A stretch of DNA of 64,000 nt from Paenibacillus swuensis (lineage in GTDB: Bacteria; Bacillota; Bacilli; Paenibacillales; DY6), in NCBI RefSeq assembly GCF_001644605.1, contig NZ_CP011388.1:1907001-1971000 (forward strand). The letters run 5' to 3'. The notes beneath the pieces are model-generated. The model made no database searches. It was not told the DNA's origin and saw nothing but the letters and a program-made list of their open reading frames with translations. A program made the translations under genes and the position numbers. This document shows, piece after piece, positions 1 through 64,000 of this stretch. The number at the start of each line of letters is the position of its first letter. Position 1 is the first letter of the stretch.

Positions 1-756
1 GAATAGAGGCACAACCGCATTTTGTAACAGAATCCAGAGCGCCAGAAACAACGATGCCTTAAAAAATGTCCGATCCTTGAAAGGCTTTAACAGCAGCTTG
101 TAAGACTTGCTTTCACTCGCTTCGGCCATAGTCGGGTTGGGGTAGCAGGCCAAATAATAGATGTTGACGACTGTACAGATCAGGGCGATAGCATATAAAA
201 TCATAAATCCCGTTTCTTCCGGCCAACGATCCAGAATTTGTCCACCCACCAGAACAGCCAAGGCTGCCACAGCCCCATGAATCGTATTCCGAATTCCGAA
301 ATAGCGCCCTCTGACTTTAGCGGGAACGATATCCGCCACCAATGAGGTCCAGAACACGCCTGAAGCGGAAGCCATCACGAAGGATAACAGAAACATCCCG
401 ATAAACGTCCCGACCCACAACTCCTTGGGCATAAGGAAAGGAATGAATCCCGTCAAAGCCCACAGGATGCGGTGACTCCCTCCTAGCAGCACTAAAGCCA
501 GTTTCCGGTTAGGGAACCGATGCATATAGAAAGCGATGAACAGTTGAATCAAATTGGCAAAAGCGGGGATCGCGAGCGCGATGCCCACTTGCTCTGAAGT
601 AGCGCCCAGATACAACATATACCCTGTTAAGAACGGCCCACCCAGCAGGTTTCCGACCATTAAAGCCGGTACACCTTCCAGTGTAAGAGTTCTTAAGCTC
701 CGTCGATTCACCGAAGGCGGTTTATGAAGCTGGGCAGCATTTCGGATCCTTTGCAT
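1..756 (-). CDS. MFS transporter, C-terminus cut by window edge
   Basis: Reading the minus strand from the ATG at 756 gives about 252 codons without a stop, running off the left edge. The translation is strongly hydrophobic, with repeated membrane-length segments, and its central part ends one helix and starts the next with an R-G-R-Y-F-G-I-R-N stretch, typical of the loop of major facilitator superfamily carriers. The start is preceded by a purine-rich GGGGC about 7 bases upstream. It lies 12 bases after the aminopeptidase stop and is probably co-transcribed with it. The substrate cannot be told from this half protein. The family call is fairly safe; the function is open. Confidence 0.75.
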   Translation of the reverse strand, partial: MQRIRNAAQLHKPPSVNRRSLRTLTLEGVPALMVGNLLGGPFLTGYMLYLGATSEQVGIALAIPAFANLIQLFIAFYMHRFPNRKLALVLLGGSHRILWALTGFIPFLMPKELWVGTFIGMFLLSFVMASASGVFWTSLVADIVPAKVRGRYFGIRNTIHGAVAALAVLVGGQILDRWPEETGFMILYAIALICTVVNIYYLACYPNPTMAEASESKSYKLLLKPFKDRTFFKASLFLALWILLQNAVVPLF

Positions 757-768
757 AGTAGTTGCCCC

Positions 769-2310
769 TTATGTCAGGATAAGTTCAAGTACCGTGCGTA
801 CCATCGACCCCGTGGCTCCTTTAGGCTCCGTTCCCTTGTCGCTCCATAACCATGCGGTTCCGCCGGTATCCAGATGAATCCAGGGTGCGCCTTCAGCAAA
901 GGTGCCGATGAACAATCCGGCGGTAATGGCCGCCGCCCACCGCCCTTGCGCGTTCTTGATGTCCGCTACGTCGCTCTTCAGCATATCCCAGTATTCGGGG
1001 TAAGAAGGGAGCGGCCATACCTTCTCTCCTGCGCGCTTGGAGGCGGCTTGAAGCTCATGCAGAAAAGTCTCGTCATTCGTTACAGCGCCCGTCGCCACAT
1101 CCCCGAAGTTGATGAGAATCGCACCGGTTAACGTGGCGACATCAATCAGCTTCTCCGCTCCCAATTGTCTGGCGTAAGTCATGCCGTCCGCCAGCACAAT
1201 CCGTCCTTCCGCATCCGTGTTCAATACTTCAATGGTGCGTCCGCTCATAGAGGTAATGACGTCCCCTGGTTTGAACGCGTTCCCCGCGGGCATGTTCTCA
1301 GCCGCGGGGATGACCGTAATTAGGTTTACCTTCGGCTTTAGGCGGCCGACTGCATCCATGACACCCAGCAACGTGGCGGCGCCGCCCATGTCGCTGATCA
1401 TTTCCTCCATGCCTTCGCCTTTCTTAAGCGAAATACCGCCTGTGTCGAACGTGATACCTTTGCCGACCAGACCCAGCACATCCGTCCATTCGTCGGCGCC
1501 TTGGTATTTCATAACGATCATGCGCGGAGGATTTGCGCTGCCTTTTCCCACGGCAGCCAACCCTCCCATACCCAAGCGTTCAATCTCAACTTCATCATGG
1601 ACCTCGCAGAACATGCCGTGCTTGGAGGCGATCCGGACCGCCTCCTCCGCCATCCCTTGCGGTGTCAGCAGATTGCCGGGCATGTTCGTGAGATCCCGAG
1701 CCACATTCGTAGCTTCACCGTAGACATTCCCTATGAGAAGTTCCCGAGCGGAAATTTCTTGCGCAGGGAGTTGTTTCGCCAGAATATTCACCTGTGTTAA
1801 TCGGACGTCTTCAGATTTCAACATAGCGTAAGTCCGCATCCGGTAACTGCCTAAAGTGATTCCCTCGGCGATTTTACGCAACAGGATGCCATGATCCATA
1901 ACCAAAGCGGTACTCGCTCCTGTAGCAGCACCCTGAACCCCGTTACTTTCAGGCAGCGGTGACAACGATACGGTTAACGTTTCAATCTGAAGTTTAAATG
2001 CCTCTTTCGCGGCGAAGACAGCTCCGTCTCGAAAAGCATCCTCATGATAAGGGTGGCCTCCGATGCCTGCCAATATCAAATAGTCGTAAGGAATAAGACC
2101 CAGTGTAGGTAACACTTTGACCTCGTGAGGCTCAGCTTTGAATAATTTATTGTCCTTCAGCCTTTGTATAGCAACGTCTAACTGCGGATGTATCCATGCG
2201 TCATGCTCCAACTCTTCTTTAGAAATATAAACAACTGCAGCCTGAGATCCTTGAAATGCAAGTACTGTATCCGCTTGCACTATTTTGAAATCAATTGATG
2301 TTCTTTCCAT
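769..2310 (-). CDS. pepA: Leucyl aminopeptidase (M17, cytosol aminopeptidase)
   Basis: This 513-residue protein has the usual M17 length and plan: a variable N-terminal domain (about 1-180) and a C-terminal metallopeptidase domain. It carries the signature NTDAEGR (about residue 360) and the upstream VGKGITFDTGGISLK block, which supply metal ligands (Lys, Asp, Asp, Glu) and catalytic Lys/Arg in the family. It should be a cytoplasmic two-metal hexameric enzyme removing N-terminal residues, preferentially Leu, from peptides. The ATG has a GCAGGAG Shine-Dalgarno sequence. The MFS gene follows after 12 bases. Nothing is missing from the active site. Confidence 0.95.
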   Translation of the reverse strand: MERTSIDFKIVQADTVLAFQGSQAAVVYISKEELEHDAWIHPQLDVAIQRLKDNKLFKAEPHEVKVLPTLGLIPYDYLILAGIGGHPYHEDAFRDGAVFAAKEAFKLQIETLTVSLSPLPESNGVQGAATGASTALVMDHGILLRKIAEGITLGSYRMRTYAMLKSEDVRLTQVNILAKQLPAQEISARELLIGNVYGEATNVARDLTNMPGNLLTPQGMAEEAVRIASKHGMFCEVHDEVEIERLGMGGLAAVGKGSANPPRMIVMKYQGADEWTDVLGLVGKGITFDTGGISLKKGEGMEEMISDMGGAATLLGVMDAVGRLKPKVNLITVIPAAENMPAGNAFKPGDVITSMSGRTIEVLNTDAEGRIVLADGMTYARQLGAEKLIDVATLTGAILINFGDVATGAVTNDETFLHELQAASKRAGEKVWPLPSYPEYWDMLKSDVADIKNAQGRWAAAITAGLFIGTFAEGAPWIHLDTGGTAWLWSDKGTEPKGATGSMVRTVLELILT

Positions 2311-2385
2311 GGTGGGTACTCCTGCCTCTTATGTAATGTAATGCTTAGCCTTTAAACGAATTGTATCATAATCCCATAGGCATGC

Positions 2386-2421
2386 AAAAAAGGACAAGAG
2401 AATTAATTTCTCCTATCCTTT
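2386..2421 (-). terminator. Rho-independent terminator after rsgI
   Basis: On the minus strand an AAAGGA-x-A-x-GAGAA stem folds onto TTCTC-x-T-x-TCCTTT, with a short ATTAA loop and a T-run. It lies just past the rsgI stop and before the aminopeptidase start. A second hairpin (AAGCTC/GAGCTT arms, about 2434-2469) sits between it and the rsgI stop. Confidence 0.75.
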
Positions 2422-2475
2422 GAACAGAAATAAGCTCCGTATTCTCCTCGTTTAGAGAATGAGCTTTCATCGGGT

Positions 2476-4122
2476 TTAGTCATGGTGTGGGTTCTTTACG
2501 CCGGCGTACTTGTTGTTGTTCAAGGATGGGTTACGAACATTCTTATTATTCACGTCCGCGCCACCCTTGTTCTTGATCAGTTGCTCGTCGTTATCGTTGG
2601 ATCTGTTCTTGTCATCATCATTGTCATCATTGTCATTATCATCGCTATTGTGCTTGGCATGATCTTTGCGCTTTTCTGCTTCTTTGCGCTTCTCTGCTTC
2701 CTTGCGCTTTTCTGCTTCTTCTTTGCGCTTTTCTATTTCTTCTTTTCGCTTCTCCGCTTCTTCTTTGCGCTTCTGATCTTCCCTGCCCTTCTCTTCCTCT
2801 TTGCGTTTAAGTTCTTCCAACTTCCTGAGGGCTTCTTTTTTTCTCTCCTCCTCCAGCTTATTGCGCTCGTTCTCAATGAGATTTACTAGACGATCCCGGT
2901 CTGACTCGGTTGTATTTTTAGAGTCGTCATCATTTTTAACGTCGTTTTTATCATCGTCTTGGTCTTTATCGTTTTCTTTGTTGTTCTTGTCATCTTTATC
3001 ATTATCATCTTTTTTATCATTGTCTCTGTTTTTATCTTCTTTCTTGTGCCCGCTGGAAGTTTTGCCGTCTGTATGCTTTTTTAAGTGCTCCCTTGCTAAT
3101 TGATCCAAAAGTTTCTGAAGCTTTTCGCGTTCCCGTTCCTCAAGCTGTTGCGATGTTTTTGTAACAATCGGTTGTACTACCTCTGCTTTCGGCTTCTCCG
3201 CAGCTTTTGACGGCTTCTCTTCATCTTTCGACGGCTTCTCCGACTTCTTCTCTTCTAAGGAATCATCCGTTTGAGGCTTCTTCTCAGCAGGGATTGACTG
3301 CTCAAGCATCCGCTTCAGTTCTATGGGATCCGAAGGCTGATCCATGATGACTTTGAGCTCTTTATGTTCTTTCACCATTTTGTGAATGGACTTCTGCTTG
3401 AATTCATCCAGCGGAATATCATTGCCTTTACTTTGCGATTGCAGATAATAGGCCATCTTTGCCGTGGACACACCGCTTTGCAGTGCTGCTTTGCGCATTT
3501 CCTTAGGTGTTTCTATCGCGGTTACCGGATAAGCCTTTAGCTTCTTGGCAACCACCCGCTTTTCAATGCTCTCGGTTACTTTTTTCTTCACTTTTTCGGT
3601 CAAAAGGTGCTGAGCTGTCCTAGTCTTCTCTTCCAGCATCCAAGTACTGGATATGACGATGTCCCCGTCTTCCTGGTCGAGATAACCTTTCTGTCCAGCC
3701 TGATCCATGATGATCCCGGTCGCCTGATCTAATGACGAACCCCTGATTTCCAGTTTATCCAATAGTTGTATACCGTCATCGTTGATTCCGCGCACTTCAA
3801 TAACATTCTCATTCGTGTCGATGCCCAGTTCCACACTGGGATTAATATCCAGAGTAACATAAGCCGCTACGATCGGTTGGGAAGGCTTGGCTCCGAAACC
3901 GCCTGAAGCAGAGAAGATGACAAGAAACAGGATGACCGCTGCCGTAGCCGCGCTGAATAAAGCATGCATAGAGCCTTTGCGCCAGGTGTTAGCGGCGGGG
4001 CAATCTACCTCATCACCAATGTGAATATCTTGGGGTGAACGTCTAATCTTTCGAAATTGGCCGTCAGGTGTCATGACGATAACGCTCTTCGTGCCCAACT
4101 CCATTACGATGCCTTTATTCAT
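2476..4122 (-). CDS. rsgI: Anti-sigma-I factor RsgI with very long disordered tail
   Basis: Transmembrane anti-sigma factor that holds SigI at the membrane. Residues about 1-50 (MNKGIVMELGTKSVIV start) are the cytosolic RsgI N-terminal domain that binds SigI. One membrane segment lies at about 53-72. It is followed by the conserved juxtamembrane domain with YVTLDINPSVELGID. Related RsgI proteins undergo autoproteolysis at an Asn-Pro bond, and an N-P is present here. The outside part from about 270 is a highly charged Lys/Glu/Asp/Asn-rich disordered region with tandem KRKEEAEK-type repeats. At 548 residues it is much longer than the B. subtilis protein (about 380). Its ATG overlaps the sigI stop by 8 bases, and the Shine-Dalgarno sequence is AAGGGAG. 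Confidence 0.9.
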   Translation of the reverse strand: MNKGIVMELGTKSVIVMTPDGQFRKIRRSPQDIHIGDEVDCPAANTWRKGSMHALFSAATAAVILFLVIFSASGGFGAKPSQPIVAAYVTLDINPSVELGIDTNENVIEVRGINDDGIQLLDKLEIRGSSLDQATGIIMDQAGQKGYLDQEDGDIVISSTWMLEEKTRTAQHLLTEKVKKKVTESIEKRVVAKKLKAYPVTAIETPKEMRKAALQSGVSTAKMAYYLQSQSKGNDIPLDEFKQKSIHKMVKEHKELKVIMDQPSDPIELKRMLEQSIPAEKKPQTDDSLEEKKSEKPSKDEEKPSKAAEKPKAEVVQPIVTKTSQQLEEREREKLQKLLDQLAREHLKKHTDGKTSSGHKKEDKNRDNDKKDDNDKDDKNNKENDKDQDDDKNDVKNDDDSKNTTESDRDRLVNLIENERNKLEEERKKEALRKLEELKRKEEEKGREDQKRKEEAEKRKEEIEKRKEEAEKRKEAEKRKEAEKRKDHAKHNSDDNDNDDNDDDKNRSNDNDEQLIKNKGGADVNNKNVRNPSLNNNKYAGVKNPHHD

Positions 4123-4924
4123 GTTCCTTGCTCCCTTCTGCGGAGTCCATTATATGTAAGTAATCAATTAAATATGGAAAGTTACCGTTAAAGATAACAG
4201 AAATCGCAATGATGTATTTACGATTACGTTCCAGCGTTTTTCGGGAGACTTCGACTTTCTCTAGAAGCTCTTTGATGGGCAATGTTTTTTTGGTCATAAG
4301 TATGGAGAACAGCGTTTCGTCTTCAGAAAGAATTTTACCTATTCGAAAAAACATTTGCCTGGAATCCGTATGCTTTGGCGAGTTGTTTACAAGATCCTGA
4401 AAAGTAATGCCGAACCGGGAAAGCTTCTCCGTAAATTGCAGAATTTCATTGCATCGCTCTTCGCGGATTCGTTCCTTCTCGTACTCATGAATCGCCTGAT
4501 GCACCTCAATCGGATGCAATTGCCCGTCCTCTTCGTCCTCAGCATCGAACGCGCTGTAAGGAACTTGCTGCAGAAATCGTTGCTCCTTGCGCACATAGTC
4601 AATAAGACGGCGCCGAATCACCGTTTCCGCAAACCCGATGAATGATCGGCCTGCGCCCGGAACGAACTGATTAATGGCTTCGTTAAAGGCATTCAATGCT
4701 ATGCTAAACTCATCGTCCTTCGACGGATCAATGTAGCGTTTACTAAATCGGCTTGCGGCTTTAACAACATAAGGCTGATAGTCCGTTATAAACTGATTGC
4801 GCAGACGTAAATCACCCTGTTGAATCCGAAGAACTTGCTCCTCGGCTGTTTCTGTCAGGGGTTCTGCTCCGGATTTGTGAGATTGGTGCTTCCCAAGAAA
4901 TTTCTTAAAGAGTAGTAATAACAA
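4115..4924 (-). CDS. sigI: RNA polymerase sigma factor SigI
   Basis: Sigma-70-related factor of the SigI group, about 269 residues. It has the region-2-like block (DEFSIALNAFNEAINQF, FIGFAETVIRRRLIDYVRKE) and the C-terminal SigI domain with a helix-turn-helix-like LPIKELLEKVEVSRKTLERNRKYIIA. SigI responds to heat and cell-wall stress in Bacillus. The open frame runs to 5116, but those extra residues have no family counterpart. I prefer the TTG at 4924 because GAGGTGG lies 5-6 bases before it; a GTG at 4933 is the alternative. It is the first gene of the sigI-rsgI operon, with its 3' end overlapping rsgI. Confidence 0.9.
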   Translation of the reverse strand: MLLLLFKKFLGKHQSHKSGAEPLTETAEEQVLRIQQGDLRLRNQFITDYQPYVVKAASRFSKRYIDPSKDDEFSIALNAFNEAINQFVPGAGRSFIGFAETVIRRRLIDYVRKEQRFLQQVPYSAFDAEDEEDGQLHPIEVHQAIHEYEKERIREERCNEILQFTEKLSRFGITFQDLVNNSPKHTDSRQMFFRIGKILSEDETLFSILMTKKTLPIKELLEKVEVSRKTLERNRKYIIAISVIFNGNFPYLIDYLHIMDSAEGSKEHE

Positions 4925-4947
4925 CCTTTCCACCTCACACCATAGAA

Positions 4948-4977
4948 TTCGTTCCCATCGGACGAAATACGGGGGGT
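4948..4977 (-). promoter_or_regulatory. Possible SigI-type autoregulatory promoter
   Basis: On the minus strand ACCCCC (4977-4972) is followed 20 bases later by CGAA (4951-4948), just upstream of the sigI start. SigI promoters in Bacillus use ACCCCC at -35 and CGAA at -10, and sigI is usually autoregulated. I am not sure that the 20-base spacing fits, so this is tentative. Confidence 0.4.
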
Positions 4978-4984
4978 ATGGCAC

Positions 4985-5018
4985 AAAAAGAAAAAAACGC
5001 CTCCCAACAGGAGACGTT
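4985..5018 (-). terminator. Terminator between the 142-aa gene and sigI
   Basis: The minus strand reads AACGTCTCC-TGTT-GGGAGGCGTT followed by a run of seven T. The stem has one mismatch. It separates the gene ending at 5026 from sigI, so sigI must have its own promoter. Confidence 0.8.
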
Positions 5019-5025
5019 CGGTGCT

Positions 5026-5454
5026 TTAGCGTAAGCCGCCCATTTTCTTCTTGTTCCTCAGTTTGGCCCTTCGAGAGCTTAAAGTTCCCAGTCGTTCCTT
5101 CAACTGGGATTCCCATTCCGTGTCCTGCAGGGACTTCGCGACGCTGAGTAAATCCAGCGCCATGTCAATCTGATTGCGTACAACCTCCAAGGGATCTTCC
5201 TGTTCATGATTGACGCAGTTCTCATATAGTTCATGATCCGCCTTCGGATCAATATAATCGTCGAAATCGACTTCGGGTGCTCCGTCACCGATGGCGTACT
5301 CGGATAGGATTTCGTATTCGTTTTCTGCCATGTAGTGAACCTCGATCTTATGGCATACCGGACAGAATAACAACGGAACGTTGTGAATATGGGTACGCAT
5401 CTGTTTCAGCGTTCCTTTGGTACCAATCATACTGGCGCCGCAACAAAAACTCAT
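5026..5454 (-). CDS. Conserved hypothetical protein with Cys motifs
   Basis: I do not recognise this 142-residue protein. It begins MSFCCGAS and has a CPVC at about residue 32, so four Cys residues in two pairs could bind zinc as a small ribbon. The middle is acidic (EVDFDDYIDPKADHE) and the C-terminus is basic and helical (SSRRAKLRNKKK). There is no signal peptide or membrane segment. It ends at its own terminator and is not fused to the sigI operon. A nucleic-acid or zinc-binding role is only a guess. Confidence 0.7.
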   Translation of the reverse strand: MSFCCGASMIGTKGTLKQMRTHIHNVPLLFCPVCHKIEVHYMAENEYEILSEYAIGDGAPEVDFDDYIDPKADHELYENCVNHEQEDPLEVVRNQIDMALDLLSVAKSLQDTEWESQLKERLGTLSSRRAKLRNKKKMGGLR

Positions 5455-5682
5455 ATTCTGATACCCCCTAACGTGGTAAGCACAGCCTTTAAGAATAAAT
5501 ATTCTGCACAGAGGTACAACATTCCTTTTTAAACTTTACCTTCTTTTGGATGGAAAGAAAACCCCCAAATGTTTACAGGGTGCAACCTTCAGTTGTACAA
5601 ATTCTAATTATTAAGGCGTTTTCATAGGCTAAAACAACCGATAAAAACGGATTAACCACGACTTAACGAAGGGGCGGTTGTT

Positions 5683-5889
5683 ATGAATATCATACCCATC
5701 GGGTCCAAGCAAATCAGTTACATCCGTTATGATTCCTGCACGCATGAATTGGTGGCGCATTACCATACAGGCGAAGTCCGAACCTATGCGTCCATAAGTG
5801 AGCAGGAGTATGATTTACTGGTGCGTTCTTGCAATAAATATGACGCGTTCGTTTATATTACACAAACTCACGGGGATCTGCACGGCTGA
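5683..5889 (+). CDS. KTSC-domain small protein
   Basis: A 68-residue protein matching the KTSC pattern: a short beta-rich fold with I-x-Y-I-R-Y near the start, H-x-G-E-V-R-T-Y in the middle and a final helix. The family was named for lysyl-tRNA-synthetase-C-terminal-like sequences; its members are small and of unclear function. A good GGGGCGG Shine-Dalgarno sequence precedes the ATG. The DUF4912-glycosyltransferase gene begins about 130 bases downstream on the same strand. Confidence 0.7.
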   Translation: MNIIPIGSKQISYIRYDSCTHELVAHYHTGEVRTYASISEQEYDLLVRSCNKYDAFVYITQTHGDLHG

Positions 5890-6016
5890 AAAATTACAGC
5901 CGTTTGTCAGGTCCCTTCCTCTGAGTGAGGCGTCATCCGTGCAGCCGATGATTTGTAATGCTACAATAGAAGGAACGCGAATCTACGGAATGAAAGAGCG
6001 CACGGGAGTGTACGAT

Positions 6017-7888
6017 ATGGACAAACAGTCTGACGTTAAATCTGCCCCAAACAACGATACGTATTTAACTTATGCCGTAACCCCCGAAGGGGACATTGCC
6101 TGGGAATGGAATGTGTCTTCGGCTATGCAAGCCATGATTACAAGGCATATGAAACAACCATGGCATGAAATCCCGTTGGTGATGCGAACCTACACCTTAT
6201 CTTCGGATGACCGGGAGGCGGCCTATGAAGATTTCCCGATTAGCGATGAACCTTTAGCGGTTAATAGAACAAGGTGCGGGCTAACCTCTCCTTGGGCCGA
6301 GCTAGGTTACCTATCGCATGGGAATCCGTTTATCCCGATCTTACGTTGCGGCCAAGATCCCGATAAGCCGTTTCCTATTATTATATCGACCGGGGACATG
6401 TCAAATGTAACAGTAGGCGGTTGGTGGGGTACTGAAGTTTTTGACGGGTATGGTTTAGGGTATAAAGGGAATGATGGGCTGCCCCCGCGGTCAGACGATT
6501 CAGCCATGGGTAGACCGCCTTCATACGCAGCACCTTCATCATTCAGCGCAGCCCTGTCTTCAATGAGCGCAGCCCTGTCACCATTCAGCGTAGCACCGTC
6601 TTCAATGAGCGCAGCCCCTTTACCTTCAGCTGTATCCCGTGGTTGCAAAAGTAATTTTCCCGCTGTACTGATGCTTAGTTGGGAGTACCCGCCCCATGTT
6701 GTTGGAGGATTGGCCGCTTCTGTGGAAGGGTTGTCCCGCGGACTGTCCAGGCTAGGGTGGGAGGTTCATGTGCTCACGATCCAAACGGAGCATGCCCCCG
6801 CTTATCAATGGAGCGACGGCGTTCATATTCACAGAGAGCCTGATTTACGTTCAGCTACCCCTCTCCCCTTCATGGAATGGGTGTTCGCGATGAATCTGGC
6901 TTTCTTGCGAGGCGCGGAGAGGTTGACCCGCGAAGGCTGTCGGTTCGGGCTCATCCATGCCCACGACTGGTTAACCGGCGCAGCCGCGGCCCAGCTTAAA
7001 CAAAGCTGGAAGGTACCGCTTGCCGCCACAGTCCATTCGACCGAGGCGGGCCGTTCTTTAGGTCATCAAGGAAGCCGAGGTCAGATGGCTATCCGCGAAG
7101 CCGACCGCGCCCTGGCGTATGAAGCGGATCATGTTCTCGTCTGCAGCCGCTATATGGCTGCTGAGATCTTCGCGGAGACGGGAATTTCAGTGTCGAAGCT
7201 TACGGTTGTGCGCAATGGCGTGGATGCTGAAGCATGGGCCGGGCAGGACGCTGCCGGCGACCCGAAGGACATCCGTGAAACAAGCCATGGCTTCGTTGGC
7301 GAGGCGGCTGACTTGTCCAGTCGGTTCGAGCCAGCCGGCGCCGGGGAGCAACACATCGTGTTCCTCGGCCGGCTCGTTCACGAGAAAGGCGCGCAATACT
7401 TGCTGCGCGCCATGCCGCTCTTGCTGCGGCGATGCCCGCAGGCGCGGCTGACGCTCGCCGGCGCGGGCCCGTACGAGCCGCAGCTGCGCGCGCTCGCCGC
7501 GGAGCTCGGGCTCGCCGCGCCGCGCGTGCGCTTCGCCGGCTTCGCGGGCCCCGCCGCGCGCCGCGCGCTGCTCGCGGGAGCGGCCGTCGTCGCCGTGCCG
7601 AGCCTCTACGAGCCGTTCGGGCTCGTAGCGCTCGAGGCGATGGCGGCGGGCCGCCCGCTCGTCGCCTGCGCCAGCGGCGGCCTGACCGAGCTCGTCGAGC
7701 ATGGCGTCGACGGGCTTCTGGCTGCGCCGCGCAGCGCGGAGGCGCTGGCGGAGCAGCTGGCCGCCGTGCTTGGCGACGGCGCGCTCGCCGCGCGGCTCGC
7801 GGCAGGGGCTCAGCGCAAAGCGCTGAGCTGCGGCTGGGCGGAGCCGGCCGCCGAAGTTAGCCGCTTGTATGCGCGGCTGTTAAACTGA
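6017..7888 (+). CDS. DUF4912 domain fused to a GT4 glycosyltransferase
   Basis: The first about 150 residues resemble DUF4912 (IAWEWNV near the start; WAELGYLSHGNPFIPILR near its end). A low-complexity linker follows, made of four 7-residue units (FSAALSS, MSAALSP, FSVAPSS, MSAAPLP). After it comes a GT4 glycosyltransferase: LSWEYPPHVVGGL nucleotide-sugar loop, IHAHDWLTG, and the C-terminal E-P-F-G-L-V-A-L-E-A donor-binding motif. The fold is like bacterial glycogen synthase, but acceptor and donor are unknown. I chose the ATG at 6017 because GGGAGTG sits 6 bases upstream; the frame is open further upstream, overlapping the KTSC gene. The last third is far richer in GC than the first. Confidence 0.8.
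   Translation: MDKQSDVKSAPNNDTYLTYAVTPEGDIAWEWNVSSAMQAMITRHMKQPWHEIPLVMRTYTLSSDDREAAYEDFPISDEPLAVNRTRCGLTSPWAELGYLSHGNPFIPILRCGQDPDKPFPIIISTGDMSNVTVGGWWGTEVFDGYGLGYKGNDGLPPRSDDSAMGRPPSYAAPSSFSAALSSMSAALSPFSVAPSSMSAAPLPSAVSRGCKSNFPAVLMLSWEYPPHVVGGLAASVEGLSRGLSRLGWEVHVLTIQTEHAPAYQWSDGVHIHREPDLRSATPLPFMEWVFAMNLAFLRGAERLTREGCRFGLIHAHDWLTGAAAAQLKQSWKVPLAATVHSTEAGRSLGHQGSRGQMAIREADRALAYEADHVLVCSRYMAAEIFAETGISVSKLTVVRNGVDAEAWAGQDAAGDPKDIRETSHGFVGEAADLSSRFEPAGAGEQHIVFLGRLVHEKGAQYLLRAMPLLLRRCPQARLTLAGAGPYEPQLRALAAELGLAAPRVRFAGFAGPAARRALLAGAAVVAVPSLYEPFGLVALEAMAAGRPLVACASGGLTELVEHGVDGLLAAPRSAEALAEQLAAVLGDGALAARLAAGAQRKALSCGWAEPAAEVSRLYARLLN
6540..6623 (+). repeat. Four 21-bp in-frame tandem repeats (linker)
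   Basis: Four units of 21 bp based on CATTCAGCGCAGCCCTGTCTT and CAATGAGCGCAGCCCTGTCAC lie end to end inside the glycosyltransferase gene. They encode the Ala/Ser-rich linker between the DUF4912 and GT4 domains. Confidence 0.85.
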
Positions 7889-8013
7889 TGTTTTTTGGTG
7901 CAATCTGATGAAACTTGCACATTTAAGTAGGCAAGGCCGTGCCCTTTTGCTACACTATTGCTAAATCATTACAGAGAAATCAATAATGTTCCTATGGATA
8001 AGGAAGTGGTAGA

Positions 8014-9975
8014 GTGCCTAGACACTTAGTCGTTGGAAACGGAAAATTTCTGGTCAATCTGGATCAGAACAGCTATATTCGAGACATTTACTATCCTTAT
8101 GTCGGCCAGTTAAACCATGTCAGCGGCTACAAGTTTCGGGTCGGTGTCTGGGTAGACGGTCGGTTCAGCTGGCTCAGTGACGCCGGTTGGGAGTTTAAGT
8201 TGGCCTATGCCGAGGATTCACTGGTTACGGAAGTAACCGCGGTGCACGCGGAATTGGGTATTTCCCTGCTTATGAATGACGGTGTCCATCAACGGGACAA
8301 CATCTATCTCAAGCGGATTGCCATCCGTAATGAAGCTTCCACAGCCCGCGAAGTTCGATTGTTCTTCAACCAGGATTTAGTCATTAACGAGACGGAGGTC
8401 GGCGATACTTCCTGCTACTATCCTTATAACAATACCGTTTTTCATTACAAAAAAGATAAATACTTCATGTTCAACGGCATGACCTCTAACAGCGGTATAT
8501 TTCAATACACAACAGGCGTGAAACGGTTCCACAACGCCGAGGGCACATGGAAAGATGCCGAGGATGGACATCTCATGGGTAACCCTATTGCCCAAGGCTC
8601 TGTGGACAGTACGCTTTCCCTCAGATTAGTCCTTGCGGGCGGCGAAGAACAAGATGCTTATTACTGGATGAGCGCCGGCGGCAGCTTGGAAGAGGTTAAG
8701 AAACTGGATGCTTATGTAAAGGATAGTCATCCGGGGAAATTATTGGATCGCATTCGGATCTATTGGCAGCGATGGGTGAACAAGGCGGACCGGGACTTTG
8801 CCGATCTTGGCGAGGGTGTTGAGCGATTATTCAAGCAGAGTTTGCTTATTGTTCGCACCCAAATTGATCAGAACGGCGCAATCATTGCCGCTAACGATAC
8901 GGATATTCTGCAATATAACCGGGATCATTACAGCTATATGTGGCCTCGCGACGGCGCGCTGGTTGCTTACTCCATGACGGTTGCGGGTTACCAAGGCATG
9001 ATTGAGCCTTTCTTCCATTTCTGCGCCGCGGCCCTGACCCCGGAAGGCTACTTGCATCACAAGTATAACCCGGACGGTACGGTAGGCTCTTCCTGGCATC
9101 CTTACGTTCACAACGGGATGGAGCAGCTTCCGATTCAGGAGGATGAAACAGGACTGGTTCTGTTTACGTTATGGCAAGATTATTTGCATCATGGCGATAT
9201 CGAACTGCATCAGTCTCTATACCGGACGTTAATCCGCAAAGCGGCCCGTTTTCTTGTAGAATATATGGAACCGACTTTGGGGCTGCCCAAGCCAAGCTAT
9301 GACTTGTGGGAAGAGCGTTACGGTATTTACACCTTCACGACTTCGGCCGTGTATGGCGGACTTGTGGCTGCGGCCAACTTCTCGAATTTATTCGGTGACG
9401 ACCGCAGGTGCCAGCAATATCGTAATGCCGCGGAAACTGTGAAAGCCGGGATTCTGAAGCATCTATGGAATGAAGAGGAAGGCCGTTTCGCCAGAGGTCT
9501 CTTCCTGAAGGACGGTCGTTGGGAGCAAGATATGACGCCGGAAAGCAGTGTGTACGGCATCTTCGAGTTTGGCGTGTTACCAGCTGCCGATGAACGTGTG
9601 GCGCGGACCATGAAATCGATTAAAGAGAAGCTGTCCGTGAAGACTCAAATCGGCGGAATTGCACGTTACTATCACGATTACTATTTCCAGCGTTCTTCGG
9701 ACATTGAACAGGTACCGGGAAATCCCTGGATCATCTGTACCTTATGGGTTGCGGAGTACGAAATCGAAGCCGCACAGTCGTTAGCCGATCTGGCAGCACC
9801 CAAAGCGACGATTGACTGGGTTGTGGCCCATGCGATGGAAAGCGGAGTCCTGTCCGAGCAGTTGGATCCTTTTGACGGAAGTCCGGTGTCCGTAGCTCCG
9901 TTGACCTGGTCTCATGCCACGTTCGTGCTGGCCTGTACCAAATATATGAAGAAATACAAAGAGCTGTCCAAGTAA
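8014..9975 (+). CDS. Glycoside hydrolase family 15 (glucoamylase-like)
   Basis: A 653-residue protein with the two-part GH15 plan: an N-terminal beta-sandwich (about 1-270, starting MPRHLVVGNGKFLVNLD) and an (alpha/alpha)6 barrel. The barrel holds YNRDHYSYMWPRDGALVA, a hallmark of the family, and ELPIQEDETGLVLF around the general acid region. There is no signal peptide, so it probably acts in the cytoplasm on maltodextrin, isomaltose or related alpha-glucosides. The GTG start follows an AAGGAAG about 8 bases upstream. It lies directly after the GT4 gene on the same strand, suggesting a shared glucan metabolism. The gene ends in a strong terminator. Confidence 0.85.
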   Translation: MPRHLVVGNGKFLVNLDQNSYIRDIYYPYVGQLNHVSGYKFRVGVWVDGRFSWLSDAGWEFKLAYAEDSLVTEVTAVHAELGISLLMNDGVHQRDNIYLKRIAIRNEASTAREVRLFFNQDLVINETEVGDTSCYYPYNNTVFHYKKDKYFMFNGMTSNSGIFQYTTGVKRFHNAEGTWKDAEDGHLMGNPIAQGSVDSTLSLRLVLAGGEEQDAYYWMSAGGSLEEVKKLDAYVKDSHPGKLLDRIRIYWQRWVNKADRDFADLGEGVERLFKQSLLIVRTQIDQNGAIIAANDTDILQYNRDHYSYMWPRDGALVAYSMTVAGYQGMIEPFFHFCAAALTPEGYLHHKYNPDGTVGSSWHPYVHNGMEQLPIQEDETGLVLFTLWQDYLHHGDIELHQSLYRTLIRKAARFLVEYMEPTLGLPKPSYDLWEERYGIYTFTTSAVYGGLVAAANFSNLFGDDRRCQQYRNAAETVKAGILKHLWNEEEGRFARGLFLKDGRWEQDMTPESSVYGIFEFGVLPAADERVARTMKSIKEKLSVKTQIGGIARYYHDYYFQRSSDIEQVPGNPWIICTLWVAEYEIEAAQSLADLAAPKATIDWVVAHAMESGVLSEQLDPFDGSPVSVAPLTWSHATFVLACTKYMKKYKELSK

Positions 9976-10001
9976 AATCCAATTACTCTAAATTACCTTA
10001 A

Positions 10002-10029
10002 AGGGAGTCCAATCAGGGCTCCTTTTTTT
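10002..10029 (+). terminator. Terminator after GH15 gene
   Basis: GGAGTCC-AATCA-GGGCTCC followed by seven T. It is a perfect 7-bp stem allowing one G-T pair, 27 bases after the GH15 stop codon. Confidence 0.9.
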
Positions 10030-10041
10030 GCTATTAGCCTT

Positions 10042-10230
10042 CTACTCTCCGACCATCGTTTCATCCAGTATTCTTTGTGTCATCGCTCGTATTGTCTCCT
10101 GTGCCTTAAAGTCTTGGATCATTCTGGCCGCGTCCCTTCCTTTCATTAATTGACTGACGTATAGTATCCGGCTTTGACCGCTGGGGCGATTTAAAATTTC
10201 TTTGGCCAGCTCTGTGTTAGGATCCATCAT
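10042..10230 (-). CDS. Small orphan protein, distal gene of regulatory pair
   Basis: A 62-residue, mostly helical, charged protein (MMDPNTELAKEILNRP start). I do not recognise it. It follows the small HTH gene by 10 bases and has AAGGCAGG before the tandem ATGs at 10230/10227, so it is probably co-translated with that gene. Small companion proteins downstream of XRE regulators are common in prophage-like control regions; nothing more can be claimed. Confidence 0.5.
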   Translation of the reverse strand: MMDPNTELAKEILNRPSGQSRILYVSQLMKGRDAARMIQDFKAQETIRAMTQRILDETMVGE

Positions 10231-10240
10231 CCAACCTGCC

Positions 10241-10447
10241 TTATTTGATAAAATCATCAAACGGAATGCCCTTCTGAATACAATACTGCCTCAACTTGCC
10301 AAGAAACACAGGACCCGCCTTGCTATCCTTGTTAATCAATTTGTGCAGCTGCGAAACCTGCACGTCCAGGATCCGCGCCAACTCCCGATAATTACCCGCC
10401 GCCTCTTCATCTAACAGCTTGCGCACTCTGATTTTATTGATCTCCAA
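10241..10447 (-). CDS. Small XRE-type helix-turn-helix protein
   Basis: A 68-residue protein with a helix-turn-helix pattern (NYRELARILDVQVSQLHKLINKD), where the recognition helix would be VQVSQLHKLIN. The TTG start at 10447 has a perfect AGGAGG 7 bases upstream; the longer frame to 10483 lacks such a site. It is transcribed away from the larger regulator at 10614, as in phage cI/cro-like switches. A DNA-binding regulator is likely; the targets are probably the operator-like repeats between the two genes. Confidence 0.7.
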   Translation of the reverse strand: MEINKIRVRKLLDEEAAGNYRELARILDVQVSQLHKLINKDSKAGPVFLGKLRQYCIQKGIPFDDFIK

Positions 10448-10470
10448 TACCCTGCCTCCTCTTACATTAC

Positions 10471-10557
10471 CTGTAGACAACACTCAATTTAGTAAAATCT
10501 ACCACAAAACATTTCCTGCAGTCAACGGACTCGCAACAAATGTTGCCTACAGAGAAC
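10471..10557. promoter_or_regulatory. Operator-like repeats in divergent intergenic region
   Basis: Three similar words CTGTAGACAAC (10471), CTGCAGTCAAC (10516) and CTACAGAGAAC (10547) share CTRYAG-NN-AAC. A palindrome GCAAC-AAAT-GTTGC lies at 10533-10546. All fall between the divergent regulator genes, where operators are expected. Confidence 0.45.
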
Positions 10558-10613
10558 ACTTCGGTTATACTGAGCTTAGATTGGTAATGTATCAAAGAGG
10601 GGGCGAGAGAGTT

Positions 10614-11309
10614 TTGAGTCATTTTCACAAAGAGGGCTTTGCTGCCTTGTTATCCGCGGCCAAAGGAAGTCGTTCCCTGAATGCCTATGCGCACGACGCC
10701 GGCGTTTCCAGCTCTTATTTGTCCCGTTTAACCAGATCATTGGTAGACGCGCCTCCTGAGGCCGGGACCATCCGAAAGTTTGCGGATGCGGCGTGGCACA
10801 ATGTAAGCTATGAAGATCTGATGAAGGCAGCGGGTCATTGGAAATCGGACCAGACTTATATAGAAAGTTCGGATGTTACCCCGCAAGGACAATGGTCCGA
10901 AACACGAGCAACTTACCTCTCACCACCCGTAGCCATTCCCATACTAAGCCGGATCCAAGCTGACCGTTCGCTTCCTGAGCAGGATGCTATTCAAGGACAA
11001 ACCTATATATCTTTAGACGGCACTTCATCCAAAGCATGCTTTATATTCATAGCCCAAGAGCACCTCTTATCTTCCTCGCGTATTCTTCCAGGAGACAGGG
11101 TTCTTGTTGACCCTCGTCAACCGATTGACAGCGGTGATATTGCGCTTTTACATTATCAGTCTGCAGATGCGGTATTGAGACGTGTTCACTTTGTGGATAA
11201 TCAACTGGTGCTTACAACCGACACTCCCTTAACCCCGCCGATCTTAACGGCAGCTAAACATGTTCGATTGCTGGGCAAGGCCATTACCGCCATGATTCGT
11301 CTAACTTAA
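10614..11309 (+). CDS. HTH regulator with degenerate LexA/S24-like domain
   Basis: About 231 residues. The N-terminal part (about 1-70) has an XRE-like helix-turn-helix (LNAYAHDAGVSSSYLSRLTR). The C-terminal part resembles the S24/LexA autoprotease fold (ILPGDRVLVDPRQPIDSGDIALLHY, AVLRRV). The catalytic pair seems lost: where active proteins have Ser-Met eight residues before the Gly-Asp there is Leu-Leu, and Arg-Arg takes the place of the Lys. It would then sense something without self-cleavage. The TTG start at 10614 is chosen for the GAGGGGG upstream; an ATG at 10587 without a Shine-Dalgarno sequence is the alternative. It is divergent from the small HTH gene. Confidence 0.7.
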   Translation: MSHFHKEGFAALLSAAKGSRSLNAYAHDAGVSSSYLSRLTRSLVDAPPEAGTIRKFADAAWHNVSYEDLMKAAGHWKSDQTYIESSDVTPQGQWSETRATYLSPPVAIPILSRIQADRSLPEQDAIQGQTYISLDGTSSKACFIFIAQEHLLSSSRILPGDRVLVDPRQPIDSGDIALLHYQSADAVLRRVHFVDNQLVLTTDTPLTPPILTAAKHVRLLGKAITAMIRLT

Positions 11310-11312
11310 CGC

Positions 11313-11347
11313 CAAAAAAGACCTCCGAGATTACTCTCGAAGATCTT
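11313..11347. terminator. Bidirectional terminator between convergent genes
   Basis: AAGACCTCCGAGA-TTAC-TCTCGAAGATCTT forms a 13-bp stem with two mismatches, with A-rich sequence on its left giving a T-run on the minus strand. It lies between the regulator (plus) and the peroxiredoxin gene (minus). The minus direction is the stronger one. Confidence 0.75.
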
Positions 11348-11378
11348 CCTAGGTAATACACTCAATATAAATTTTAGC

Positions 11379-11927
11379 TTATTTCGCTACCAAGTTCTTG
11401 TCGCCTGGTTTCCAGTTCATTGGGCACAGTCCGCCGGATTGCAGTGCTTGAAGTACGCGAAGAGTTTCGTCTACGCTGCGTCCGATGTTGTTATGGTTTA
11501 CTACTTGGTATTGAAGTTCGCCTTCAGGGCTGATAATGAATAGACCGCGCAATGCTACGCCTTCTTCTTCAATCAGAACACCGTAGTCGCGGGCAACCGA
11601 CTTGTGGATGTCAGCAGCAAGCGGGAAGTTCAATTGGCCAAGGCCGTTTTCAGCTACAGGCGTATTGATCCATGCGCGATGAGAGTGAACGCTGTCTGTG
11701 CTAACGCCAAGAATTTCAGCGTCAAGACCCTTAAACGTTTCAGCCGCGGCACTCATGGAAGTGATTTCTGTAGGACATACAAATGTGAAGTCCAGTGGGT
11801 AGAAGAACAGGACCAGCCATTTGCCTTTGTAATCGGAAAGAGAAACTTTACCAAAGTCCTTACCGTTACCTGTTGCTGTTTCCATTGTGAAATCTGGAGC
11901 TTGTTTACCAACTAAAGTTTGTGCCAT
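11379..11927 (-). CDS. 2-Cys peroxiredoxin (AhpC/TSA family)
   Basis: A 182-residue cytoplasmic thiol peroxidase reducing H2O2 and organic hydroperoxides. The peroxidatic Cys is in FTFVCPTEI (about residue 52) and the resolving Cys is in GGLCPMNW near residue 170, so it is a typical 2-Cys enzyme. The ATG at 11927 has AGGAGGT upstream, so the longer frame to 11993 is not used. A sigma-A promoter and a PerR-like box lie upstream. No ahpF-type reductase gene is adjacent, so it probably uses thioredoxin or a distant reductase. Confidence 0.93.
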   Translation of the reverse strand: MAQTLVGKQAPDFTMETATGNGKDFGKVSLSDYKGKWLVLFFYPLDFTFVCPTEITSMSAAAETFKGLDAEILGVSTDSVHSHRAWINTPVAENGLGQLNFPLAADIHKSVARDYGVLIEEEGVALRGLFIISPEGELQYQVVNHNNIGRSVDETLRVLQALQSGGLCPMNWKPGDKNLVAK

Positions 11928-11964
11928 TGAATAATTACCTCCTCTAAAATTCTCTACATGAGAA

Positions 11965-11993
11965 ATGTTATCATCCGCCATAGCGCTTGTCAA
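11965..11993 (-). promoter_or_regulatory. Sigma-A promoter of peroxiredoxin gene
   Basis: The minus strand has TTGACA (11993-11988), a 17-base spacer and TAACAT (11970-11965), about 38 bases before the start codon. Confidence 0.75.
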
Positions 11994-12012
11994 TATTAAA
12001 ACAAATATTAAA

Positions 12013-12027
12013 TAAGAATGATTCTAA
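12013..12027 (-). promoter_or_regulatory. PerR/Fur-type box upstream of peroxiredoxin
   Basis: TTAGAATCATTCTTA on the minus strand is a 7-1-7 inverted repeat close to the Per box TTATAATNATTATAA. It sits about 20 bases upstream of the -35 element. PerR control of peroxide-scavenging genes is well established in Bacillus. The upstream position is slightly unusual for a repressor. Confidence 0.5.
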
Positions 12028-12119
12028 ATAAGAACTTTACGCTCAAAATAAATCCCCGAAGCCATCAGGATGTTGACATATCATATCTCAACACCCCGCT
12101 TGACCCGGGGACTTTATGT

Positions 12120-13196
12120 TTATTTCATAGCTGCAACGATGAGGTCTCCCATGACCGTCGTGCCGATGGCGCTGTTCTTGTCAACAGCGATATCACCCGT
12201 CCGGTGACCTGCATCCAGCACGTTCTTCACGGCTTCTTCAATGGATGCTGCCGCATCTTCGTAGCCGAAGGTCAGGCGGAACATCAAGGCTACCGATAAG
12301 ATCGTTGCAATCGGATTCGAAATGCCTTGACCCGCGATATCCGGCGCGGAACCGTGTACCGGCTCATATAAGCCGAAGCTGCCTTCGCCCAGGGAGGCGG
12401 AGGACAGCATGCCGATCGAGCCGGTCAGCATCGCCGCTTCATCGCTTAGAATGTCTCCGAACATGTTCTCGGTGACAATGACGTCGAAGCTCGAAGGGCG
12501 GCGGAGCAGCTGCATTGCGCAGTTGTCGACGAGAACGTGTTCCACCTCAACGTCCGGGTACTCCGGTGCGATGCCGTTTACAACTTCGCGCCATAGGCGG
12601 GAGGTCTCCAGCACGTTGGCTTTGTCGACCGAGGCCAGCTTGCGGCGGCGGGTTCTTGCGATATCGAACGCTTGTCTGACGATACGATCGATTTCGGTTA
12701 CGTTGTACACGCAGGTGTCTACTGCTTCTTGACCTTGTACGCCTTCACGGCGGAACTTATCGCCGAAGTAGATGCCGCCCGTAAGCTCGCGGACAACGAT
12801 TAAGTCCGTACCTTCGAGAACTTCAGGCTTTAAAGTGGATGCTTCTTTAAGGCAGTCGAATACGGTTGCGGGGCGTATATTGGAAAATAATCCAAGCGCC
12901 TTACGGATACCTAGCAAACCGGTTTCCGGGCGAAGCTCCTTCGGGTTGTTGTCCCACTTGGGACCGCCTACCGCGCCGAGTAACACAGCGTCCGCGCCTT
13001 TACAAAGTTCCAGCGTTTCTTCCGGGAGTGGTGTGCCTTTCTCATCAATGGCAATTCCTCCGAATAATCCGTGGGCTGTTTCAAATTTATACCCGAACAA
13101 CTCTTCTGTTCTTTTTAAAACTTTTTCTGCCTCTGCTACAACCTCAGGTCCGATCCCGTCTCCGGCAAGGACTGCTATCTTTTTGACCTCTGACAT
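12120..13196 (-). CDS. leuB: 3-isopropylmalate dehydrogenase
   Basis: A 358-residue NAD-dependent enzyme of leucine synthesis that oxidatively decarboxylates 3-isopropylmalate. It has the Rossmann-like start [14 protein letters not shown], the substrate Arg block ([17 protein letters not shown]) and the metal-binding Asp region ([13 protein letters not shown]), with [16 protein letters not shown] near the C-terminus. The ATG at 13196 has GGAG 8 bases upstream. It is separated from leuA by the IS element and by a terminator, so it probably relies on its own promoter. leuC and leuD do not follow; the next gene is the peroxiredoxin. Confidence 0.95.
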
Positions 13197-13394
13197 ATGT
13201 ATCCGCTCCTTTTCGCTTATCAAACGATATAAGAATATTGTTGCATATATAGTCGATTAGGGGAAAGATATTAAATCTATCAACACTATAGGTTTAACCT
13301 ATTAGCATGTGGGAGGAGGGCGTTGGATTTTGGGACATTAGTACTTGAAATCAGAACGTTCGTTTGAGCATTATAGGTGTCCTTATTCCCGCCA

Positions 13395-13422
13395 GTGTTG
13401 GGGTATCCCGAAGACTCAGTTT
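13395..13422 (+). repeat. Left terminal inverted repeat of IS
   Basis: Starts GTGTTGGGGTATCCCG, then AAGACTCAGTTT. It matches the right end except for two bases (AA versus TC) after the CCCG. Confidence 0.9.
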
Positions 13423-13560
13423 CATGGATTTGTGCTTGATCTTAGCGGACTTTTAATTTATTCGTCAAATTTAAAAATAATACTTGCAAACCAAACCTAT
13501 GCTTGGTAATATTTACTTATACAAGAACAAATGTTCCTATTTATACTTCGGGGGTTGCCC

Positions 13561-14475
13561 ATGCCGGATGCGGATATCACTTTTGAACAGTTTAGAAGTA
13601 AGTATAACTGTGAGTCTGTTTGTGTTTCAGTGCTGCATGCCGCGAAGTGGCCTAAGGGCTTTCAATGCCCCCGTTGTGCCTGCCGACACGTAACTGTAAT
13701 TACGACTCGGCGCTTACCTCTATACGAATGCAGAGGCTGCAGATATCAGTCATCGCTCCTGCGCGGTACGGTGATGGAAGGCAGCCGAACTTCATTACAT
13801 AAATGGTTTCAAGCTCTGTTTCTGATTGGAAGTCCTACATGCTACATTAATGCCGTACAACTATCCGAATTCATCTCGGTCACTTACAAGACAGCCTGGC
13901 TCATTCTACACAAACTCCGTCATGCTATTCGACATGGAGACGCATCTAAACTCCTTACGGGACTTGTTGAAGTCATCTCTACTGTTTATAATCCTCGTGA
14001 CTCTTTCTTTAGATGGACGGAGCGTAAGCCTAAGAAGCATCAGCACCCTGTTATTGTTGGAGCGGGCTCTTATGGCGGAGACAAGTATGTGAAGCTCAAA
14101 CAAGTTTATACTTCTCCCGAACACCGCAACAGAGCCATGGATCACTCTGACTTTGCTCAATTCCTCCATGACCACGTTCATTCAACTGTGAAGTTTCCTA
14201 TTGTACATAACCAATTTAATCACCACAAAGCCTGTGATACCTTGAACATGATCAGCGACTCCGTGACCCAACGAATTAATCAGCGATACTTTGGGGTGAG
14301 CGGGAAACACCTTCAAGCTTATCTGGATGAGACCAGTTTCCGTTTAAACCATACTCTGAGACCTAATCGCGCAATTAGCCGACTTTTCAAAATGTTCATC
14401 ACTACGTCCACGATTACATACAAACAACTCATCGCTTCTACTGTCCCAACTATGACGCGTGAATCGGCTGCATAA
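13561..14475 (+). CDS. IS1595-type transposase, catalytic acids apparently lost
   Basis: A 304-residue protein with the N-terminal zinc ribbon (CPRC at about 40, CRGC about 22 residues on) and the ISXO2/IS1595-like helical region (LHKWFQALFLI, TYKTAWLILHKLRHAI). The family C-terminal block GKHLQAYLDETSFRLNH is clear. However, where active enzymes read VE[AV]DET, this one reads VEVIST, and the second Asp (usually TDxW) is replaced by VHNQFNHH. The third catalytic region also diverges. The reading frame is intact with no stops. The start at 13561 follows GGGGG by about 6 bases; an upstream ATG at 13531 is in frame. Family placement is confident; loss of activity is my inference from motif comparison by eye. 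Confidence 0.8.
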   Translation: MPDADITFEQFRSKYNCESVCVSVLHAAKWPKGFQCPRCACRHVTVITTRRLPLYECRGCRYQSSLLRGTVMEGSRTSLHKWFQALFLIGSPTCYINAVQLSEFISVTYKTAWLILHKLRHAIRHGDASKLLTGLVEVISTVYNPRDSFFRWTERKPKKHQHPVIVGAGSYGGDKYVKLKQVYTSPEHRNRAMDHSDFAQFLHDHVHSTVKFPIVHNQFNHHKACDTLNMISDSVTQRINQRYFGVSGKHLQAYLDETSFRLNHTLRPNRAISRLFKMFITTSTITYKQLIASTVPTMTRESAA

Positions 14476-14521
14476 CCGTGGTTCTAGATTAACTGGACAG
14501 TTTCATCAACCATCTGCCCCA

Positions 14522-14549
14522 AAACTGAGTCGACGGGATACCCCAACAC
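14522..14549 (-). repeat. Right terminal inverted repeat of IS
   Basis: The reverse complement reads GTGTTGGGGTATCCCG, then TCGACTCAGTTT, the counterpart of the left end at 13395. Confidence 0.9.
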
Positions 14550-14606
14550 GTGGCTCGGAATAAGAGTAGCAGCTATCAGCAAGTAGCCAGCAGCCCCAGT
14601 AACCTC

Positions 14607-14642
14607 AAACAAAAAGAACCACACCTGATTACAGTGCGGTCC
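14607..14642 (-). terminator. Terminator after leuA
   Basis: On the minus strand ACCGCAC and GTGTGGT pair (one G-T) around a TGTAATCAG loop, followed by TCTTTTTGTTT, 12 bases after the leuA stop. It lies outside the IS element, so transcription from leuA should stop before leuB. Confidence 0.75.
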
Positions 14643-14653
14643 ATAAGTTTAGG

Positions 14654-16207
14654 TTACTTGAAAGAAATCTCTCCGCTGGCAGAACCTTTAGACTGCTTAC
14701 GTTTTTCGATCATCCGGTTGACGCCGTCCAGGTAAGCTCGCGCGCTCGCCTCCAGAATATCCGTGCTTACACCGCGCCCTTGTACGGAAACCCCGTTCTG
14801 TTTCAACAATACATGTACTTCGCCCAAGGCGTCCTTCCCCTGTGTGACGGATTTAATCGAATAATCGGAGAGCTCTACTTCTTCTTTCGTCGCACGATCC
14901 AGCGCTTTATAGATTGCATCGACCGAACCATTTCCCAAAGCAACCTCTTCGATAACTTCACCCTCATGCGTATGAACACGAACGGTTGCCGTTGGCACGG
15001 ATTGGTTTCCATAGGACACATGGATAAAGTCTAACGCGTACATTTCAACTGTATCCACCAGCTTTTCTTCTACTATCGCCCGAATGTCTTCTTCGGTAAC
15101 GATTTTTTTCTTATCAGCCAGCTCTTTGAACTTCGCGAAAGCGATGTTTAACTGCTCCTCTGACATGCCTTCATAACCAAGCTCCGCCAGGTTCTCACGG
15201 AATGCATGGCGACCGGAATGTTTACCGAGAACCAGCTTGCTTTCTTTCAAGCCAATTGTTTCCGGAGACATGATCTCGTACGTTGTTTTCTCTTTCAACA
15301 TACCGTCTTGATGTATTCCGGACTCATGTGCAAATGCGTTCGCCCCGATGATTGCCTTATTCCCTGGCACCGGCATTCCCGTTAACTTACTGACCAAGCG
15401 ACTTGTGCGGTAGATTTCGTTCAGTACGAGCGATGTCTTCGCGCCATAGAATTCCTGACGCGTCTCCAGCGCCATGGCTACTTCCTCGATGGCTGTGTTC
15501 CCTGCGCGTTCACCGATTCCGTTAATGGTTCCTTCAATTTGATCGGCACCGTTCAGAATAGCTGCCAACGCGTTGGCCGTAGCCATGCCTAAATCATCGT
15601 GACAATGTGCGCTGAGCTGTATCTTCTCGACCCCCGGAACTTGCTCCTTCACGGTCTTGAATATGTTACCGTACTCATAGGGCGTCAAAAATCCAACCGT
15701 ATCGGGGATATTCACCACTTTGGCACCTGCACGAATCGCCATCGCTGTCACTTCACAGATAAAATCCAGTTCCGTGCGGCCCGCGTCTTCCAACGAAAAT
15801 TCAATTTTGTCAAAATATTTCGAAGCATACTTAATCGCTGCCTCCGCCGCTTCCAACACTTGCCCTTTATCCATCCGCAGCTTGTGCTCTCGATGGATAG
15901 GCGACGTTGCCAGAAAGAGATGCAGGCAAGGGTCCGCAGCACCAACTAATGCTTCACGGACCGCGTCTATATCACCTTCACGTGAACGGGACAGACCAAT
16001 TACCGTCGCATTCTTAACCGCACGGGCAACCGCGTTCACCCCCGCTAAATCACCCGGAGAGGCTGCCGGAAATCCAGCCTCAATCCGGTCAATCCCCAGC
16101 TTTTCCAATTGGAGCGCAATCTCCACCTTTTCCTTCACATTCAGATTGACACCCGGAGATTGTTCACCGTCGCGCAGCGTAGTATCAAAAATATAAATTT
16201 TACGCAT
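14654..16207 (-). CDS. leuA: 2-isopropylmalate synthase
   Basis: A 517-residue enzyme condensing acetyl-CoA with 2-ketoisovalerate, the first step to leucine. It has the catalytic TIM barrel (about 1-280) with FDTTLRDGEQSPGV and LSAHCHDDLGMATANA (metal-binding His residues), a linker with the NAFAHESGIHQDGML motif, and a C-terminal LeuA dimer/allosteric domain that mediates leucine feedback. The ATG has GGAGGTGG upstream. It is the last gene of the T-box-led ilvB-ilvN-ilvC-leuA block, with its own terminator. Confidence 0.96.
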   Translation of the reverse strand: MRKIYIFDTTLRDGEQSPGVNLNVKEKVEIALQLEKLGIDRIEAGFPAASPGDLAGVNAVARAVKNATVIGLSRSREGDIDAVREALVGAADPCLHLFLATSPIHREHKLRMDKGQVLEAAEAAIKYASKYFDKIEFSLEDAGRTELDFICEVTAMAIRAGAKVVNIPDTVGFLTPYEYGNIFKTVKEQVPGVEKIQLSAHCHDDLGMATANALAAILNGADQIEGTINGIGERAGNTAIEEVAMALETRQEFYGAKTSLVLNEIYRTSRLVSKLTGMPVPGNKAIIGANAFAHESGIHQDGMLKEKTTYEIMSPETIGLKESKLVLGKHSGRHAFRENLAELGYEGMSEEQLNIAFAKFKELADKKKIVTEEDIRAIVEEKLVDTVEMYALDFIHVSYGNQSVPTATVRVHTHEGEVIEEVALGNGSVDAIYKALDRATKEEVELSDYSIKSVTQGKDALGEVHVLLKQNGVSVQGRGVSTDILEASARAYLDGVNRMIEKRKQSKGSASGEISFK

Positions 16208-16230
16208 TCCTCGCCACCTCCTTCTTAACG

Positions 16231-16280
16231 ATAAAAGGGAAGCCCCCGCACTCCTTACGGGTGTAAACGGGAACTTCCCA
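16231..16280 (-). terminator. Hairpin with T-run between ilvC and leuA
   Basis: On the minus strand GGGAAG-TT-CCCG pairs with CGGG-GG-CTTCCC over a long loop, followed by TTTTAT. It resembles an intrinsic terminator inside the operon and may lower leuA expression or stabilise the upstream mRNA after processing. Confidence 0.6.
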
Positions 16281-16313
16281 AATTATGAGACTCTATTTAT
16301 ATAAAAGATATGA

Positions 16314-17456
<1,143 letters not shown>

Positions 17457-17481
17457 AGACGGGGTTATGTTACTCGAATAT

Positions 17482-17973
17482 TTACTTGATATTTCCTCTA
17501 ACCATCGCTGTAACTCCTGTACGGCTTAACTCAACAATCCCATAAGGTTGCATAAGCTCAATCATAGCGTCAATCTTGTCCGTGTCCCCTACCGCCTGAA
17601 CCATCATCGATTCCGTACCGATGTCCACGACAGCCGCGCGGAATGTGTCGACAATGCCCATAATCTCCGGACGTCTCTCGGGCAAAGCCGTAACTTTAAT
17701 GAGCGCCAACTCCCTGGCAACCATCGGATTCGAACTGATATCATCCACTTTAATGACGTCGATCAGCTTATACAGCTGTTTGCTCATCTGATCCAGCATC
17801 TTGTCATCACTGGTCGTGACAATCACCATCCGGGATAGTCCCTTCTCCTCGGATTGACCGACCGTGATGCTTTCAATATTGAAACCCCGGCGTCCGAACA
17901 ACCCCGAGACGCGCTGCAGCACGCCCGGTTGGTCATTCACAATAACGGCAATCGTATGTTTACGCATAGTCAT
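17482..17973 (-). CDS. ilvN: Acetolactate synthase small (regulatory) subunit
   Basis: A 163-residue ACT-domain protein that activates IlvB and confers valine feedback. The ACT domain is at the start (HTIAVIVNDQPGVLQRVSGLFGRRGFNIESITV) and an ALS_ss C-terminal domain follows (about 85-160). I place the start at the ATG at 17973, one base after the ilvB stop, because GGGGGATG lies about 9 bases upstream. An in-frame ATG at 17982 overlaps ilvB but has no room for a Shine-Dalgarno sequence. It is translationally coupled to ilvB. Confidence 0.94.
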   Translation of the reverse strand: MTMRKHTIAVIVNDQPGVLQRVSGLFGRRGFNIESITVGQSEEKGLSRMVIVTTSDDKMLDQMSKQLYKLIDVIKVDDISSNPMVARELALIKVTALPERRPEIMGIVDTFRAAVVDIGTESMMVQAVGDTDKIDAMIELMQPYGIVELSRTGVTAMVRGNIK

Positions 17974-17974
17974 A

Positions 17975-19720
17975 TTACGCATCCCCCATGATCATCTGGC
18001 TAATGGAATCGCCTGCTTTTACCATCGGGAATACGTTCTCTCCCTTGCGGACAACAAATTCCACCACGGCCGGTCCCGGCGTATTCAGAGCTTCTTGCCA
18101 TGCTCGGCTCGCTTCTTCTTTGTTCGTCGCGCGGAAACCTTTCACTCCGTAAGCTTCTGCAAGCTTTACAAAGTCCGGGCTGCCGGCCAGATCGATATGG
18201 CTGTAACGGTTGTCATAAATAATCTCTTGCCACTGGCGAACCATGCCCAGTACCTGATTATTGATGATAACCACTTTCACCGGAATGTTGTTGATGGCGC
18301 AAATCGCAAGCTCTTGCGCGCACATCTGCATCCCGCCGTCTCCGTTGATGGATACAACCAATCGTTCCGGATGCGCCATCTGAGCGCCGATCGCGGAAGG
18401 AAAACCGAAGCCCATCGTTCCCAGCCCGCCGGATGTGATCCAGGATCTCGGCTGATTGAACTTGTAATACTGCGCTGCCCACATCTGATGCTGTCCTACG
18501 TCGGTGGAAACAATGGCTTCCCCGTTCGTCGTCTCGTGAATCATCTCGATTACCCACTGCGGCTTCAGTTCTACTTCTGAATCCTCATAGCTTAAGGGAT
18601 AATCGCGCTTGTTGGCTTGGATTAAAGAGCGCCATGCTTCCGCTTTCGTTGCCGGCTTCGCCGCCTGGTTCACAGCGGTGAGCACCACCTTGATATCTCC
18701 GTGAATGCCGATATCCGTCGGCACATTCTTGCCGATCTCGGCCGGGTCGATATCAATATGGATGACCTTCGCTTGCTGCGCGAAAGCCTCAAGCTTCATC
18801 GTTACGCGGTCATCGAACCGCGCACCGATGTTAATTAACAGATCCGAATTTTGGATGGCCATGTTAGCGGTATACGTACCGTGCATACCGGGCATTCCCA
18901 TCCAAAGCTCATTACCGCTTGGGAAGCCGCCCAATCCCAGCAATGTCGTCGTTACCGGAATATTCGTCTTCGTGACGAATTCCAGTAACTCGTTGTGAGC
19001 GCCGGAGTATACAACGCCTCCGCCTGCCAGAATTACCGGGCGCTCCGCTTCCTGAATGGCCTGGATCATCGCCGTGATCGCTTCTCCGTTCGGCTCGGCT
19101 GGCGCGTCGTACCCGCGGATAACCACGGGCTCAAGCGCCGGAACGAACGTCGTCTTCTGCGCAGACACGTCTTTCGGGATATCGATCAAAACCGGTCCTT
19201 TACGTCCCGTGTTGGCGATATGGAACGCCTCGTGGATAATCCTCGGCAAATCCGCCGCATCGCGCACCAGATAGCTGTGCTTCGTAATCGGCATCGTGAT
19301 GCCGGTAATATCCGCTTCCTGGAAAGCATCGGTTCCGATAAACTGTTGAGCCACATTTCCTGTGATGACTACCAACGGAACCGAATCCATATATGCGGTA
19401 GCAATGCCTGTTACCAGGTTCGTTGCTCCCGGACCGGAAGTTGCGATACATACGCCCGGTTTCCCGGTTGCTCTTGCGTAACCGTCCGCCGCGTGAATAG
19501 CTCCTTGCTCATGCCTTGTCAGCAGATGGTTGAAATCCGTGAACCCGTGCATAGCGTCGTAAATGAATAACACCGCGCCGCCAGGGTAACCGAACACGCA
19601 ATCGACACCTTCTAACAGCAAGCTGCGCAGCAGAATTTCAGAACCTGTAATGACATCCGGTTTCATCCATTTCTCTCGCAATTCTTCTTTGGACCGCATC
19701 GTCGCTTGACCACTACTCAT
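17975..19720 (-). CDS. ilvB: Acetolactate synthase large (catalytic) subunit
   Basis: A 581-residue TPP/FAD enzyme condensing two pyruvates, or pyruvate with 2-ketobutyrate. The N-terminal TPP domain has the catalytic Glu in LTRHEQGAIHAADGYARATG, a central FAD domain follows, and the C-terminal TPP-binding motif is SINGDGGMQMCAQELAI...VVIINN. AGGAGG precedes the ATG. It is the first gene of ilvB-ilvN-ilvC-leuA and is controlled by the T-box leader upstream. Confidence 0.96.
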   Translation of the reverse strand: MSSGQATMRSKEELREKWMKPDVITGSEILLRSLLLEGVDCVFGYPGGAVLFIYDAMHGFTDFNHLLTRHEQGAIHAADGYARATGKPGVCIATSGPGATNLVTGIATAYMDSVPLVVITGNVAQQFIGTDAFQEADITGITMPITKHSYLVRDAADLPRIIHEAFHIANTGRKGPVLIDIPKDVSAQKTTFVPALEPVVIRGYDAPAEPNGEAITAMIQAIQEAERPVILAGGGVVYSGAHNELLEFVTKTNIPVTTTLLGLGGFPSGNELWMGMPGMHGTYTANMAIQNSDLLINIGARFDDRVTMKLEAFAQQAKVIHIDIDPAEIGKNVPTDIGIHGDIKVVLTAVNQAAKPATKAEAWRSLIQANKRDYPLSYEDSEVELKPQWVIEMIHETTNGEAIVSTDVGQHQMWAAQYYKFNQPRSWITSGGLGTMGFGFPSAIGAQMAHPERLVVSINGDGGMQMCAQELAICAINNIPVKVVIINNQVLGMVRQWQEIIYDNRYSHIDLAGSPDFVKLAEAYGVKGFRATNKEEASRAWQEALNTPGPAVVEFVVRKGENVFPMVKAGDSISQMIMGDA

Positions 19721-19778
19721 AAGTCATCCTCCTCGATCTATAGTTGCCGTTCCCGGCGTTACACCCATGTGTTCACAC

Positions 19779-20110
19779 AAAAAAACCTCAATCATCCCAA
19801 ACGCATAGCGTATGCGGGACGAAAGAGGTTGTCGCTTCCGTGGTACCACCCAAGTTTGTCGCTCATCTCGCGATAAGCAACCTTAGCAGGTTTGACGCCG
19901 TCATGAAACACGGTTCAAACCTTCAGCATGTTAACGTATGCCAATCCGATTTCTCCTAATAACCGCACGCGTTCCGGTGCGTCTTTCAGAGAAACAGCTC
20001 CGAGGTGAGCTCGTATAGAAAGGATTAAGGCGTCGATTTCAGCAGGTTCGACACTCTCTGGAACTTAAGGGCCTTTCAAACTTCGTCCTCTTCATAGCCG
20101 ATCAAATGTA
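19779..20110 (-). ncRNA. T-box leader, leucine specifier
   Basis: On the minus strand the T-box sequence TGGGTGGTACCACGGAAG lies at about 19853-19836. It is followed by a terminator (AACCTC...GAGGTT with T-run, 19830-19779). Upstream is a stem-I-like region with AGAGAG, GCTGAAA and the specifier stretch GAG-CTC-ACC-TCGGAGC. The CTC (20009-20007) fits tRNA-Leu, as expected for an ilv-leu operon. Uncharged tRNA-Leu pairing would stabilise the antiterminator and turn on ilvB. Confidence 0.93.
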
Positions 20111-20128
20111 ATGTGTAATTTAGAGTTA

Positions 20129-20157
20129 ATTATATGCAGTCATGTAAGGTGTGTCAA
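20129..20157 (-). promoter_or_regulatory. Consensus sigma-A promoter of ilv-leu operon
   Basis: TTGACA (20157-20152), a 17-base spacer and TATAAT (20134-20129) on the minus strand, just upstream of the T-box leader. It is a perfect match to consensus, as expected where control is by attenuation. Confidence 0.9.
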
Positions 20158-20329
20158 TAGGATTTGCAATAAATAATTATAATAGTCTTAATTATCTAAA
20201 TATATTGGACATTTTATTTCAAGTACCCATTCCGCCGGGTTCCTGCCAAATTTTCATCGAAAACGAACCCCAATGCCCCTGCCCACATACACTGCGTAAA
20301 GGACAATAAGGGAGGGATAATTCAAGCCC

Positions 20330-20782
20330 ATGATTCGCTACCGGCAACCCCTGAAGGATGACAAAGCCATCTGCGGTTTAGTGTTTAGAGAGCTGCTTCC
20401 GGTTTCTTACAAAATACGCGACAACATTGACATTGACTATAGATTTGTACAAAAGGATGTTAAAAAACGACTATACAAGGGAACCACCTTCGTGGCCGTT
20501 AACCGCCAAAAGGTGCCGTTCGCTTTCATTCATCTCATCCCAAAAAAAGAAGAGCTTTTCATCGACATGCTGGCCGTCGATAAGAAGCTCCAGAGCAAGG
20601 GTTGGGGCGCGCGTTTGCTTTCCTTAGGAGAACGCTACGCCGCGGCCCGGAATATGCGCTCGGTCACATTGTTCGTGGACATCCTTAACAGTAAAGCACA
20701 GCGCTTCTATGCAAGCAAAGGATACCGTTTGCAGAGCTTTCATCCGCAGATCCAGTGCTATCGGTTGACGAAATCGCTTTAG
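20330..20782 (+). CDS. GNAT family N-acetyltransferase
   Basis: A 150-residue single GNAT domain. The acetyl-CoA-binding motif A is MLAVDKKLQSKGWGARLL (about 83-100), and it ends with the N-A-x-R-F-Y-like stretch SKAQRFYASKGYRL. The substrate is unknown. The ATG has GGGAGGG about 14 bases upstream, so spacing is long. Its stop overlaps the stop of the convergent Gly-rich gene by 4 bases. Confidence 0.85.
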   Translation: MIRYRQPLKDDKAICGLVFRELLPVSYKIRDNIDIDYRFVQKDVKKRLYKGTTFVAVNRQKVPFAFIHLIPKKEELFIDMLAVDKKLQSKGWGARLLSLGERYAAARNMRSVTLFVDILNSKAQRFYASKGYRLQSFHPQIQCYRLTKSL

Positions 20783-21129
20783 AAGAAGAACGGGTCCCGT
20801 CCGCCGAAACCGCCTCCACCGAAGCCGCCGCCGAATGGCCCTCCGAAACCGCCGCCTCCGAACGGACCGCCGAAGCCGCCGCCAAACGGACCTCCAAACC
20901 CTCCGCCAAAGCCGCCTCCGAAAGGTCCTGTGCCGATTGCCAACAGATCAAACAGTACAAGAGGTATAAACGCGGTGGTTTTCGCCTTTTTGCTTTTGCG
21001 CTGCAGGACAAGCTCTGAACCTTTGATACGCACCAATTTGCCGGTAACGACTGTACCGTCTTTTTTCAAAGCATAAATGTTCTTGCCCAATAGTTCTCTA
21101 GCCTGTTGCTTCGTAACTGTTTTCCGCAT
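20779..21129 (-). CDS. Small protein with Gly/Phe repeat tail
   Basis: A 116-residue protein. Residues 1-55 form a compact, basic beta-rich region (MRKTVTKQQARELLGKNIYAL, DGTVVTGKLVRIKGSELVLQ), resembling a small SH3/Sm-like barrel. A hydrophobic stretch (TAFIPLVLFDLLAI) follows. The tail is nearly pure Gly/Phe/Pro (GGGFGGPF repeats) ending RDPFFF. The start at 21129 has GAGAGGAG upstream. I do not know its function; a surface- or spore-associated role is a guess. Its 3' end overlaps the acetyltransferase gene tail-to-tail. Confidence 0.7.
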   Translation of the reverse strand: MRKTVTKQQARELLGKNIYALKKDGTVVTGKLVRIKGSELVLQRKSKKAKTTAFIPLVLFDLLAIGTGPFGGGFGGGFGGPFGGGFGGPFGGGGFGGPFGGGFGGGGFGGRDPFFF

Positions 21130-21256
21130 GATATACGCTCCTCTCTTCACTTGAGACTATACAGCGTATGCCGGACGTAGGTTCACCGCTTGTACCCTCG
21201 TCTATCGATTAGAAAGATAGGTTTATAGACAGATATGATTCACAGTAAGAAAAGAA

Positions 21257-21288
21257 CAAAAAATCCCCTCCGAAGAACGGAGAGGATT
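21257..21288 (-). terminator. Terminator after rplT
   Basis: On the minus strand AATCCTCTCCG-TTCTT-CGGAGGGGATT followed by TTTTGTTC, 5 bases beyond the rplT stop. Confidence 0.9.
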
Positions 21289-21292
21289 GGAA

Positions 21293-21652
21293 TTACGCGT
21301 TTAATTTCTGTTTGGCAACGCCTGCAAGGTCGTTAAATGCTTTCAGGTCGTTTACTGCAAGATCAGCAAGCATCTTACGGTTCACTTCAACACCTGCAAG
21401 TTTCAAGCCGTGCATGAATTTGCTGTAGGAAAGACCGTTAGTGCGGGCAGCCGCATTGATACGAACGATCCACAATTTACGGAAATCACGTTTTTTCTGA
21501 CGACGGTCACGGTATGCATACAGCAGGGACTTCATTACCTGTTGATTTGCTGTTTTGAAAATTCTATGTTTAGAGCCAAAGTAACCTTTAGCCAATTTCA
21601 AGATTTTTTTGTGACGACGACGCGTTACGAACCCGCCTTTTACTCTTGCCAT
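21293..21652 (-). CDS. rplT: Ribosomal protein L20
   Basis: A 119-residue basic protein of the large subunit ([29 protein letters not shown] start), needed for early 50S assembly by binding 23S rRNA. It has full family length and ends KQKLNA. Last gene of infC-rpmI-rplT. L20 represses this operon in Bacillus by binding the leader. Confidence 0.98.
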
Positions 21653-21689
21653 TGTTGTTCTACCTCCTGGATTTTTAAGTTAATAGATT

Positions 21690-21887
21690 TTAGAGTTGAG
21701 CCAGACCTTGTTTCAAGCGGCTAGCATCGCCTTTAGCCATGTTCGGGCTAGTGGAAAGTACGCGCTTCTGGCGGTTGGACTTTCCGGAAAGAAGATGGTT
21801 TTTGTAAGCTTTATGTCTCTTGATTTTACCTGTGCCTGTTACTTTAAAGCGGTCTTTAAGACTGCTGTGTGTTTTCATCTTTGGCAT
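21690..21887 (-). CDS. rpmI: Ribosomal protein L35
   Basis: A 65-residue L35 ([29 protein letters not shown]), standard length and order between infC and rplT. It is a basic 50S component. Confidence 0.98.
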
Positions 21888-21909
21888 CTGGAGTTCCTCC
21901 TAAATGATA

Positions 21910-22422
21910 TTATTGGGGTTTAGGTCCTAGAATCATAATCATGCTGCGGCCTTCCAGCTTCGGAGCGCGTTCTACAACGCAGATCTCTTCAACTTCTCTT
22001 GCCGCTTTCTCAAGAACACGACGTCCGATCTCGGAATGCGTGATTTCACGACCGCGGAAACGAATCGTGCACTTCACTTTATCGCCGTCTTTCAGGAACT
22101 TCACGACGTTGCGCAGCTTCGTCTGATAATCGTGATCCTCGATTGTAGCGCTGAAACGCACTTCTTTCAATTCAACGATCTTCTGATTCTTGCGTGCTTC
22201 TTTTTCTTTCTTCTGCATTTCGTAACGATATTTACCGTAGTCCATAATGCGGCAAACCGGCGGTTTGGCAGTAGGTGCCACGTTAACCAGATCCATATTC
22301 AAATCAATCGCCATCTGTAAAGCTTCACGAAACGGCTTAATCCCGATTTGCTCACCCTCCGGTCCAACAAGACGGACCTCTTTGGCACGAATTTCTTCGT
22401 TGATCATGTTATCCTTACTAAT
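21910..22422 (-). CDS. infC: Translation initiation factor IF-3, probable ATT start
   Basis: About 170 residues with both IF3 domains: N-terminal ([22 protein letters not shown]) and C-terminal ([22 protein letters not shown]), joined by the Lys-rich helix. IF3 proofreads initiation and splits ribosomes. The start is placed at ATT 22422 (giving [10 protein letters not shown]), 9 bases after GGAGG. Rare AUU starts are a conserved feature of infC, used for autoregulation. An ATG at 22404 is the alternative. The frame extends further upstream into the leader but without a start signal. Confidence 0.95.
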
Positions 22423-22652
22423 AATCTTCCACCTCCGAGTGTGAATGCTAGCATAATAGCCCCAAAAAGTGATGTAAAGACTCTGAAGTTTACTTCCATA
22501 CTTCTTGGGGATCCCGCATAATAAAAAGGATGCAGGCGCAAAGGCCCACATCCTTATGATCAAAGTTAATTACATACTTCGTTCATCGCAACCAGCCGAC
22601 TGTTCATCGATCAGGTGAGAAGCGGGCGCTTCTGCTTAAACAACAATTCACT
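22423..22652 (-). ncRNA. infC operon leader (L20-type) with attenuator
   Basis: A leader of about 230 bases between a consensus promoter and infC. It contains an intrinsic terminator (AAGGATG...GCCTGCATCCTTTTTATT, about 22555-22520), followed by about 95 bases before infC. In Bacillus, L20 binds the leader of this operon and favours termination; position and layout match. I did not fold the L20-binding site in detail. Confidence 0.75.
22520..22556 (-). terminator. Attenuator terminator in infC leader
   Basis: Minus strand: AAGGATG pairs with CATCCTT, extended by GGC/GCC, followed by TTTTATTAT. It lies upstream of the genes, so it is regulatory rather than operon-ending. Confidence 0.85.
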
Positions 22653-22658
22653 TAAAAT

Positions 22659-22687
22659 AATATACCATCCACAAAACCCCGTGTCAA
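22659..22687 (-). promoter_or_regulatory. Sigma-A promoter of infC-rpmI-rplT
   Basis: TTGACA (22687-22682), 17-base spacer, TATATT (22664-22659) on the minus strand. The -35 element lies 15 bases beyond the stop of the upstream GT2 gene. Confidence 0.88.
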
Positions 22688-22701
22688 CCTTCGCAGTTTT
22701 C

Positions 22702-23940
22702 CTAAATTTGCTTGCTTTGAATTTCTTCCAACCGCATAACCCGGGTATGCTGTGTATGGCTCCATTGCTTGTTATTCTGTGTGAAGAATGCGTAGAACGT
22801 AATGGGAACCCATGAAAGCATGAAGAACGGGAACGTGAAGAACGACAAGTACACTTTTACCGATTTCACTCCTTCAAGAATCAAGGCCAACGGGAAGTGA
22901 ATCAAGTTGATCGCTGTAAAGATGATCGGTACCCACAGCGGCAAATAATAATACATGGACGTAAAGGCTGGCTCGCTGGCAAACAATTGATCCGCCATCA
23001 GCACCACCGTCGTAATAGTACTCAATAATACGTTATATACAGTAATGGTATAAAGCGCTGTGTCGAATTTAGTTAAACTCTTATCCTTAATACTTTGCCA
23101 TAGCAACGGGAAGAAGTACTTTCTGGCCACTGTGAAATGACCTTGCATCCATCTCAACCTCTGTTTAGCGGATGCGCCGAACGTAAGCGGCTTCTCGTCA
23201 TACACTTTGGCATCGTAGTTAAACTTCGGTTTAACTCCCCGCTGTACGCAACGCACGGTGAATTCCAGATCCTCTACCAAGCTTGTCGCGCCCCAGCCCA
23301 TTTCCTTCAGCAGCTGGTGATCAAAGCACATTCCGGTGCCGCCGAGAAAATTGGCCATGTTCAGGTTGGTTCTCGGCAACTGCCACAGACGGTTGCAGAA
23401 CCAGTAAGTGATCCCGTAAGCGGACGTAATCCAGGAATCCTCAGGGTTCTTCGTATCCAGGTAACCCTGAATCACTTGGGAACCTTGCAACAGATCGGTA
23501 TTCATCTCCATCAGATAGTTCTCGCTGACCAGGTTGTCCGCATCGAGGATTACAATCGCGTCATAATCCCGGGGAGCTCTCGTCAGCTCCTTAAGCATCC
23601 ACTCAATGGCATAGCCTTTGCCGCGCAATACTTTATTATTGCGGACCGCGGCGTTAACACCCATCTTGCGGGAAATCTGCGCCGTGCTGTCTGTACAGTT
23701 ATCACAAATCACATGGATGTCGTATAATTCTTTAGGATAATTCAGATTCTTCAAATTCTCAATCAACGGACCGATAACCTGTTCCTCATTATGTGCGGCT
23801 ACGAGAATCGCGAATGTTTTGTCCGGCGGTAATAAACTTCTCGACTTTTTGCGATAATAACCGAAAAAGGTCAATATCAGTTGATACACACCCACAACTG
23901 CAAGATAAATTTGCGCGCTTAATAAAAGCGTGTCCAGCAT
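22702..23940 (-). CDS. Membrane-bound GT2 glycosyltransferase
   Basis: A 412-residue processive-type GT2 protein. One N-terminal membrane segment (about 4-27) is followed by the GT-A domain with the VILDADN metal/donor motif, LVEDLEFTVRC and the QRLRWMQGH (Q/RxxRW-like) motif of processive synthases. Three more membrane segments follow at about 290-390. It resembles hyaluronan/cellulose/poly-GlcNAc-type synthases, but the product is unknown. It is downstream of the GT4 gene on the same strand, 147 bases away. Confidence 0.9.
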   Translation of the reverse strand: MLDTLLLSAQIYLAVVGVYQLILTFFGYYRKKSRSLLPPDKTFAILVAAHNEEQVIGPLIENLKNLNYPKELYDIHVICDNCTDSTAQISRKMGVNAAVRNNKVLRGKGYAIEWMLKELTRAPRDYDAIVILDADNLVSENYLMEMNTDLLQGSQVIQGYLDTKNPEDSWITSAYGITYWFCNRLWQLPRTNLNMANFLGGTGMCFDHQLLKEMGWGATSLVEDLEFTVRCVQRGVKPKFNYDAKVYDEKPLTFGASAKQRLRWMQGHFTVARKYFFPLLWQSIKDKSLTKFDTALYTITVYNVLLSTITTVVLMADQLFASEPAFTSMYYYLPLWVPIIFTAINLIHFPLALILEGVKSVKVYLSFFTFPFFMLSWVPITFYAFFTQNNKQWSHTQHTRVMRLEEIQSKQI

Positions 23941-24087
23941 GGTTCTTTAACCCCCTTGTTTAATACGATCCCGTGTTCTCTCTCTCTCTATAGGACGTTC
24001 GTATATGACCCTTTATTTGAATCCTAATTAGTATACGCAACTTCCAAGACGCTTACAACTTTACAGCTTGACGATACAACGCGGCAC

Positions 24088-25266
24088 TCATCGAATCTGC
24101 GCATACCGTTCTTCCAGATCGGCGCTGCTGCTTTGCGAACCCGCCTCTTCAAACGACTCCAACAGCTTGAAAAAGATACGGTCCCATGTCTGCTCTTGAC
24201 TATAAGCACGCCCCCGCGCAGCCATGTTTTCCCTCAGCAGTGTATTATCATACAACAGGGTCAACGCTTCTGTAAATGCGTCGATATTACCAACCGGACA
24301 CAGCAACCCTGTCAACCCGTGTTGAATATTGTCGCGAACTCCCCCGCTGTCCGCCCCGATGACAGGGGTCCCGCAGCCCATAGCTTCGAGAACGACATTA
24401 CCGAACGTCTCGGTCGCGGACGGAAATAAAAACACGTCCGCCGCGGAATACAATTCCGCCAATTCCTCACCATGTACAAATCCCGTAAAACGAATATCTT
24501 CGTCTTCTTCATAACGTCCCGCGAGTTCCTTATAAAGCGGTCCGTCTCCGGCAATAACCAGATAGCTATTGCTCTTTACCCGCTCCGGAAGATTTTCAAA
24601 CGCAGCAATCGCAATATCCACACTTTTTTCCGGCGCAAGCCTTCCGACAAACAGGATCATATGCTTAGATTCTGAAAATCCCCAACGTTGACATGCTTCT
24701 ACACGGCTTGTTCTGGGGTAAAACCTTTGTAAGTCCAATCCGCGTCCCCAAATTTCCAGGTTTCGCATCCCTTTACTTTCCAGATGGGTCAAGGTTGTCG
24801 GTGACGGAACATAGATTTTGCGGGCATCTTGATGAAACCAGTGCATATACTTCCACAGGATAGCCTCCATCCATTGGAGCTTATAGTACGAAAGGTACTG
24901 GTCAAAGTGGGTATGATAGGACGCGACAAACGGAACTTTATGTTTTTTGGCGTAATGAATGCCGTGAAGTCCCAGATTAAAGGGGGTTGCAACATGGATC
25001 AGCGTAGGATTAAAGGCCTTCAGCATGGATTTCATCTGGATAGGATTGGGAATGGCCATGCGACATTCAGGGTACAATAAGAAGGGAATACTGTAAAACC
25101 GCTCCACCATCGTCTGGTCGGCGGTCTGCACGTTCTGCGGCGTATCCGGCGCGAATACCTTACATGCTATCCCCCGTGATTCCAGGTATTGCACCCAGCG
25201 CCCCAAAGTACGGGCTACTCCGTTGACATCAGGCAGAAAGGTGTCAGTAAACAAGGCAATTCTCAT
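24088..25266 (-). CDS. GT4 glycosyltransferase (lipid glycosylation type)
   Basis: A 392-residue GT-B enzyme starting MRIALFTDTFLPDVNGVARTL, very like bacterial mannosyl/glucosyltransferases acting on diacylglycerol or phosphatidylinositol lipids. The C-terminal donor site is PSATETFGNVVLEAMGCG (EX7E: E at TETFG, E at LEAMG). The N-terminal acceptor region includes YHTHFDQYLSYY. It is cytoplasmic or peripheral, with no membrane helix. GGAGG precedes the ATG. It is divergent from a PAP2 phosphatase and an MGDG-synthase-like enzyme, supporting a lipid or envelope-glycan job. Confidence 0.88.
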   Translation of the reverse strand: MRIALFTDTFLPDVNGVARTLGRWVQYLESRGIACKVFAPDTPQNVQTADQTMVERFYSIPFLLYPECRMAIPNPIQMKSMLKAFNPTLIHVATPFNLGLHGIHYAKKHKVPFVASYHTHFDQYLSYYKLQWMEAILWKYMHWFHQDARKIYVPSPTTLTHLESKGMRNLEIWGRGLDLQRFYPRTSRVEACQRWGFSESKHMILFVGRLAPEKSVDIAIAAFENLPERVKSNSYLVIAGDGPLYKELAGRYEEDEDIRFTGFVHGEELAELYSAADVFLFPSATETFGNVVLEAMGCGTPVIGADSGGVRDNIQHGLTGLLCPVGNIDAFTEALTLLYDNTLLRENMAARGRAYSQEQTWDRIFFKLLESFEEAGSQSSSADLEERYAQIR

Positions 25267-25513
25267 TACGACCCGGCCTCCTTCAAGTCTTGTCGGTTAA
25301 TCAGTAAATAACCATCATCCTATTTCTATGGGACAACTAGAAAGGATATGACCCTGAATGAAACCTTTACCTTACTATAATCGTTTAATGTTAAGCGAAA
25401 GTAAGGGCTGCATTAAATTTGTATCGCTTTAATTTAGCATTCCGATAACATTCCAGTAACAATGAAGCATTATAATGGATGTTAGGATTAAATTATTCCT
25501 GGGAGGGGTTTTT

Positions 25514-26041
25514 ATGAGTCGTGTCGTAACCTGGTTACAGCGTCATGAAAATCGCATGTTTTTCTGGGCCAATCATAAACTAAATCATGCGGTGTTGGAC
25601 TACCTGTTCTCCTATATCACTCACTTGGGCGGAGCCACGTTTACCATTGCGTGTTCTGTGCTAACGGCCATCTTCGCACCCGCACCTTGGAATACGGTTG
25701 GTTTACAAGCCATGACGGCGCTTGCCGTGAGTCACATTCCCGTGGCGATTATTAAGAAGAAGTATCCTAGATTACGTCCCTATCTCGTATTGCCGCAAAC
25801 CAATATCGGTAAGAGCCAATTGACGGATCACTCTTTCCCTTCAGGTCATACAACCGCTGCCTTCTCTGTGCTGGTTCCGTTTATTATGGCTTATCCGATG
25901 TTAAGCACCGCTCTGATTCCGCTTGGCGTCCTGGTGGGATTATCACGTATGTATCTTGGGCTGCACTATCCGTCCGACGTTCTCGCAGGCTGTGCCGTTG
26001 GCACGATCACCGCAATGGCTACGGTTGCATTCTTTCATTAA
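25514..26041 (+). CDS. PAP2-family membrane phosphatase
   Basis: A 175-residue integral membrane protein with all three phosphatase motifs: KKKYPRLRP, PSGHT and SRMYLGLHYPSD. Such proteins dephosphorylate undecaprenyl-pyrophosphate, phosphatidate or phosphatidylglycerophosphate at the outer face of the membrane. The ATG at 25514 has GGGAGGGG upstream, so the extra 13 codons of the longer frame are unlikely. It is followed after 68 bases by a diacylglycerol-type glycosyltransferase. Confidence 0.92.
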   Translation: MSRVVTWLQRHENRMFFWANHKLNHAVLDYLFSYITHLGGATFTIACSVLTAIFAPAPWNTVGLQAMTALAVSHIPVAIIKKKYPRLRPYLVLPQTNIGKSQLTDHSFPSGHTTAAFSVLVPFIMAYPMLSTALIPLGVLVGLSRMYLGLHYPSDVLAGCAVGTITAMATVAFFH

Positions 26042-26109
26042 AATCGATATTGTTAAGAGAATGCCATTGTTACGATAATGTAAATCTTGATTAAGATAGG
26101 TGAGCTGTC

Positions 26110-27255
26110 GTGAGAAAGAAAAGAGTTCTGTTGCTATCGGAGGGGTTCGGCGCCGGACATACTCAGGCCGCCCACGCGCTTTCCGTCAGCTTGCGTAAGC
26201 TCTCACCCGGCATCCAAACCCGGGTATTCGAGCTCGGAAGCTTCTTGCATCCAACAATAGGACCTTGGATTCTGTCGGCCTACCGTAAAACGGTTACGAC
26301 GCAACCCAGACTTGTCGGTATGATGTACCGTTCAAATTATAAGAAATCGTTAAACCGTTTTACTCAATTGGCCTTGCATCGGATATTCTATACCCAGGCC
26401 ACCACAATAATAAGGCAGCTTCGTCCGGACGCTATTGTGTGCACTCACCCGATTCCGAACGCGGTCATCTCCAGGTTAAAGAGACTGGGTTTGAACGTGC
26501 CGCTCGTGACGGTCATTACCGATTACGATGCCCACGGAACGTGGATTTATCCTGAAGTTAACAAGTATATGGTCTCCACCGCGGAAGTGAAACAAAAACT
26601 GCTGCAAAGAGGCGTACCTTCCACCAAGATTCAAATTACAGGCATTCCTGTACATCCGAACTTTTGGGAACAGCATAATAAAGATGAAATTCGGCAGCAA
26701 TTCGGTTTAAAGAGTATGCCTACGGCGCTTGTAATGGGCGGAGGTTGGGGTCTGGTCAACAACCAGGAGCTTCTCGAGCATATGGCCAACTGGAACCGCG
26801 ATGTTCAAATTATCATATGTTTAGGAAGCAATGAGAAAGCAAGAGCTTCTCTTGCGGAGAATCCGATTTTCCAAAAAGCTAACATCCATCTGCTCGGTTT
26901 CACGAAAGAAGTCGACAAGTTAATGGAAGTCTCGGACTTATTGATTACCAAGCCCGGCGGCATGACCTGTACAGAAGGCATGGCTAAAGGCATACCGATG
27001 CTTTTCTATTCACCTCTTCCGGGACAAGAGGAAGAGAATTGTCATTATTTCACGCAACTGGGATTCGGCGAGCCCATTTCATCCTTCCAGACGGTCACGG
27101 ATTGGTTTGACCTGTTGAAGGATGATTATGAAACCGTGTCAGCCAGACGTCTTGAAGTCACCCGTACCATTAACCGTTACAACCCTAATGATTCATCGGT
27201 TGCCATCCTGCAGATGCTCGAGCGCAACCACCAAATGGTTAGCACAGCCCCTTAA
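26110..27255 (+). CDS. MGDG synthase/UgtP-like glycosyltransferase
   Basis: A 381-residue GT28-type enzyme. The N-terminal MGDG-synthase domain starts VLLLSEGFGAGHTQAAHAL (G-x-G-H motif) with TDYDAHGTW. The C-terminal UDP-sugar domain has VMGGGWGLVNN and KPGGMTCTEGMAKGIPMLFY. Relatives (B. subtilis UgtP) move glucose from UDP-glucose to diacylglycerol, making glycolipids and the lipoteichoic-acid anchor. The GTG start has AGGTGAG upstream. It is co-directional with the PAP2 gene and ends in a terminator. Confidence 0.88.
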   Translation: MRKKRVLLLSEGFGAGHTQAAHALSVSLRKLSPGIQTRVFELGSFLHPTIGPWILSAYRKTVTTQPRLVGMMYRSNYKKSLNRFTQLALHRIFYTQATTIIRQLRPDAIVCTHPIPNAVISRLKRLGLNVPLVTVITDYDAHGTWIYPEVNKYMVSTAEVKQKLLQRGVPSTKIQITGIPVHPNFWEQHNKDEIRQQFGLKSMPTALVMGGGWGLVNNQELLEHMANWNRDVQIIICLGSNEKARASLAENPIFQKANIHLLGFTKEVDKLMEVSDLLITKPGGMTCTEGMAKGIPMLFYSPLPGQEEENCHYFTQLGFGEPISSFQTVTDWFDLLKDDYETVSARRLEVTRTINRYNPNDSSVAILQMLERNHQMVSTAP

Positions 27256-27260
27256 ATCAC

Positions 27261-27295
27261 AACAAGCCGTCGCACTCAGCGCCGGCTTGTTTTAA
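27261..27295 (+). terminator. Terminator after MGDG-synthase-like gene
   Basis: AACAAGCCG and CGGCTTGTT form a 9-bp stem with a 13-base loop, followed by TTTAATT. Confidence 0.85.
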
Positions 27296-27306
27296 TTCGA
27301 TCAGGA

Positions 27307-27645
27307 TTAAGGAATGTCGCTTTCGGACCCGGGTATAGATACTGAAACCTGCACCTCAGCGTCTGGCACCAACATTGTCGCATCCGAGCCCTCTGACTCC
27401 TTGGACTGCGATTTAAGCTTCTCCTTCCGGGAGGAGGCCATATGATCAACAACCCCCTGCAAAGCGTTCACACCGCCTACCGTCAGAATCAACGTCGATA
27501 ATATCATCGTCAGATTATCCGGGATGTCGCCGTCCTTCATACACAAAGCCAAACCATACCCCATTCCCGCGAGCAGGCATAGAATTAAAGCGGAATATTT
27601 AGCCTCATCCAAACTCAGCAACCCTTGATACCATTTAGGTTTCAC
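27307..27645 (-). CDS. Small two-helix membrane protein of partner-switching operon
   Basis: A 112-residue protein I do not recognise. It has two membrane segments (about 17-36, SALILCLLAGMGYGLAL; about 44-64, NLTMILSTLILTVGGVNALQG). A polar C-terminal tail (about 70-112) is rich in Ser/Glu. Size and layout are holin-like, but there is no lysis gene nearby. It starts 6 bases after the coiled-coil membrane protein stops and is the last gene of the five-gene operon, so it may form a membrane complex with that protein. Confidence 0.7.
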   Translation of the reverse strand: MKPKWYQGLLSLDEAKYSALILCLLAGMGYGLALCMKDGDIPDNLTMILSTLILTVGGVNALQGVVDHMASSRKEKLKSQSKESEGSDATMLVPDAEVQVSVSIPGSESDIP

Positions 27646-27651
27646 CGTTAT

Positions 27652-28395
27652 TCACCGATCCCCGATAATAATTTTCACTACACCGTTACTGTTCACCCTG
27701 TGCAGAAGTCCTTGAGTTTCCGCGGCATCGATGGCTCTTTTAAGCTCCCCTCCGGTATATTCGACGCCCTGATACACCAGCAGATCAACTACTTCCAATA
27801 AGGAAACTTCTGTCCCCGGCTCAAATTGCTTTCGAATCAACGCGTCCAGCGCTTGATCAATAGCTGACGGTTGTACTCGGGCTGAAAATCGGCCGCGGAT
27901 TTTGGCGATCTCCGATTCGAATTTCTTCCGATATTGTGCCGAGATCGCCTTTTCTAAATCTTCGGATACCTCGAAACCATTCTCCCGTAAGGAGTGAAAT
28001 ATAGAGCCTACGTCTTTGGAAGCTTTATCTGTCACCTTGTTCAACATGGAAATGAGATGATCATTGGATTCCTTGGAGTCGCGGCGCATGTCCGACAATT
28101 CCTGTTTAATTTCCTTAAATTCGTCTACTTTACTGCTGATTTGATGAAGAGCTTGCTGCACTTGCCTGTTCTGATTGGACGATTCAAAGGACTGAAAGTA
28201 TGAATACACCATGGCCACCAAGGCAAGCAGGATGGAAGCCAACGTGGACCCGAATGATATTTGATTAATGAGCTCCTGCGCGGAATGAAACCGCCATACA
28301 CTAACGAGGATCATAAACAGGACCAGATCGGTTATGATAAAAAGATAAATCAGATCCTTATGGTTCCGCCATCGCCATCCCGGCTCTCCGCTCAT
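27652..28395 (-). CDS. Membrane coiled-coil protein with winged-helix-like tail
   Basis: A 247-residue protein of unknown family. Two membrane helices (about 15-34 and 46-65) are followed by a long coiled coil (about 70-135, NRQVQQALHQISSKVDEF...MRRDSKESNDHLISMLNKV). The C-terminal domain (SAIDQALDALIRKQFEPGTEVSLLEVVDLLVYQGVEYTG split into helices, then a short sheet VNSNGVVKIII) looks like a winged helix. I chose the ATG at 28395 because it shares an ATGA overlap with the STAS stop and has GGGGCGG upstream. Encoded in the partner-switching operon, it is a candidate output or target of the STAS/kinase pair. That is inference. Confidence 0.7.
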   Translation of the reverse strand: MSGEPGWRWRNHKDLIYLFIITDLVLFMILVSVWRFHSAQELINQISFGSTLASILLALVAMVYSYFQSFESSNQNRQVQQALHQISSKVDEFKEIKQELSDMRRDSKESNDHLISMLNKVTDKASKDVGSIFHSLRENGFEVSEDLEKAISAQYRKKFESEIAKIRGRFSARVQPSAIDQALDALIRKQFEPGTEVSLLEVVDLLVYQGVEYTGGELKRAIDAAETQGLLHRVNSNGVVKIIIGDR

Positions 28396-28775
28396 TGAAT
28401 CCGCCCCCGAAGAACAGCCTGAGCTTCTTCCGGGCTCTCGCATAAGGTGAACAGTAAATCAAGCTTCGCAATCAAAAACAATTCCCGCAATAACTCGTCA
28501 TTCACCACAATCGCCATTCGACTCCCGTTCACACAATACCTTTTATTAAAATGAATAAGCACTCCAAAACCGGTACTATCAATTAATGTCAGTTTCGAAA
28601 GGTCCAGCACATAACCGGGCCGAGCCTCTACCAGCCTGCTGAGCATCTCCTTGGCAGCTTCACTGTTTCCGTAAGTGAGCTTACCGGCGGCCTGGATCCA
28701 CTGGATGTCCTCCGTCAACTTGGAGGTAAACGATATTCCGGCCGGATCTCGCTTGCCATAAGGTTCACGGTTCAT
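28392..28775 (-). CDS. STAS-domain anti-sigma factor antagonist (RsbV-like)
   Basis: A 127-residue single STAS domain. The phosphorylatable serine lies in LTLIDSTGFGVLIHF, the position of Ser in RsbV/SpoIIAA (IDSSGLGVL). In known systems the dephosphorylated form binds the HATPase kinase and frees its other partner. It overlaps the kinase gene by 11 bases and the next gene by 4 (ATGA), so all are translationally coupled. Confidence 0.88.
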   Translation of the reverse strand: MNREPYGKRDPAGISFTSKLTEDIQWIQAAGKLTYGNSEAAKEMLSRLVEARPGYVLDLSKLTLIDSTGFGVLIHFNKRYCVNGSRMAIVVNDELLRELFLIAKLDLLFTLCESPEEAQAVLRGRIQ

Positions 28776-29205
28776 TTATACAACCTCCTTTCTTGCGAAA
28801 TTCTATGGATACGATGCCAAACTCATTTTGCTCAACCCTCAATTCATCAGACAAATGTCTCGCCAGCAACAATCCCCGACCGCTTTCCTCGCTGAGCATC
28901 TCCTCGAAATGACGATCCTGATTCCGCCGTATGGCTTCAAGGGAATTATACTGTCCGGTGTTGGTAACCTTCACAATAATATCCTCATGCTCCAGACGAA
29001 TGGTCAACGCAATGGAACTGCAGTCCGCCGCCTTTCCGTAAGCGCGGTAAGTAGCTTCCATCGCGTTTATGATCAGCTCATGAATGGCAAAACACAGTTT
29101 GCGGGTATGAACGGTATCCAGACGACTTAGAAGGTGCTCGGTCATTTGGTCCAGATGATCCATGTTCTCCCAGCTTGGCACACATTCAATTGTCATTCGA
29201 AACAT
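28765..29205 (-). CDS. RsbW-like serine kinase / anti-sigma factor
   Basis: A 146-residue GHKL-ATPase domain. The N-box is HELIINAMEAT (Glu and Asn for Mg-ATP), and the glycine box is EESGRGLLLARHLSDELRV. Relatives (RsbW, SpoIIAB) phosphorylate the STAS partner and bind a sigma factor. The ATG at 29205 is preceded by AGGAG (10 bases) and lies inside the end of the phosphatase gene (20-base overlap). No sigma gene is in the cluster, so its sequestered partner is unknown. Confidence 0.87.
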   Translation of the reverse strand: MFRMTIECVPSWENMDHLDQMTEHLLSRLDTVHTRKLCFAIHELIINAMEATYRAYGKAADCSSIALTIRLEHEDIIVKVTNTGQYNSLEAIRRNQDRHFEEMLSEESGRGLLLARHLSDELRVEQNEFGIVSIEFRKKGGCINEP

Positions 29206-30931
29206 GAGATTCACGCTCCTCGGGAGTGTCGGACCAATGACCCGCATCCAAACAGACAAGGCATATGTCATCGGGTCTTTCGGTTAATGCCTGGATGTCT
29301 TTATCCAATAAATTCATCACGGATTGGTTGTTCCCGTGCCGGCAAGCGGTTAACACATTCCTTATGGCATCCGTTGTAAGACCGGGTCTGCCCTTATAAA
29401 CTTCAAATAATCCATCCGTGTACATCAACAACCTGCAATGTTCGCCGTACTTGAAATGACCGGAGTGATACGCCGCTTCCCGCACAATGCCGAGCGTAAT
29501 CCCGCCCCGATCCAATTTCACGAATTGACCTTCATCGGTTAACGCGATTCCATGCGGATGTCCCGCATTGACGTAACGGACCGTATGGTCGCGCGTGTCC
29601 AATGTTACGCAAAGGGCCGTGCACAACACGGTTTCCGTATTGCTTTTGCTATGGAACAAGTCGTGAACATGATAATTGAGCCGTTTCATAATAGCTGCAG
29701 GATCATCCATGTACGTGAGCAGTTCCTGCAGGAAGGAATGGATATGCATGCCGACAAGGGAGGAAGCCACACTATGACCCATGACGTCAATGAGAATGAC
29801 GGTACACTTCTCCCCGTTCGTATGCCATGTATACATATCTCCGGCGAGCTGTTCGGAGGGCAATTGTTTCCCGTGAATATTCAATCTTGTACCTTCATAC
29901 CACTTAGGCAGCACGGATTGTTGAATACGCTTCGATAACTCCAATTCCACGGCAAGCTTCAGTTCCGAACGCCTGCGCTCTGTGATATCCATCAAGGTAC
30001 CCAAGGTGCCGGCGTATCGGTTCTCCTCATCTCTTCTGGACTGGGCAAACCATTCCACCCAACGATAATCGCCGTCCGCGGTAACAATTCGAAGCTCACG
30101 CTTGATCCAAGGCACTCGAAAACCGGACAACCCCTCCCCTGCTCCTTTAAGAAGGAGCGCATCCTCCGGGTGGATATACAGGCGAACAGGCATCTGCAAT
30201 GAATTCCCCACCGTGAATCCCGTGATCTCCGTCCAAGCGGGATTCAGGAAAGTCCAGCGTCCCTCTTCATCGGTTTGAAAGATGACTTCTTTCACATGAT
30301 CCACCACCGAACGGTAGCGGTCCGACATGGACTTATAATTGTTCTCGCTGATTCTTAATTGGCGGAAGAGCCGGTTCGATTCCAGAATATACTCCAAGAT
30401 GTAAAAAGCTACACTGCCCCCGACAACGGCGATCAGCGAGGTTTGCAAATACAACAACAGCACTTCGGATTTCCTCATGGCGAACCACAGGAACCCGCCG
30501 ACGATAGGAATCTGAATTCCGTTAAACAATTGAAACGCCTTCCAGCGGACAATAGGGACTTTGGCAAGTGAACCGAGTAAGACGGCTATCATTAACATGA
30601 CGGCGGTGGCGCTGAAAGAAATGATATTTGAATCAAAAAAGGTCAAGCGGCCGATCGCAATAATTACGGCTGAAACAAGTGCCGAAACCATTCCTCCATA
30701 AACAGCCGCGAGCACAACGACAACATGTCTTAAATCCGTCTTTACCGTATCCGTTACCGGGATGCTGAATACAATCAGAATGATTCCCAGTCCTCCGAGC
30801 AACACCCCCAAACGAACGCGTATTCCGATCGGCGCATCAAGGGCGGGAGGCTCCATTTTGAAAAAACGACCCATAATAAACAGATACGAAAGCAGCACGC
30901 ATAAATTGACAGCCAACTCCTTAAACACCAT
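29186..30931 (-). CDS. Membrane PAS-PP2C (SpoIIE-type) phosphatase
   Basis: About 581 residues. The first about 190 hold six or so membrane segments of the 5TM-LYT/histidine-kinase-like sensor type. A PAS domain follows (about 215-330: VVDHVKEVIFQTDEEGRWTFLNP...MDITERR). Then comes a PP2C/SpoIIE domain with metal-binding Asp residues in LAGDMY, VILIDVMGHS, MYTDGLFE and RPDDICLV. It should dephosphorylate the STAS protein in response to a membrane or cytosolic signal. The ATG at 30931 has GGGAGGACG upstream; the longer frame to 31054 lacks a start signal. First gene of the operon. Confidence 0.9.
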   Translation of the reverse strand: MVFKELAVNLCVLLSYLFIMGRFFKMEPPALDAPIGIRVRLGVLLGGLGIILIVFSIPVTDTVKTDLRHVVVVLAAVYGGMVSALVSAVIIAIGRLTFFDSNIISFSATAVMLMIAVLLGSLAKVPIVRWKAFQLFNGIQIPIVGGFLWFAMRKSEVLLLYLQTSLIAVVGGSVAFYILEYILESNRLFRQLRISENNYKSMSDRYRSVVDHVKEVIFQTDEEGRWTFLNPAWTEITGFTVGNSLQMPVRLYIHPEDALLLKGAGEGLSGFRVPWIKRELRIVTADGDYRWVEWFAQSRRDEENRYAGTLGTLMDITERRRSELKLAVELELSKRIQQSVLPKWYEGTRLNIHGKQLPSEQLAGDMYTWHTNGEKCTVILIDVMGHSVASSLVGMHIHSFLQELLTYMDDPAAIMKRLNYHVHDLFHSKSNTETVLCTALCVTLDTRDHTVRYVNAGHPHGIALTDEGQFVKLDRGGITLGIVREAAYHSGHFKYGEHCRLLMYTDGLFEVYKGRPGLTTDAIRNVLTACRHGNNQSVMNLLDKDIQALTERPDDICLVCLDAGHWSDTPEERESHVSNDN

Positions 30932-31050
30932 TTTGCACGTCCTCCCAGCAGGCCCTGGAGGGCAATCTATAGTAAATCTACTATTAGCATATGGGAATCT
31001 AGTAAATTCGGAACGGACAAGTTCACTTGGTGAATCATCTAAGTTTACGG

Positions 31051-31095
31051 GCAAAAAGAAAACGCCAAACCCTCGTAAAGAGAGTCGGCGTTTGG
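31051..31095 (-). terminator. Terminator after trmB
   Basis: Minus strand: CCAAACGCC...TGGCGTTTTC arms over an inner CTC/GAG stem, then CTTTTTG. It separates trmB from the partner-switching operon. Confidence 0.7.
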
Positions 31096-31109
31096 TGTGT
31101 AAATATTAC

Positions 31110-31877
31110 TTATTCAGATTCGTTGTCGGTATCTTCTGAAGTATCTTCGGGCTCAGCCGCTTCAGCGGCTTTAAAAGCTTCTGTGCGCGCATGGTGGTTC
31201 GCGACGGCGTCTGTTCCGATTACGACTTCCATCCGGAAAATCGGCATGTTCCGCTTCGTAAACTTCGTTTCGTATTCGGTCATAACGTGTTCCTCTTCCG
31301 ATACTCCCGCGCGGTGAAGGTTCAAGGAAATGTTCTTCATCTGCAGACGAAGGTCGGAGAAAGAGTTCAAGGAGAACTCAAACAGGGTTTCCGAATCTGT
31401 CTTGAAATGAATTTCGCCGTCCTTGTTCAGCACCTTGCGGTACTTGTTTACGAAGTTGGCGTGTGTCAGTCTGCGGCGGGCATGCTTCGCCTTCGGCCAA
31501 GGATCGCTGAAATTAAGGTAGATCCGTTCCAGTTCACCTTCTTCGAAGACATCCTCCAGGTCCAGAATGTTGAACCGGGCCAACGCCAGATTCGGCGGGG
31601 TCATATCCTCCGTCTCGCTCCAGATCGCCCGGGCTTTCACCGCTGCCCTGCGAACCAACTCATCATACATATCCACGCCGATGTAATTAATTTCGGGGTT
31701 TCTCTTGCTCATACCGCTGATAAAGCGGCCTTTGCCCATACCCAGCTCCGCGTGGATCGGATGATCATTCCCGAAAAACTCTCTCCAACGGCCTTTATAC
31801 GGATGTGGTTCCAACACCACCAGATCTTTCTGCTGCTCTAATTCTTCTTTAATGCCTTTACGGCCTCGTAATCGCAT
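31110..31877 (-). CDS. trmB: tRNA (guanine-46-N7)-methyltransferase
   Basis: A 255-residue SAM-dependent enzyme making m7G46 in tRNA. It has the SAM loop HAELGMGKGRFI, the YIGVDMYDEL motif and the family signature YLNFSDPWPKAKHARRRLTH. The tail (last about 25 residues) is acidic and not part of the core. The ATG at 31877 has TTGGAGG upstream, ruling out the longer frame. Confidence 0.95.
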   Translation of the reverse strand: MRLRGRKGIKEELEQQKDLVVLEPHPYKGRWREFFGNDHPIHAELGMGKGRFISGMSKRNPEINYIGVDMYDELVRRAAVKARAIWSETEDMTPPNLALARFNILDLEDVFEEGELERIYLNFSDPWPKAKHARRRLTHANFVNKYRKVLNKDGEIHFKTDSETLFEFSLNSFSDLRLQMKNISLNLHRAGVSEEEHVMTEYETKFTKRNMPIFRMEVVIGTDAVANHHARTEAFKAAEAAEPEDTSEDTDNESE

Positions 31878-31993
31878 GGGTTGTCCTCCAATAGGTTCTG
31901 CGGAAAGTGTTCTTTTTAACAAAAATCAATTTATATTCTGACAACATTCGGCCCAAAAGTAAAGCAATTTCAAACCCGCGGCTTCTTCCAATG

Positions 31994-32030
31994 AAAAAAG
32001 GAGTGTTCACTGTTTCCAGTGTCCCACTCC
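31994..32030 (-). terminator. Terminator after 56-aa gene
   Basis: Minus strand GGAGTG-GG-ACACTG-GAAA-CAGTGA-A-CACTCC followed by six T. A strong two-part stem. Confidence 0.9.
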
Positions 32031-32052
32031 CAGGCTGCGTCTATTTGAACAA

Positions 32053-32223
32053 CTAATTGGAAATTAATTTCTTCTCGATGCTCTTCATCAATTTCTTCTT
32101 CGCGTCAACGGAAACTTCCGGGTTGTGGTTGAACCGGGTACCCGTCAATGCCAGCGCTTCTTTAACAGTCAGCTGCACATTGATTGTCTCGTTGCCGTGT
32201 AGATCGCTCTCGCGTGTTGCCAT
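32053..32223 (-). CDS. 56-aa small hypothetical protein
   Basis: An ATG at 32223 with GAGGTGA 5 bases upstream opens a 56-residue frame (MATRESDLHGNETINVQL start). It holds a short strand, a helix VKEALALTG, NHNPEVSVD, and a basic C-terminal helix KKKLMKSIEKKLISN, and ends 23 bases before a strong terminator. The Shine-Dalgarno sequence plus terminator make it a convincing gene. No family is recognised. The opposite-strand frame here has no such signals. Confidence 0.75.
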   Translation of the reverse strand: MATRESDLHGNETINVQLTVKEALALTGTRFNHNPEVSVDAKKKLMKSIEKKLISN

Positions 32224-32541
32224 GAATATCACCTCACCGTGAATTTACCTTCAGTGTGCCCGGAAACAGGTTAAACTATTTCATGGCCCCTGATTGGAGG
32301 TTTCCTTGTTATTCCTCGTTTTTAATATAACACATCATGTAAGGTTACGCAAGCATTTTTCCCAAATATTTTTTCGACAAAAAGCCCGTATTTATTGAGT
32401 GTATTCGCTTTCAACTTTTTAATGGAATTGGAAATTATTTTGGGCAAATGAACGGTATATCCGGGGGATTCGCAATCCTCGCCCTTTTTGGGATACAATA
32501 GAATAAGCATGCTTTTTTGGAGATGAAAGGAGCTTTACGCT

Positions 32542-33495
32542 ATGCAAGCTACACCCATACACGAGCCTCTCCTGTGGGGAGACAAACGTTTTCATACATG
32601 GAATTACGAAATGCGCGAGGTGTTTCATGAGAAAGTATTTAAAGTAATGCTCGACGCGGGCTTTACCTGCCCCAACCGGGACGGCAGCATCGCCAAAGGC
32701 GGATGCACGTTCTGCAGCGCGCGCGGTTCCGGTGATTTCGCTGGAAGTCGGCGGGATGATCTCGTTACCCAATTCAACAATATTCGCGACAAACAGCATA
32801 TAAAGTGGCCGAGCGCCAAATATATCGGCTATTTCCAGGCCTACACGAATACGTACGCGCCGGTTGAAGAACTGCGGGAATATTATGAAGAGATTTTGCT
32901 TCAGCCCGGGGTGGTCGGCTTGTCGATTGCAACGCGTCCCGACTGTCTGCCCGACGATGTCGTTGATTATTTGGCGGAATTGAATGAACGTACGTATCTG
33001 TGGGTAGAAATGGGACTGCAAACGGTGCACGAAAGCACTTCGACGCTGATTAATCGCGCCCATGATACCGACTGCTATCTCGAAGCGGTGGAAAAGCTGC
33101 GCAAACGGGGCATTCGCGTATGCGCCCATATCATTTATGGCCTGCCGCAGGAAACGCATGAAATGATGCTGGACACCGGACGGGCCGTTGCGGCTATGGA
33201 TGTGCAAGGCATCAAGATTCACCTGCTGCACCTCATGCGCAAAACACCGATGGTGAAGCAATATGAAGCCGGCTTGCTTCGTTTCCTGGAGCAGGACGAA
33301 TATATTAAACTGGTCGTCGACACGCTGAAGTTCCTGCCGCCGGAGATGATTGTGCACCGGCTAACCGGAGACGCGCCGCGCGACTTGCTGATCGGCCCCA
33401 CTTGGAGTCTGAAGAAGTGGGAAGTGCTCAACGCAATTGACACGGAGCTCCGCGAGCGCGACACGTGGCAGGGCAAGTTCTGGAGAGGAAACTGA
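32542..33495 (+). CDS. ytqA: Radical SAM protein YtqA (MnmL-type)
   Basis: A 317-residue member of the TIGR01212 radical SAM group. The iron-sulphur Cys motif is C-P-N-R-D-G..GGCTFCSARG (C-x(10)-C-x2-C style), with IATRPDCLPDDVV and VEMGLQTVHES as typical radical SAM strands. In B. subtilis, YtqA with its neighbour YtqB takes part in forming 5-methylaminomethyl-type wobble uridine in tRNA. The ytqB homologue starts 3 bases after the stop, matching the conserved pair. Confidence 0.88.
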   Translation: MQATPIHEPLLWGDKRFHTWNYEMREVFHEKVFKVMLDAGFTCPNRDGSIAKGGCTFCSARGSGDFAGSRRDDLVTQFNNIRDKQHIKWPSAKYIGYFQAYTNTYAPVEELREYYEEILLQPGVVGLSIATRPDCLPDDVVDYLAELNERTYLWVEMGLQTVHESTSTLINRAHDTDCYLEAVEKLRKRGIRVCAHIIYGLPQETHEMMLDTGRAVAAMDVQGIKIHLLHLMRKTPMVKQYEAGLLRFLEQDEYIKLVVDTLKFLPPEMIVHRLTGDAPRDLLIGPTWSLKKWEVLNAIDTELRERDTWQGKFWRGN

Positions 33496-33497
33496 CG

Positions 33498-34118
33498 ATG
33501 GGCTTCCTCTCCATTTTGTCTTTCGCGCACGCGCTGATTCGGGAGCGGCTGCGACCGGGAGAGCTCGCGATCGACGCCACGGTCGGCAACGGCGTCGATA
33601 CGCTGTTTCTCTGTGAGACGGTGGGTCCAAAGGGCACCGTCTACGGGTTTGACGTACAGCCGCAGGCGCTCGAGAGCGCATCCCTGCGGCTGGCCGCGCG
33701 CGGGCACGGCCGCGTCGGCGCCGGCGGCAGCAACGCTGTGGGCGCGGGCAGCGGGTGCACGAAGGTGCACCTGCTGCTGCGCAGCCACGCGGAGCTGCTG
33801 CGGGCGGTACCCGAGGAGGAACACGGGACGGCGGGAGCCGTCATGTTCAATCTCGGGTACCTGCCCGGCGCCGACCGGGCGGTCGTGACCGCGCCGGCGT
33901 CGACGCTGCCGGCCCTGGCGGCCGCGCTCACGCTGCTGCGCCGCGGCGGCGTGGCGACCATCGCGCTGTACACCGGCCACGAAGGCGGCGCGGCGGAAGC
34001 GGAGGCGGTCGCCGCCTGGGCGGCTATGCTACCACAGTCGCAGTACAGGGTGCTGCAGTACCAATTTTTGAACCAAAAGAACGCTCCTCCCTATCTTATC
34101 GCGATTGAAAAGGTATAA
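33498..34118 (+). CDS. mnmM: tRNA methyltransferase YtqB (MnmM)
   Basis: A 206-residue Rossmann-fold SAM methyltransferase: motif I AIDATVGNGVDTLFL, GFDVQPQAL, MFNLGYLPGADR and a C-terminal ALYTGHEGG. In Bacillus the YtqB homologue methylates nm5s2U34 to mnm5s2U34. The start at 33498 follows GGAGAGG. Relative to that family there is an insertion of about 15 residues (GRVGAGGSNAVGAGSG) in a strongly GC-rich stretch. The gene's 3' end overlaps the open frame, but not the true start, of the VOC gene. Confidence 0.87.
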   Translation: MGFLSILSFAHALIRERLRPGELAIDATVGNGVDTLFLCETVGPKGTVYGFDVQPQALESASLRLAARGHGRVGAGGSNAVGAGSGCTKVHLLLRSHAELLRAVPEEEHGTAGAVMFNLGYLPGADRAVVTAPASTLPALAAALTLLRRGGVATIALYTGHEGGAAEAEAVAAWAAMLPQSQYRVLQYQFLNQKNAPPYLIAIEKV

Positions 34119-34164
34119 TAGATTTGGAAATCCTAAATTCGATAGAGAGTGGTGGAGAAAACAG

Positions 34165-34560
34165 ATGGCTGTGAAGAAATTAGAACATGTGGGCATTATG
34201 GTGCGTGATATTGAAGCTTCTGCGGCTTGGTACCGCGATGTCATTGGCATGGAGATTGTCGGGATGCTTGCTCATAACAATGAGGTGATTAAGCTAGCCT
34301 TCTTATCCTTCCCCGGATATCCGGAGTCCCAGGTGGAACTGATCGAAGGGTATAACGCCGATTTGCCGGATGAAGGTAAAGTGCATCATATCGCATTCAC
34401 CGTGGATGACATTGATCAGGAATGGAACCGTTTGAAAGATCTTGAAGTAAAATTCATAGATTCGGAGATTACGTTGCTGTCCAACGGCGCGCGGTACTTC
34501 TTCTTTTACGGTCCGGATGGGGAGCGGATTGAGATGTTCCAGCCGGGGAGCCCGGCATAG
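34165..34560 (+). CDS. VOC/glyoxalase-fold protein
   Basis: A 131-residue protein with two beta-alpha-beta-beta-beta modules: KLEHVGIMVRDIEASAAWYRDVIG (module 1, His metal ligand) and KVHHIAFTVDDIDQEW (module 2, His), plus Glu in RIEMFQ at the end. This pattern fits lactoylglutathione-lyase or methylmalonyl-CoA-epimerase-like metal enzymes; the substrate is unknown. The ATG at 34165 has GGTGGAG upstream. Confidence 0.85.
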   Translation: MAVKKLEHVGIMVRDIEASAAWYRDVIGMEIVGMLAHNNEVIKLAFLSFPGYPESQVELIEGYNADLPDEGKVHHIAFTVDDIDQEWNRLKDLEVKFIDSEITLLSNGARYFFFYGPDGERIEMFQPGSPA

Positions 34561-34569
34561 CAGATTTAC

Positions 34570-34655
34570 GCGGAATGCCGGCTTATCCCTTTGACTCAGG
34601 CTGGGTGCATACCGTTGATACTGCGCGGAATGCCGGCTTATCCCTTTGACTCAGG
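34570..34655 (+). repeat. Two copies of an intergenic repeat
   Basis: Two identical 31-bp copies (34570-34600 and 34625-34655) start GCGGAATGCCGGCTTATCCC and continue TTTGACTCAGG, 55 bp apart. Related copies lie at 54745-54771 and, in reverse, at about 55037-55062 and 55113-55139. They do not form a strong hairpin on their own. The other about 100 bases of this spacer hold nothing I recognise. Confidence 0.85.
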
Positions 34656-34756
34656 TTGGGGTGAGTTCTTCTCTAATTCCTTTGAAATTCATATTTTATA
34701 CTTATAAGAAACAATCAGTTGAATGAACATTCCTATGGAAAGAAGGTCACCTACAT

Positions 34757-35722
34757 ATGAAACCGTATCCTTTACAATTTAAAGCGGAAATGAAAGAACG
34801 GGTCTGGGGCGGACGCGCGCTGGAGCAATTTGGCTTGGAGCTGCCGGAGGGCGCGATTGGCGAGGGTTGGATGATTGGCGATCACCCGAACGGAACAACG
34901 AAAGTCATGAACGGGGAATTAGCGGGCATGGGTTTGGATGAGGTTCGCGAGAAATACGGTAAAGAGCTGTTCGGGACCAAAGGTTTTTCCGAGAAATCCG
35001 GCCGCTTTCCGCTTCTGATCAAATTGCTGGACTGCAATGACGACTTGTCCGTGCAAGTGCATCCGAACGATGATTATGACCGTCTTCCCGCCGGCGAGTT
35101 GGGCAAAACGGAGATGTGGTATATTTTGCACGCGGAGCCTGGGGCCAAAATCATTTACGGTCTGAAAGAAGGCGTAGACGCGGCTTCATTTAAGGCTTCC
35201 ATCGAGGAAGACCGCATTATGGATTCCCTTCAGGAAGTCACGGTGGAAGCTGGGGATTCCTTTTATATTCCGGCGGGAACCGTCCATGCGTTAGGCGCCG
35301 GCGTGCTCGTCGCTGAAATTCAACAGAATTCGGACACCACCTACCGCCTGTATGATTACAAAAGACCGGGCCTCGACGGCAACCTTCGCGAATTGCATGT
35401 GGAGGACTCCCTTAACGTGACGGATTACGAAGGCACCTCGGCTACCCGAATGAAGACGGACATCGAGACGCCGAACGAATGGTTGCGGCTTGCGGCATCT
35501 CCTTATTTTGTAACGGATAAAGGGATTGTCGACGGGGTTTGGAGCTTGCAGACGGATCCGGGCAGCTTTGTCATTGTTATCGTGGCTGAAGGCCGAGGCT
35601 CTTTGACTTGGGACGGCGGCAACCTGGATGCCAAAGCGGGCGACTGCTTCCTGATTCCTGCCAATTTGGGTAACTATGCGCTGGAAGGCAACTTTACCGT
35701 GCTTCGGAGTATGTTGCCTTAG
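34757..35722 (+). CDS. manA: Mannose-6-phosphate isomerase (type I)
   Basis: A 321-residue zinc enzyme interconverting mannose-6-P and fructose-6-P, of the short Firmicute type. Zinc ligands are visible in SVQVHPNDDY (His), EMWYILHAEPG (Glu) and YIPAGTVHALGAGVLVAEIQQ (His), with the active-site stretch RLYDYKR. AGAAGG precedes the ATG. It is a single-gene unit ending in a long hairpin. Confidence 0.95.
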   Translation: MKPYPLQFKAEMKERVWGGRALEQFGLELPEGAIGEGWMIGDHPNGTTKVMNGELAGMGLDEVREKYGKELFGTKGFSEKSGRFPLLIKLLDCNDDLSVQVHPNDDYDRLPAGELGKTEMWYILHAEPGAKIIYGLKEGVDAASFKASIEEDRIMDSLQEVTVEAGDSFYIPAGTVHALGAGVLVAEIQQNSDTTYRLYDYKRPGLDGNLRELHVEDSLNVTDYEGTSATRMKTDIETPNEWLRLAASPYFVTDKGIVDGVWSLQTDPGSFVIVIVAEGRGSLTWDGGNLDAKAGDCFLIPANLGNYALEGNFTVLRSMLP

Positions 35723-35830
35723 TTCGTTTTCTATGTAGAGCTACTTTCGTGCTCTAAGGTATGTTTTTCGTTGATGAGTTGGCCAGTTACGTTATATCCT
35801 CACTGGTATTATTTTGATATCTGCAAACAA

Positions 35831-35894
35831 GGAAACGAATTTCCCTCGTGTGTCTTCCCGGAGACAGGTGTGAGAAATTCGTTTCTTTATTTTT
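35831..35894 (+). terminator. Terminator after manA
   Basis: GAAACGAATTTC...GAAATTCGTTTC arms with an inner hairpin (GTCTTCCCGGAGAC), followed by TTTATTTTT. Long but clear. Confidence 0.8.
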
Positions 35895-35968
35895 AGCTAT
35901 GGTAAATCTTTAATGTTTATATTTGGGTGATAAAAAAGAATGCCTCCGAATATAGCATTTTTCAATGT

Positions 35969-36469
35969 TTATGACCATTTTTCTTCATCATCAATCCATT
36001 CATTATTGTTTAAATCATATGATTTATAATCATCGTGAAATACAAAATACGATGGTAAATTCAATGAAGCTCCGCCTGCTTTTTTCCAACATTGACTAAA
36101 CCAGTCTGTAAAAACTTTTTGCTCTTGTGGAAATAACGTCTCCTCATTTTGCTCATAAAACTCAAAAAAATCATCTAACTGACCGTCGTTTAACTGATGA
36201 TATTCGATTTCTGGCAGTATCTCTTCACTACCAGCAAAAACTGTTGTGTCATTTCCTCCATAGAAAACTTCATTGGCTTCTTTATCCATTGAGAACATTC
36301 TTATTGATAACTCGAACCTTGTAGGTTCAATGAATGCAGAGAAATCCAATAATTCTATATCAGTTGAGAAGTTGTATGCAAAGATTCTTTTGAGATTACT
36401 CACTAACAAATCAGATTGTTTCTCAAGGTTGGTTTTAACAGAACCAATATAATTATCGACTGTAAACAT
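35969..36469 (-). CDS. AT-rich orphan protein, possibly immunity-like
   Basis: A 166-residue acidic soluble protein (MFTVDNYIGSVKTNLEKQSD start) with many Asp, Glu, Asn, Phe and Tyr residues. It has a central strand-rich section (TRFELSIRMFSMDKEANEVFYGG) and ends EEKWS. Gene and spacer are clearly more AT-rich than the neighbours. GGAGG lies about 8 bases before the ATG at 36469. I do not recognise the family. Composition and isolation resemble transferred immunity or contact-system proteins, but no toxin is next to it. Confidence 0.65.
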   Translation of the reverse strand: MFTVDNYIGSVKTNLEKQSDLLVSNLKRIFAYNFSTDIELLDFSAFIEPTRFELSIRMFSMDKEANEVFYGGNDTTVFAGSEEILPEIEYHQLNDGQLDDFFEFYEQNEETLFPQEQKVFTDWFSQCWKKAGGASLNLPSYFVFHDDYKSYDLNNNEWIDDEEKWS

Positions 36470-36669
36470 AATATAAACCTCCACAAAAAATTTGAAGTTA
36501 AGCGGTAGATCGGGATAGTCTTAGTGTTCAATCTATTTCATTAACTGGGTACAAACAAAATGAAAAATCATCATGTCCTTTAAATTCTTTACTGAGCCTT
36601 AAAATCCCTCTATCTCAAGAAAACGAAACAATGCCAAATAATGCTCCAAACTATTTTGATTAATTACAA

Positions 36670-36698
36670 TAGACACTTGTTTCCAATTCAGGTATCAT
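36670..36698 (+). promoter_or_regulatory. Probable sigma-A promoter before VOC gene
   Basis: TAGACA (36670-36675), 17-base spacer and TATCAT (36693-36698), about 54 bases before the start codon. Confidence 0.6.
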
Positions 36699-36751
36699 AT
36701 TTAATGAAACGATGTTGCATACAATGAAACTGAAGGAAGGGGATAACGGCT

Positions 36752-37135
36752 ATGTCGTACGCTTTTATAGGTCTGGATCATGTTCAACTCGCGGCTCCTG
36801 AAGGAAGCGAATCTGTTGCGCGCGAATTTTACGGAAAGGTACTCGGATGGACTGAGATTCCGAAGCCTGCAAATTTGCTTAAACGAGGCGGGGTTTGGTT
36901 TCAATGCGGTTTTCATCAGCTACATATCGGCATTCAAACTGATTTTGTGCCTGCAATTAAAGCGCATCCCGCATTTCAAGTAAAACACCTCGAAACTCTC
37001 AAAGCAACCCTCACTCAACAAGGCATCAGCGTTACAGAAGATTACGAACGTCAGGATGAAGGTGTGTCCCGCTTCTATCTTCATGATCCTTTTGGAAATC
37101 GACTGGAGTTTATGGAACGGCACTATGTCAACTAG
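36752..37135 (+). CDS. VOC/glyoxalase-fold protein
   Basis: A 127-residue VOC protein: IGLDHVQLAAPEGSESVAREFYGKVLGW (module 1) and an end reading RFYLHDPFGNRLEFMER, with the Glu metal ligand typical of the superfamily. It resembles fosfomycin/bleomycin-resistance and dioxygenase-like proteins, but the substrate is unknown. AAGGAAGGGG precedes the ATG. The methyltransferase gene begins 7 bases past its stop. Confidence 0.85.
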   Translation: MSYAFIGLDHVQLAAPEGSESVAREFYGKVLGWTEIPKPANLLKRGGVWFQCGFHQLHIGIQTDFVPAIKAHPAFQVKHLETLKATLTQQGISVTEDYERQDEGVSRFYLHDPFGNRLEFMERHYVN

Positions 37136-37142
37136 GAGTGAT

Positions 37143-37904
37143 ATGATGATGGACAATAAAGAACGATTTTCGGACCGGGTAGACACTTATGTCAAGTACC
37201 GCCCCAGTTACCCCAGCGATGCAATCGATTATTTGTATCACCAGGTCGGCCTGAGCCCTAATTCTATGGTTGCTGATATAGGCGCCGGAACAGGTATCTT
37301 TTCAAAACTATTGCTTGCGAGAGGCAGCCGGGTCGTCGCGGTGGAACCTAACCGTAATATGAGGGAAGCTGCAGAGGCAATGCTTGGCGAAACCCCTAAC
37401 TTCCATGCTGTAGGCGGAGCTGCTGAAGCAACAGGACTTTTAGATCAATCCGTCGATTATATTGTTTGCGCCCAGGCATTTCACTGGTTTGACCGAAGGG
37501 TGACATCTGTGGAATTTCGCAGAATTCTAAGACCGGGCGGAAAAGTCGTACTGATTTGGAACTCGCGTTTAACCCAAGGCACACCATTTCTTGAGGCTTA
37601 CGAGCAGATGCTTCAACGCTTCGGAACAGATTACAAGCAAGTCAATCATAAGAACATCTCATGGGATACGCTACAATCTTTCTTTCAAAAAGGATGGCCA
37701 CAAACCGCTCGCTTTGACAATACACAAGTTTGTGATTTTGATCAATTACAAGGAAGACTGCTCTCCTCATCCTATTGTCCCGCACCCGGTCATCCTGCCT
37801 ATGAGCCCATGATGTTGGAATTACATCGTGTCTTCAATGCCTATAACCTGGATGGTCATGTAAATCTCAAATATGAAACCGAACTATACTGGGGAGATGT
37901 TTAA
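37143..37904 (+). CDS. Class I SAM-dependent methyltransferase
   Basis: About 253 residues with a methyltransferase-11 fold: motif I MVADIGAGTGIFSKLL, acidic loop VAVEPNRNM, and VDYIVCAQAFHWFD followed by RILRPGGKVVLIWNSR. It resembles the UbiE/YodH-like group; the substrate is unknown. Three ATG codons follow AGGAG (37143, 37146, 37149); any may be used. It shares an operon with the VOC gene, suggesting small-molecule modification. Confidence 0.85.
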   Translation: MMMDNKERFSDRVDTYVKYRPSYPSDAIDYLYHQVGLSPNSMVADIGAGTGIFSKLLLARGSRVVAVEPNRNMREAAEAMLGETPNFHAVGGAAEATGLLDQSVDYIVCAQAFHWFDRRVTSVEFRRILRPGGKVVLIWNSRLTQGTPFLEAYEQMLQRFGTDYKQVNHKNISWDTLQSFFQKGWPQTARFDNTQVCDFDQLQGRLLSSSYCPAPGHPAYEPMMLELHRVFNAYNLDGHVNLKYETELYWGDV

Positions 37905-37971
37905 AATAACCTCTATTTAGGCCTCCCAGGATGGGTGTCTGCGTTTAAAGGTTGGTTAATATGGTAACCAA

Positions 37972-38022
37972 AACAAAGAGCAAGGTCTCCCATCGCGATG
38001 AGAATCCTTGCTCTTATATTTT
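37972..38022. terminator. Bidirectional terminator
   Basis: AAGAGCAAGG (37976) pairs with CCTTGCTCTT (38005-38014), with an inner CATCGCGATG palindrome. ATATTTT follows on the plus side, and TTTGTTTT follows on the minus side. It lies between the convergent methyltransferase and NUDIX genes. Confidence 0.9.
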
Positions 38023-38025
38023 GCT

Positions 38026-38463
38026 TTAAGCTCTGGAAACGACCCGCTCCAGCACCTCATCCAGATAATCCCCGTGCCCTTCGGCCAAGTGAATTTCATC
38101 CTTACGGGTAATCCAGAAGTATACGAAAACCTGTCCCGCTTCCTTCCCCCCGCCCGTCGGCAGGTGGTACCATTCATTGCGCTCTTCCTCGATAGGGATA
38201 TGGAAGAAATAACGGTCTTGCTCTTGCCCCTCCGAATCTGTCCATTGATCGAATCCAATCAGACTATGGATCTTCAATCCGGACAGTCCGGTTTCCTCAG
38301 CCATTTCCCTCAGGACGGCTTCCTCCGGATTTTCACCCGCGTTTACGGTGCCTTTAGGGATTTGAAACCCGTTGCCCGCCTCCGGATGCTTGAGGATCAA
38401 CACTTCCGTACGGCCCTCATGTACACGGGTAATATAAGCATAAGCTTTCAACACGCGATCCAT
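38026..38463 (-). CDS. NUDIX hydrolase
   Basis: A 145-residue NUDIX domain. The Nudix box runs GTVNAGENPEEAVLREMAEETGL (G-x5-E-x7-REUxEE-x-G-U). It hydrolyses nucleoside-diphosphate-linked compounds; the specific substrate is unknown. AAGGAGG precedes the ATG. Confidence 0.92.
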   Translation of the reverse strand: MDRVLKAYAYITRVHEGRTEVLILKHPEAGNGFQIPKGTVNAGENPEEAVLREMAEETGLSGLKIHSLIGFDQWTDSEGQEQDRYFFHIPIEEERNEWYHLPTGGGKEAGQVFVYFWITRKDEIHLAEGHGDYLDEVLERVVSRA

Positions 38464-38548
38464 CGTTCGTTCCTCCTTAATAGGTACTAGATAAGGAGAT
38501 TTACCCTATAGTTGCTGAGTCAGAAACCCATTTACCAATTCTTAAACT

Positions 38549-38953
38549 TTACATCAAGAACGTCCCGATCACCAACGAAACGCCCACAATAATGGATCTG
38601 AGCAATTGCGCGACCGACTTATTGCCTTTTTCAATTTCCTCACACACATGCAATGCCGGCGTCAGGAAATCAAATATAATATAGACCAAACACAACGCGA
38701 CAATCCCGACAACGGACCAAATAATCATATCGACCCAAGCATCTGTGCTGTAAGACACCATACCCACGATAATCGCTAATCCCAACAGCTTACCGCCCAT
38801 GTAAATACCTGCGGCTTCATTCCCTTTTTGGATTTCGGCATAGTCATTGAACTTCGTCAGTTTGCTGAAAATAAAGTAACCCAGTGCCATCATCACCAGT
38901 ATTAATACCATTCCTATGAACACATGCGACAAATCGTTTAAGTACCCTTCCAT
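38549..38953 (-). CDS. DUF350 membrane protein (YjfL-like)
   Basis: About 134 residues with four membrane helices (about 7-30, 53-72, 80-103, 116-134), matching DUF350/YjfL. The start at 38953 follows AAAAGGGG; a codon at 38980 lacks a signal. In E. coli yjfL lies beside yjfM (DUF1190) and yjfC (ATP-grasp). The same neighbours occur here, so it probably belongs to the same membrane-linked peptide-ligase system. Confidence 0.82.
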   Translation of the reverse strand: MEGYLNDLSHVFIGMVLILVMMALGYFIFSKLTKFNDYAEIQKGNEAAGIYMGGKLLGLAIIVGMVSYSTDAWVDMIIWSVVGIVALCLVYIIFDFLTPALHVCEEIEKGNKSVAQLLRSIIVGVSLVIGTFLM

Positions 38954-38997
38954 ACCGCGCAACCCCTTTTCATAGTTCATATGTAATATTGCTATTG

Positions 38998-40410
38998 CTA
39001 ATCAACTTGCTCTACTACGGCCGCCGGGCAAAAATAAGCCAGATCTCCCGTAATCAATCCGCCTACGCGAGGCAAAATCCCGGCAAACTTCCCGCCGATG
39101 ACATATACGCCGGTTAGCAAGTATCCATCGACAAGACCATGTTCTGATTCAGCCCGCACTTTCTCCATCGAAATCCGCTGCTGGTAGACTTTCTGCTGAT
39201 TATTGTAATAGGCGGCTGTTTCTTCGGGATCCCCTGCGTCCATTGCATCCCCTGCGTTCAAGGGGTCCACGGTATTCACGATATTCATGGAATCAGCATC
39301 TACTGCGACATGCTGATCCCCCGCCTGAGGCGACGCGTTCATGCCAGCTTCATCATACAGTACGGTTCCCTTTCCCTCGCGTCCCCAATACCCTTTGGCA
39401 ACATAGGCCTGGTTACAATTCTGAAATAGGTCAGGTGTAGTATAAGTGGGAAGCAGGTAGGTTTTTATCGTGTCCGCTTCTTCCGCCGTGAACAGACTTT
39501 CTTCATCGGATTGGATCAATCCGCTTGCGGCTAATTCCTTGCCATGCTCATAAAGCGACCAGATCAACGCCATGAAGCCTTTGCTCTGCGTTATAACGCT
39601 TTGAGCGGGGTTGATGATGCACAGTTTCCCTTGTTCCATCAGTTGAAATACGTCCCGGCCAATCGGCCGACCCTCGCTATCTTCATCCCAAACAAGGTAT
39701 TCCATCGGATACAGCCGGTACCAGATGCCGATCCGCCCTCCCTCATGAAACACGCCCTCGTTCGGGATGATTTCAATGTCTTCAAGTGGAGCATACCGCG
39801 CTTCATAACCCGCTTCCCGTACGCGTTCCATCAAGTAGCGCGTGTTGGCCGCATCCTCGGTGTGATCACCGTAGCTGCTGAACACCAAGTCGCCGTCCTC
39901 TCCGCCTGCTCGATAATGTTGGATTAACTCCGTGAATGCCTCACGAATTCTTTGATCCATCCCGGCGGAAGGATTACGGTAAGTTGTGCGCTCTTTCAGT
40001 ACAGACCCTGCCAGCCACGCCGTCTCCGGAATTCCTGTAGGCGTGTCGGTATTGTTCTCAATACATTTCAACCACTCGCCGGCGGGATCCAAAATCCAAT
40101 CTTGACGGGACACCCCGTGCATGGGCACTTCCATCCGCGCCGCGGTTAACATCGCCGGGTGTAACCCCAGAAGTTTAATCAACACGATGTCAGGGAGCTC
40201 CCGCTGAGCCCAGCGTAACACCTTGCGATAAACCCGGTCCAGACGCTCGGAGGCCACCCTCAGCTTCTCTGCTTCGCCGGCGCTGTAACGCGTCACGGAC
40301 GGTAATACATATTGCTTCCCGTACATTCGGTGGTAGGGAATCACTTCTTCCCTGCCGCAGCACCTATACAGTTCATCATGAAGCACGCCTAGACTTTCGA
40401 TTCTGGGCAT
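38998..40410 (-). CDS. Glutathionylspermidine-synthase-like ATP-grasp ligase (YjfC-like)
   Basis: A 470-residue amide ligase of the preATP-grasp/ATP-grasp group. It has the N-terminal substrate region with ENNTDTPTGIPETA, the ATP-binding Lys and loop in YVAKGYWGREGKGTVLYD, and the C-terminal VYVIGGKFAGILPRVGGLITG block. The family joins amines or amino acids to peptide C-termini. A low-complexity insertion of about 35 residues (residues about 360-395, ending PLNAGDAMDAGDPE) sits inside the ATP-grasp domain and has repeat-like DNA. It starts 2 bases after the Gly-tailed lipoprotein gene, a natural candidate substrate. Confidence 0.83.
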   Translation of the reverse strand: MPRIESLGVLHDELYRCCGREEVIPYHRMYGKQYVLPSVTRYSAGEAEKLRVASERLDRVYRKVLRWAQRELPDIVLIKLLGLHPAMLTAARMEVPMHGVSRQDWILDPAGEWLKCIENNTDTPTGIPETAWLAGSVLKERTTYRNPSAGMDQRIREAFTELIQHYRAGGEDGDLVFSSYGDHTEDAANTRYLMERVREAGYEARYAPLEDIEIIPNEGVFHEGGRIGIWYRLYPMEYLVWDEDSEGRPIGRDVFQLMEQGKLCIINPAQSVITQSKGFMALIWSLYEHGKELAASGLIQSDEESLFTAEEADTIKTYLLPTYTTPDLFQNCNQAYVAKGYWGREGKGTVLYDEAGMNASPQAGDQHVAVDADSMNIVNTVDPLNAGDAMDAGDPEETAAYYNNQQKVYQQRISMEKVRAESEHGLVDGYLLTGVYVIGGKFAGILPRVGGLITGDLAYFCPAAVVEQVD

Positions 40411-40412
40411 AC

Positions 40413-40772
40413 CTAGCCCCCGCTCCAGGATCCTTTGCTCGTGCCGCCGCTGCCGAATCCTTTGGCTTTATAATAGGCGGTACCCGCTTTGATGGCGGAT
40501 TTCTTGGACGAGTAACCATGTGTGCTGTACCAGCTGGATGAACTGGTGTCATCGTCACAATCGTACTCGTACCCGTATTTCTCCTTCTCCCATTGGCATT
40601 CGCTATAGGCATCCGCCGAGGCCGCATTACTGGAACAACCTGTCGTTGCTGCAGGCAGGGCCATCATTAAAGTGAAGGCTAGCAGCTTTTTGGCTCTGGG
40701 CGTCTTGCCCGACTCCATACCCACGGAGGAACACTGCTGTTCATACCAGGTGTCGATGTTCTTGTTATCCAT
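40413..40772 (-). CDS. DUF1190/YjfM-like lipoprotein with Gly-Ser tail
   Basis: A 119-residue protein. After a 27-residue N-terminal stretch comes a signal-like segment (KKLLAFTLMMALPAATTGC) with a non-ideal lipobox (T-T-G-C). The mature part has Cys and Tyr/Asp-rich sequence (SECQWEKEKYGYEYDCDDD) and a glycine-rich end (GFGSGGTSKGSWSGG). E. coli YgiB/YjfM show the same plan. GGAAGAG precedes the ATG. It directly precedes the ATP-grasp gene, so its C-terminus may be what that ligase modifies (inference). Confidence 0.75.
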   Translation of the reverse strand: MDNKNIDTWYEQQCSSVGMESGKTPRAKKLLAFTLMMALPAATTGCSSNAASADAYSECQWEKEKYGYEYDCDDDTSSSSWYSTHGYSSKKSAIKAGTAYYKAKGFGSGGTSKGSWSGG

Positions 40773-40788
40773 ATGTCTCTTCCTTTCT

Positions 40789-41271
40789 TTACGCTTCCGT
40801 CATAAATAAGAGCAGTTTATTACGGTCTGTGTCCAAAATCGTATAGACGATTTCATAATCCGTTTGTTGTACGTTTCGGTAATGATCCACCAAGATCGTG
40901 ACCGTTTCGTAAGGTTCTCCCATCCCTTGTTGCAAAAACCTCTCAAAACGCTCTCCGCGGTACCGGTAATATTCCACTTCCCCATATTCAGCGATATCGC
41001 TGTATTCATAGAGCGCCTCGCGTACGGCTTCCCCATAGACAGGCAGGCTTGCGGGTGTCCAGGGCTTCACATAGATCATGGACTCGCCCGCACCGTCTGT
41101 TTCATGAGAGGTGTGCTCTCCCGCTTTGTTGCGTAACACCGTTGCATTCACCAGCTTACGAATACACAGTTGTTCTCTGGTAACCGGCAGCTTCAACCAG
41201 ATGCCGGCCACCCTGCTAAGGGCTTCATCCCACTCACAATAGGTGAGGGAAGTTTCTTTCATCTCGGTCAT
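40789..41271 (-). CDS. Unknown soluble protein of the YjfLMC-like operon
   Basis: A 160-residue protein without membrane segments. It opens KETSLTYCEWDEALSRVAGIWLKLP and is rich in Glu/Tyr (EALYEYSDIAEYGEVEYYRYRGERFERF). I do not recognise it firmly. By position it could correspond to the DUF2491/YjfK protein of enteric yjfIJKLMC operons, but the sequence is too divergent to say. It starts 9 bases after the K+ channel gene and ends 16 bases before the lipoprotein gene. Confidence 0.6.
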   Translation of the reverse strand: MTEMKETSLTYCEWDEALSRVAGIWLKLPVTREQLCIRKLVNATVLRNKAGEHTSHETDGAGESMIYVKPWTPASLPVYGEAVREALYEYSDIAEYGEVEYYRYRGERFERFLQQGMGEPYETVTILVDHYRNVQQTDYEIVYTILDTDRNKLLLFMTEA

Positions 41272-41280
41272 GTTCGCTAC

Positions 41281-42309
41281 TCACCTTTCTTCGGAATGCT
41301 TCAGTTTGACATAGACGGACTCCTCACAAATCACGTATAGCCGTGTCTCTTCCGGAATCGTTGTATCCATTAGATGATTCACACCAAGCCGATGTTGGTC
41401 GGCAATTAATGTCGCACCTTCTGCAAGTAAAGCGTTGAACGCATCCCGGTAGGTTTTCCATTCTTTTCTTGGCTTGATCTCAAACAGTTCCCCGCCTTCT
41501 TCCTCGCCGCGGCGAATGAGGCGGTTGTAAAGGGTCGTAATGCCTTTGGATAATGCAGACCTTACAGCAAGACGCGAAATCGTTTCCTGCGCGAGAATGA
41601 AATCATTCACATGAATGTGATTAAAGTTCTGGATATGCTTTTCTTGCATAATTTCCACGGTTGTATGTACATCCGGAGCCAAGCTTTCGATGGTAGACGC
41701 GATTAGTAACGATTTCCCGTCTGTTAAAGAAGCATCGTGAATGAGTTCATCAGCGAAGATGATCGCGGCTTTCGCATTTAGCGTATTCGCTTTTAACAGC
41801 GTTTCCCGGTCGGTCGGGTCGCCCTGGATGTAATGGAGCCTCTCATGGTTTAACGGAAGACGGTCCGTCTGAGCGATTACAATAATATCCGTGAACGTAT
41901 CCGATTCCAGCACTTCGTTTACGGCAATCTCGGTTTTTTTGCTCCAACCGATCATGATAATATGCTTTCTCCCTTTGTAAATCAATCGGCCTTCCTCCTT
42001 CCTGCGCGTAAATGAGCCTAATCCGTCCACCACTTTCCCAATCACGACACCCACGAGCCCGATGCCAAACACAAACATAAACATCGCGACCACTTTCCCC
42101 GCGGCTGTTTCCGGAAATAAATCCCCATAACCGACAGTTGTTACGGTAGTCATGACATACCATATCGCGTTAAAGAACGTAGTGAATCGCTCCGGTTCCA
42201 ACGTTCGCATCAGGATCGCGCAGATGATGACGAATGCGGAGGCGGCCAGCAGCAAGGAGATATTGTTGAATTTGCGAATCAGTGTAGCTAATCTTCGTAT
42301 GGTAAACAC
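41281..42309 (-). CDS. Potassium channel with RCK/TrkA-N domain
   Basis: About 342 residues. Two membrane helices flank a pore with the selectivity filter TVTTVGYGDLF. A cytosolic RCK domain follows (HIIMIGWSKKTEIAVNEVL Rossmann start, about 110-240), and a C-terminal domain of about 80 residues. The design is like MthK or B. subtilis YugO, gated by a ligand on the RCK domain. I favour the GTG at 42309 because GGGGGAGG lies 8 bases upstream; an ATG at 42327 overlaps that site. First gene of the operon with the ATP-grasp protein. Confidence 0.87.
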   Translation of the reverse strand: MFTIRRLATLIRKFNNISLLLAASAFVIICAILMRTLEPERFTTFFNAIWYVMTTVTTVGYGDLFPETAAGKVVAMFMFVFGIGLVGVVIGKVVDGLGSFTRRKEEGRLIYKGRKHIIMIGWSKKTEIAVNEVLESDTFTDIIVIAQTDRLPLNHERLHYIQGDPTDRETLLKANTLNAKAAIIFADELIHDASLTDGKSLLIASTIESLAPDVHTTVEIMQEKHIQNFNHIHVNDFILAQETISRLAVRSALSKGITTLYNRLIRRGEEEGGELFEIKPRKEWKTYRDAFNALLAEGATLIADQHRLGVNHLMDTTIPEETRLYVICEESVYVKLKHSEER

Positions 42310-42392
42310 GGCAAACACCTCCCCCATACATACGTCGTTTATTAGTAAATGTTTCACTGAAGTTCCATAAATTCGCTCTTTATCCTAACATA

Positions 42393-44117
42393 CTATCTCA
42401 TCACAATTCCATGGATTTTTCCTCCACGTGTAGCCACAACAATGGTATCGTCAAAAATAGCCGGAGATGCCTCTATGTTGGCTCCCAAACTGATTTCATG
42501 AAGAACCTTTCCGTTCCGCGCGTCCAAAAGGTGGAGATTTCCCACGGAATCCCCCTGAACGATGTAGGGATTTCCTGCGATGTCCTCGAAATCTACAGGT
42601 GAAGACCAGGCATAGTTGGACATTGTCCAGCGCCAAGCTTCTTTGCCCGTTTTCTTCTCCAGGGCGATCATCAGGCCTCCGCTCAGATTGCCGTAGCGGG
42701 CAACCGTGAAGATCATCAGGTGGCTGATCTTGCCCTTTCCCTTGACGGGGGTGGCCAGAAGTCCGCCGTTGACGGGATGTTCCCCCTTCACGGTAAGTGC
42801 GGGGATGTTCTTTTGCCATAAAGTAACGCCCGTCAGCCCGTCGATTTTGCGGAGAATCGCATTCCCTTTGCTTCCCTGCTTATCCACTTCGGTGCCTGTA
42901 TATAGGAAGGGGTGATCATTCTCAACCTCCACCACCAACGTTGCGTCGGTATCGTCGGTATGCGGCGTTGCCCATACCGGCTGCATCGTCAGGAGATTCA
43001 CACATTGTAATGCGCCCATATTATCGCTGAAATAGGCAAAGTTTTTGTATACCGCTACCGAGTTTTCAATTCCGTGGTAGGTATTTCCTTGCTTGCCCGC
43101 TATGACATAGCGGTATTTCAACGGTTTTGGTTGAACGGAGATGGATGGGCCGGACCGGTCGAACTTGGTGTTTAGCTTAAGCGTATACAATAAACCGTTT
43201 TCTCCGCCAACTGTTAACGTATCGGCGTTTCGGTTAAACAACGCCGAGCTGTCGAATGCGCCCCATCTGCGATAGGCGTAGGGTTCGATCCCTTTTTGAT
43301 AATAAAGACGTTTGCCGTCGATCAGACTGTATATGCCGAAGCCGATTCCGCCTTTCTCGGGAATGCCTTCGCCGACATAAAGCAGCGGATACCCGCGAGA
43401 ATCAAGAGAAGCACTGCCTTTAATCGGATTCCCCGTACGAATCGGCTCGCGAGTCAACTTACCGGTTGCCGTGTCGAGGAAATAGACGTTACCGTCCAAG
43501 GAGGCGTAAATCGCTTCAACGAAGTTTGGTTGTGTTCGGTAAGCTGCATTAAGATTCATGATCTTCTTCGTCTCTTCTTTCCAGCGAACCAGAATTGGCT
43601 GCCCCGTCCATCCCGCTCCGCCGCCCCAAGAAGAACTGCTAGTGGTAAATGACCATGCGGGAACCAACTTCCTTTCCGTTAAGTTACGCTTTCCATAAGA
43701 TGGCGCGTCTCTTAGATGGTTTCCGCGAAACGTAAGTACTCCTTCAATCTCCGTATATTGCTCGGGAAATGTCTGGGGGGAGGGTGTACCTTGGTGTTGA
43801 AAGGTGATTGGTTGGTTGGTCGTCGCCACCGCTTGCAGGGGTAACCATGCTTTCCCCTTTGTGCCGCCGGAGGACTTATCGTCCGGATTTGGAGGTAATG
43901 GTGGTTTAGTGTTAGGTGCTGTTGATTTAGTGTTAGATGATGTTGATGGAGTCAATTTAGTTTCAGATGGAGATGAATTCGGTTTAGGTGATAATGGCGT
44001 TCGATTCGTTGCTTTTGTCTGTTCAATGCTCGGATTTTCCGATTCGGTAAACTGGGTCGTTCCGGCGCATCCGCATGCCAATCCTAACAACACCATAAGA
44101 GCGCATTTCAGTTTCAT
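42393..44117 (-). CDS. PQQ-type beta-propeller lipoprotein
   Basis: A 574-residue exported lipoprotein: signal peptide KLKCALMVLLGLACGC with lipid-attachment Cys at about 16-18. A Pro/Ser/Thr-rich linker (about 20-90) follows. Then come repeats of a propeller with PQQ-like blades (VYFLDTATGKL, LLYTLKLNTKF, LQCVNLLTMQPVWATP, LMIALEKKTGKEAWRW, LHLLDARNGKVLHE). It may be a scaffold or sensor on the outer face of the membrane. GGGGGG lies 5 bases before the chosen ATG. It is not closely linked to the K+ channel gene (75 bases downstream). Confidence 0.82.
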   Translation of the reverse strand: MKLKCALMVLLGLACGCAGTTQFTESENPSIEQTKATNRTPLSPKPNSSPSETKLTPSTSSNTKSTAPNTKPPLPPNPDDKSSGGTKGKAWLPLQAVATTNQPITFQHQGTPSPQTFPEQYTEIEGVLTFRGNHLRDAPSYGKRNLTERKLVPAWSFTTSSSSWGGGAGWTGQPILVRWKEETKKIMNLNAAYRTQPNFVEAIYASLDGNVYFLDTATGKLTREPIRTGNPIKGSASLDSRGYPLLYVGEGIPEKGGIGFGIYSLIDGKRLYYQKGIEPYAYRRWGAFDSSALFNRNADTLTVGGENGLLYTLKLNTKFDRSGPSISVQPKPLKYRYVIAGKQGNTYHGIENSVAVYKNFAYFSDNMGALQCVNLLTMQPVWATPHTDDTDATLVVEVENDHPFLYTGTEVDKQGSKGNAILRKIDGLTGVTLWQKNIPALTVKGEHPVNGGLLATPVKGKGKISHLMIFTVARYGNLSGGLMIALEKKTGKEAWRWTMSNYAWSSPVDFEDIAGNPYIVQGDSVGNLHLLDARNGKVLHEISLGANIEASPAIFDDTIVVATRGGKIHGIVMR

Positions 44118-44255
44118 GGACACCCCCCTCTCTCCCTCTCATTCCTATTCAGGCAGGGGTGGAATATTGTCCATTTTTTTTGCTTAGTGTGGGTTATACC
44201 GACGCAGTTCGATTGAGGCCTTATCGGAACGTTGCCTCTTCCATTAACCAACCTT

Positions 44256-44427
44256 AACGTAGAAATTTTATGCTATTTGCAGAACTATCAGAAATAGCGT
44301 TGAAATTTTACGTTATTTTTGAGATCTTCCCCTTCCTATGGAAGAAATACGCCAAAAGCTCATAATAACGTAAATAAAATACGCTATTATTTTATTTTTT
44401 TTAATAGCGTAATTTTCTTACGTTATT
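44256..44427. repeat. Cluster of four AATAGCGTAA-type palindromic repeats
   Basis: Four imperfect inverted repeats of 23-28 bp at 44256-44278, 44292-44319, 44364-44388 and 44403-44427. The type form is AATAGCGTAA-N(4-6)-TTACGTTATT. Each would fold into an RNA hairpin with one G-U pair. Adjacent copies alternate in orientation. The rest of this 400-base spacer is AT-rich with no gene visible. Confidence 0.75.
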
Positions 44428-44524
44428 CAACGTATGCAGATTCCCTATACCAATACACGCACATAAGCCGGCTCTAACATCAAGCCGGCTTGTTTCTACC
44501 CTATGATTTCGTGTCAACCCTTTT

Positions 44525-45895
44525 TTACATCCTCATCGCTTTACCGATCCGAAGAACTCCCTCGAGAATCTGCTCCTCATTCAAATGGCCATATCCCAAC
44601 AACAAACCATTACCGGAAATCAGAGCCCCGTAGACACCCTCTTCTCGGAATCGTTCCTGAAGTCCGTCCGGGAACGGAGCTTCAAAATCCGCAACTAAAT
44701 GTAGCCCCGCGGCGCGGCCGCAAATGCGGAAATCCCCGCCGAATTGATCCGTCAACGCGCTTAGAAGGATATTACGTCTCCTCCGATACAGCTTCTTCAT
44801 CTTCTGAATATGCCTGCTGAGATGACCCTGATTTATAAAGTGAACCAGCGCAAGCTGTTCCAAGCTTGGGGTCTGATAATCAGAGAGCCGTTTCAATTGT
44901 CTGAAGCCATCCACTAGCGGTTCAGGCACAATCATGTATCCTATCCGAAGTGAAGGAAACATGGTCTTGCTGAACGTTCCGATGTATAGGACCTGGTCCG
45001 GGCATAAACTTTGAAGTGATTGAACAGGAGCCCCGTCATACCGAAATTCACTGTCATAATCATCCTCAATAATGTAACCGACGGTTTGCCGCACATATTC
45101 AATCAGTTCAATTCGACGCTGAATCGGCAGGATGCCGCCCATAGGAAACTGATGGGATGGCGTAACATAGATGCATTGGGGCGAAACGTCCGCCGGAAAC
45201 AGGTGTGTCATTATGCCAAAATCATCAACAGGGATCCCTTGTAAAGCCGCTCCGGTAGAAGTTAAGATGCTCTTCAAATCCTCATTAGACGGATCTTCGA
45301 CCAACACATGATCACGGGATGACAACAAGAGTCTCACGATCAGTTGCAGAGCCTGTACTGCACCACTCGTGATCACAATCTGCTCCGGTCTGCAGATGAC
45401 CCCTCTTGTTTTCCACAGATGTTCCGCCAGGACAAGACGCAGCTCCGGTACTCCACAAGAATCTCCATAGCCTAAGTTTGCCGCGGTAGCATCCATACAG
45501 ACGCTTTGGAGAATAGTTCCCCATTTCTTCATGGGAAACAAATCCACTGCTGGAAGTCCCGTTCGAAAAGAGATCAAATCTCTTTCGGACTCTTCCGACT
45601 CTGGCTTACTCGCAAAAGAAAGAACCGGTTCCATAGGCGAATAAGAGCGCAACTGAGTCCCTTCCGCCACATAAGTTCCCGCACCGGAACGACCTGTTAT
45701 GTAACCTTCGGCTAACAGCAGTTCATATGCTTCCAGAATCACGTTGCGTGAGATATGGAGTTCTGCCGCCAACTCCCTAGTCGAAGGCAGTTTGTAACCG
45801 GCAGGCATCTTTCCCGTCAAAATAGATTCCCGAAATGCTTCAAATACCTGACGAAACATCGGGATATCGCCCTCTGAATCAATTGAGAACCACAA
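44525..45895 (-). CDS. MocR/PdxR-type GntR regulator with aminotransferase domain
   Basis: About 456 residues. The N-terminal GntR winged helix (about 1-75: MFRQVFEAFRESILTGK..LPSTRELAAELHISRNVILEAYELL) is followed by a fold-type-I aminotransferase domain with the PLP-binding Lys in YIGTFSKTMFPSLRIGYMI and the Asp of YIIEDDYDSEFRY. MocR proteins use PLP or an amino-acid adduct as signal. The TTG at 45895 is chosen for GAGGGAG just upstream; the frame runs on to 45958. It is divergent from an EamA transporter, the likely target. Confidence 0.87.
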   Translation of the reverse strand: MWFSIDSEGDIPMFRQVFEAFRESILTGKMPAGYKLPSTRELAAELHISRNVILEAYELLLAEGYITGRSGAGTYVAEGTQLRSYSPMEPVLSFASKPESEESERDLISFRTGLPAVDLFPMKKWGTILQSVCMDATAANLGYGDSCGVPELRLVLAEHLWKTRGVICRPEQIVITSGAVQALQLIVRLLLSSRDHVLVEDPSNEDLKSILTSTGAALQGIPVDDFGIMTHLFPADVSPQCIYVTPSHQFPMGGILPIQRRIELIEYVRQTVGYIIEDDYDSEFRYDGAPVQSLQSLCPDQVLYIGTFSKTMFPSLRIGYMIVPEPLVDGFRQLKRLSDYQTPSLEQLALVHFINQGHLSRHIQKMKKLYRRRRNILLSALTDQFGGDFRICGRAAGLHLVADFEAPFPDGLQERFREEGVYGALISGNGLLLGYGHLNEEQILEGVLRIGKAMRM

Positions 45896-45917
45896 GTGAC
45901 TCCCTCCCTCGAAGTGG

Positions 45918-45975
45918 TACTGTCTAAATGGTCTAATAACGGCACTACAACAGACCATTAGCCTTTGTTACAGTA
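45918..45975. promoter_or_regulatory. Nested inverted repeats between MocR gene and transporter
   Basis: AATGGTCT (45927-45934) and AGACCATT (45952-45959) are perfect inverted arms 17 bases apart. They are nested in TACTGT (45918-45923) and ACAGTA (45970-45975). They lie in the divergent promoter region where the MocR protein should bind. Confidence 0.6.
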
Positions 45976-46007
45976 TACATGAAAGAAGAAGAAAGGGGTC
46001 GTAATAA

Positions 46008-46979
46008 ATGGGATTTTCTAGAAATGCCGCTTATATTGAACTAACCGTCGCTGCTATGTTGGTTGGAAGCTCTGTGGTGGTCGGCAAGCTGACAACGATG
46101 CAAATGCCTGTCTTCCTGTCGCAATCAGCCAGTCTTGCGGTGGCTTTAGTGTTGCTGATCCCGCTGGCGTTGAATCGTCGTGGCGCCTCCTTGCGGGTCA
46201 GAAGAAAAGATTTGTACTCTCTCTTATTGCAAGCTCTCCTAGGGATGTTTCTGTTTCGAATATTCATGCTTTACGGATTGAAATTCGTCTCCGCGGCGGA
46301 AGCCGGCATCGTTACGAGTATGACTCCCGCGGTTGTAGTATGTCTCTCCATCTTTATGCTGAAAGAAAAATTAACCAGAAGGCTGCTGCTCGGCGTCTTC
46401 TGCTCCCTTGCAGGTATTATCAGCATTCAGGCGACCGGTTGGTTTACATCCGTTCCGTCCGTTGCTTCGGAATCATCCAGTCCGTCCACCGCTCCCTGGA
46501 TCGGTCTTCTGCTTATATTGGCCGCGGTCACGGGGGAGGCTATGCTTACCATTTTGCGCAAAATGACTGCAAGCCATGTCTCTTCCTTATTAGGCACAAC
46601 TTATGTAACCTTCTTTTCCTTTCTGATGTTTCTGCCCTTTTCCTTGGTTGAAGCAACGCAGTACGATTGGGCCGCGGCAGGTTACAGAGAATTGGGACTG
46701 GTAGTATACTACGGTATTTTCGTGACGGCGTTGGCTTACCTCTTATGGTTTCGAGGAGTATCCAAGGTATCCGCCGGCACCGCCGCGGTCTTTACAAGCT
46801 GCATCCCGCTTAGCGCCATGTTGTTGTCCTATGCGGTGTTGCGGGAGCCATTCGCTTGGACTCACCTCGTCGGAGGAGCCTTTGTGATTGTCGGCGTATG
46901 GCAAGTTTCCAGTGCTCCCGAGAGAATAGGTCTCAGACATAAACACGGCGACCTCTCTCCGGTGGAATACCGGAACTAG
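46008..46979 (+). CDS. EamA/DMT-family transporter
   Basis: A 323-residue membrane protein with ten predicted helices in two EamA halves (AYIELTVAAMLVGSSVVVGK start; second half from about WIGLLLILAAVTGEAML). Such exporters move amino acids or metabolites. AAAGGGG precedes the ATG. A divergent MocR regulator suggests control by an amino acid or amine, with this as exporter. Confidence 0.88.
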   Translation: MGFSRNAAYIELTVAAMLVGSSVVVGKLTTMQMPVFLSQSASLAVALVLLIPLALNRRGASLRVRRKDLYSLLLQALLGMFLFRIFMLYGLKFVSAAEAGIVTSMTPAVVVCLSIFMLKEKLTRRLLLGVFCSLAGIISIQATGWFTSVPSVASESSSPSTAPWIGLLLILAAVTGEAMLTILRKMTASHVSSLLGTTYVTFFSFLMFLPFSLVEATQYDWAAAGYRELGLVVYYGIFVTALAYLLWFRGVSKVSAGTAAVFTSCIPLSAMLLSYAVLREPFAWTHLVGGAFVIVGVWQVSSAPERIGLRHKHGDLSPVEYRN

Positions 46980-47009
46980 ATCGCCGCTTAACTTCATTAT
47001 GCAGTTAGA

Positions 47010-48815
47010 TTAAGTGACAGATTGCTCCGCCGTCTCCATCAACATCGTGAACGCCAGTGCCGGCACCGCGGCCTCGCCTTGATAGTATACAACCAGCAAG
47101 GTCGTGCGTGTCCGGTCTACAGTGCCGTCCGCACGGAATTGCTGGAGGTCGAAGGGAATCACTTCGATGACCGCATGTTTTTGCAACAACTTCTCGTCCG
47201 CGCCCAAAGCCGCAAAGCCTTCCGATACCCGCTCCGGATGCGCCGCGATCTCCTTCATATAGCCTGCCCAGTCCGATTTCTCCATGGTGAAATCCCACCA
47301 GATTTTGCGCGGCTTATATTTGTGATTCATGAAATAGTCCAGCTTCATCAAGCCGAGAATGACGTCCATATTCTCCGTGCCCCGGTCCTGAAGGAAGCCC
47401 AGCAACCTGGTAAACAAATCCTCCAGCTGATGCCCGATCTTCTGCCATCCCCGGTCCTCCCAATAGTTCCCGAACGCTTGGAAGAAATCGAACGGCGAGG
47501 CAAACTCCCGCTCTATGAGATACTCCAACGTATGGTCCATCCGATGCGCGTTCCAGTATTTCTCCAGCACATCCTCCACCCGCTTGATCCGCACAATATC
47601 GGCAAACGGCAGCAGATCATTGCCCAGAATCTCATATGGCGCATGATCCATATAAATATAGTTGTACTTAGGCGCATCATTACGCATGCCTGTGCCCCGC
47701 AGCATCTTCAGGAAACCAAGCTGCAACTCTTCCGGGCGCAGGGCGAACACATCGTTAAACGTAGTGCGGAATGTGTCGTAATCCTCCAGGGGAAGTCCCG
47801 CGATGAGATCGAGATGCTGATCGATTTTGCCGCTTTCCTTGATTTTGTTCACCGTGCGGGCGAGTTTGGTGAAGTTCTGCTTCCGCTGAATGATCGCGTT
47901 TGTCGGATCATTGGTCGATTGCACGCCGATTTCAAACCGGAACACCCCGGGAGGCGCATGCTCGGACAAGTAATCCAACACTTCCGGACGCATAATATCC
48001 GCGGTAATTTCAAACTGAAACACGCAGCCCTGATGATTTTCAATCAAGAATTGAAAGATTTCCAGCGCGTAATCCCTTTTGATATTAAACGTACGATCGA
48101 CGAACTTGATGAGCTTGGCGCCTTTGTCAATGAGATACAGAATATCCGACTTCGTACGCTCCATGTCAAAATAACGCACTCCCACCTCAATACTCGACAA
48201 ACAGAACTGGCAGGAGAACGGGCAACCGCGGCTCGTTTCAAAATAAACCACCCGGTTCGAGAGGGTCGGCAAATCCTCCTCGAACCGATGCGGGGATGGC
48301 AATTCCGCTAAATTCAGCTTCGGTCGGCCAGGCGTGAGGATGATCTCCTCCCCTTTGCGGTAAGCGAGTCCGTACACGAAATGATATTTCCGCGTTGTCG
48401 ACAGCTCCGTCAACAGATGATGAAGCGTCTCTTCGCCCTCACCCATCACGATGAAATCTGCCTGGGGAATGCGGTTCATCCAATACTCGGTATCATACGA
48501 TACCTCCGGACCTCCGAGGATGATCGTAACCTCGGGTTTGATTTTGCGGATCATCTCCATCACCTTAATGGTCTCTTCAATGTTCCAGATATAGCAGGAG
48601 AATCCGATCACATCCGGGTTTCGGGTGAACAGGTCGGAGACAATATTCATCACCGGATCCTTAATCGTGTATTCCGCAATATCGATATGGAAATCCTTCG
48701 CGCTGAACGCTTTCAGAAAGCGCAAAGCCAAGGAAGTATGGATGTATTTGGCGTTTAACGTCGCTACGACGGTTTTCAGTTGCTTGGCAGGTGCCGGGGT
48801 ATTGCTAGTCGTCAT
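47010..48815 (-). CDS. B12-binding radical SAM protein (DUF4080 type)
   Basis: A 601-residue protein. A cobalamin-binding-like Rossmann domain (about 10-135: DVIGFSCYIWNIEET..IILGGPEVSYD) is followed by a radical SAM domain with the iron-sulphur motif SRGCPFSCQFCLSS (C-x3-C-x2-C). A long C-terminal DUF4080-like part follows (from about 400). These proteins are widespread but their substrate is unknown. The usual corrinoid His of DxHxxG is not seen, so B12 binding is uncertain. It stands alone between unrelated genes. Confidence 0.85.
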   Translation of the reverse strand: MTTSNTPAPAKQLKTVVATLNAKYIHTSLALRFLKAFSAKDFHIDIAEYTIKDPVMNIVSDLFTRNPDVIGFSCYIWNIEETIKVMEMIRKIKPEVTIILGGPEVSYDTEYWMNRIPQADFIVMGEGEETLHHLLTELSTTRKYHFVYGLAYRKGEEIILTPGRPKLNLAELPSPHRFEEDLPTLSNRVVYFETSRGCPFSCQFCLSSIEVGVRYFDMERTKSDILYLIDKGAKLIKFVDRTFNIKRDYALEIFQFLIENHQGCVFQFEITADIMRPEVLDYLSEHAPPGVFRFEIGVQSTNDPTNAIIQRKQNFTKLARTVNKIKESGKIDQHLDLIAGLPLEDYDTFRTTFNDVFALRPEELQLGFLKMLRGTGMRNDAPKYNYIYMDHAPYEILGNDLLPFADIVRIKRVEDVLEKYWNAHRMDHTLEYLIEREFASPFDFFQAFGNYWEDRGWQKIGHQLEDLFTRLLGFLQDRGTENMDVILGLMKLDYFMNHKYKPRKIWWDFTMEKSDWAGYMKEIAAHPERVSEGFAALGADEKLLQKHAVIEVIPFDLQQFRADGTVDRTRTTLLVVYYQGEAAVPALAFTMLMETAEQSVT

Positions 48816-48907
48816 GGTCTTGTTCCTTTTCTGTATAGATCTAATTTCGGGTTGTTGTGTTTATCTACATTATTCTACATGGAAACACCTTTTTACACAA
48901 AAAAGCT

Positions 48908-49774
48908 CTATTCGGGGAGAATTAAGTTTTTGAAGGACTTCCTATACTGAACGGGAGTCTGTCCGAATTTACTTTTGAACAAACGATAAAAATAACTCAA
49001 ATTATCAAACCCGGAATCCATAGCCACCTCAATTACTTCCGCATCCGTGGAGCGCAACAGCTTGGACGCGTATTGCAATCGGAATCCGTTGATCCATTCC
49101 GTAGGGGTTACACCCAGGTGACGCTTAATACTTCGGCTGATATACTCGGGACTTTTGTCACAATAACTATGCAGGGCAGGCAGACCTTCGATGAAATTCT
49201 CTTTTCTTTTCATCGTCATCTGCAGCTCCGTTAACCAGACCGGAATATCCGGCAACACGAGCTCGGGTTTCTGCTGCTTGCTGAATTGTCGAAACAGCAC
49301 CTCGGTAATCAGAGCTTTAAACAAAGAAGGCACATCGGAGCTTCCTGTCCTATAGGCAGCTGACCACGCAAGTCTATGGAAGCGCTTCTTCAATATCAAG
49401 GACTCTGAAACAGGAAGAACGATTTGAGGCGGCGCGGCTGAGTTTATAAGCCTTTCCAGAAATGGGCTGGGACCCAGAAATCGAAACAAATCCTCCATCA
49501 GTCTGGCGGGAAAAGCCACATTCATAATATAGCAGTCGGTGTGGTGCAACTCCTCATAGCTATGTCTGTCACGGGGTCGAATAAAGACCAGTGTACCTTC
49601 CTGCAAGAGCTCCTTAACCCCGTTTACTTGATGGAGCACACTCCCGCCATAGGTAATAAAAAACTCGTAGAAATCATGCTCATGTAATCCTCTTGTATTT
49701 TTGATTGAACAATAATCTGAGAAATGGAATCCGACATCCGGATTAATGAGTTCTGACTCTAAAAACTTTAACAA
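48908..49774 (-). CDS. AraC-family transcriptional regulator
   Basis: About 288 residues: an N-terminal cupin-like sensory domain (about 1-150, HEHDFYEFFITYGGSVLHQVNG) and a C-terminal AraC DNA-binding domain with two helix-turn-helices (HLGVTPTEWINGFRLQYASKLLRSTDAEVIEVAMDSGF split by residues, FDNLSYFYRLFKSKFGQTP). The TTG at 49774 has GGAAGGGG 8 bases before it; ATGs at 49807/49804 lack such a site. It is divergent from the GH8 gene and probably controls it in response to a sugar. Confidence 0.85.
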   Translation of the reverse strand: MLKFLESELINPDVGFHFSDYCSIKNTRGLHEHDFYEFFITYGGSVLHQVNGVKELLQEGTLVFIRPRDRHSYEELHHTDCYIMNVAFPARLMEDLFRFLGPSPFLERLINSAAPPQIVLPVSESLILKKRFHRLAWSAAYRTGSSDVPSLFKALITEVLFRQFSKQQKPELVLPDIPVWLTELQMTMKRKENFIEGLPALHSYCDKSPEYISRSIKRHLGVTPTEWINGFRLQYASKLLRSTDAEVIEVAMDSGFDNLSYFYRLFKSKFGQTPVQYRKSFKNLILPE

Positions 49775-49905
49775 CCCATACACCCCTTCCGACAGAAAAT
49801 GCATCATTTGTCATCATAGTACAAAAAAAAATCGGTATGAAGCAAGAACTAGAAGTCCTCAGTTTGTATAATCATGACAAATGACTTTAAACGCGGGTTC
49901 ATTTA

Positions 49906-49919
49906 TGTAAGCGTTTAAA
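49906..49919 (+). promoter_or_regulatory. cre-like site upstream of GH8 gene
   Basis: TGTAAGCGTTTAAA matches the catabolite-responsive element TGWAANCGNTNWCA at all but one position. It lies 27 bases before the GH8 start codon. CcpA control of a secreted glucanase would be expected. Confidence 0.55.
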
Positions 49920-49945
49920 TCATTAATCCATGAAGGAGGGTTTTA

Positions 49946-52753
49946 ATGTTGTTATTTCGGAAAACTAAATTTAAAAAGGTATCCAAAGTAGTTGGTTGTA
50001 CACTTGCGGCGGTGTTAGCTTTTTCTTCAGGTCCTTCGACTTTAATGAAGTTTCCTGTCGCCTCCGCCTCTGCAAATTCCGCTGCAATGCCTGTTTCGGT
50101 AAGCAATTCGTTTGCGGCCGAACAGTATCCGTTCCCTCATAACGTCAGTTATCCCCATGGCATCATGCCGAGTCTCGATCGCGAGACTCTGAATCGTGAC
50201 ATGTTGTCGATGTATACCAAGTGGCGTGACTTGTATATTACAACCGAAGGGGCCAAACCCGGGGAGGTCCGAATTCGTGCCAGCGATGCGACCTATAAGA
50301 ATGGAACATGCTCCGAAGGAATGGGATTTGCCATGCTTATTACGGTATATATGGCAAACGCAAGCAATAGCGGTCATAGCGATTATGACGGACTGCTGCG
50401 CTATTACAAGCGTTCTCTATCCCCTGGCTACAACTTTATGGGATGGAAAGTGGACAAGGATGGGAATAGCATAGACCCCTATTCGGCTCCGGACGGCGAT
50501 CTCGATGTCGCCATTTCTTTGTTGATGGCACATAAACAATGGGGCAGCGGCGGGGAAATTAATTATTTGGAAGAAGCCAATAAGATCATTGCGGATATTA
50601 TGGAGCACCTGATTTACAAACCCTCTTATATCGTCAAGCAAAGTCAGGCCTCCATCACATCCGTAATCAGTTCCTATGAAATTCCGGGTTGGTTTGATTT
50701 ATTCGGTGAAATTACGGGTGATACTCGTTGGGATAAAGTCACGGGCGCCGCATACGACATATTTGACCATTTCTATAACTTGAATCCGCAAACCGGATTG
50801 GTGCCTTACCGATGGGTTTTGTCGCCAACAGGGGTCCCGACGTATACAGGACCTAACGGACCTGACAACAATTCTACAAGTTATGGTTTTGACCCTTCCA
50901 GACTCCCTTGGCGCGTAGGGCAAGATTTCTTGTGGAATGGAACCTCCAATAACGATTTGGCCCATGATCTTCCGGACCGCAATGTGAAATGGTTTATGAC
51001 GAAAATTAACGGGAATCCCGCCACCGCTGCGCTCAGTTACAATATTGACGGTTCCGTTAGAAATGCGGGACCATCGCCTCGCAACATGGTGGGACCGATG
51101 GCCGTCGCTGCTATGGTGGATTCATCCAATCAAGCTTCTTTAGATCTGATGTACAACTATTTAAGAACATTGGAACCGATATCCGATTGGCCGGGCGGTT
51201 ACTATCAAGACGCGGTAATGATGATGAGCATGCTGGTGCTTACAGGCAACATGCCGAACTTGTACGATTATGCCCCATACCCGAATAATACGCTGCCGGC
51301 TCCTCTGCCCGTGACAGACACGGTACCGCCGACTAAGCCCATAGGTGTAACGGTAACGAAATCAACATATAACACCTTGGATCTTTCATGGAGCGCGGCA
51401 ACCGATGATCAGGGTCCGGTCATCTATGAAATCACAAGAAATGGCAAGCTGTATAATGTGACACCAACGTTGGCAACCAAGATGGAATACCTTGACCCAG
51501 GTACAGAATATACCTTTTCCGTCATAGCAAGAGATAAAGCAGGTAACAAAACAGCCAGTGATGAGGTTAAGGGTACTACGGTAACTGATACGGCTGCGCC
51601 GCCCAAAACAACGGGAATTACCGCTCAGGCTAAATCTCTGACCAGTATCACCTTAAGATGGAACCGACCTGCAGATAATGATACGATTAATGAACTATCC
51701 TATGATGTGCTCATGAATGGTACGAAAATCAATGATAATCCCGTCTATTTTACAAATGATTATGTCATTAAGAACTTGCAGCCGGCCACTTCTTATCGAT
51801 TCCAAATCGTAGCAAAGGATCTAACCGGTAATTCTTCCGTCAGCGATGTATTCTCGACTTCAACAACTGCGACAGACACGGCTAAACCGACAAGACCTTC
51901 TTATGTGAAAGCAACCGAACAAACGAATGACAGCATTACATTAGCCTGGAACGCGTCACTCGATGACAATCCGGCAGGCACGGTTACTTATGATGTGTAC
52001 AACAGCGGGCAAAAAGTGAATACTACTCCGATTGTCGGCACATCGTTCCCAATCACGAATTTACAGCCAAGTACCGAATATGCGTTTAAAGTGACAGCCC
52101 GGGACGCGGCAGGCAACTCGCAAGACAGCTATATTTACGACACAAAGACGACTGAGGTTAAAATCAACGAACGTCTGTATGGTCCAAGCAGCGCTAACTT
52201 CGGTCAACGCTTAACGTTGCAATATGGAGTGAACTCTACTGTTCAAAGTACGGTATACACCCTGGATACGGTCATTAGCTATGATCCGGCTGTTCTGCAA
52301 TTTTCCCAAGCGTCCTCCATCCATCCAGACTATATCATTAAAGAAACCGACACGTCCTTACCCGGTAAAGTCAGGATTAAAGCAACGGGCGTGAACGGGG
52401 CTATCCCGGCAAGCGGTGACCTGGCGAATATAACCTGGTTACCCCGGCGCGTGAATCAAAGTGTCACTCTCTCAACCCTTTCCCATGCGCTAAATCAGCG
52501 AAATGAGCAAATACCAACGGAGGGTGCCAGTCTAACGATTCAAGTAACGTTTATACCTGAGGATGTAAGCAGTAAAGGCGGCGGAAACCCCGATGGGGTT
52601 GTGAACCTATATGATCTTCAGTTTGTAACCAGGCATATGAACAAGTCTTCGAAATCTTCCGATTGGGCTGCTGTTCGTATAGCTGATCTTAATCTGAATG
52701 GACGAATTGACGTTGCGGATCTGGCGGCGGTTAAATCCAAAATAGGCCATTAA
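49946..52753 (+). CDS. Secreted GH8 glycanase with FN3, cohesin and dockerin modules
   Basis: A 935-residue secreted enzyme. A signal peptide (about 1-44) is followed by a GH8 catalytic domain (about 55-440) with the catalytic Glu in NGTCSEGMGFAML and Asp in APDGDLDVAISLL; GH8 covers endoglucanase, chitosanase, lichenase and xylanase. Three fibronectin type III repeats (about 450-730) come next, a cohesin-like domain (about 735-865, GPSSANFGQRLTLQYGVN..YDPAVLQFSQAS), and a dockerin-like pair of calcium loops (PDGVVNLYDLQFVTRHM; DLNLNGRIDVADLAAVKSKIG). AAGGAGGG precedes the start. The substrate is not resolved. Confidence 0.88.
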   Translation: MLLFRKTKFKKVSKVVGCTLAAVLAFSSGPSTLMKFPVASASANSAAMPVSVSNSFAAEQYPFPHNVSYPHGIMPSLDRETLNRDMLSMYTKWRDLYITTEGAKPGEVRIRASDATYKNGTCSEGMGFAMLITVYMANASNSGHSDYDGLLRYYKRSLSPGYNFMGWKVDKDGNSIDPYSAPDGDLDVAISLLMAHKQWGSGGEINYLEEANKIIADIMEHLIYKPSYIVKQSQASITSVISSYEIPGWFDLFGEITGDTRWDKVTGAAYDIFDHFYNLNPQTGLVPYRWVLSPTGVPTYTGPNGPDNNSTSYGFDPSRLPWRVGQDFLWNGTSNNDLAHDLPDRNVKWFMTKINGNPATAALSYNIDGSVRNAGPSPRNMVGPMAVAAMVDSSNQASLDLMYNYLRTLEPISDWPGGYYQDAVMMMSMLVLTGNMPNLYDYAPYPNNTLPAPLPVTDTVPPTKPIGVTVTKSTYNTLDLSWSAATDDQGPVIYEITRNGKLYNVTPTLATKMEYLDPGTEYTFSVIARDKAGNKTASDEVKGTTVTDTAAPPKTTGITAQAKSLTSITLRWNRPADNDTINELSYDVLMNGTKINDNPVYFTNDYVIKNLQPATSYRFQIVAKDLTGNSSVSDVFSTSTTATDTAKPTRPSYVKATEQTNDSITLAWNASLDDNPAGTVTYDVYNSGQKVNTTPIVGTSFPITNLQPSTEYAFKVTARDAAGNSQDSYIYDTKTTEVKINERLYGPSSANFGQRLTLQYGVNSTVQSTVYTLDTVISYDPAVLQFSQASSIHPDYIIKETDTSLPGKVRIKATGVNGAIPASGDLANITWLPRRVNQSVTLSTLSHALNQRNEQIPTEGASLTIQVTFIPEDVSSKGGGNPDGVVNLYDLQFVTRHMNKSSKSSDWAAVRIADLNLNGRIDVADLAAVKSKIGH

Positions 52754-52800
52754 AATCGAAATGAATAGAATCGGGTGGGAACCCGGTGCAGATTCGTGCC

Positions 52801-53010
52801 TTATTGGGCTTGTTGGTCATAGTTTAGCGGCAGCGCCAATGCTGACCTGCTCTGTGGAGGGGTGCTCCAAAGCAAGGTTTGGTTCATGAGCCGGGCGAGC
52901 ACTTGATCTCTTTTGTACTCCAGAAAGGCCATATCCCCTTGACTCAGCCGAATGCTCTGTTTCAAATAATGATACTCGTTCATCCAACATGTCACTTGGT
53001 ACAAAATCAT
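52801..53010 (-). CDS. 69-aa hypothetical protein
   Basis: A small protein (MILYQVTCWMNEYHYLKQSIRLSQ start) with a central charged helix (QGDMAFLEYKRDQVLARLMNQ). CGGAGGAG precedes the ATG at 53010 by about 9 bases. It lies between the GH8 gene and the thiamine genes, transcribed like the latter. No family is recognised. Confidence 0.6.
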   Translation of the reverse strand: MILYQVTCWMNEYHYLKQSIRLSQGDMAFLEYKRDQVLARLMNQTLLWSTPPQSRSALALPLNYDQQAQ

Positions 53011-53114
53011 GCCGCAACCACTCCTCCGGGTAAATAAAGCGTTATTTTCTTTATGCCCAGAGCGGGGGGAGTTTATGTATGTTCGGTGAAATCTCAGCAA
53101 ACAACAACAAGCAG

Positions 53115-53786
53115 CTATGAGTTGATGCTCATAGCTGCTTGTTTCAATAGGACCGCGGCGGCGCGGGGATCGGACGCGCCGCTGATGGCGGAGATGACGG
53201 CGACCCCGTCGGCGCCGGCAGCCGTTACCGAGGCGGCATTCTCAGACGTAATGCCGCCGATTCCCACAAGCGGCAGCGTGATGCCTGCCGCGCGCAGTTG
53301 CCGGACGAGCGCGGGGCCCGCCACCGCGCGCGCGTCCGGCTTCGACGCCGTCGCGTACATCGGGCCGCAGCCGATGTAGTCGGCCCCGGCCGCGGCGGCG
53401 CGGCGTGCTTCGTCCACCGTGTGGACGGACACGCCGAGGAGCCTGGCGCCCAAGCGGCGGCGAACCTCCGCCGCGGGCGCATCCTCCTGGCCGACGTGCA
53501 CGCCGTCGGCCTCTACCGCCAGGGCCAGTTCCACATCGTCGTTGACGATGAACGGAACGCCCCGGCGGCGGCACTGCTCGCGCAGCCCCAGCGCGAGCGC
53601 AAACCGGGCCCGGCCGAGCAGCGCGCCGGGCCCTTTCTCTCGAAGCTGGAAGGCGGAGATGCCGCCTTCCAGCGCCGCGGCGAGCGTGCGCAGCAGCGCA
53701 AGCTCGCCGCCGGTATTGCCGGTGCCTGCCACGAAGTACAGTGGCAGCATCCGGCGAACCGCCGCAGGCGGCAGCGCGCGGCTCAT
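53115..53786 (-). CDS. thiE: Thiamine-phosphate synthase
   Basis: A 223-residue TIM-barrel enzyme joining HMP-pyrophosphate and thiazole phosphate. Motifs: FQLREKGP, VPFIVNDDVELAL, ADGVHVGQEDAP, ARLLGVSVHTVDEA, DYIGCGPMYATASKPDA and LVGIGGIT. The ATG at 53786 overlaps the thiD stop by 4 bases (ATGA), so they are coupled; the longer frame to 54032 is inside thiD. Much of the gene is strongly GC-rich. Confidence 0.94.
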   Translation of the reverse strand: MSRALPPAAVRRMLPLYFVAGTGNTGGELALLRTLAAALEGGISAFQLREKGPGALLGRARFALALGLREQCRRRGVPFIVNDDVELALAVEADGVHVGQEDAPAAEVRRRLGARLLGVSVHTVDEARRAAAAGADYIGCGPMYATASKPDARAVAGPALVRQLRAAGITLPLVGIGGITSENAASVTAAGADGVAVISAISGASDPRAAAVLLKQAAMSINS

Positions 53787-54727
53787 CGCGCGGCTCCGGC
53801 TGCGGGAGCTGGCCCGTGCAGCCGGTACGCGGCGTGCAGCGTGGGCCCGTGCCCGGCGCCGAGCTGCGGCGCGTGCTCCAGAGCCGCTTGGATGAACGCC
53901 TTGGCGGTGCCTACCGCCTCGCGTACGCCAGCACCTTTGGCGAGCTCCGCCGTAATCGCCGCCGACAAAGTACATCCCGTGCCGTGCGTGTGTTTCGTAT
54001 GAATCCGCGGACCCGAATACTCCACAAAACACACGCCGTCATACAGCAAGTCGACGACTTGATTCGTGTACATCCTTTCACCGTCATCCTCCGTATCTGC
54101 GCTAAAGCGCTTGTTCACAAACTCCTGAGCATCTGTAGACTCTGTAGATTTCACAGCCTCCGTAGCCGATGTACCTTCAACATCCTCGTCCGCATGTCCT
54201 CCTTTAATCAACACATAACGGGCACCCATTTCATGCAATCGAATCGCCGCCTCCCGCCAATCCTTTCGGTTCCGAATCTTCATTCCGGTCAAAAACTCAG
54301 CCTCCGGCAAATTAGGCGTAACCAACGTACTTATGGGCAAAAGTTCCTCAACCACAGCGCGAATTGCAGCCAACTCCAATAAAGTCTGCCCGCCCTTGGC
54401 TATCATCACGGGATCCACAACAACGAGATTCCACCGGTATTGCCTGATTTTGGCGACAGTTAATTGAATCCGTTCCGCGTCGTATAACATGCCTGTTTTG
54501 ACCGCTTGAGGCGCTAAATCCGTTCCAATCGCATCCATTTGCGCTTCCAGAGCCTCTGTGGATACAGGAAACACACCATGCACACCCACCGTGTTCTGTG
54601 CCGTAACCGCTGTAATCGCGCTCATGCCGAACACATTTAACTCCTGAAAAGTTTTGAGGTCCGCCTGAATACCGGCCCCGCCACCACTGTCCGAGCCTGC
54701 GATGGTTAACACTTTGGCAAGCTTCAT
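53783..54727 (-). CDS. thiD: Hydroxymethylpyrimidine (phosphate) kinase
   Basis: A 314-residue ribokinase-fold enzyme making HMP-pyrophosphate: IAGSDSGGGAGIQADLKTFQ start, DPVMIAKGG, LVTPNLPEAE and the C-terminal THGTGCTLSAAITAEL with the catalytic Asp region. It is about 40 residues longer than usual. A low-complexity acidic insertion (SATEAVKSTESTDAQE and on, residues about 188-225) interrupts the domain after VLIKGGHADED. The start has GGGAGGGG upstream. First gene of a thiD-thiE pair separated from thiG by a repeat-rich spacer. Confidence 0.92.
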   Translation of the reverse strand: MKLAKVLTIAGSDSGGGAGIQADLKTFQELNVFGMSAITAVTAQNTVGVHGVFPVSTEALEAQMDAIGTDLAPQAVKTGMLYDAERIQLTVAKIRQYRWNLVVVDPVMIAKGGQTLLELAAIRAVVEELLPISTLVTPNLPEAEFLTGMKIRNRKDWREAAIRLHEMGARYVLIKGGHADEDVEGTSATEAVKSTESTDAQEFVNKRFSADTEDDGERMYTNQVVDLLYDGVCFVEYSGPRIHTKHTHGTGCTLSAAITAELAKGAGVREAVGTAKAFIQAALEHAPQLGAGHGPTLHAAYRLHGPAPAAGAAR

Positions 54728-54744
54728 CTATTTCCCCTCCCCCC

Positions 54745-54771
54745 AATGCCGGGTTATCCCTTTCACTCAGG
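54745..54771 (+). repeat. Third copy of the ATGCCGG repeat
   Basis: AATGCCGGGTTATCCC followed by TTTCACTCAGG. It differs from the copies at 34570 and 34625 by a few bases. Confidence 0.8.
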
Positions 54772-55008
54772 AGTGTTCATTTAAGCCATTTATTTACATT
54801 TAAATACTAAATTACCAATAACCTTTACCGCCCATCATAACTCAAGGCAATCCAACAATTATATTTTTCATAACCTACCTAGCACGTTCAAAAGAACACT
54901 TCGCCATCAACATCCATCACGTTGCAAAATTATTTCTGAAAACTGCACCGTATTTTCAACTCCACCTCATTCGTAAAAACACAAACCGACTTCATCCGTA
55001 GCTGATTA

Positions 55009-55161
55009 CGTTCCCCGGTCTGCTCCAAGCATCCTCACTGAGTCTTAGGGATAACCCGGCATGGAGCATTTTGCAGATAATAGCACGTTCCCTGATCTGC
55101 ACCAAGCACCCTCACTGATTCTAAGGGATAACCCGGCATGGAGCATTTTGCGGATAACAGC
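55009..55161 (-). repeat. Tandem 76-bp repeat carrying two reversed copies of the ATGCCGG repeat
   Basis: Two units starting ACGTTCC (55009 and 55085), with a third partial start at 55162, repeat with a 76-77 bp period and differ at about ten positions. Each holds GGGATAACCCGGCATGGAGC. The rest of the 54728-55175 spacer (about 54775-55008) is AT-rich with no gene seen. Confidence 0.85.
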
Positions 55162-55175
55162 ACGTTCCACTCTCA

Positions 55176-56042
55176 TCAATAAACGGGACTACTCGCCGTC
55201 GCATAGCGCTTAACCGGAATTCGTCCTGCTCCATGGGACAGTCGCCCCGCTTCCACCGCGAGCCGCATTGCCTCGGCCATAGCCACCGGGTTTCCGGACC
55301 CGCTTACCGCGGTATTCAGCAACACGCCATCGGCTCCCAACTCCATAGCTTTGGCTGCGTCCGAGGGCGCGCCTATGCCTGCGTCCACAATGACCGGCAC
55401 GGTTGCTTGCTCAATAATGAAGCTTAGATTTAACGGATTCACGATGCCCTGTCCTGAGCCGATTGGAGAGGCCGCCGGCATAACGGCATGCACGCCCAAT
55501 TCCTGCAGCCTTCGTGCCAATACCACATCATCCGAAGTATACGTCAACACGATAAATCCCAGCTCGAGCAGCATTTCCGAAGCTTTCAACGTCTCCAGCG
55601 GATCGGGATACAATGTACGGTCATCCCCAATCACTTCCACTTTAACCATATCGCATAAGCCGGACGCTTTGGCCAGCTTCGCAATGCGGACAGCTTCAAC
55701 AGCGGTCTTGGCCCCTGCCGTGTTGGGCAATAAAGTATATTGGGCGATGTCGAGCTTTTGCAAAAGATCCGGTTGCTCCTGATCAAAAATATTCATCCGC
55801 CGCACCGCAAACGTGAGGATTTCCGCTCCCGACACTTCCACCGCCGCCTTTTGGACATCCGCACTAGTAAACTTCCCTGTTCCCAGCAACAATCGCGACT
55901 GAAACCGATGGGGCCCGATCTTTAATGATTCGTTAACTTGAGCATTTTCCTGAGCACTTTCCTGAGCACTTTCCTGAGCACTTTCCTGAGCACTTTCCTG
56001 AGCTTTGTCCTTACCCAAATACGTTTTCATCATTAACCTCAT
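55176..56042 (-). CDS. thiG: Thiazole synthase, with N-terminal SAQE repeats
   Basis: A 288-residue TIM-barrel enzyme that forms the thiazole ring from DXP, glycine imine and ThiS thiocarboxylate. The core starts about residue 40 ([17 protein letters not shown]) and includes the Lys of [20 protein letters not shown]-like and ASPIGSGQG motifs. Before the core lie five AQES/SAQE repeats (55945-56004) absent from B. subtilis ThiG. The ATG overlaps the thiS stop by 4 bases. Confidence 0.93.
55945..56004 (-). repeat. Five 12-bp tandem repeats at the 5' end of thiG
   Basis: Five units based on CTTTCCTGAGCA lie end to end and in frame, encoding AQES repeats. Being a multiple of three, copy-number change would alter length without frameshift. 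Confidence 0.9.
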
Positions 56043-56242
56043 CCCCCTCCCACAAAATGAATCATCTCCACCCGGTCCCCATCCCTCAGTAAAGCTTGAT
56101 CCCTAATTCCAGCATCTAATATCGTCTCGTTCAACTCCACAATTACGACTTTCCCTCGAAGGTTAAGTTGCCCGAGCAACTCGCCCACTGTTTCACAGAT
56201 AAGGGGCAGATCTGTGCGCATCCCATTTATCCAAAGAGTCAT
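56039..56242 (-). CDS. thiS: Sulfur carrier protein ThiS
   Basis: A 67-residue ubiquitin-like protein ([12 protein letters not shown] start) ending HFVGGG, with the C-terminal Gly-Gly that becomes the thiocarboxylate sulphur donor. GAAGGAG lies about 12 bases before the ATG at 56242. It is coupled to thiG through ATGA. The ThiF-type adenylyltransferase that activates ThiS is not in the window. Confidence 0.9.
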
Positions 56243-56297
56243 TATCAACACCAACTCCTTCACTGTCAGCTTACTAAAGATATCCGCGCCAACACAT

Positions 56298-57454
56298 TCA
56301 ATTCCCGCTCTGCTCAAGCGCTTGTGCCGCAAGTCCTATTCTGGATATGGACAAAGCTTCAATCCCCAGCTCCCAAGCGCCTTTCCCCTCAACAAGATCC
56401 GCAATCCATTGACCTGTAATCGGACTCAGGAGCACCCCATTGCGATAATGTCCTGCGGCAATGATTAATCCCTGAACATCCGGGTGAAGCCCTATATACG
56501 GTAATCCGTCAGGTGTTTGCGGGCGAAGCCCTGTCCAACCTCGTTCGAATTCCGTATGAACAATACCGGGCAGAATCGCCGATGCGCGTTCTAGTAAAGT
56601 TAGTACTCCCTGTGTGGTTAACCGTTTGTCATACGTCCCTTCGGTTGAGGTGGCCCCGATGAGGATCCGATTTCCCCGTTTTGGAACGAGATAACAGCAG
56701 TGACTAAATAAAGTAGATCGCAGCAACGGCTTATCGGCGATGACAGAGATACACTCCCCTTTCACAGGAATCATGGGCAGTACTAATCCGGTTTCTTTGA
56801 GTACATTTCCCGTCCAGCAACCCGCCGTCACGACCACCTGATGGGCAAAATACGTCTTCCGCGCCGTCCGAACACCGCGCACCTTTCCCCGTTCAGTCCA
56901 TATTTCATGAATGTTTTCGTATTCTCTAAATGCGGCCCCATACGCTTCCGCAGCAAGTTTGTACCCCTTTACCAGCTGCGGTGCTGAAACTTGGCCGTCT
57001 CCCGGGATTGATAATGCGCCTAGCATCCATGCCGAGAGTTCCGGCTCCCGCGCTTGAAGCGCTTCGGAATCCAGCCATTCCGCTTCTTCGCCGGAAAGTC
57101 TTTGCCATTGCGCTGCCGTTTGCAACTCATCTTTGCCTTCCTCGGTGAGCACGGGAATCAAAAGGCCTTCTCGCATCAACTCTATGTCCACTCCGCTCAG
57201 ATTTTTCAATTCCTGAGCTAATGCCGGAAACATTCCACGGCTTTCCAACGCCCATGCATAGAGCGGTCCCCCCTGTTGCATCTCCGCTTGCGCCGCAAGC
57301 ATACCTGCTGCCGCGCCAGAAGCTTCCCCGCCCATGCCCCCGCTGTCGAGCACAATGACTTTCATGCCGCGTTTGGCCATTTGAAACGCTGCAGAGCATC
57401 CTATGATCCCGCCTCCGACGACTATGACATCCGCATGCTTCACATTCGTCTCGC

Positions 57455-57458
<4 letters not shown>
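56298..57458 (-). CDS. thiO: Glycine oxidase ThiO
   Basis: A 386-residue DAO-family FAD enzyme oxidising glycine to the imine used by ThiG. FAD-binding start: ADVIVVGGGIIGCSAAFQMAKRG; then GGEASGAAAGMLAAQ; near the C-terminus RGWTGLRPQTPDGLPYIG and GHYRNGVLLSP. The ATG overlaps the tenI stop (ATGA). Confidence 0.92.
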
Positions 57459-60075
<2,617 letters not shown>

Positions 60076-60156
60076 TCAACATGATTTAGCCGCTCTCGAT
60101 CAGCGCATGAAACATCTTCAGAGGTCCGCCTGGACATCCGGAACCGCAATTTCCCG

Positions 60157-60190
60157 ACAAAAAAAGACCGCAAGCATAAACAAGCGGTCC
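60157..60190 (-). terminator. Riboswitch-controlled terminator before thiC
   Basis: Minus strand GGACCGCTTG...GCTTGCGGTC followed by seven T, between the TPP aptamer and thiC. It is the expression platform: TPP binding should favour termination. Confidence 0.9.
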
Positions 60191-60215
60191 TGTGGTCAGT
60201 CGTTACGACTCCAAG

Positions 60216-60305
60216 GCTTCATTCCTCCGCTGGCATTATCCAGTTCAGGTATAACGGTCAAGTGCCGTATCAGCACTCCTCTCAGCCCGGTTCTCCGAGC
60301 TCCCG
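60216..60305 (-). promoter_or_regulatory. TPP riboswitch (THI element)
   Basis: The minus strand shows the aptamer signatures CGGGCTGAGAGG, then ACCTGAACTGGATAATGCC and AGCGGAGGAATGA in the right order and spacing. Bound thiamine pyrophosphate switches off thiC-tenI-thiO-thiS-thiG. Confidence 0.95.
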
Positions 60306-60328
60306 CGAACAATATGTAATTCCAACCA

Positions 60329-60357
60329 AGCATACATGAGAAGGTAAAGATTGTAAA
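60329..60357 (-). promoter_or_regulatory. Promoter of thi operon
   Basis: TTTACA (60357-60352), 17-base spacer, TATGCT (60334-60329) on the minus strand, just upstream of the TPP riboswitch and downstream of the gerC stop. Confidence 0.7.
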
Positions 60358-60386
60358 TCCTTATTTGGCAAAATAGTTCTTTCTGA

Positions 60387-61496
60387 TCATCTCATCGTCC
60401 CTGTATTCCGTATTCTCACACGAACATCGATGTTGTACTCCGCATCCTGCATGGATTTTCGCCACTTTTCTCGCGTCCAATCTCCTCTAAACTCAGCCCG
60501 TATATATCTTCCGATTCCGGCTGGGTCAATGGAAAGCCTGTTATATTTTTGGATTAACCGATGAACATCTTGTTTAATATGCTTTTCACTTTCACGTTCA
60601 AGTTTATTTATATCCGCAGGATCCTCAAGATCCAGTCCATCCTGAAAATCCTGCACGGCACCCTGCTCCATCAGCTTCATATGGATTGTTGCTTTGTCCA
60701 GTGAACCCTTTACCGTTGTCTTCATCCGGCTCCTCACAAAGTCAAGGAGTAGATATTGTTGTGAAGAGCCCTCCAGATCCAAATCTACTGTGATATTGGG
60801 AATATGTTTATCGCTCCGCATCATCTCCACCATTCGGGTTTCTTCCAACGTATTGAACGCGACCAATCGATCTTCACGGAATAACCCGATTTTTGAGATC
60901 TCTACGATCTCCTCGTGCTTTTCCAGGTAAGGAACCATGGGGTCGCTTACCTCATTGGTCACCCGAAAGATAAAGTCCCGTAACGTAGTAAACGGACTGA
61001 ATGATGTTGATTCCCGAGGATGCAAGAGATCATTTAAATACATACTTTTCTGCTTGGAAGCCATGCCTCCTGACATAAATTCATGTACCGTTCCTTTTAC
61101 GACAGCGATATAGGCGTTATTGGAAATCAACGGATCACGATATAAATTTAAGAGTGTGGTTAGCAACCCTTCGTTTCTGGCCATTTCCTCGCTGAACAGA
61201 ATGACTCTGACTTGACGGGCGCTCAATGTTTTTCCGGAACGAGCCGAAAGACGGTATAACATTTCATGGGGCAGTTGCACGACAGAGGACAGCACTTTAT
61301 CCTCATCCGATTGTTCGTTGGTCGGTTGAGGAACAGATACAGTCACGTTGTATTTATGCCCGGCAGCCTGATCAAATCCGATTACACCCGCCATATCCAA
61401 GTCTTCAATTGCTTGCCTTTCCATCTCCGGAGCACAACCTGTCAGGATCAGCAGTATCATGCATGTGCTTAGGCTTATCAAAGCTCTACTTGTCAT
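60387..61496 (-). CDS. gerC: Ger(x)C-family spore germination lipoprotein
   Basis: A 369-residue lipoprotein: signal peptide LISLSTCMILLILTGC with the lipid-attachment Cys at about residue 21, then the Ger(x)C N-terminal and C-terminal domains (RSGKTLSARQVRVILFSEEMA, IQKYNRLSIDPAGIGRYIR). It is the C subunit of a germinant receptor in the spore inner membrane. Its ATG overlaps the gerB stop by 11 bases. Confidence 0.92.
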   Translation of the reverse strand: MTSRALISLSTCMILLILTGCAPEMERQAIEDLDMAGVIGFDQAAGHKYNVTVSVPQPTNEQSDEDKVLSSVVQLPHEMLYRLSARSGKTLSARQVRVILFSEEMARNEGLLTTLLNLYRDPLISNNAYIAVVKGTVHEFMSGGMASKQKSMYLNDLLHPRESTSFSPFTTLRDFIFRVTNEVSDPMVPYLEKHEEIVEISKIGLFREDRLVAFNTLEETRMVEMMRSDKHIPNITVDLDLEGSSQQYLLLDFVRSRMKTTVKGSLDKATIHMKLMEQGAVQDFQDGLDLEDPADINKLERESEKHIKQDVHRLIQKYNRLSIDPAGIGRYIRAEFRGDWTREKWRKSMQDAEYNIDVRVRIRNTGTMR

Positions 61497-62583
61497 GACG
61501 CGCCGCCTTTCTTTGGCTGATGAAATGCAACCCGAGTAACAATAGGCTCCACAATATTAATATATAGCCTGCAACATTGGCGTATTGATAATAATAAGCG
61601 TATTTAATAATGGTTGCGGAAGGTACCCTGATGATTACAAACACGGCGGCAACACAAAGATAAATATGGAGGCTTCGCTTCTTTCTCCATAAACCGTCCA
61701 ACCCTTTGGCGCTCACCCATAAGTAGGCGGCGGCGGTGGTGACCACTGTAAACAACCATAATGCCAGACCCAGATTCTCAATACGTTCCACAAAGGTAAA
61801 TTCTACCGATTTCAGAATATCAAGCAAAGGGTATTGCACATTCTCCAGTTGCCAGCGTGAGAAATAAATGACTCCCGCAAAGCTCACTGAAAGATATAAC
61901 AATACTGTAATCCATAGTCCGATGGATGCATGCTTCAGCGCTTGCTTTCGGTTTATGATGTATGGAAAGTAGAACAGGACCAATTCAAATCCAAACATGG
62001 AGGGAAAGCCTGATAGAAACGCAGTCCAAGTATGTTCCCATGGCGCAAGCGGAAACAAGGGCAACAGGTTCGTAAACTCCCCTTTTTGCATAGACCACTT
62101 CAGACAATAAATGATCCATCCCGTTAAAATAAAGGAAAGGATACACATCCGGGCAATATGTCGAATGCCGCCAAATACGATGTAGGCGACGACCAGAAGC
62201 AGCGCAATCAACGGCAAATACGTGTTCATGTCAGGTAAAGACACCGTGCCCACCAACATGACATAACCTGAAACGACCACCGCCGTTTGGAATACACCAT
62301 AGATGACAATGGCATAGTTACATACGGAACCAATCCATAACCCAAGCAGCTTGCGATTGATTTCAAACAAGTTTAATTCGGGGTATTTGCCGGCCAAAAT
62401 CGTCATGGGAATAAGAGTGAGTTGCGCGATAATTGCCATCATAATTACGAGCCACCACTGGGTATGACCGGCGGGACTCAGAAGATGAGGCAGCACAATA
62501 ACACTGTAACCTACCATCACATTTTGCCCTAGAAAAATAACGTGCACCGGCTTTAAATGTCTGACTCTTGCGGATTGGGTCAT
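61486..62583 (-). CDS. gerB: Germinant receptor permease subunit GerB
   Basis: A 365-residue endospore-germination permease of the APC superfamily with about ten membrane helices (GQNVMVGYSVIVLPHLLS start; GELNLFEINRKLLG-like loop; GYVMLVGTVSLPDM). In Bacillus the B subunit holds the germinant-binding site. It lies between gerA and gerC in the standard ABC order. Confidence 0.92.
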   Translation of the reverse strand: MTQSARVRHLKPVHVIFLGQNVMVGYSVIVLPHLLSPAGHTQWWLVIMMAIIAQLTLIPMTILAGKYPELNLFEINRKLLGLWIGSVCNYAIVIYGVFQTAVVVSGYVMLVGTVSLPDMNTYLPLIALLLVVAYIVFGGIRHIARMCILSFILTGWIIYCLKWSMQKGEFTNLLPLFPLAPWEHTWTAFLSGFPSMFGFELVLFYFPYIINRKQALKHASIGLWITVLLYLSVSFAGVIYFSRWQLENVQYPLLDILKSVEFTFVERIENLGLALWLFTVVTTAAAYLWVSAKGLDGLWRKKRSLHIYLCVAAVFVIIRVPSATIIKYAYYYQYANVAGYILILWSLLLLGLHFISQRKAARHDK

Positions 62584-62589
62584 TTGCTC

Positions 62590-64000
62590 TTACTCCTCAT
62601 CCATCGGACGTTTCACGCGGTTCCCCGCTTTCGCGGCAGCGGATTGTTTCAGCCACTGCAGAATCGGCGCTCTGTAAATACTGGTTCTCCAGTCCGTTTG
62701 CTCACTTGTCATGGGGGTAGAAATGTAAACATGTCCCATGGACGTTAGCTTTAGCAGATGACTCAAGAGAAACGCCAGCACCATCATCTGACCGAACAAG
62801 CCGAACATCCCTGCACCGAATATGAAGGCATACCGAACGAGACGTCCGGCCGTGCTAAGGAGATAGTTGGCGGGCAGGAAGGACAGCAATGCCGAGATGG
62901 ATACCAGCACGATGAGCACATTGCTCGCAAGTCCGGCTTCCACAGCCGCCGTACCGATGACGATACCCCCGACTACGCCGATCGTCTGACCTATTTTGGC
63001 AGGCATGCGCGCCCCCGCTTCCCTCAGAATTTCGATAACCAACTCAATACACAGCACCTCGATCAGAGGGGAGAAAGGTACTTTGGAACGCGATTCCAAT
63101 AAGAGTTGCAACAGTTCAGGCGGCAGCATCTCCTGATGAAACGTATTGATGGACACGTACATGGACGTGAGCATTATGCTTATAAAGAAACCGAAGACCC
63201 TAAGCAGACGGATTGCCGTCCCGCCCGTCCATCGAATGTACCAATCCTCCGGGCTGATAAACAGTTCATAGAAGGTTATCGGACAAATGATGACCTCCGG
63301 ACTCCCGTTCATCAGGATGCATACTTTACCGTTCAATAAAGCTTGGGTGACGTTGTCAGGACGCTGGGTAAGACCCAACTGGGGAAATGGAGAGAACGGA
63401 TGGTCTTCCAGCAGTGAGTTCAGCTGCGAAGCGGATAACAGTCCTGGATGCTCCACATGTTTTAATCTGGAAAGGACCTTGCTCACAAGTGAAGGGTTGG
63501 CAATATGCTCCAAATACATGACCGCAACTTCCGTCCCGGATTCCGTTCCGATTCGGAGCCCAGGACTCTTCAGGTAAGGATTGACGATCCGTTTCTTTAT
63601 CTGGGACAGGTTCGTCTCCAGCGACTCTGTAAACGCATCTTGAGGTCCTAACACCGTGCCTTCGTTCTCTGAAGGCGCAATACTTCGCTGGCTTGTTTTC
63701 ATCGTGTTTATTTTGTATATTTCATCTGACTGCTCCATGAGCAATACCGTATATCCGTTCAAAATATCTCGAATTAATGAACTTAGATCGTTATCGTTTA
63801 CTATTTGCGAGAAAGGCAACGCATCCTCAACAGAGCGGGTATCCGTTGAATCCTGTAAAGGTTTAATTACGAGTAGTTGAAGGTTGGCATAATCCTGAAG
63901 CGACTTGATATAGATGAGTACCGCTTTCCTCTTAAAGACGGTAATATCTTCGAATTTCGCGTCCTCAATGTCCTTCAGTTGCGATTGGATGGATTCCTTG
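62590..64000 (-). CDS. gerA: Germinant receptor subunit GerA, N-terminus cut by window edge
   Basis: The frame is open from the stop at 62590 to the right edge, about 470 residues. It has the GerA cytosolic N-terminal domain (SIQSQLKDIEDAKFEDI...LQDYANLQLLVIKPL) and the membrane domain with PFSPLIEVLCIELVIEILREAG and RMPAKIGQTIGVVGGIVIG, hallmarks of the family. The real start is beyond 64000; the TTG at 63819 is only internal. First subunit of the ger operon. Confidence 0.93.
   Translation of the reverse strand, partial: KESIQSQLKDIEDAKFEDITVFKRKAVLIYIKSLQDYANLQLLVIKPLQDSTDTRSVEDALPFSQIVNDNDLSSLIRDILNGYTVLLMEQSDEIYKINTMKTSQRSIAPSENEGTVLGPQDAFTESLETNLSQIKKRIVNPYLKSPGLRIGTESGTEVAVMYLEHIANPSLVSKVLSRLKHVEHPGLLSASQLNSLLEDHPFSPFPQLGLTQRPDNVTQALLNGKVCILMNGSPEVIICPITFYELFISPEDWYIRWTGGTAIRLLRVFGFFISIMLTSMYVSINTFHQEMLPPELLQLLLESRSKVPFSPLIEVLCIELVIEILREAGARMPAKIGQTIGVVGGIVIGTAAVEAGLASNVLIVLVSISALLSFLPANYLLSTAGRLVRYAFIFGAGMFGLFGQMMVLAFLLSHLLKLTSMGHVYISTPMTSEQTDWRTSIYRAPILQWLKQSAAAKAGNRVKRPMDEE

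Follow-up and report, generated by a model that had tools for sequence, protein, structure and literature searches.

The locus

The window, that is, the whole stretch of 64,000 nucleotides of Paenibacillus swuensis DNA that was analysed, contains five genes lying head to tail on the minus strand:

29186-30931, minus strand: PP2C phosphatase gene (581 aa; ATG start, GGAGG upstream)
28765-29205, minus strand: gene for a Ser kinase of the RsbW/SpoIIAB fold (146 aa; GAGGAG upstream)
28392-28775, minus strand: gene for a STAS protein of the anti-anti-sigma type (127 aa)
27652-28395, minus strand: gene four, encoding a membrane protein (247 aa; ATGA overlap with the STAS gene)
27307-27645, minus strand: gene five, whose product is a small membrane protein with two helices (112 aa; GTG start)

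By their coordinates, successive genes overlap by 20, 11 and 4 bases, and a gap of 6 bases separates the last two. The first-pass annotation had proposed this series of frames, with their starts, ends and overlaps, and had assigned them to a PAS-PP2C phosphatase, an RsbW-like kinase, a STAS protein and two membrane proteins; the coordinates bear out the frames, while Pfam, the kinase model and the hydrophobic stretches agree with the identities. The locus is flanked by genes for a glycosyltransferase resembling MGDG synthase and a methyltransferase of the TrmB type. No sigma factor gene was seen among its reading frames and flanks, and a scan of the locus for promoters and terminators stayed at chance level.

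The first three products represent the components of a partner switch: a PP2C of the SpoIIE/RsbU kind, an RsbW/SpoIIAB-type kinase and a STAS protein with Ser67 as its candidate phosphorylation site. The PP2C protein combines a 5TM-LYT-like membrane region, a PAS domain and a PP2C domain (Pfam matches 5TM-5TMR_LYT, 1.3e-5; PAS folds, 5.5e-11 at best; SpoIIE, PF07228, 1.4e-32). The PAS domain is present in three of the six module PP2Cs (the window, L074 and L077) and absent from L075, L076 and L078; a sensor role is therefore not evident for every PP2C. The STAS protein (STAS, PF01740, 1.6e-11) has TM1442 and SpoIIAA as relatives in the PDB, and a search over 99 relatives returned generic STAS matches in 22 genomes. 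We observe that Ser67, within a DSxG motif, is invariant in all six module STAS copies as well as in the RsbV-like protein and SpoIIAA of the same genome.

The kinase matches HATPase_c_2 (PF13581) at 6.7e-9, above the cut-off, and, among the curated family models, RsbW/SpoIIAB models only. Its predicted fold finds SpoIIAB (1tid/1til, 4.2e-6) and then RsbW (6m37, 4.3e-5) as the best Foldseek matches; a PDB sequence search with the kinase gave no meaningful match. Alignment with the SpoIIAB and RsbW of the genome shows that the N-box residues Glu43 and Asn47 and the G2 box are kept and that the G1-box Asp is replaced by Asn82, a substitution shared by all seven kinases of the clade. The change in the ATP pocket may reduce the affinity for ATP and, with it, impair the phosphorylation cycle, which raises the question of whether this ‘kinase’ still uses ATP. 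In a tree of 17 sequences, drawn without the L140 and G256 kinases and without the second RsbW-like protein of the genome, the module kinases group as one clade (support 98/96) that excludes both SpoIIAB/RsbW and the remaining sigma-less kinases, and their split from the genome's own SpoIIAB and RsbW is supported at 99/99.

Recurrence of the first four genes and the case of gene five

The order PP2C, kinase, STAS, gene four is found in all five other species that carry a close relative of protein four (46-52% identity), all within a Paenibacillus clade, and a scan of 84,980 species with two patterns recovered the same five species only. Chance does not give such a recurrence, although this is a qualitative judgement. 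A frameshift interrupts two of the five other copies. Reading the frames by eye, we saw no sigma gene next to the four-gene set in any of its six copies, which supports the sigma-less character claimed in the first-pass annotation. In G069, apparent relics of three genes, noted at first by eye, proved weak under tblastn: the PP2C remnant spans 74 aa (E 0.005), that of protein four comprises the last 18 residues (E 0.1), and no STAS remnant was matched at 0.1. These remnants carry no weight in our reading.

Together, the first four genes make up a genuine unit. The annotation had placed both of the last genes in the module and had proposed a search for the five-gene order in other Paenibacillaceae; gene four keeps its place in five of five species, whereas gene five drops out of the order altogether. 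With gene five as query, tblastn matched nothing in any of the other five module copies or in a decayed seventh locus. Its product, of 112 aa with two hydrophobic stretches, is matched in 6 of 296 genomes including its own, and in five of the six loci examined (from ten matches outside the own genome) the relatives adjoin phage-type lysin genes. The window protein itself has no PHROG match, and its relative L102 reaches a holin PHROG weakly, at E 0.064. On its distribution, gene five is rejected as a member, and the tight spacing by itself was misleading on this point. We consider it, as part of a best explanation that we hold with some reserve, a local addition outside the switch, with kinship to a phage lysis-cassette protein. 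Occurrence apart from the rest, named in the annotation as evidence against membership, is what we find for gene five, and weaker relatives of the membrane part of protein four are likewise found away from the switch (20 loci examined).

Protein four and its possible roles

Protein four has two hydrophobic stretches, predicted as membrane helices and joined by a loop of about 12 residues, then long helices, which we assume to lie on the cytosolic side, and an acidic C-terminal winged helix. No Pfam or curated family scores above cut-off for gene four or gene five. Comparing three profiles (A4, A5 and A6) with PDB sequences turned up nothing meaningful. The winged helix, with a three-helix core and a two-stranded wing, is predicted at residues 178-242 (pLDDT block means of 76-83 over 181-240); outside it the model, built from a six-sequence alignment, is poor, with a mean pLDDT of 56. 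Against known winged helices the best VIA-align rows reach Z 8.0-9.6, mostly over 60-80 residues, and Foldseek with this domain gave no match below 0.001.

The sequence of protein four is as conserved as that of the STAS protein (45-50% and 44-53% identity to the window copy, respectively). Among the kinase, STAS protein and protein four, compared under dS above 1 in every pair, dN/dS in the three closest pairs is 0.045-0.055 for protein four, 0.14-0.20 for STAS and 0.16-0.23 for the kinase. Protein four is thus under strong purifying selection and is, in these closest pairs, more constrained than either of the other two products; the gap narrows in distant pairs (L075-L078: protein four 0.129, STAS 0.138, kinase 0.179).

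The search with protein four matched 16 genomes besides its own and the five module genomes, of which 13 were examined (14 loci); the matches in G106, G239 and G387 were left out, and that in G152 is doubtful (E 1.8e-4, within a 611-codon frame). The tree of protein four omits L017, L069, L073, L076 and L143. Some of the free-standing two-helix relatives are fused to PemK/MazF (L072, L145), and others adjoin Abi_C, HEPN or PIN genes (L016, L017, L020, L067). No relatives were found in single-sequence scans of genome contigs and viral contigs with protein four, or in tblastn searches of plasmids and phages with either protein four or its relative L068.

What could the switch act on? Our preferred reading, advanced tentatively, is a four-gene, sigma-free partner switch built like the Pseudomonas SiaABCD system, with the membrane protein in the fourth slot as its most likely output. 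The membrane PP2C would receive a signal and dephosphorylate Ser67 of the STAS protein, and the SpoIIAB-fold kinase would oppose it. Whether the STAS protein is phosphorylated, or else the freed kinase, might then set the oligomeric or docking state of protein four, a putative membrane anchor with a helical stalk ending in the acidic winged helix; either this stalk or the winged helix would be the probable site of binding. The first-pass annotation had suggested protein four as the regulated target, which is plausible. If so, partner switching would reach a membrane protein directly. In a bolder and rather unlikely version, the switch directly controls a membrane-anchored effector, and not transcription or c-di-GMP; the effector would come from a two-helix family whose members are found in prophage-like places and as neighbours of defence or toxin genes of the RNase type, or as MazF fusions, and a switch whose kinase has an altered ATP pocket would have been recruited as a check on it.

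Protein four could instead stand at the input side, as a sensor of membrane state or an anchoring scaffold that signals to the kinase or the PP2C, with the true target elsewhere. This is quite possible, if less probable than an output role: an MCP receptor gene occupies the nearest sigma-less loci in six of nine class-level matches besides the own genome and also in G256, the L134 PP2C carries a response-regulator receiver domain, the PP2Cs without a PAS domain make up half of the module copies, and the toxin fusions and defence-type neighbours of the two-helix relatives would fit a tether or sensor. The weak G069 remnants and the patchy PAS domain shifted the balance slightly from the output reading towards this one. 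Sensor parts, however, usually evolve fast, and in the closest pairs protein four changes more slowly than the kinase or the STAS protein; its tiny loop is small for a ligand sensor, and the window PP2C has a membrane and PAS region of its own.

Alternatively, the module might be an extra input to the genome's own SigB-type or SigF system, acting on a sigma factor encoded in trans. Such trans inputs into SigB are common, and the genome elsewhere encodes SpoIIAA-SpoIIAB-SigF, an RsbV-RsbW-SigB-like set and a second RsbW-sigma pair (named by eye from their sequences). The module kinase is nevertheless distant from SpoIIAB, RsbW and the second RsbW (17, 15 and 13% identity), and the module has its own STAS protein and a co-conserved gene four, with no sigma gene beside the five other copies, which makes this connection improbable. 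More improbable still is a membrane-tethered transcription factor following the logic of CadC/ToxR. Regulators of the Fur and GntR types are among the many matches to which the predicted winged helix aligns, but the protein-binding winged helices of cullin WHB and MCM, and a Wadjet subunit, score equally, and the C-terminal 75 residues carry a net negative charge (-3 to -5) in all five operon versions of protein four listed. Some free-standing relatives are equally acidic at the C-terminus, and two are slightly basic. The acidity and the lack of a Foldseek match below 0.001 led us to downgrade a DNA-binding role.

Relation to known partner switches

The SpoIIE-SpoIIAB-SpoIIAA-SigF and RsbU-RsbW-RsbV-SigB systems share with the module the same three components, the SpoIIAB-fold kinase and the DSxG Ser, but the module lacks a sigma factor, its kinase has the Asp-to-Asn change in the G1 box and it includes an extra membrane protein. 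Closer to hand are sigma-less PP2C-kinase-STAS loci of Bacilli with an MCP gene, which have related kinases, STAS proteins and PP2Cs and a long-helix membrane protein in the locus; there an MCP receptor replaces the two-helix winged-helix protein, and the kinase retains the G1 Asp. Literature searches found nothing on MCP-linked partner switches and, by title and abstract start, nothing on a module with membrane or winged-helix switch partners. Protein four also resembles the SLATT effectors in its two membrane helices and helical part, with weak scores to SLATT_4/5 and RTasSLATT. Membership in SLATT was rejected: protein four scores 16.6 bits against a cut-off of 60 for SLATT_5 and stays under the Pfam and NCBIfam cut-offs, its relative L067 scores 20.5 against 29.5, and hhalign gives a probability of 0.6% against three SLATT_5 proteins.

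Partner switches without a sigma factor are already known. Besides Sia, the Syp (Vibrio fischeri), Btr (Bordetella), Rba (Rhodobacter) and Hmp (Nostoc) systems combine PP2C, kinase and STAS proteins without an established cognate sigma, and what the unphosphorylated STAS protein acts on directly in Syp, Rba and Hmp is called unknown in PMC8256260 (section 6). That section names no conserved membrane partner gene for the four systems, unlike what we observe in the module, where the operon itself encodes a conserved and strongly constrained candidate.

Among known systems, SiaABCD of Pseudomonas aeruginosa is the best analogue. Its PP2C, SiaA, is a membrane protein; the window PP2C scores 42 bits against the SiaA model, far under the cut-off of 700. 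SiaD is a diguanylate cyclase, whereas protein four has two membrane helices and no enzyme match, including no GGDEF match in Pfam or the curated families, and SiaC is phosphorylated on Thr68, whereas the conserved residue of the module STAS protein is Ser67. The likeness lies in the architecture: according to PMC7647112, PMC8457831 and PMC7278518, SiaABCD comprises a PP2C, a kinase, a STAS-like protein and a co-transcribed fourth protein with a long helical stalk, on which the STAS-like protein acts. SiaABC is described as a working partner switch (PMC7647112), and SiaC binds the stalks of SiaD (PMC8457831), by analogy with which the STAS protein of the module might bind the stalk of protein four. 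We read the module as a SiaABCD-like switch in Gram-positives, in which the partner in the fourth slot is a new membrane protein.

Gene organization and copies in other genomes

The window spans bases 1907001-1971000 of one 5.01-Mb contig and carries the following genes:

29186-30931, minus strand: PP2C phosphatase (SpoIIE 1.4e-32, PAS, 5TM-5TMR_LYT; Pfam)
28765-29205, minus strand: kinase (HATPase_c_2 6.7e-9; Pfam)
28392-28775, minus strand: STAS protein (STAS 1.6e-11; Pfam)
27652-28395, minus strand: protein four, 247-aa membrane protein (no family above cut-off)
27307-27645, minus strand: gene five product, 112-aa membrane protein (no family above cut-off)

These coordinates agree with the first-pass annotation, which described five tightly overlapping genes: the PP2C/kinase/STAS/gene four junctions are overlaps of 20, 11 and 4 bases, and a 6-base gap separates gene four from gene five. 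A Shine-Dalgarno-like stretch is readable by eye upstream of each of the PP2C, kinase and STAS genes. The claimed absence of a sigma factor also holds, as none is present at the window locus and none was seen in the frames beside five other copies. One flank of the module carries MGDG-synthase-like glycosyltransferase, PAP2 and GT4 genes, and the other a TrmB-type methyltransferase and a radical-SAM gene. The adjoining stretch 24088-27255, with its GT4 glycosyltransferase, PAP2 phosphatase and MGDG-synthase-like gene, is possibly a membrane glycolipid cluster.

Protein four found matches in 22 of 392 genomes of the order (even sample, E <= 0.001): its own, five in which most of the protein aligns at 46-52% identity, and 16 weaker, mostly N-terminal ones. 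All five genomes with a close relative (Paenibacillus sp. UNC451MF, 32352, RC67, H1-7 and P. doosanensis) preserve the order PP2C-kinase-STAS-protein four, with the PP2C confirmed by Pfam in each. Two peptide patterns run against 84,980 species hit the same five and no others; relatives lacking the patterns would escape such a scan. Gene five was not found at these copies by tblastn; the proposal that the last two genes belong to the module thus stands for gene four and fails for gene five, and the sought five-gene order is recovered in five other species as its first four genes. The 99 relatives searched include none from the family, within the order, of the window's genome.

The five copies share one syntenic place, with a GFO/IDH/MocA oxidoreductase upstream and an opposite-strand alpha/beta hydrolase on the other side (Pfam run on a single pair). 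The window copy lies in a different setting, so the unit has moved, was passed on, or had its flanks rearranged. The kinase profile at 1e-8 matched 8 of the 392 genomes, namely the window's own, the five, G069 and G256. G069 has an intact kinase frame in the same syntenic place and no other whole module gene; by tblastn the PP2C is matched weakly over 74 residues (E 0.005) and protein four over its final 18 (E 0.1), and the STAS protein has no match, although a STAS-like fragment is readable by eye. This locus (L098:5790-7010) is apparently a decayed module copy. Frameshifts, possibly sequencing errors, interrupt the PP2C gene of UNC451MF and gene four of RC67 close to its end, which together with the G069 remnants leaves four of the seven loci apparently intact: those of the window, 32352, P. 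doosanensis and H1-7. The sensor end of the PP2C varies: PAS is found in the window, UNC451MF and P. doosanensis, and by Pfam not in 32352, RC67 or H1-7.

Matches to the gene five product occur in 6 of 296 genomes, its own included. Among the six of ten non-own matches inspected for neighbours, four adjoin an amidase-type lysin gene (L100-L103), one a GH25 lysozyme gene (L104), and one lies ~2.4 kb from an amidase-type gene (L105), with Pfam run on the lysins of L102 and L104. The gene five product is related to a small protein, possibly a holin, that takes the holin position in lysis cassettes of phages.

Constraint on protein four and its wider family

Protein four is no passenger. UNC451MF, 32352 and RC67 make up the three closest pairs, in which its dN/dS is 0.046, 0.045 and 0.055, against 0.189, 0.164 and 0.225 for the kinase and 0.198, 0.144 and 0.192 for the STAS protein, the three genes covered (dS > 1; RC67 gene four over 213 codons). 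The gap is smaller in more distant pairs, as in 32352 versus H1-7 (protein four 0.129, kinase 0.179, STAS 0.138). Against the window proteins, STAS (44-53% identity) is conserved about equally with protein four (45-50%), and the kinase less (37-41%).

Protein four is predicted to have two membrane helices joined by a loop of ~12 residues; the long helices that follow, and the winged helix after them, are assumed to be cytosolic. The winged helix (181-240, pLDDT 76-83) is the sole part modelled with some confidence, and carries a net negative charge in each of the five operon proteins listed. The N-terminal part defines a wider family, of which we inspected 20 free-standing loci: 14 from the order-wide search (one doubtful) and six from a class-level search that matched 11 of 279 genomes. 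No switch genes were seen near them in the frames read. RNase-type or related neighbours or fusions occur in seven of the 20 (Pfam on selected neighbours, the others untried or without match):

L016, L017: Abi_C, adjoining
L020: HEPN_Cthe2314, adjoining
L067: PIN_8, adjoining
L072:5795-6724, L145:589-1371: PemK/MazF-type toxin domain, fused to the two-helix membrane domain
L146: DUF4145, two genes off

The two fusions are candidate membrane-anchored RNases. Near-identical in two genera, the Abi_C/2TM winged-helix two-gene cassette (L016:5621-7120 and L017) resembles a so far undescribed pair of the defence type. Two free-standing 2TM relatives (L142:2979-3725, L144:3072-3701) have, by eye, genes for an HNH endonuclease and a terminase-like protein nearby, in what look like prophage slots, and are placed as phage accessory genes are. 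The phage family phrog_32514, of unknown function, matches window protein four (2.7e-6) and L068 (5.5e-8); tblastn found no relatives of either in phage and plasmid collections. In the protein-four tree the operon proteins cluster with L016 and L066 (support 98/99).

The kinase and other sigma-less switches

The seven module kinases, G069 included, form one clade (98/96 in a tree of 17) that adjoins other sigma-less kinases and is split from the genome's SpoIIAB and RsbW at 99/99. Structure prediction gives the kinase the fold of SpoIIAB (1tid, 4.2e-6) and RsbW; the N-box Glu43 and Asn47 and the G2 box are preserved, and STAS Ser67 is invariant. In all seven, however, Asn stands in place of the G1-box Asp, a residue that SpoIIAB and the two RsbW-like proteins of the genome have, as do, by eye, eight other readable sigma-less kinases (L133-L139, L141). 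In other GHKL proteins this Asp touches adenine, and the Asp-to-Asn mutant of Hsp90 loses ATP binding; phosphorylation of the STAS protein by the module kinases is therefore not assured. Elsewhere in the window's genome, L111 (2668-3890 and 7266-8848) holds two SigB-type RsbW-sigma pairs near each other, the second RsbW-like protein missing the N-box Asn.

A class-level kinase search (Bacilli) at 1e-6 matched 10 of 279 genomes. No sigma gene was seen in the displayed frames of these loci, and six of the nine non-own ones (L134-L139) carry a Pfam-confirmed MCP gene; none was seen within ~3.6 kb at L133, L140 and L141. The PP2C is Pfam-confirmed in L133, L134, L136 and L141, unchecked in L140 and read by eye in the rest; that of L134 carries a response-regulator receiver domain, a hint of a chemotaxis-to-partner-switch pathway. 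G256 (L099) likewise combines a PP2C-kinase frame, STAS and MCP.

Direction of the signal and relation to known switches

Does protein four receive the signal or supply it? The PAS-less PP2Cs, the sigma-less loci with an MCP gene and the RNase-linked relatives of protein four all argue that it could be the input. Its constraint and small loop, however, argue against this, and on these grounds we favour protein four as output.

Sigma-less partner switches are already known, as described for Syp, Btr, Rba and Hmp (PMC8256260). The module itself appears unreported in the mostly open-access literature covered on partner switching with Paenibacillus, with MCP/PP2C/STAS, and with winged-helix or membrane partners. 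Its nearest analogue in build is SiaABCD, with a PP2C, a kinase, a STAS-like protein and a fourth protein; there the STAS-like protein binds the stalks of the fourth protein (PMC7647112, PMC8457831). For the module, the analysis establishes the genes, their order and conservation, the predicted folds and Ser67, and from these we infer phosphorylation, binding and signal direction. A SiaABCD-like switch logic would act on protein four: the proposed logic is the same, whereas the fourth protein is different.
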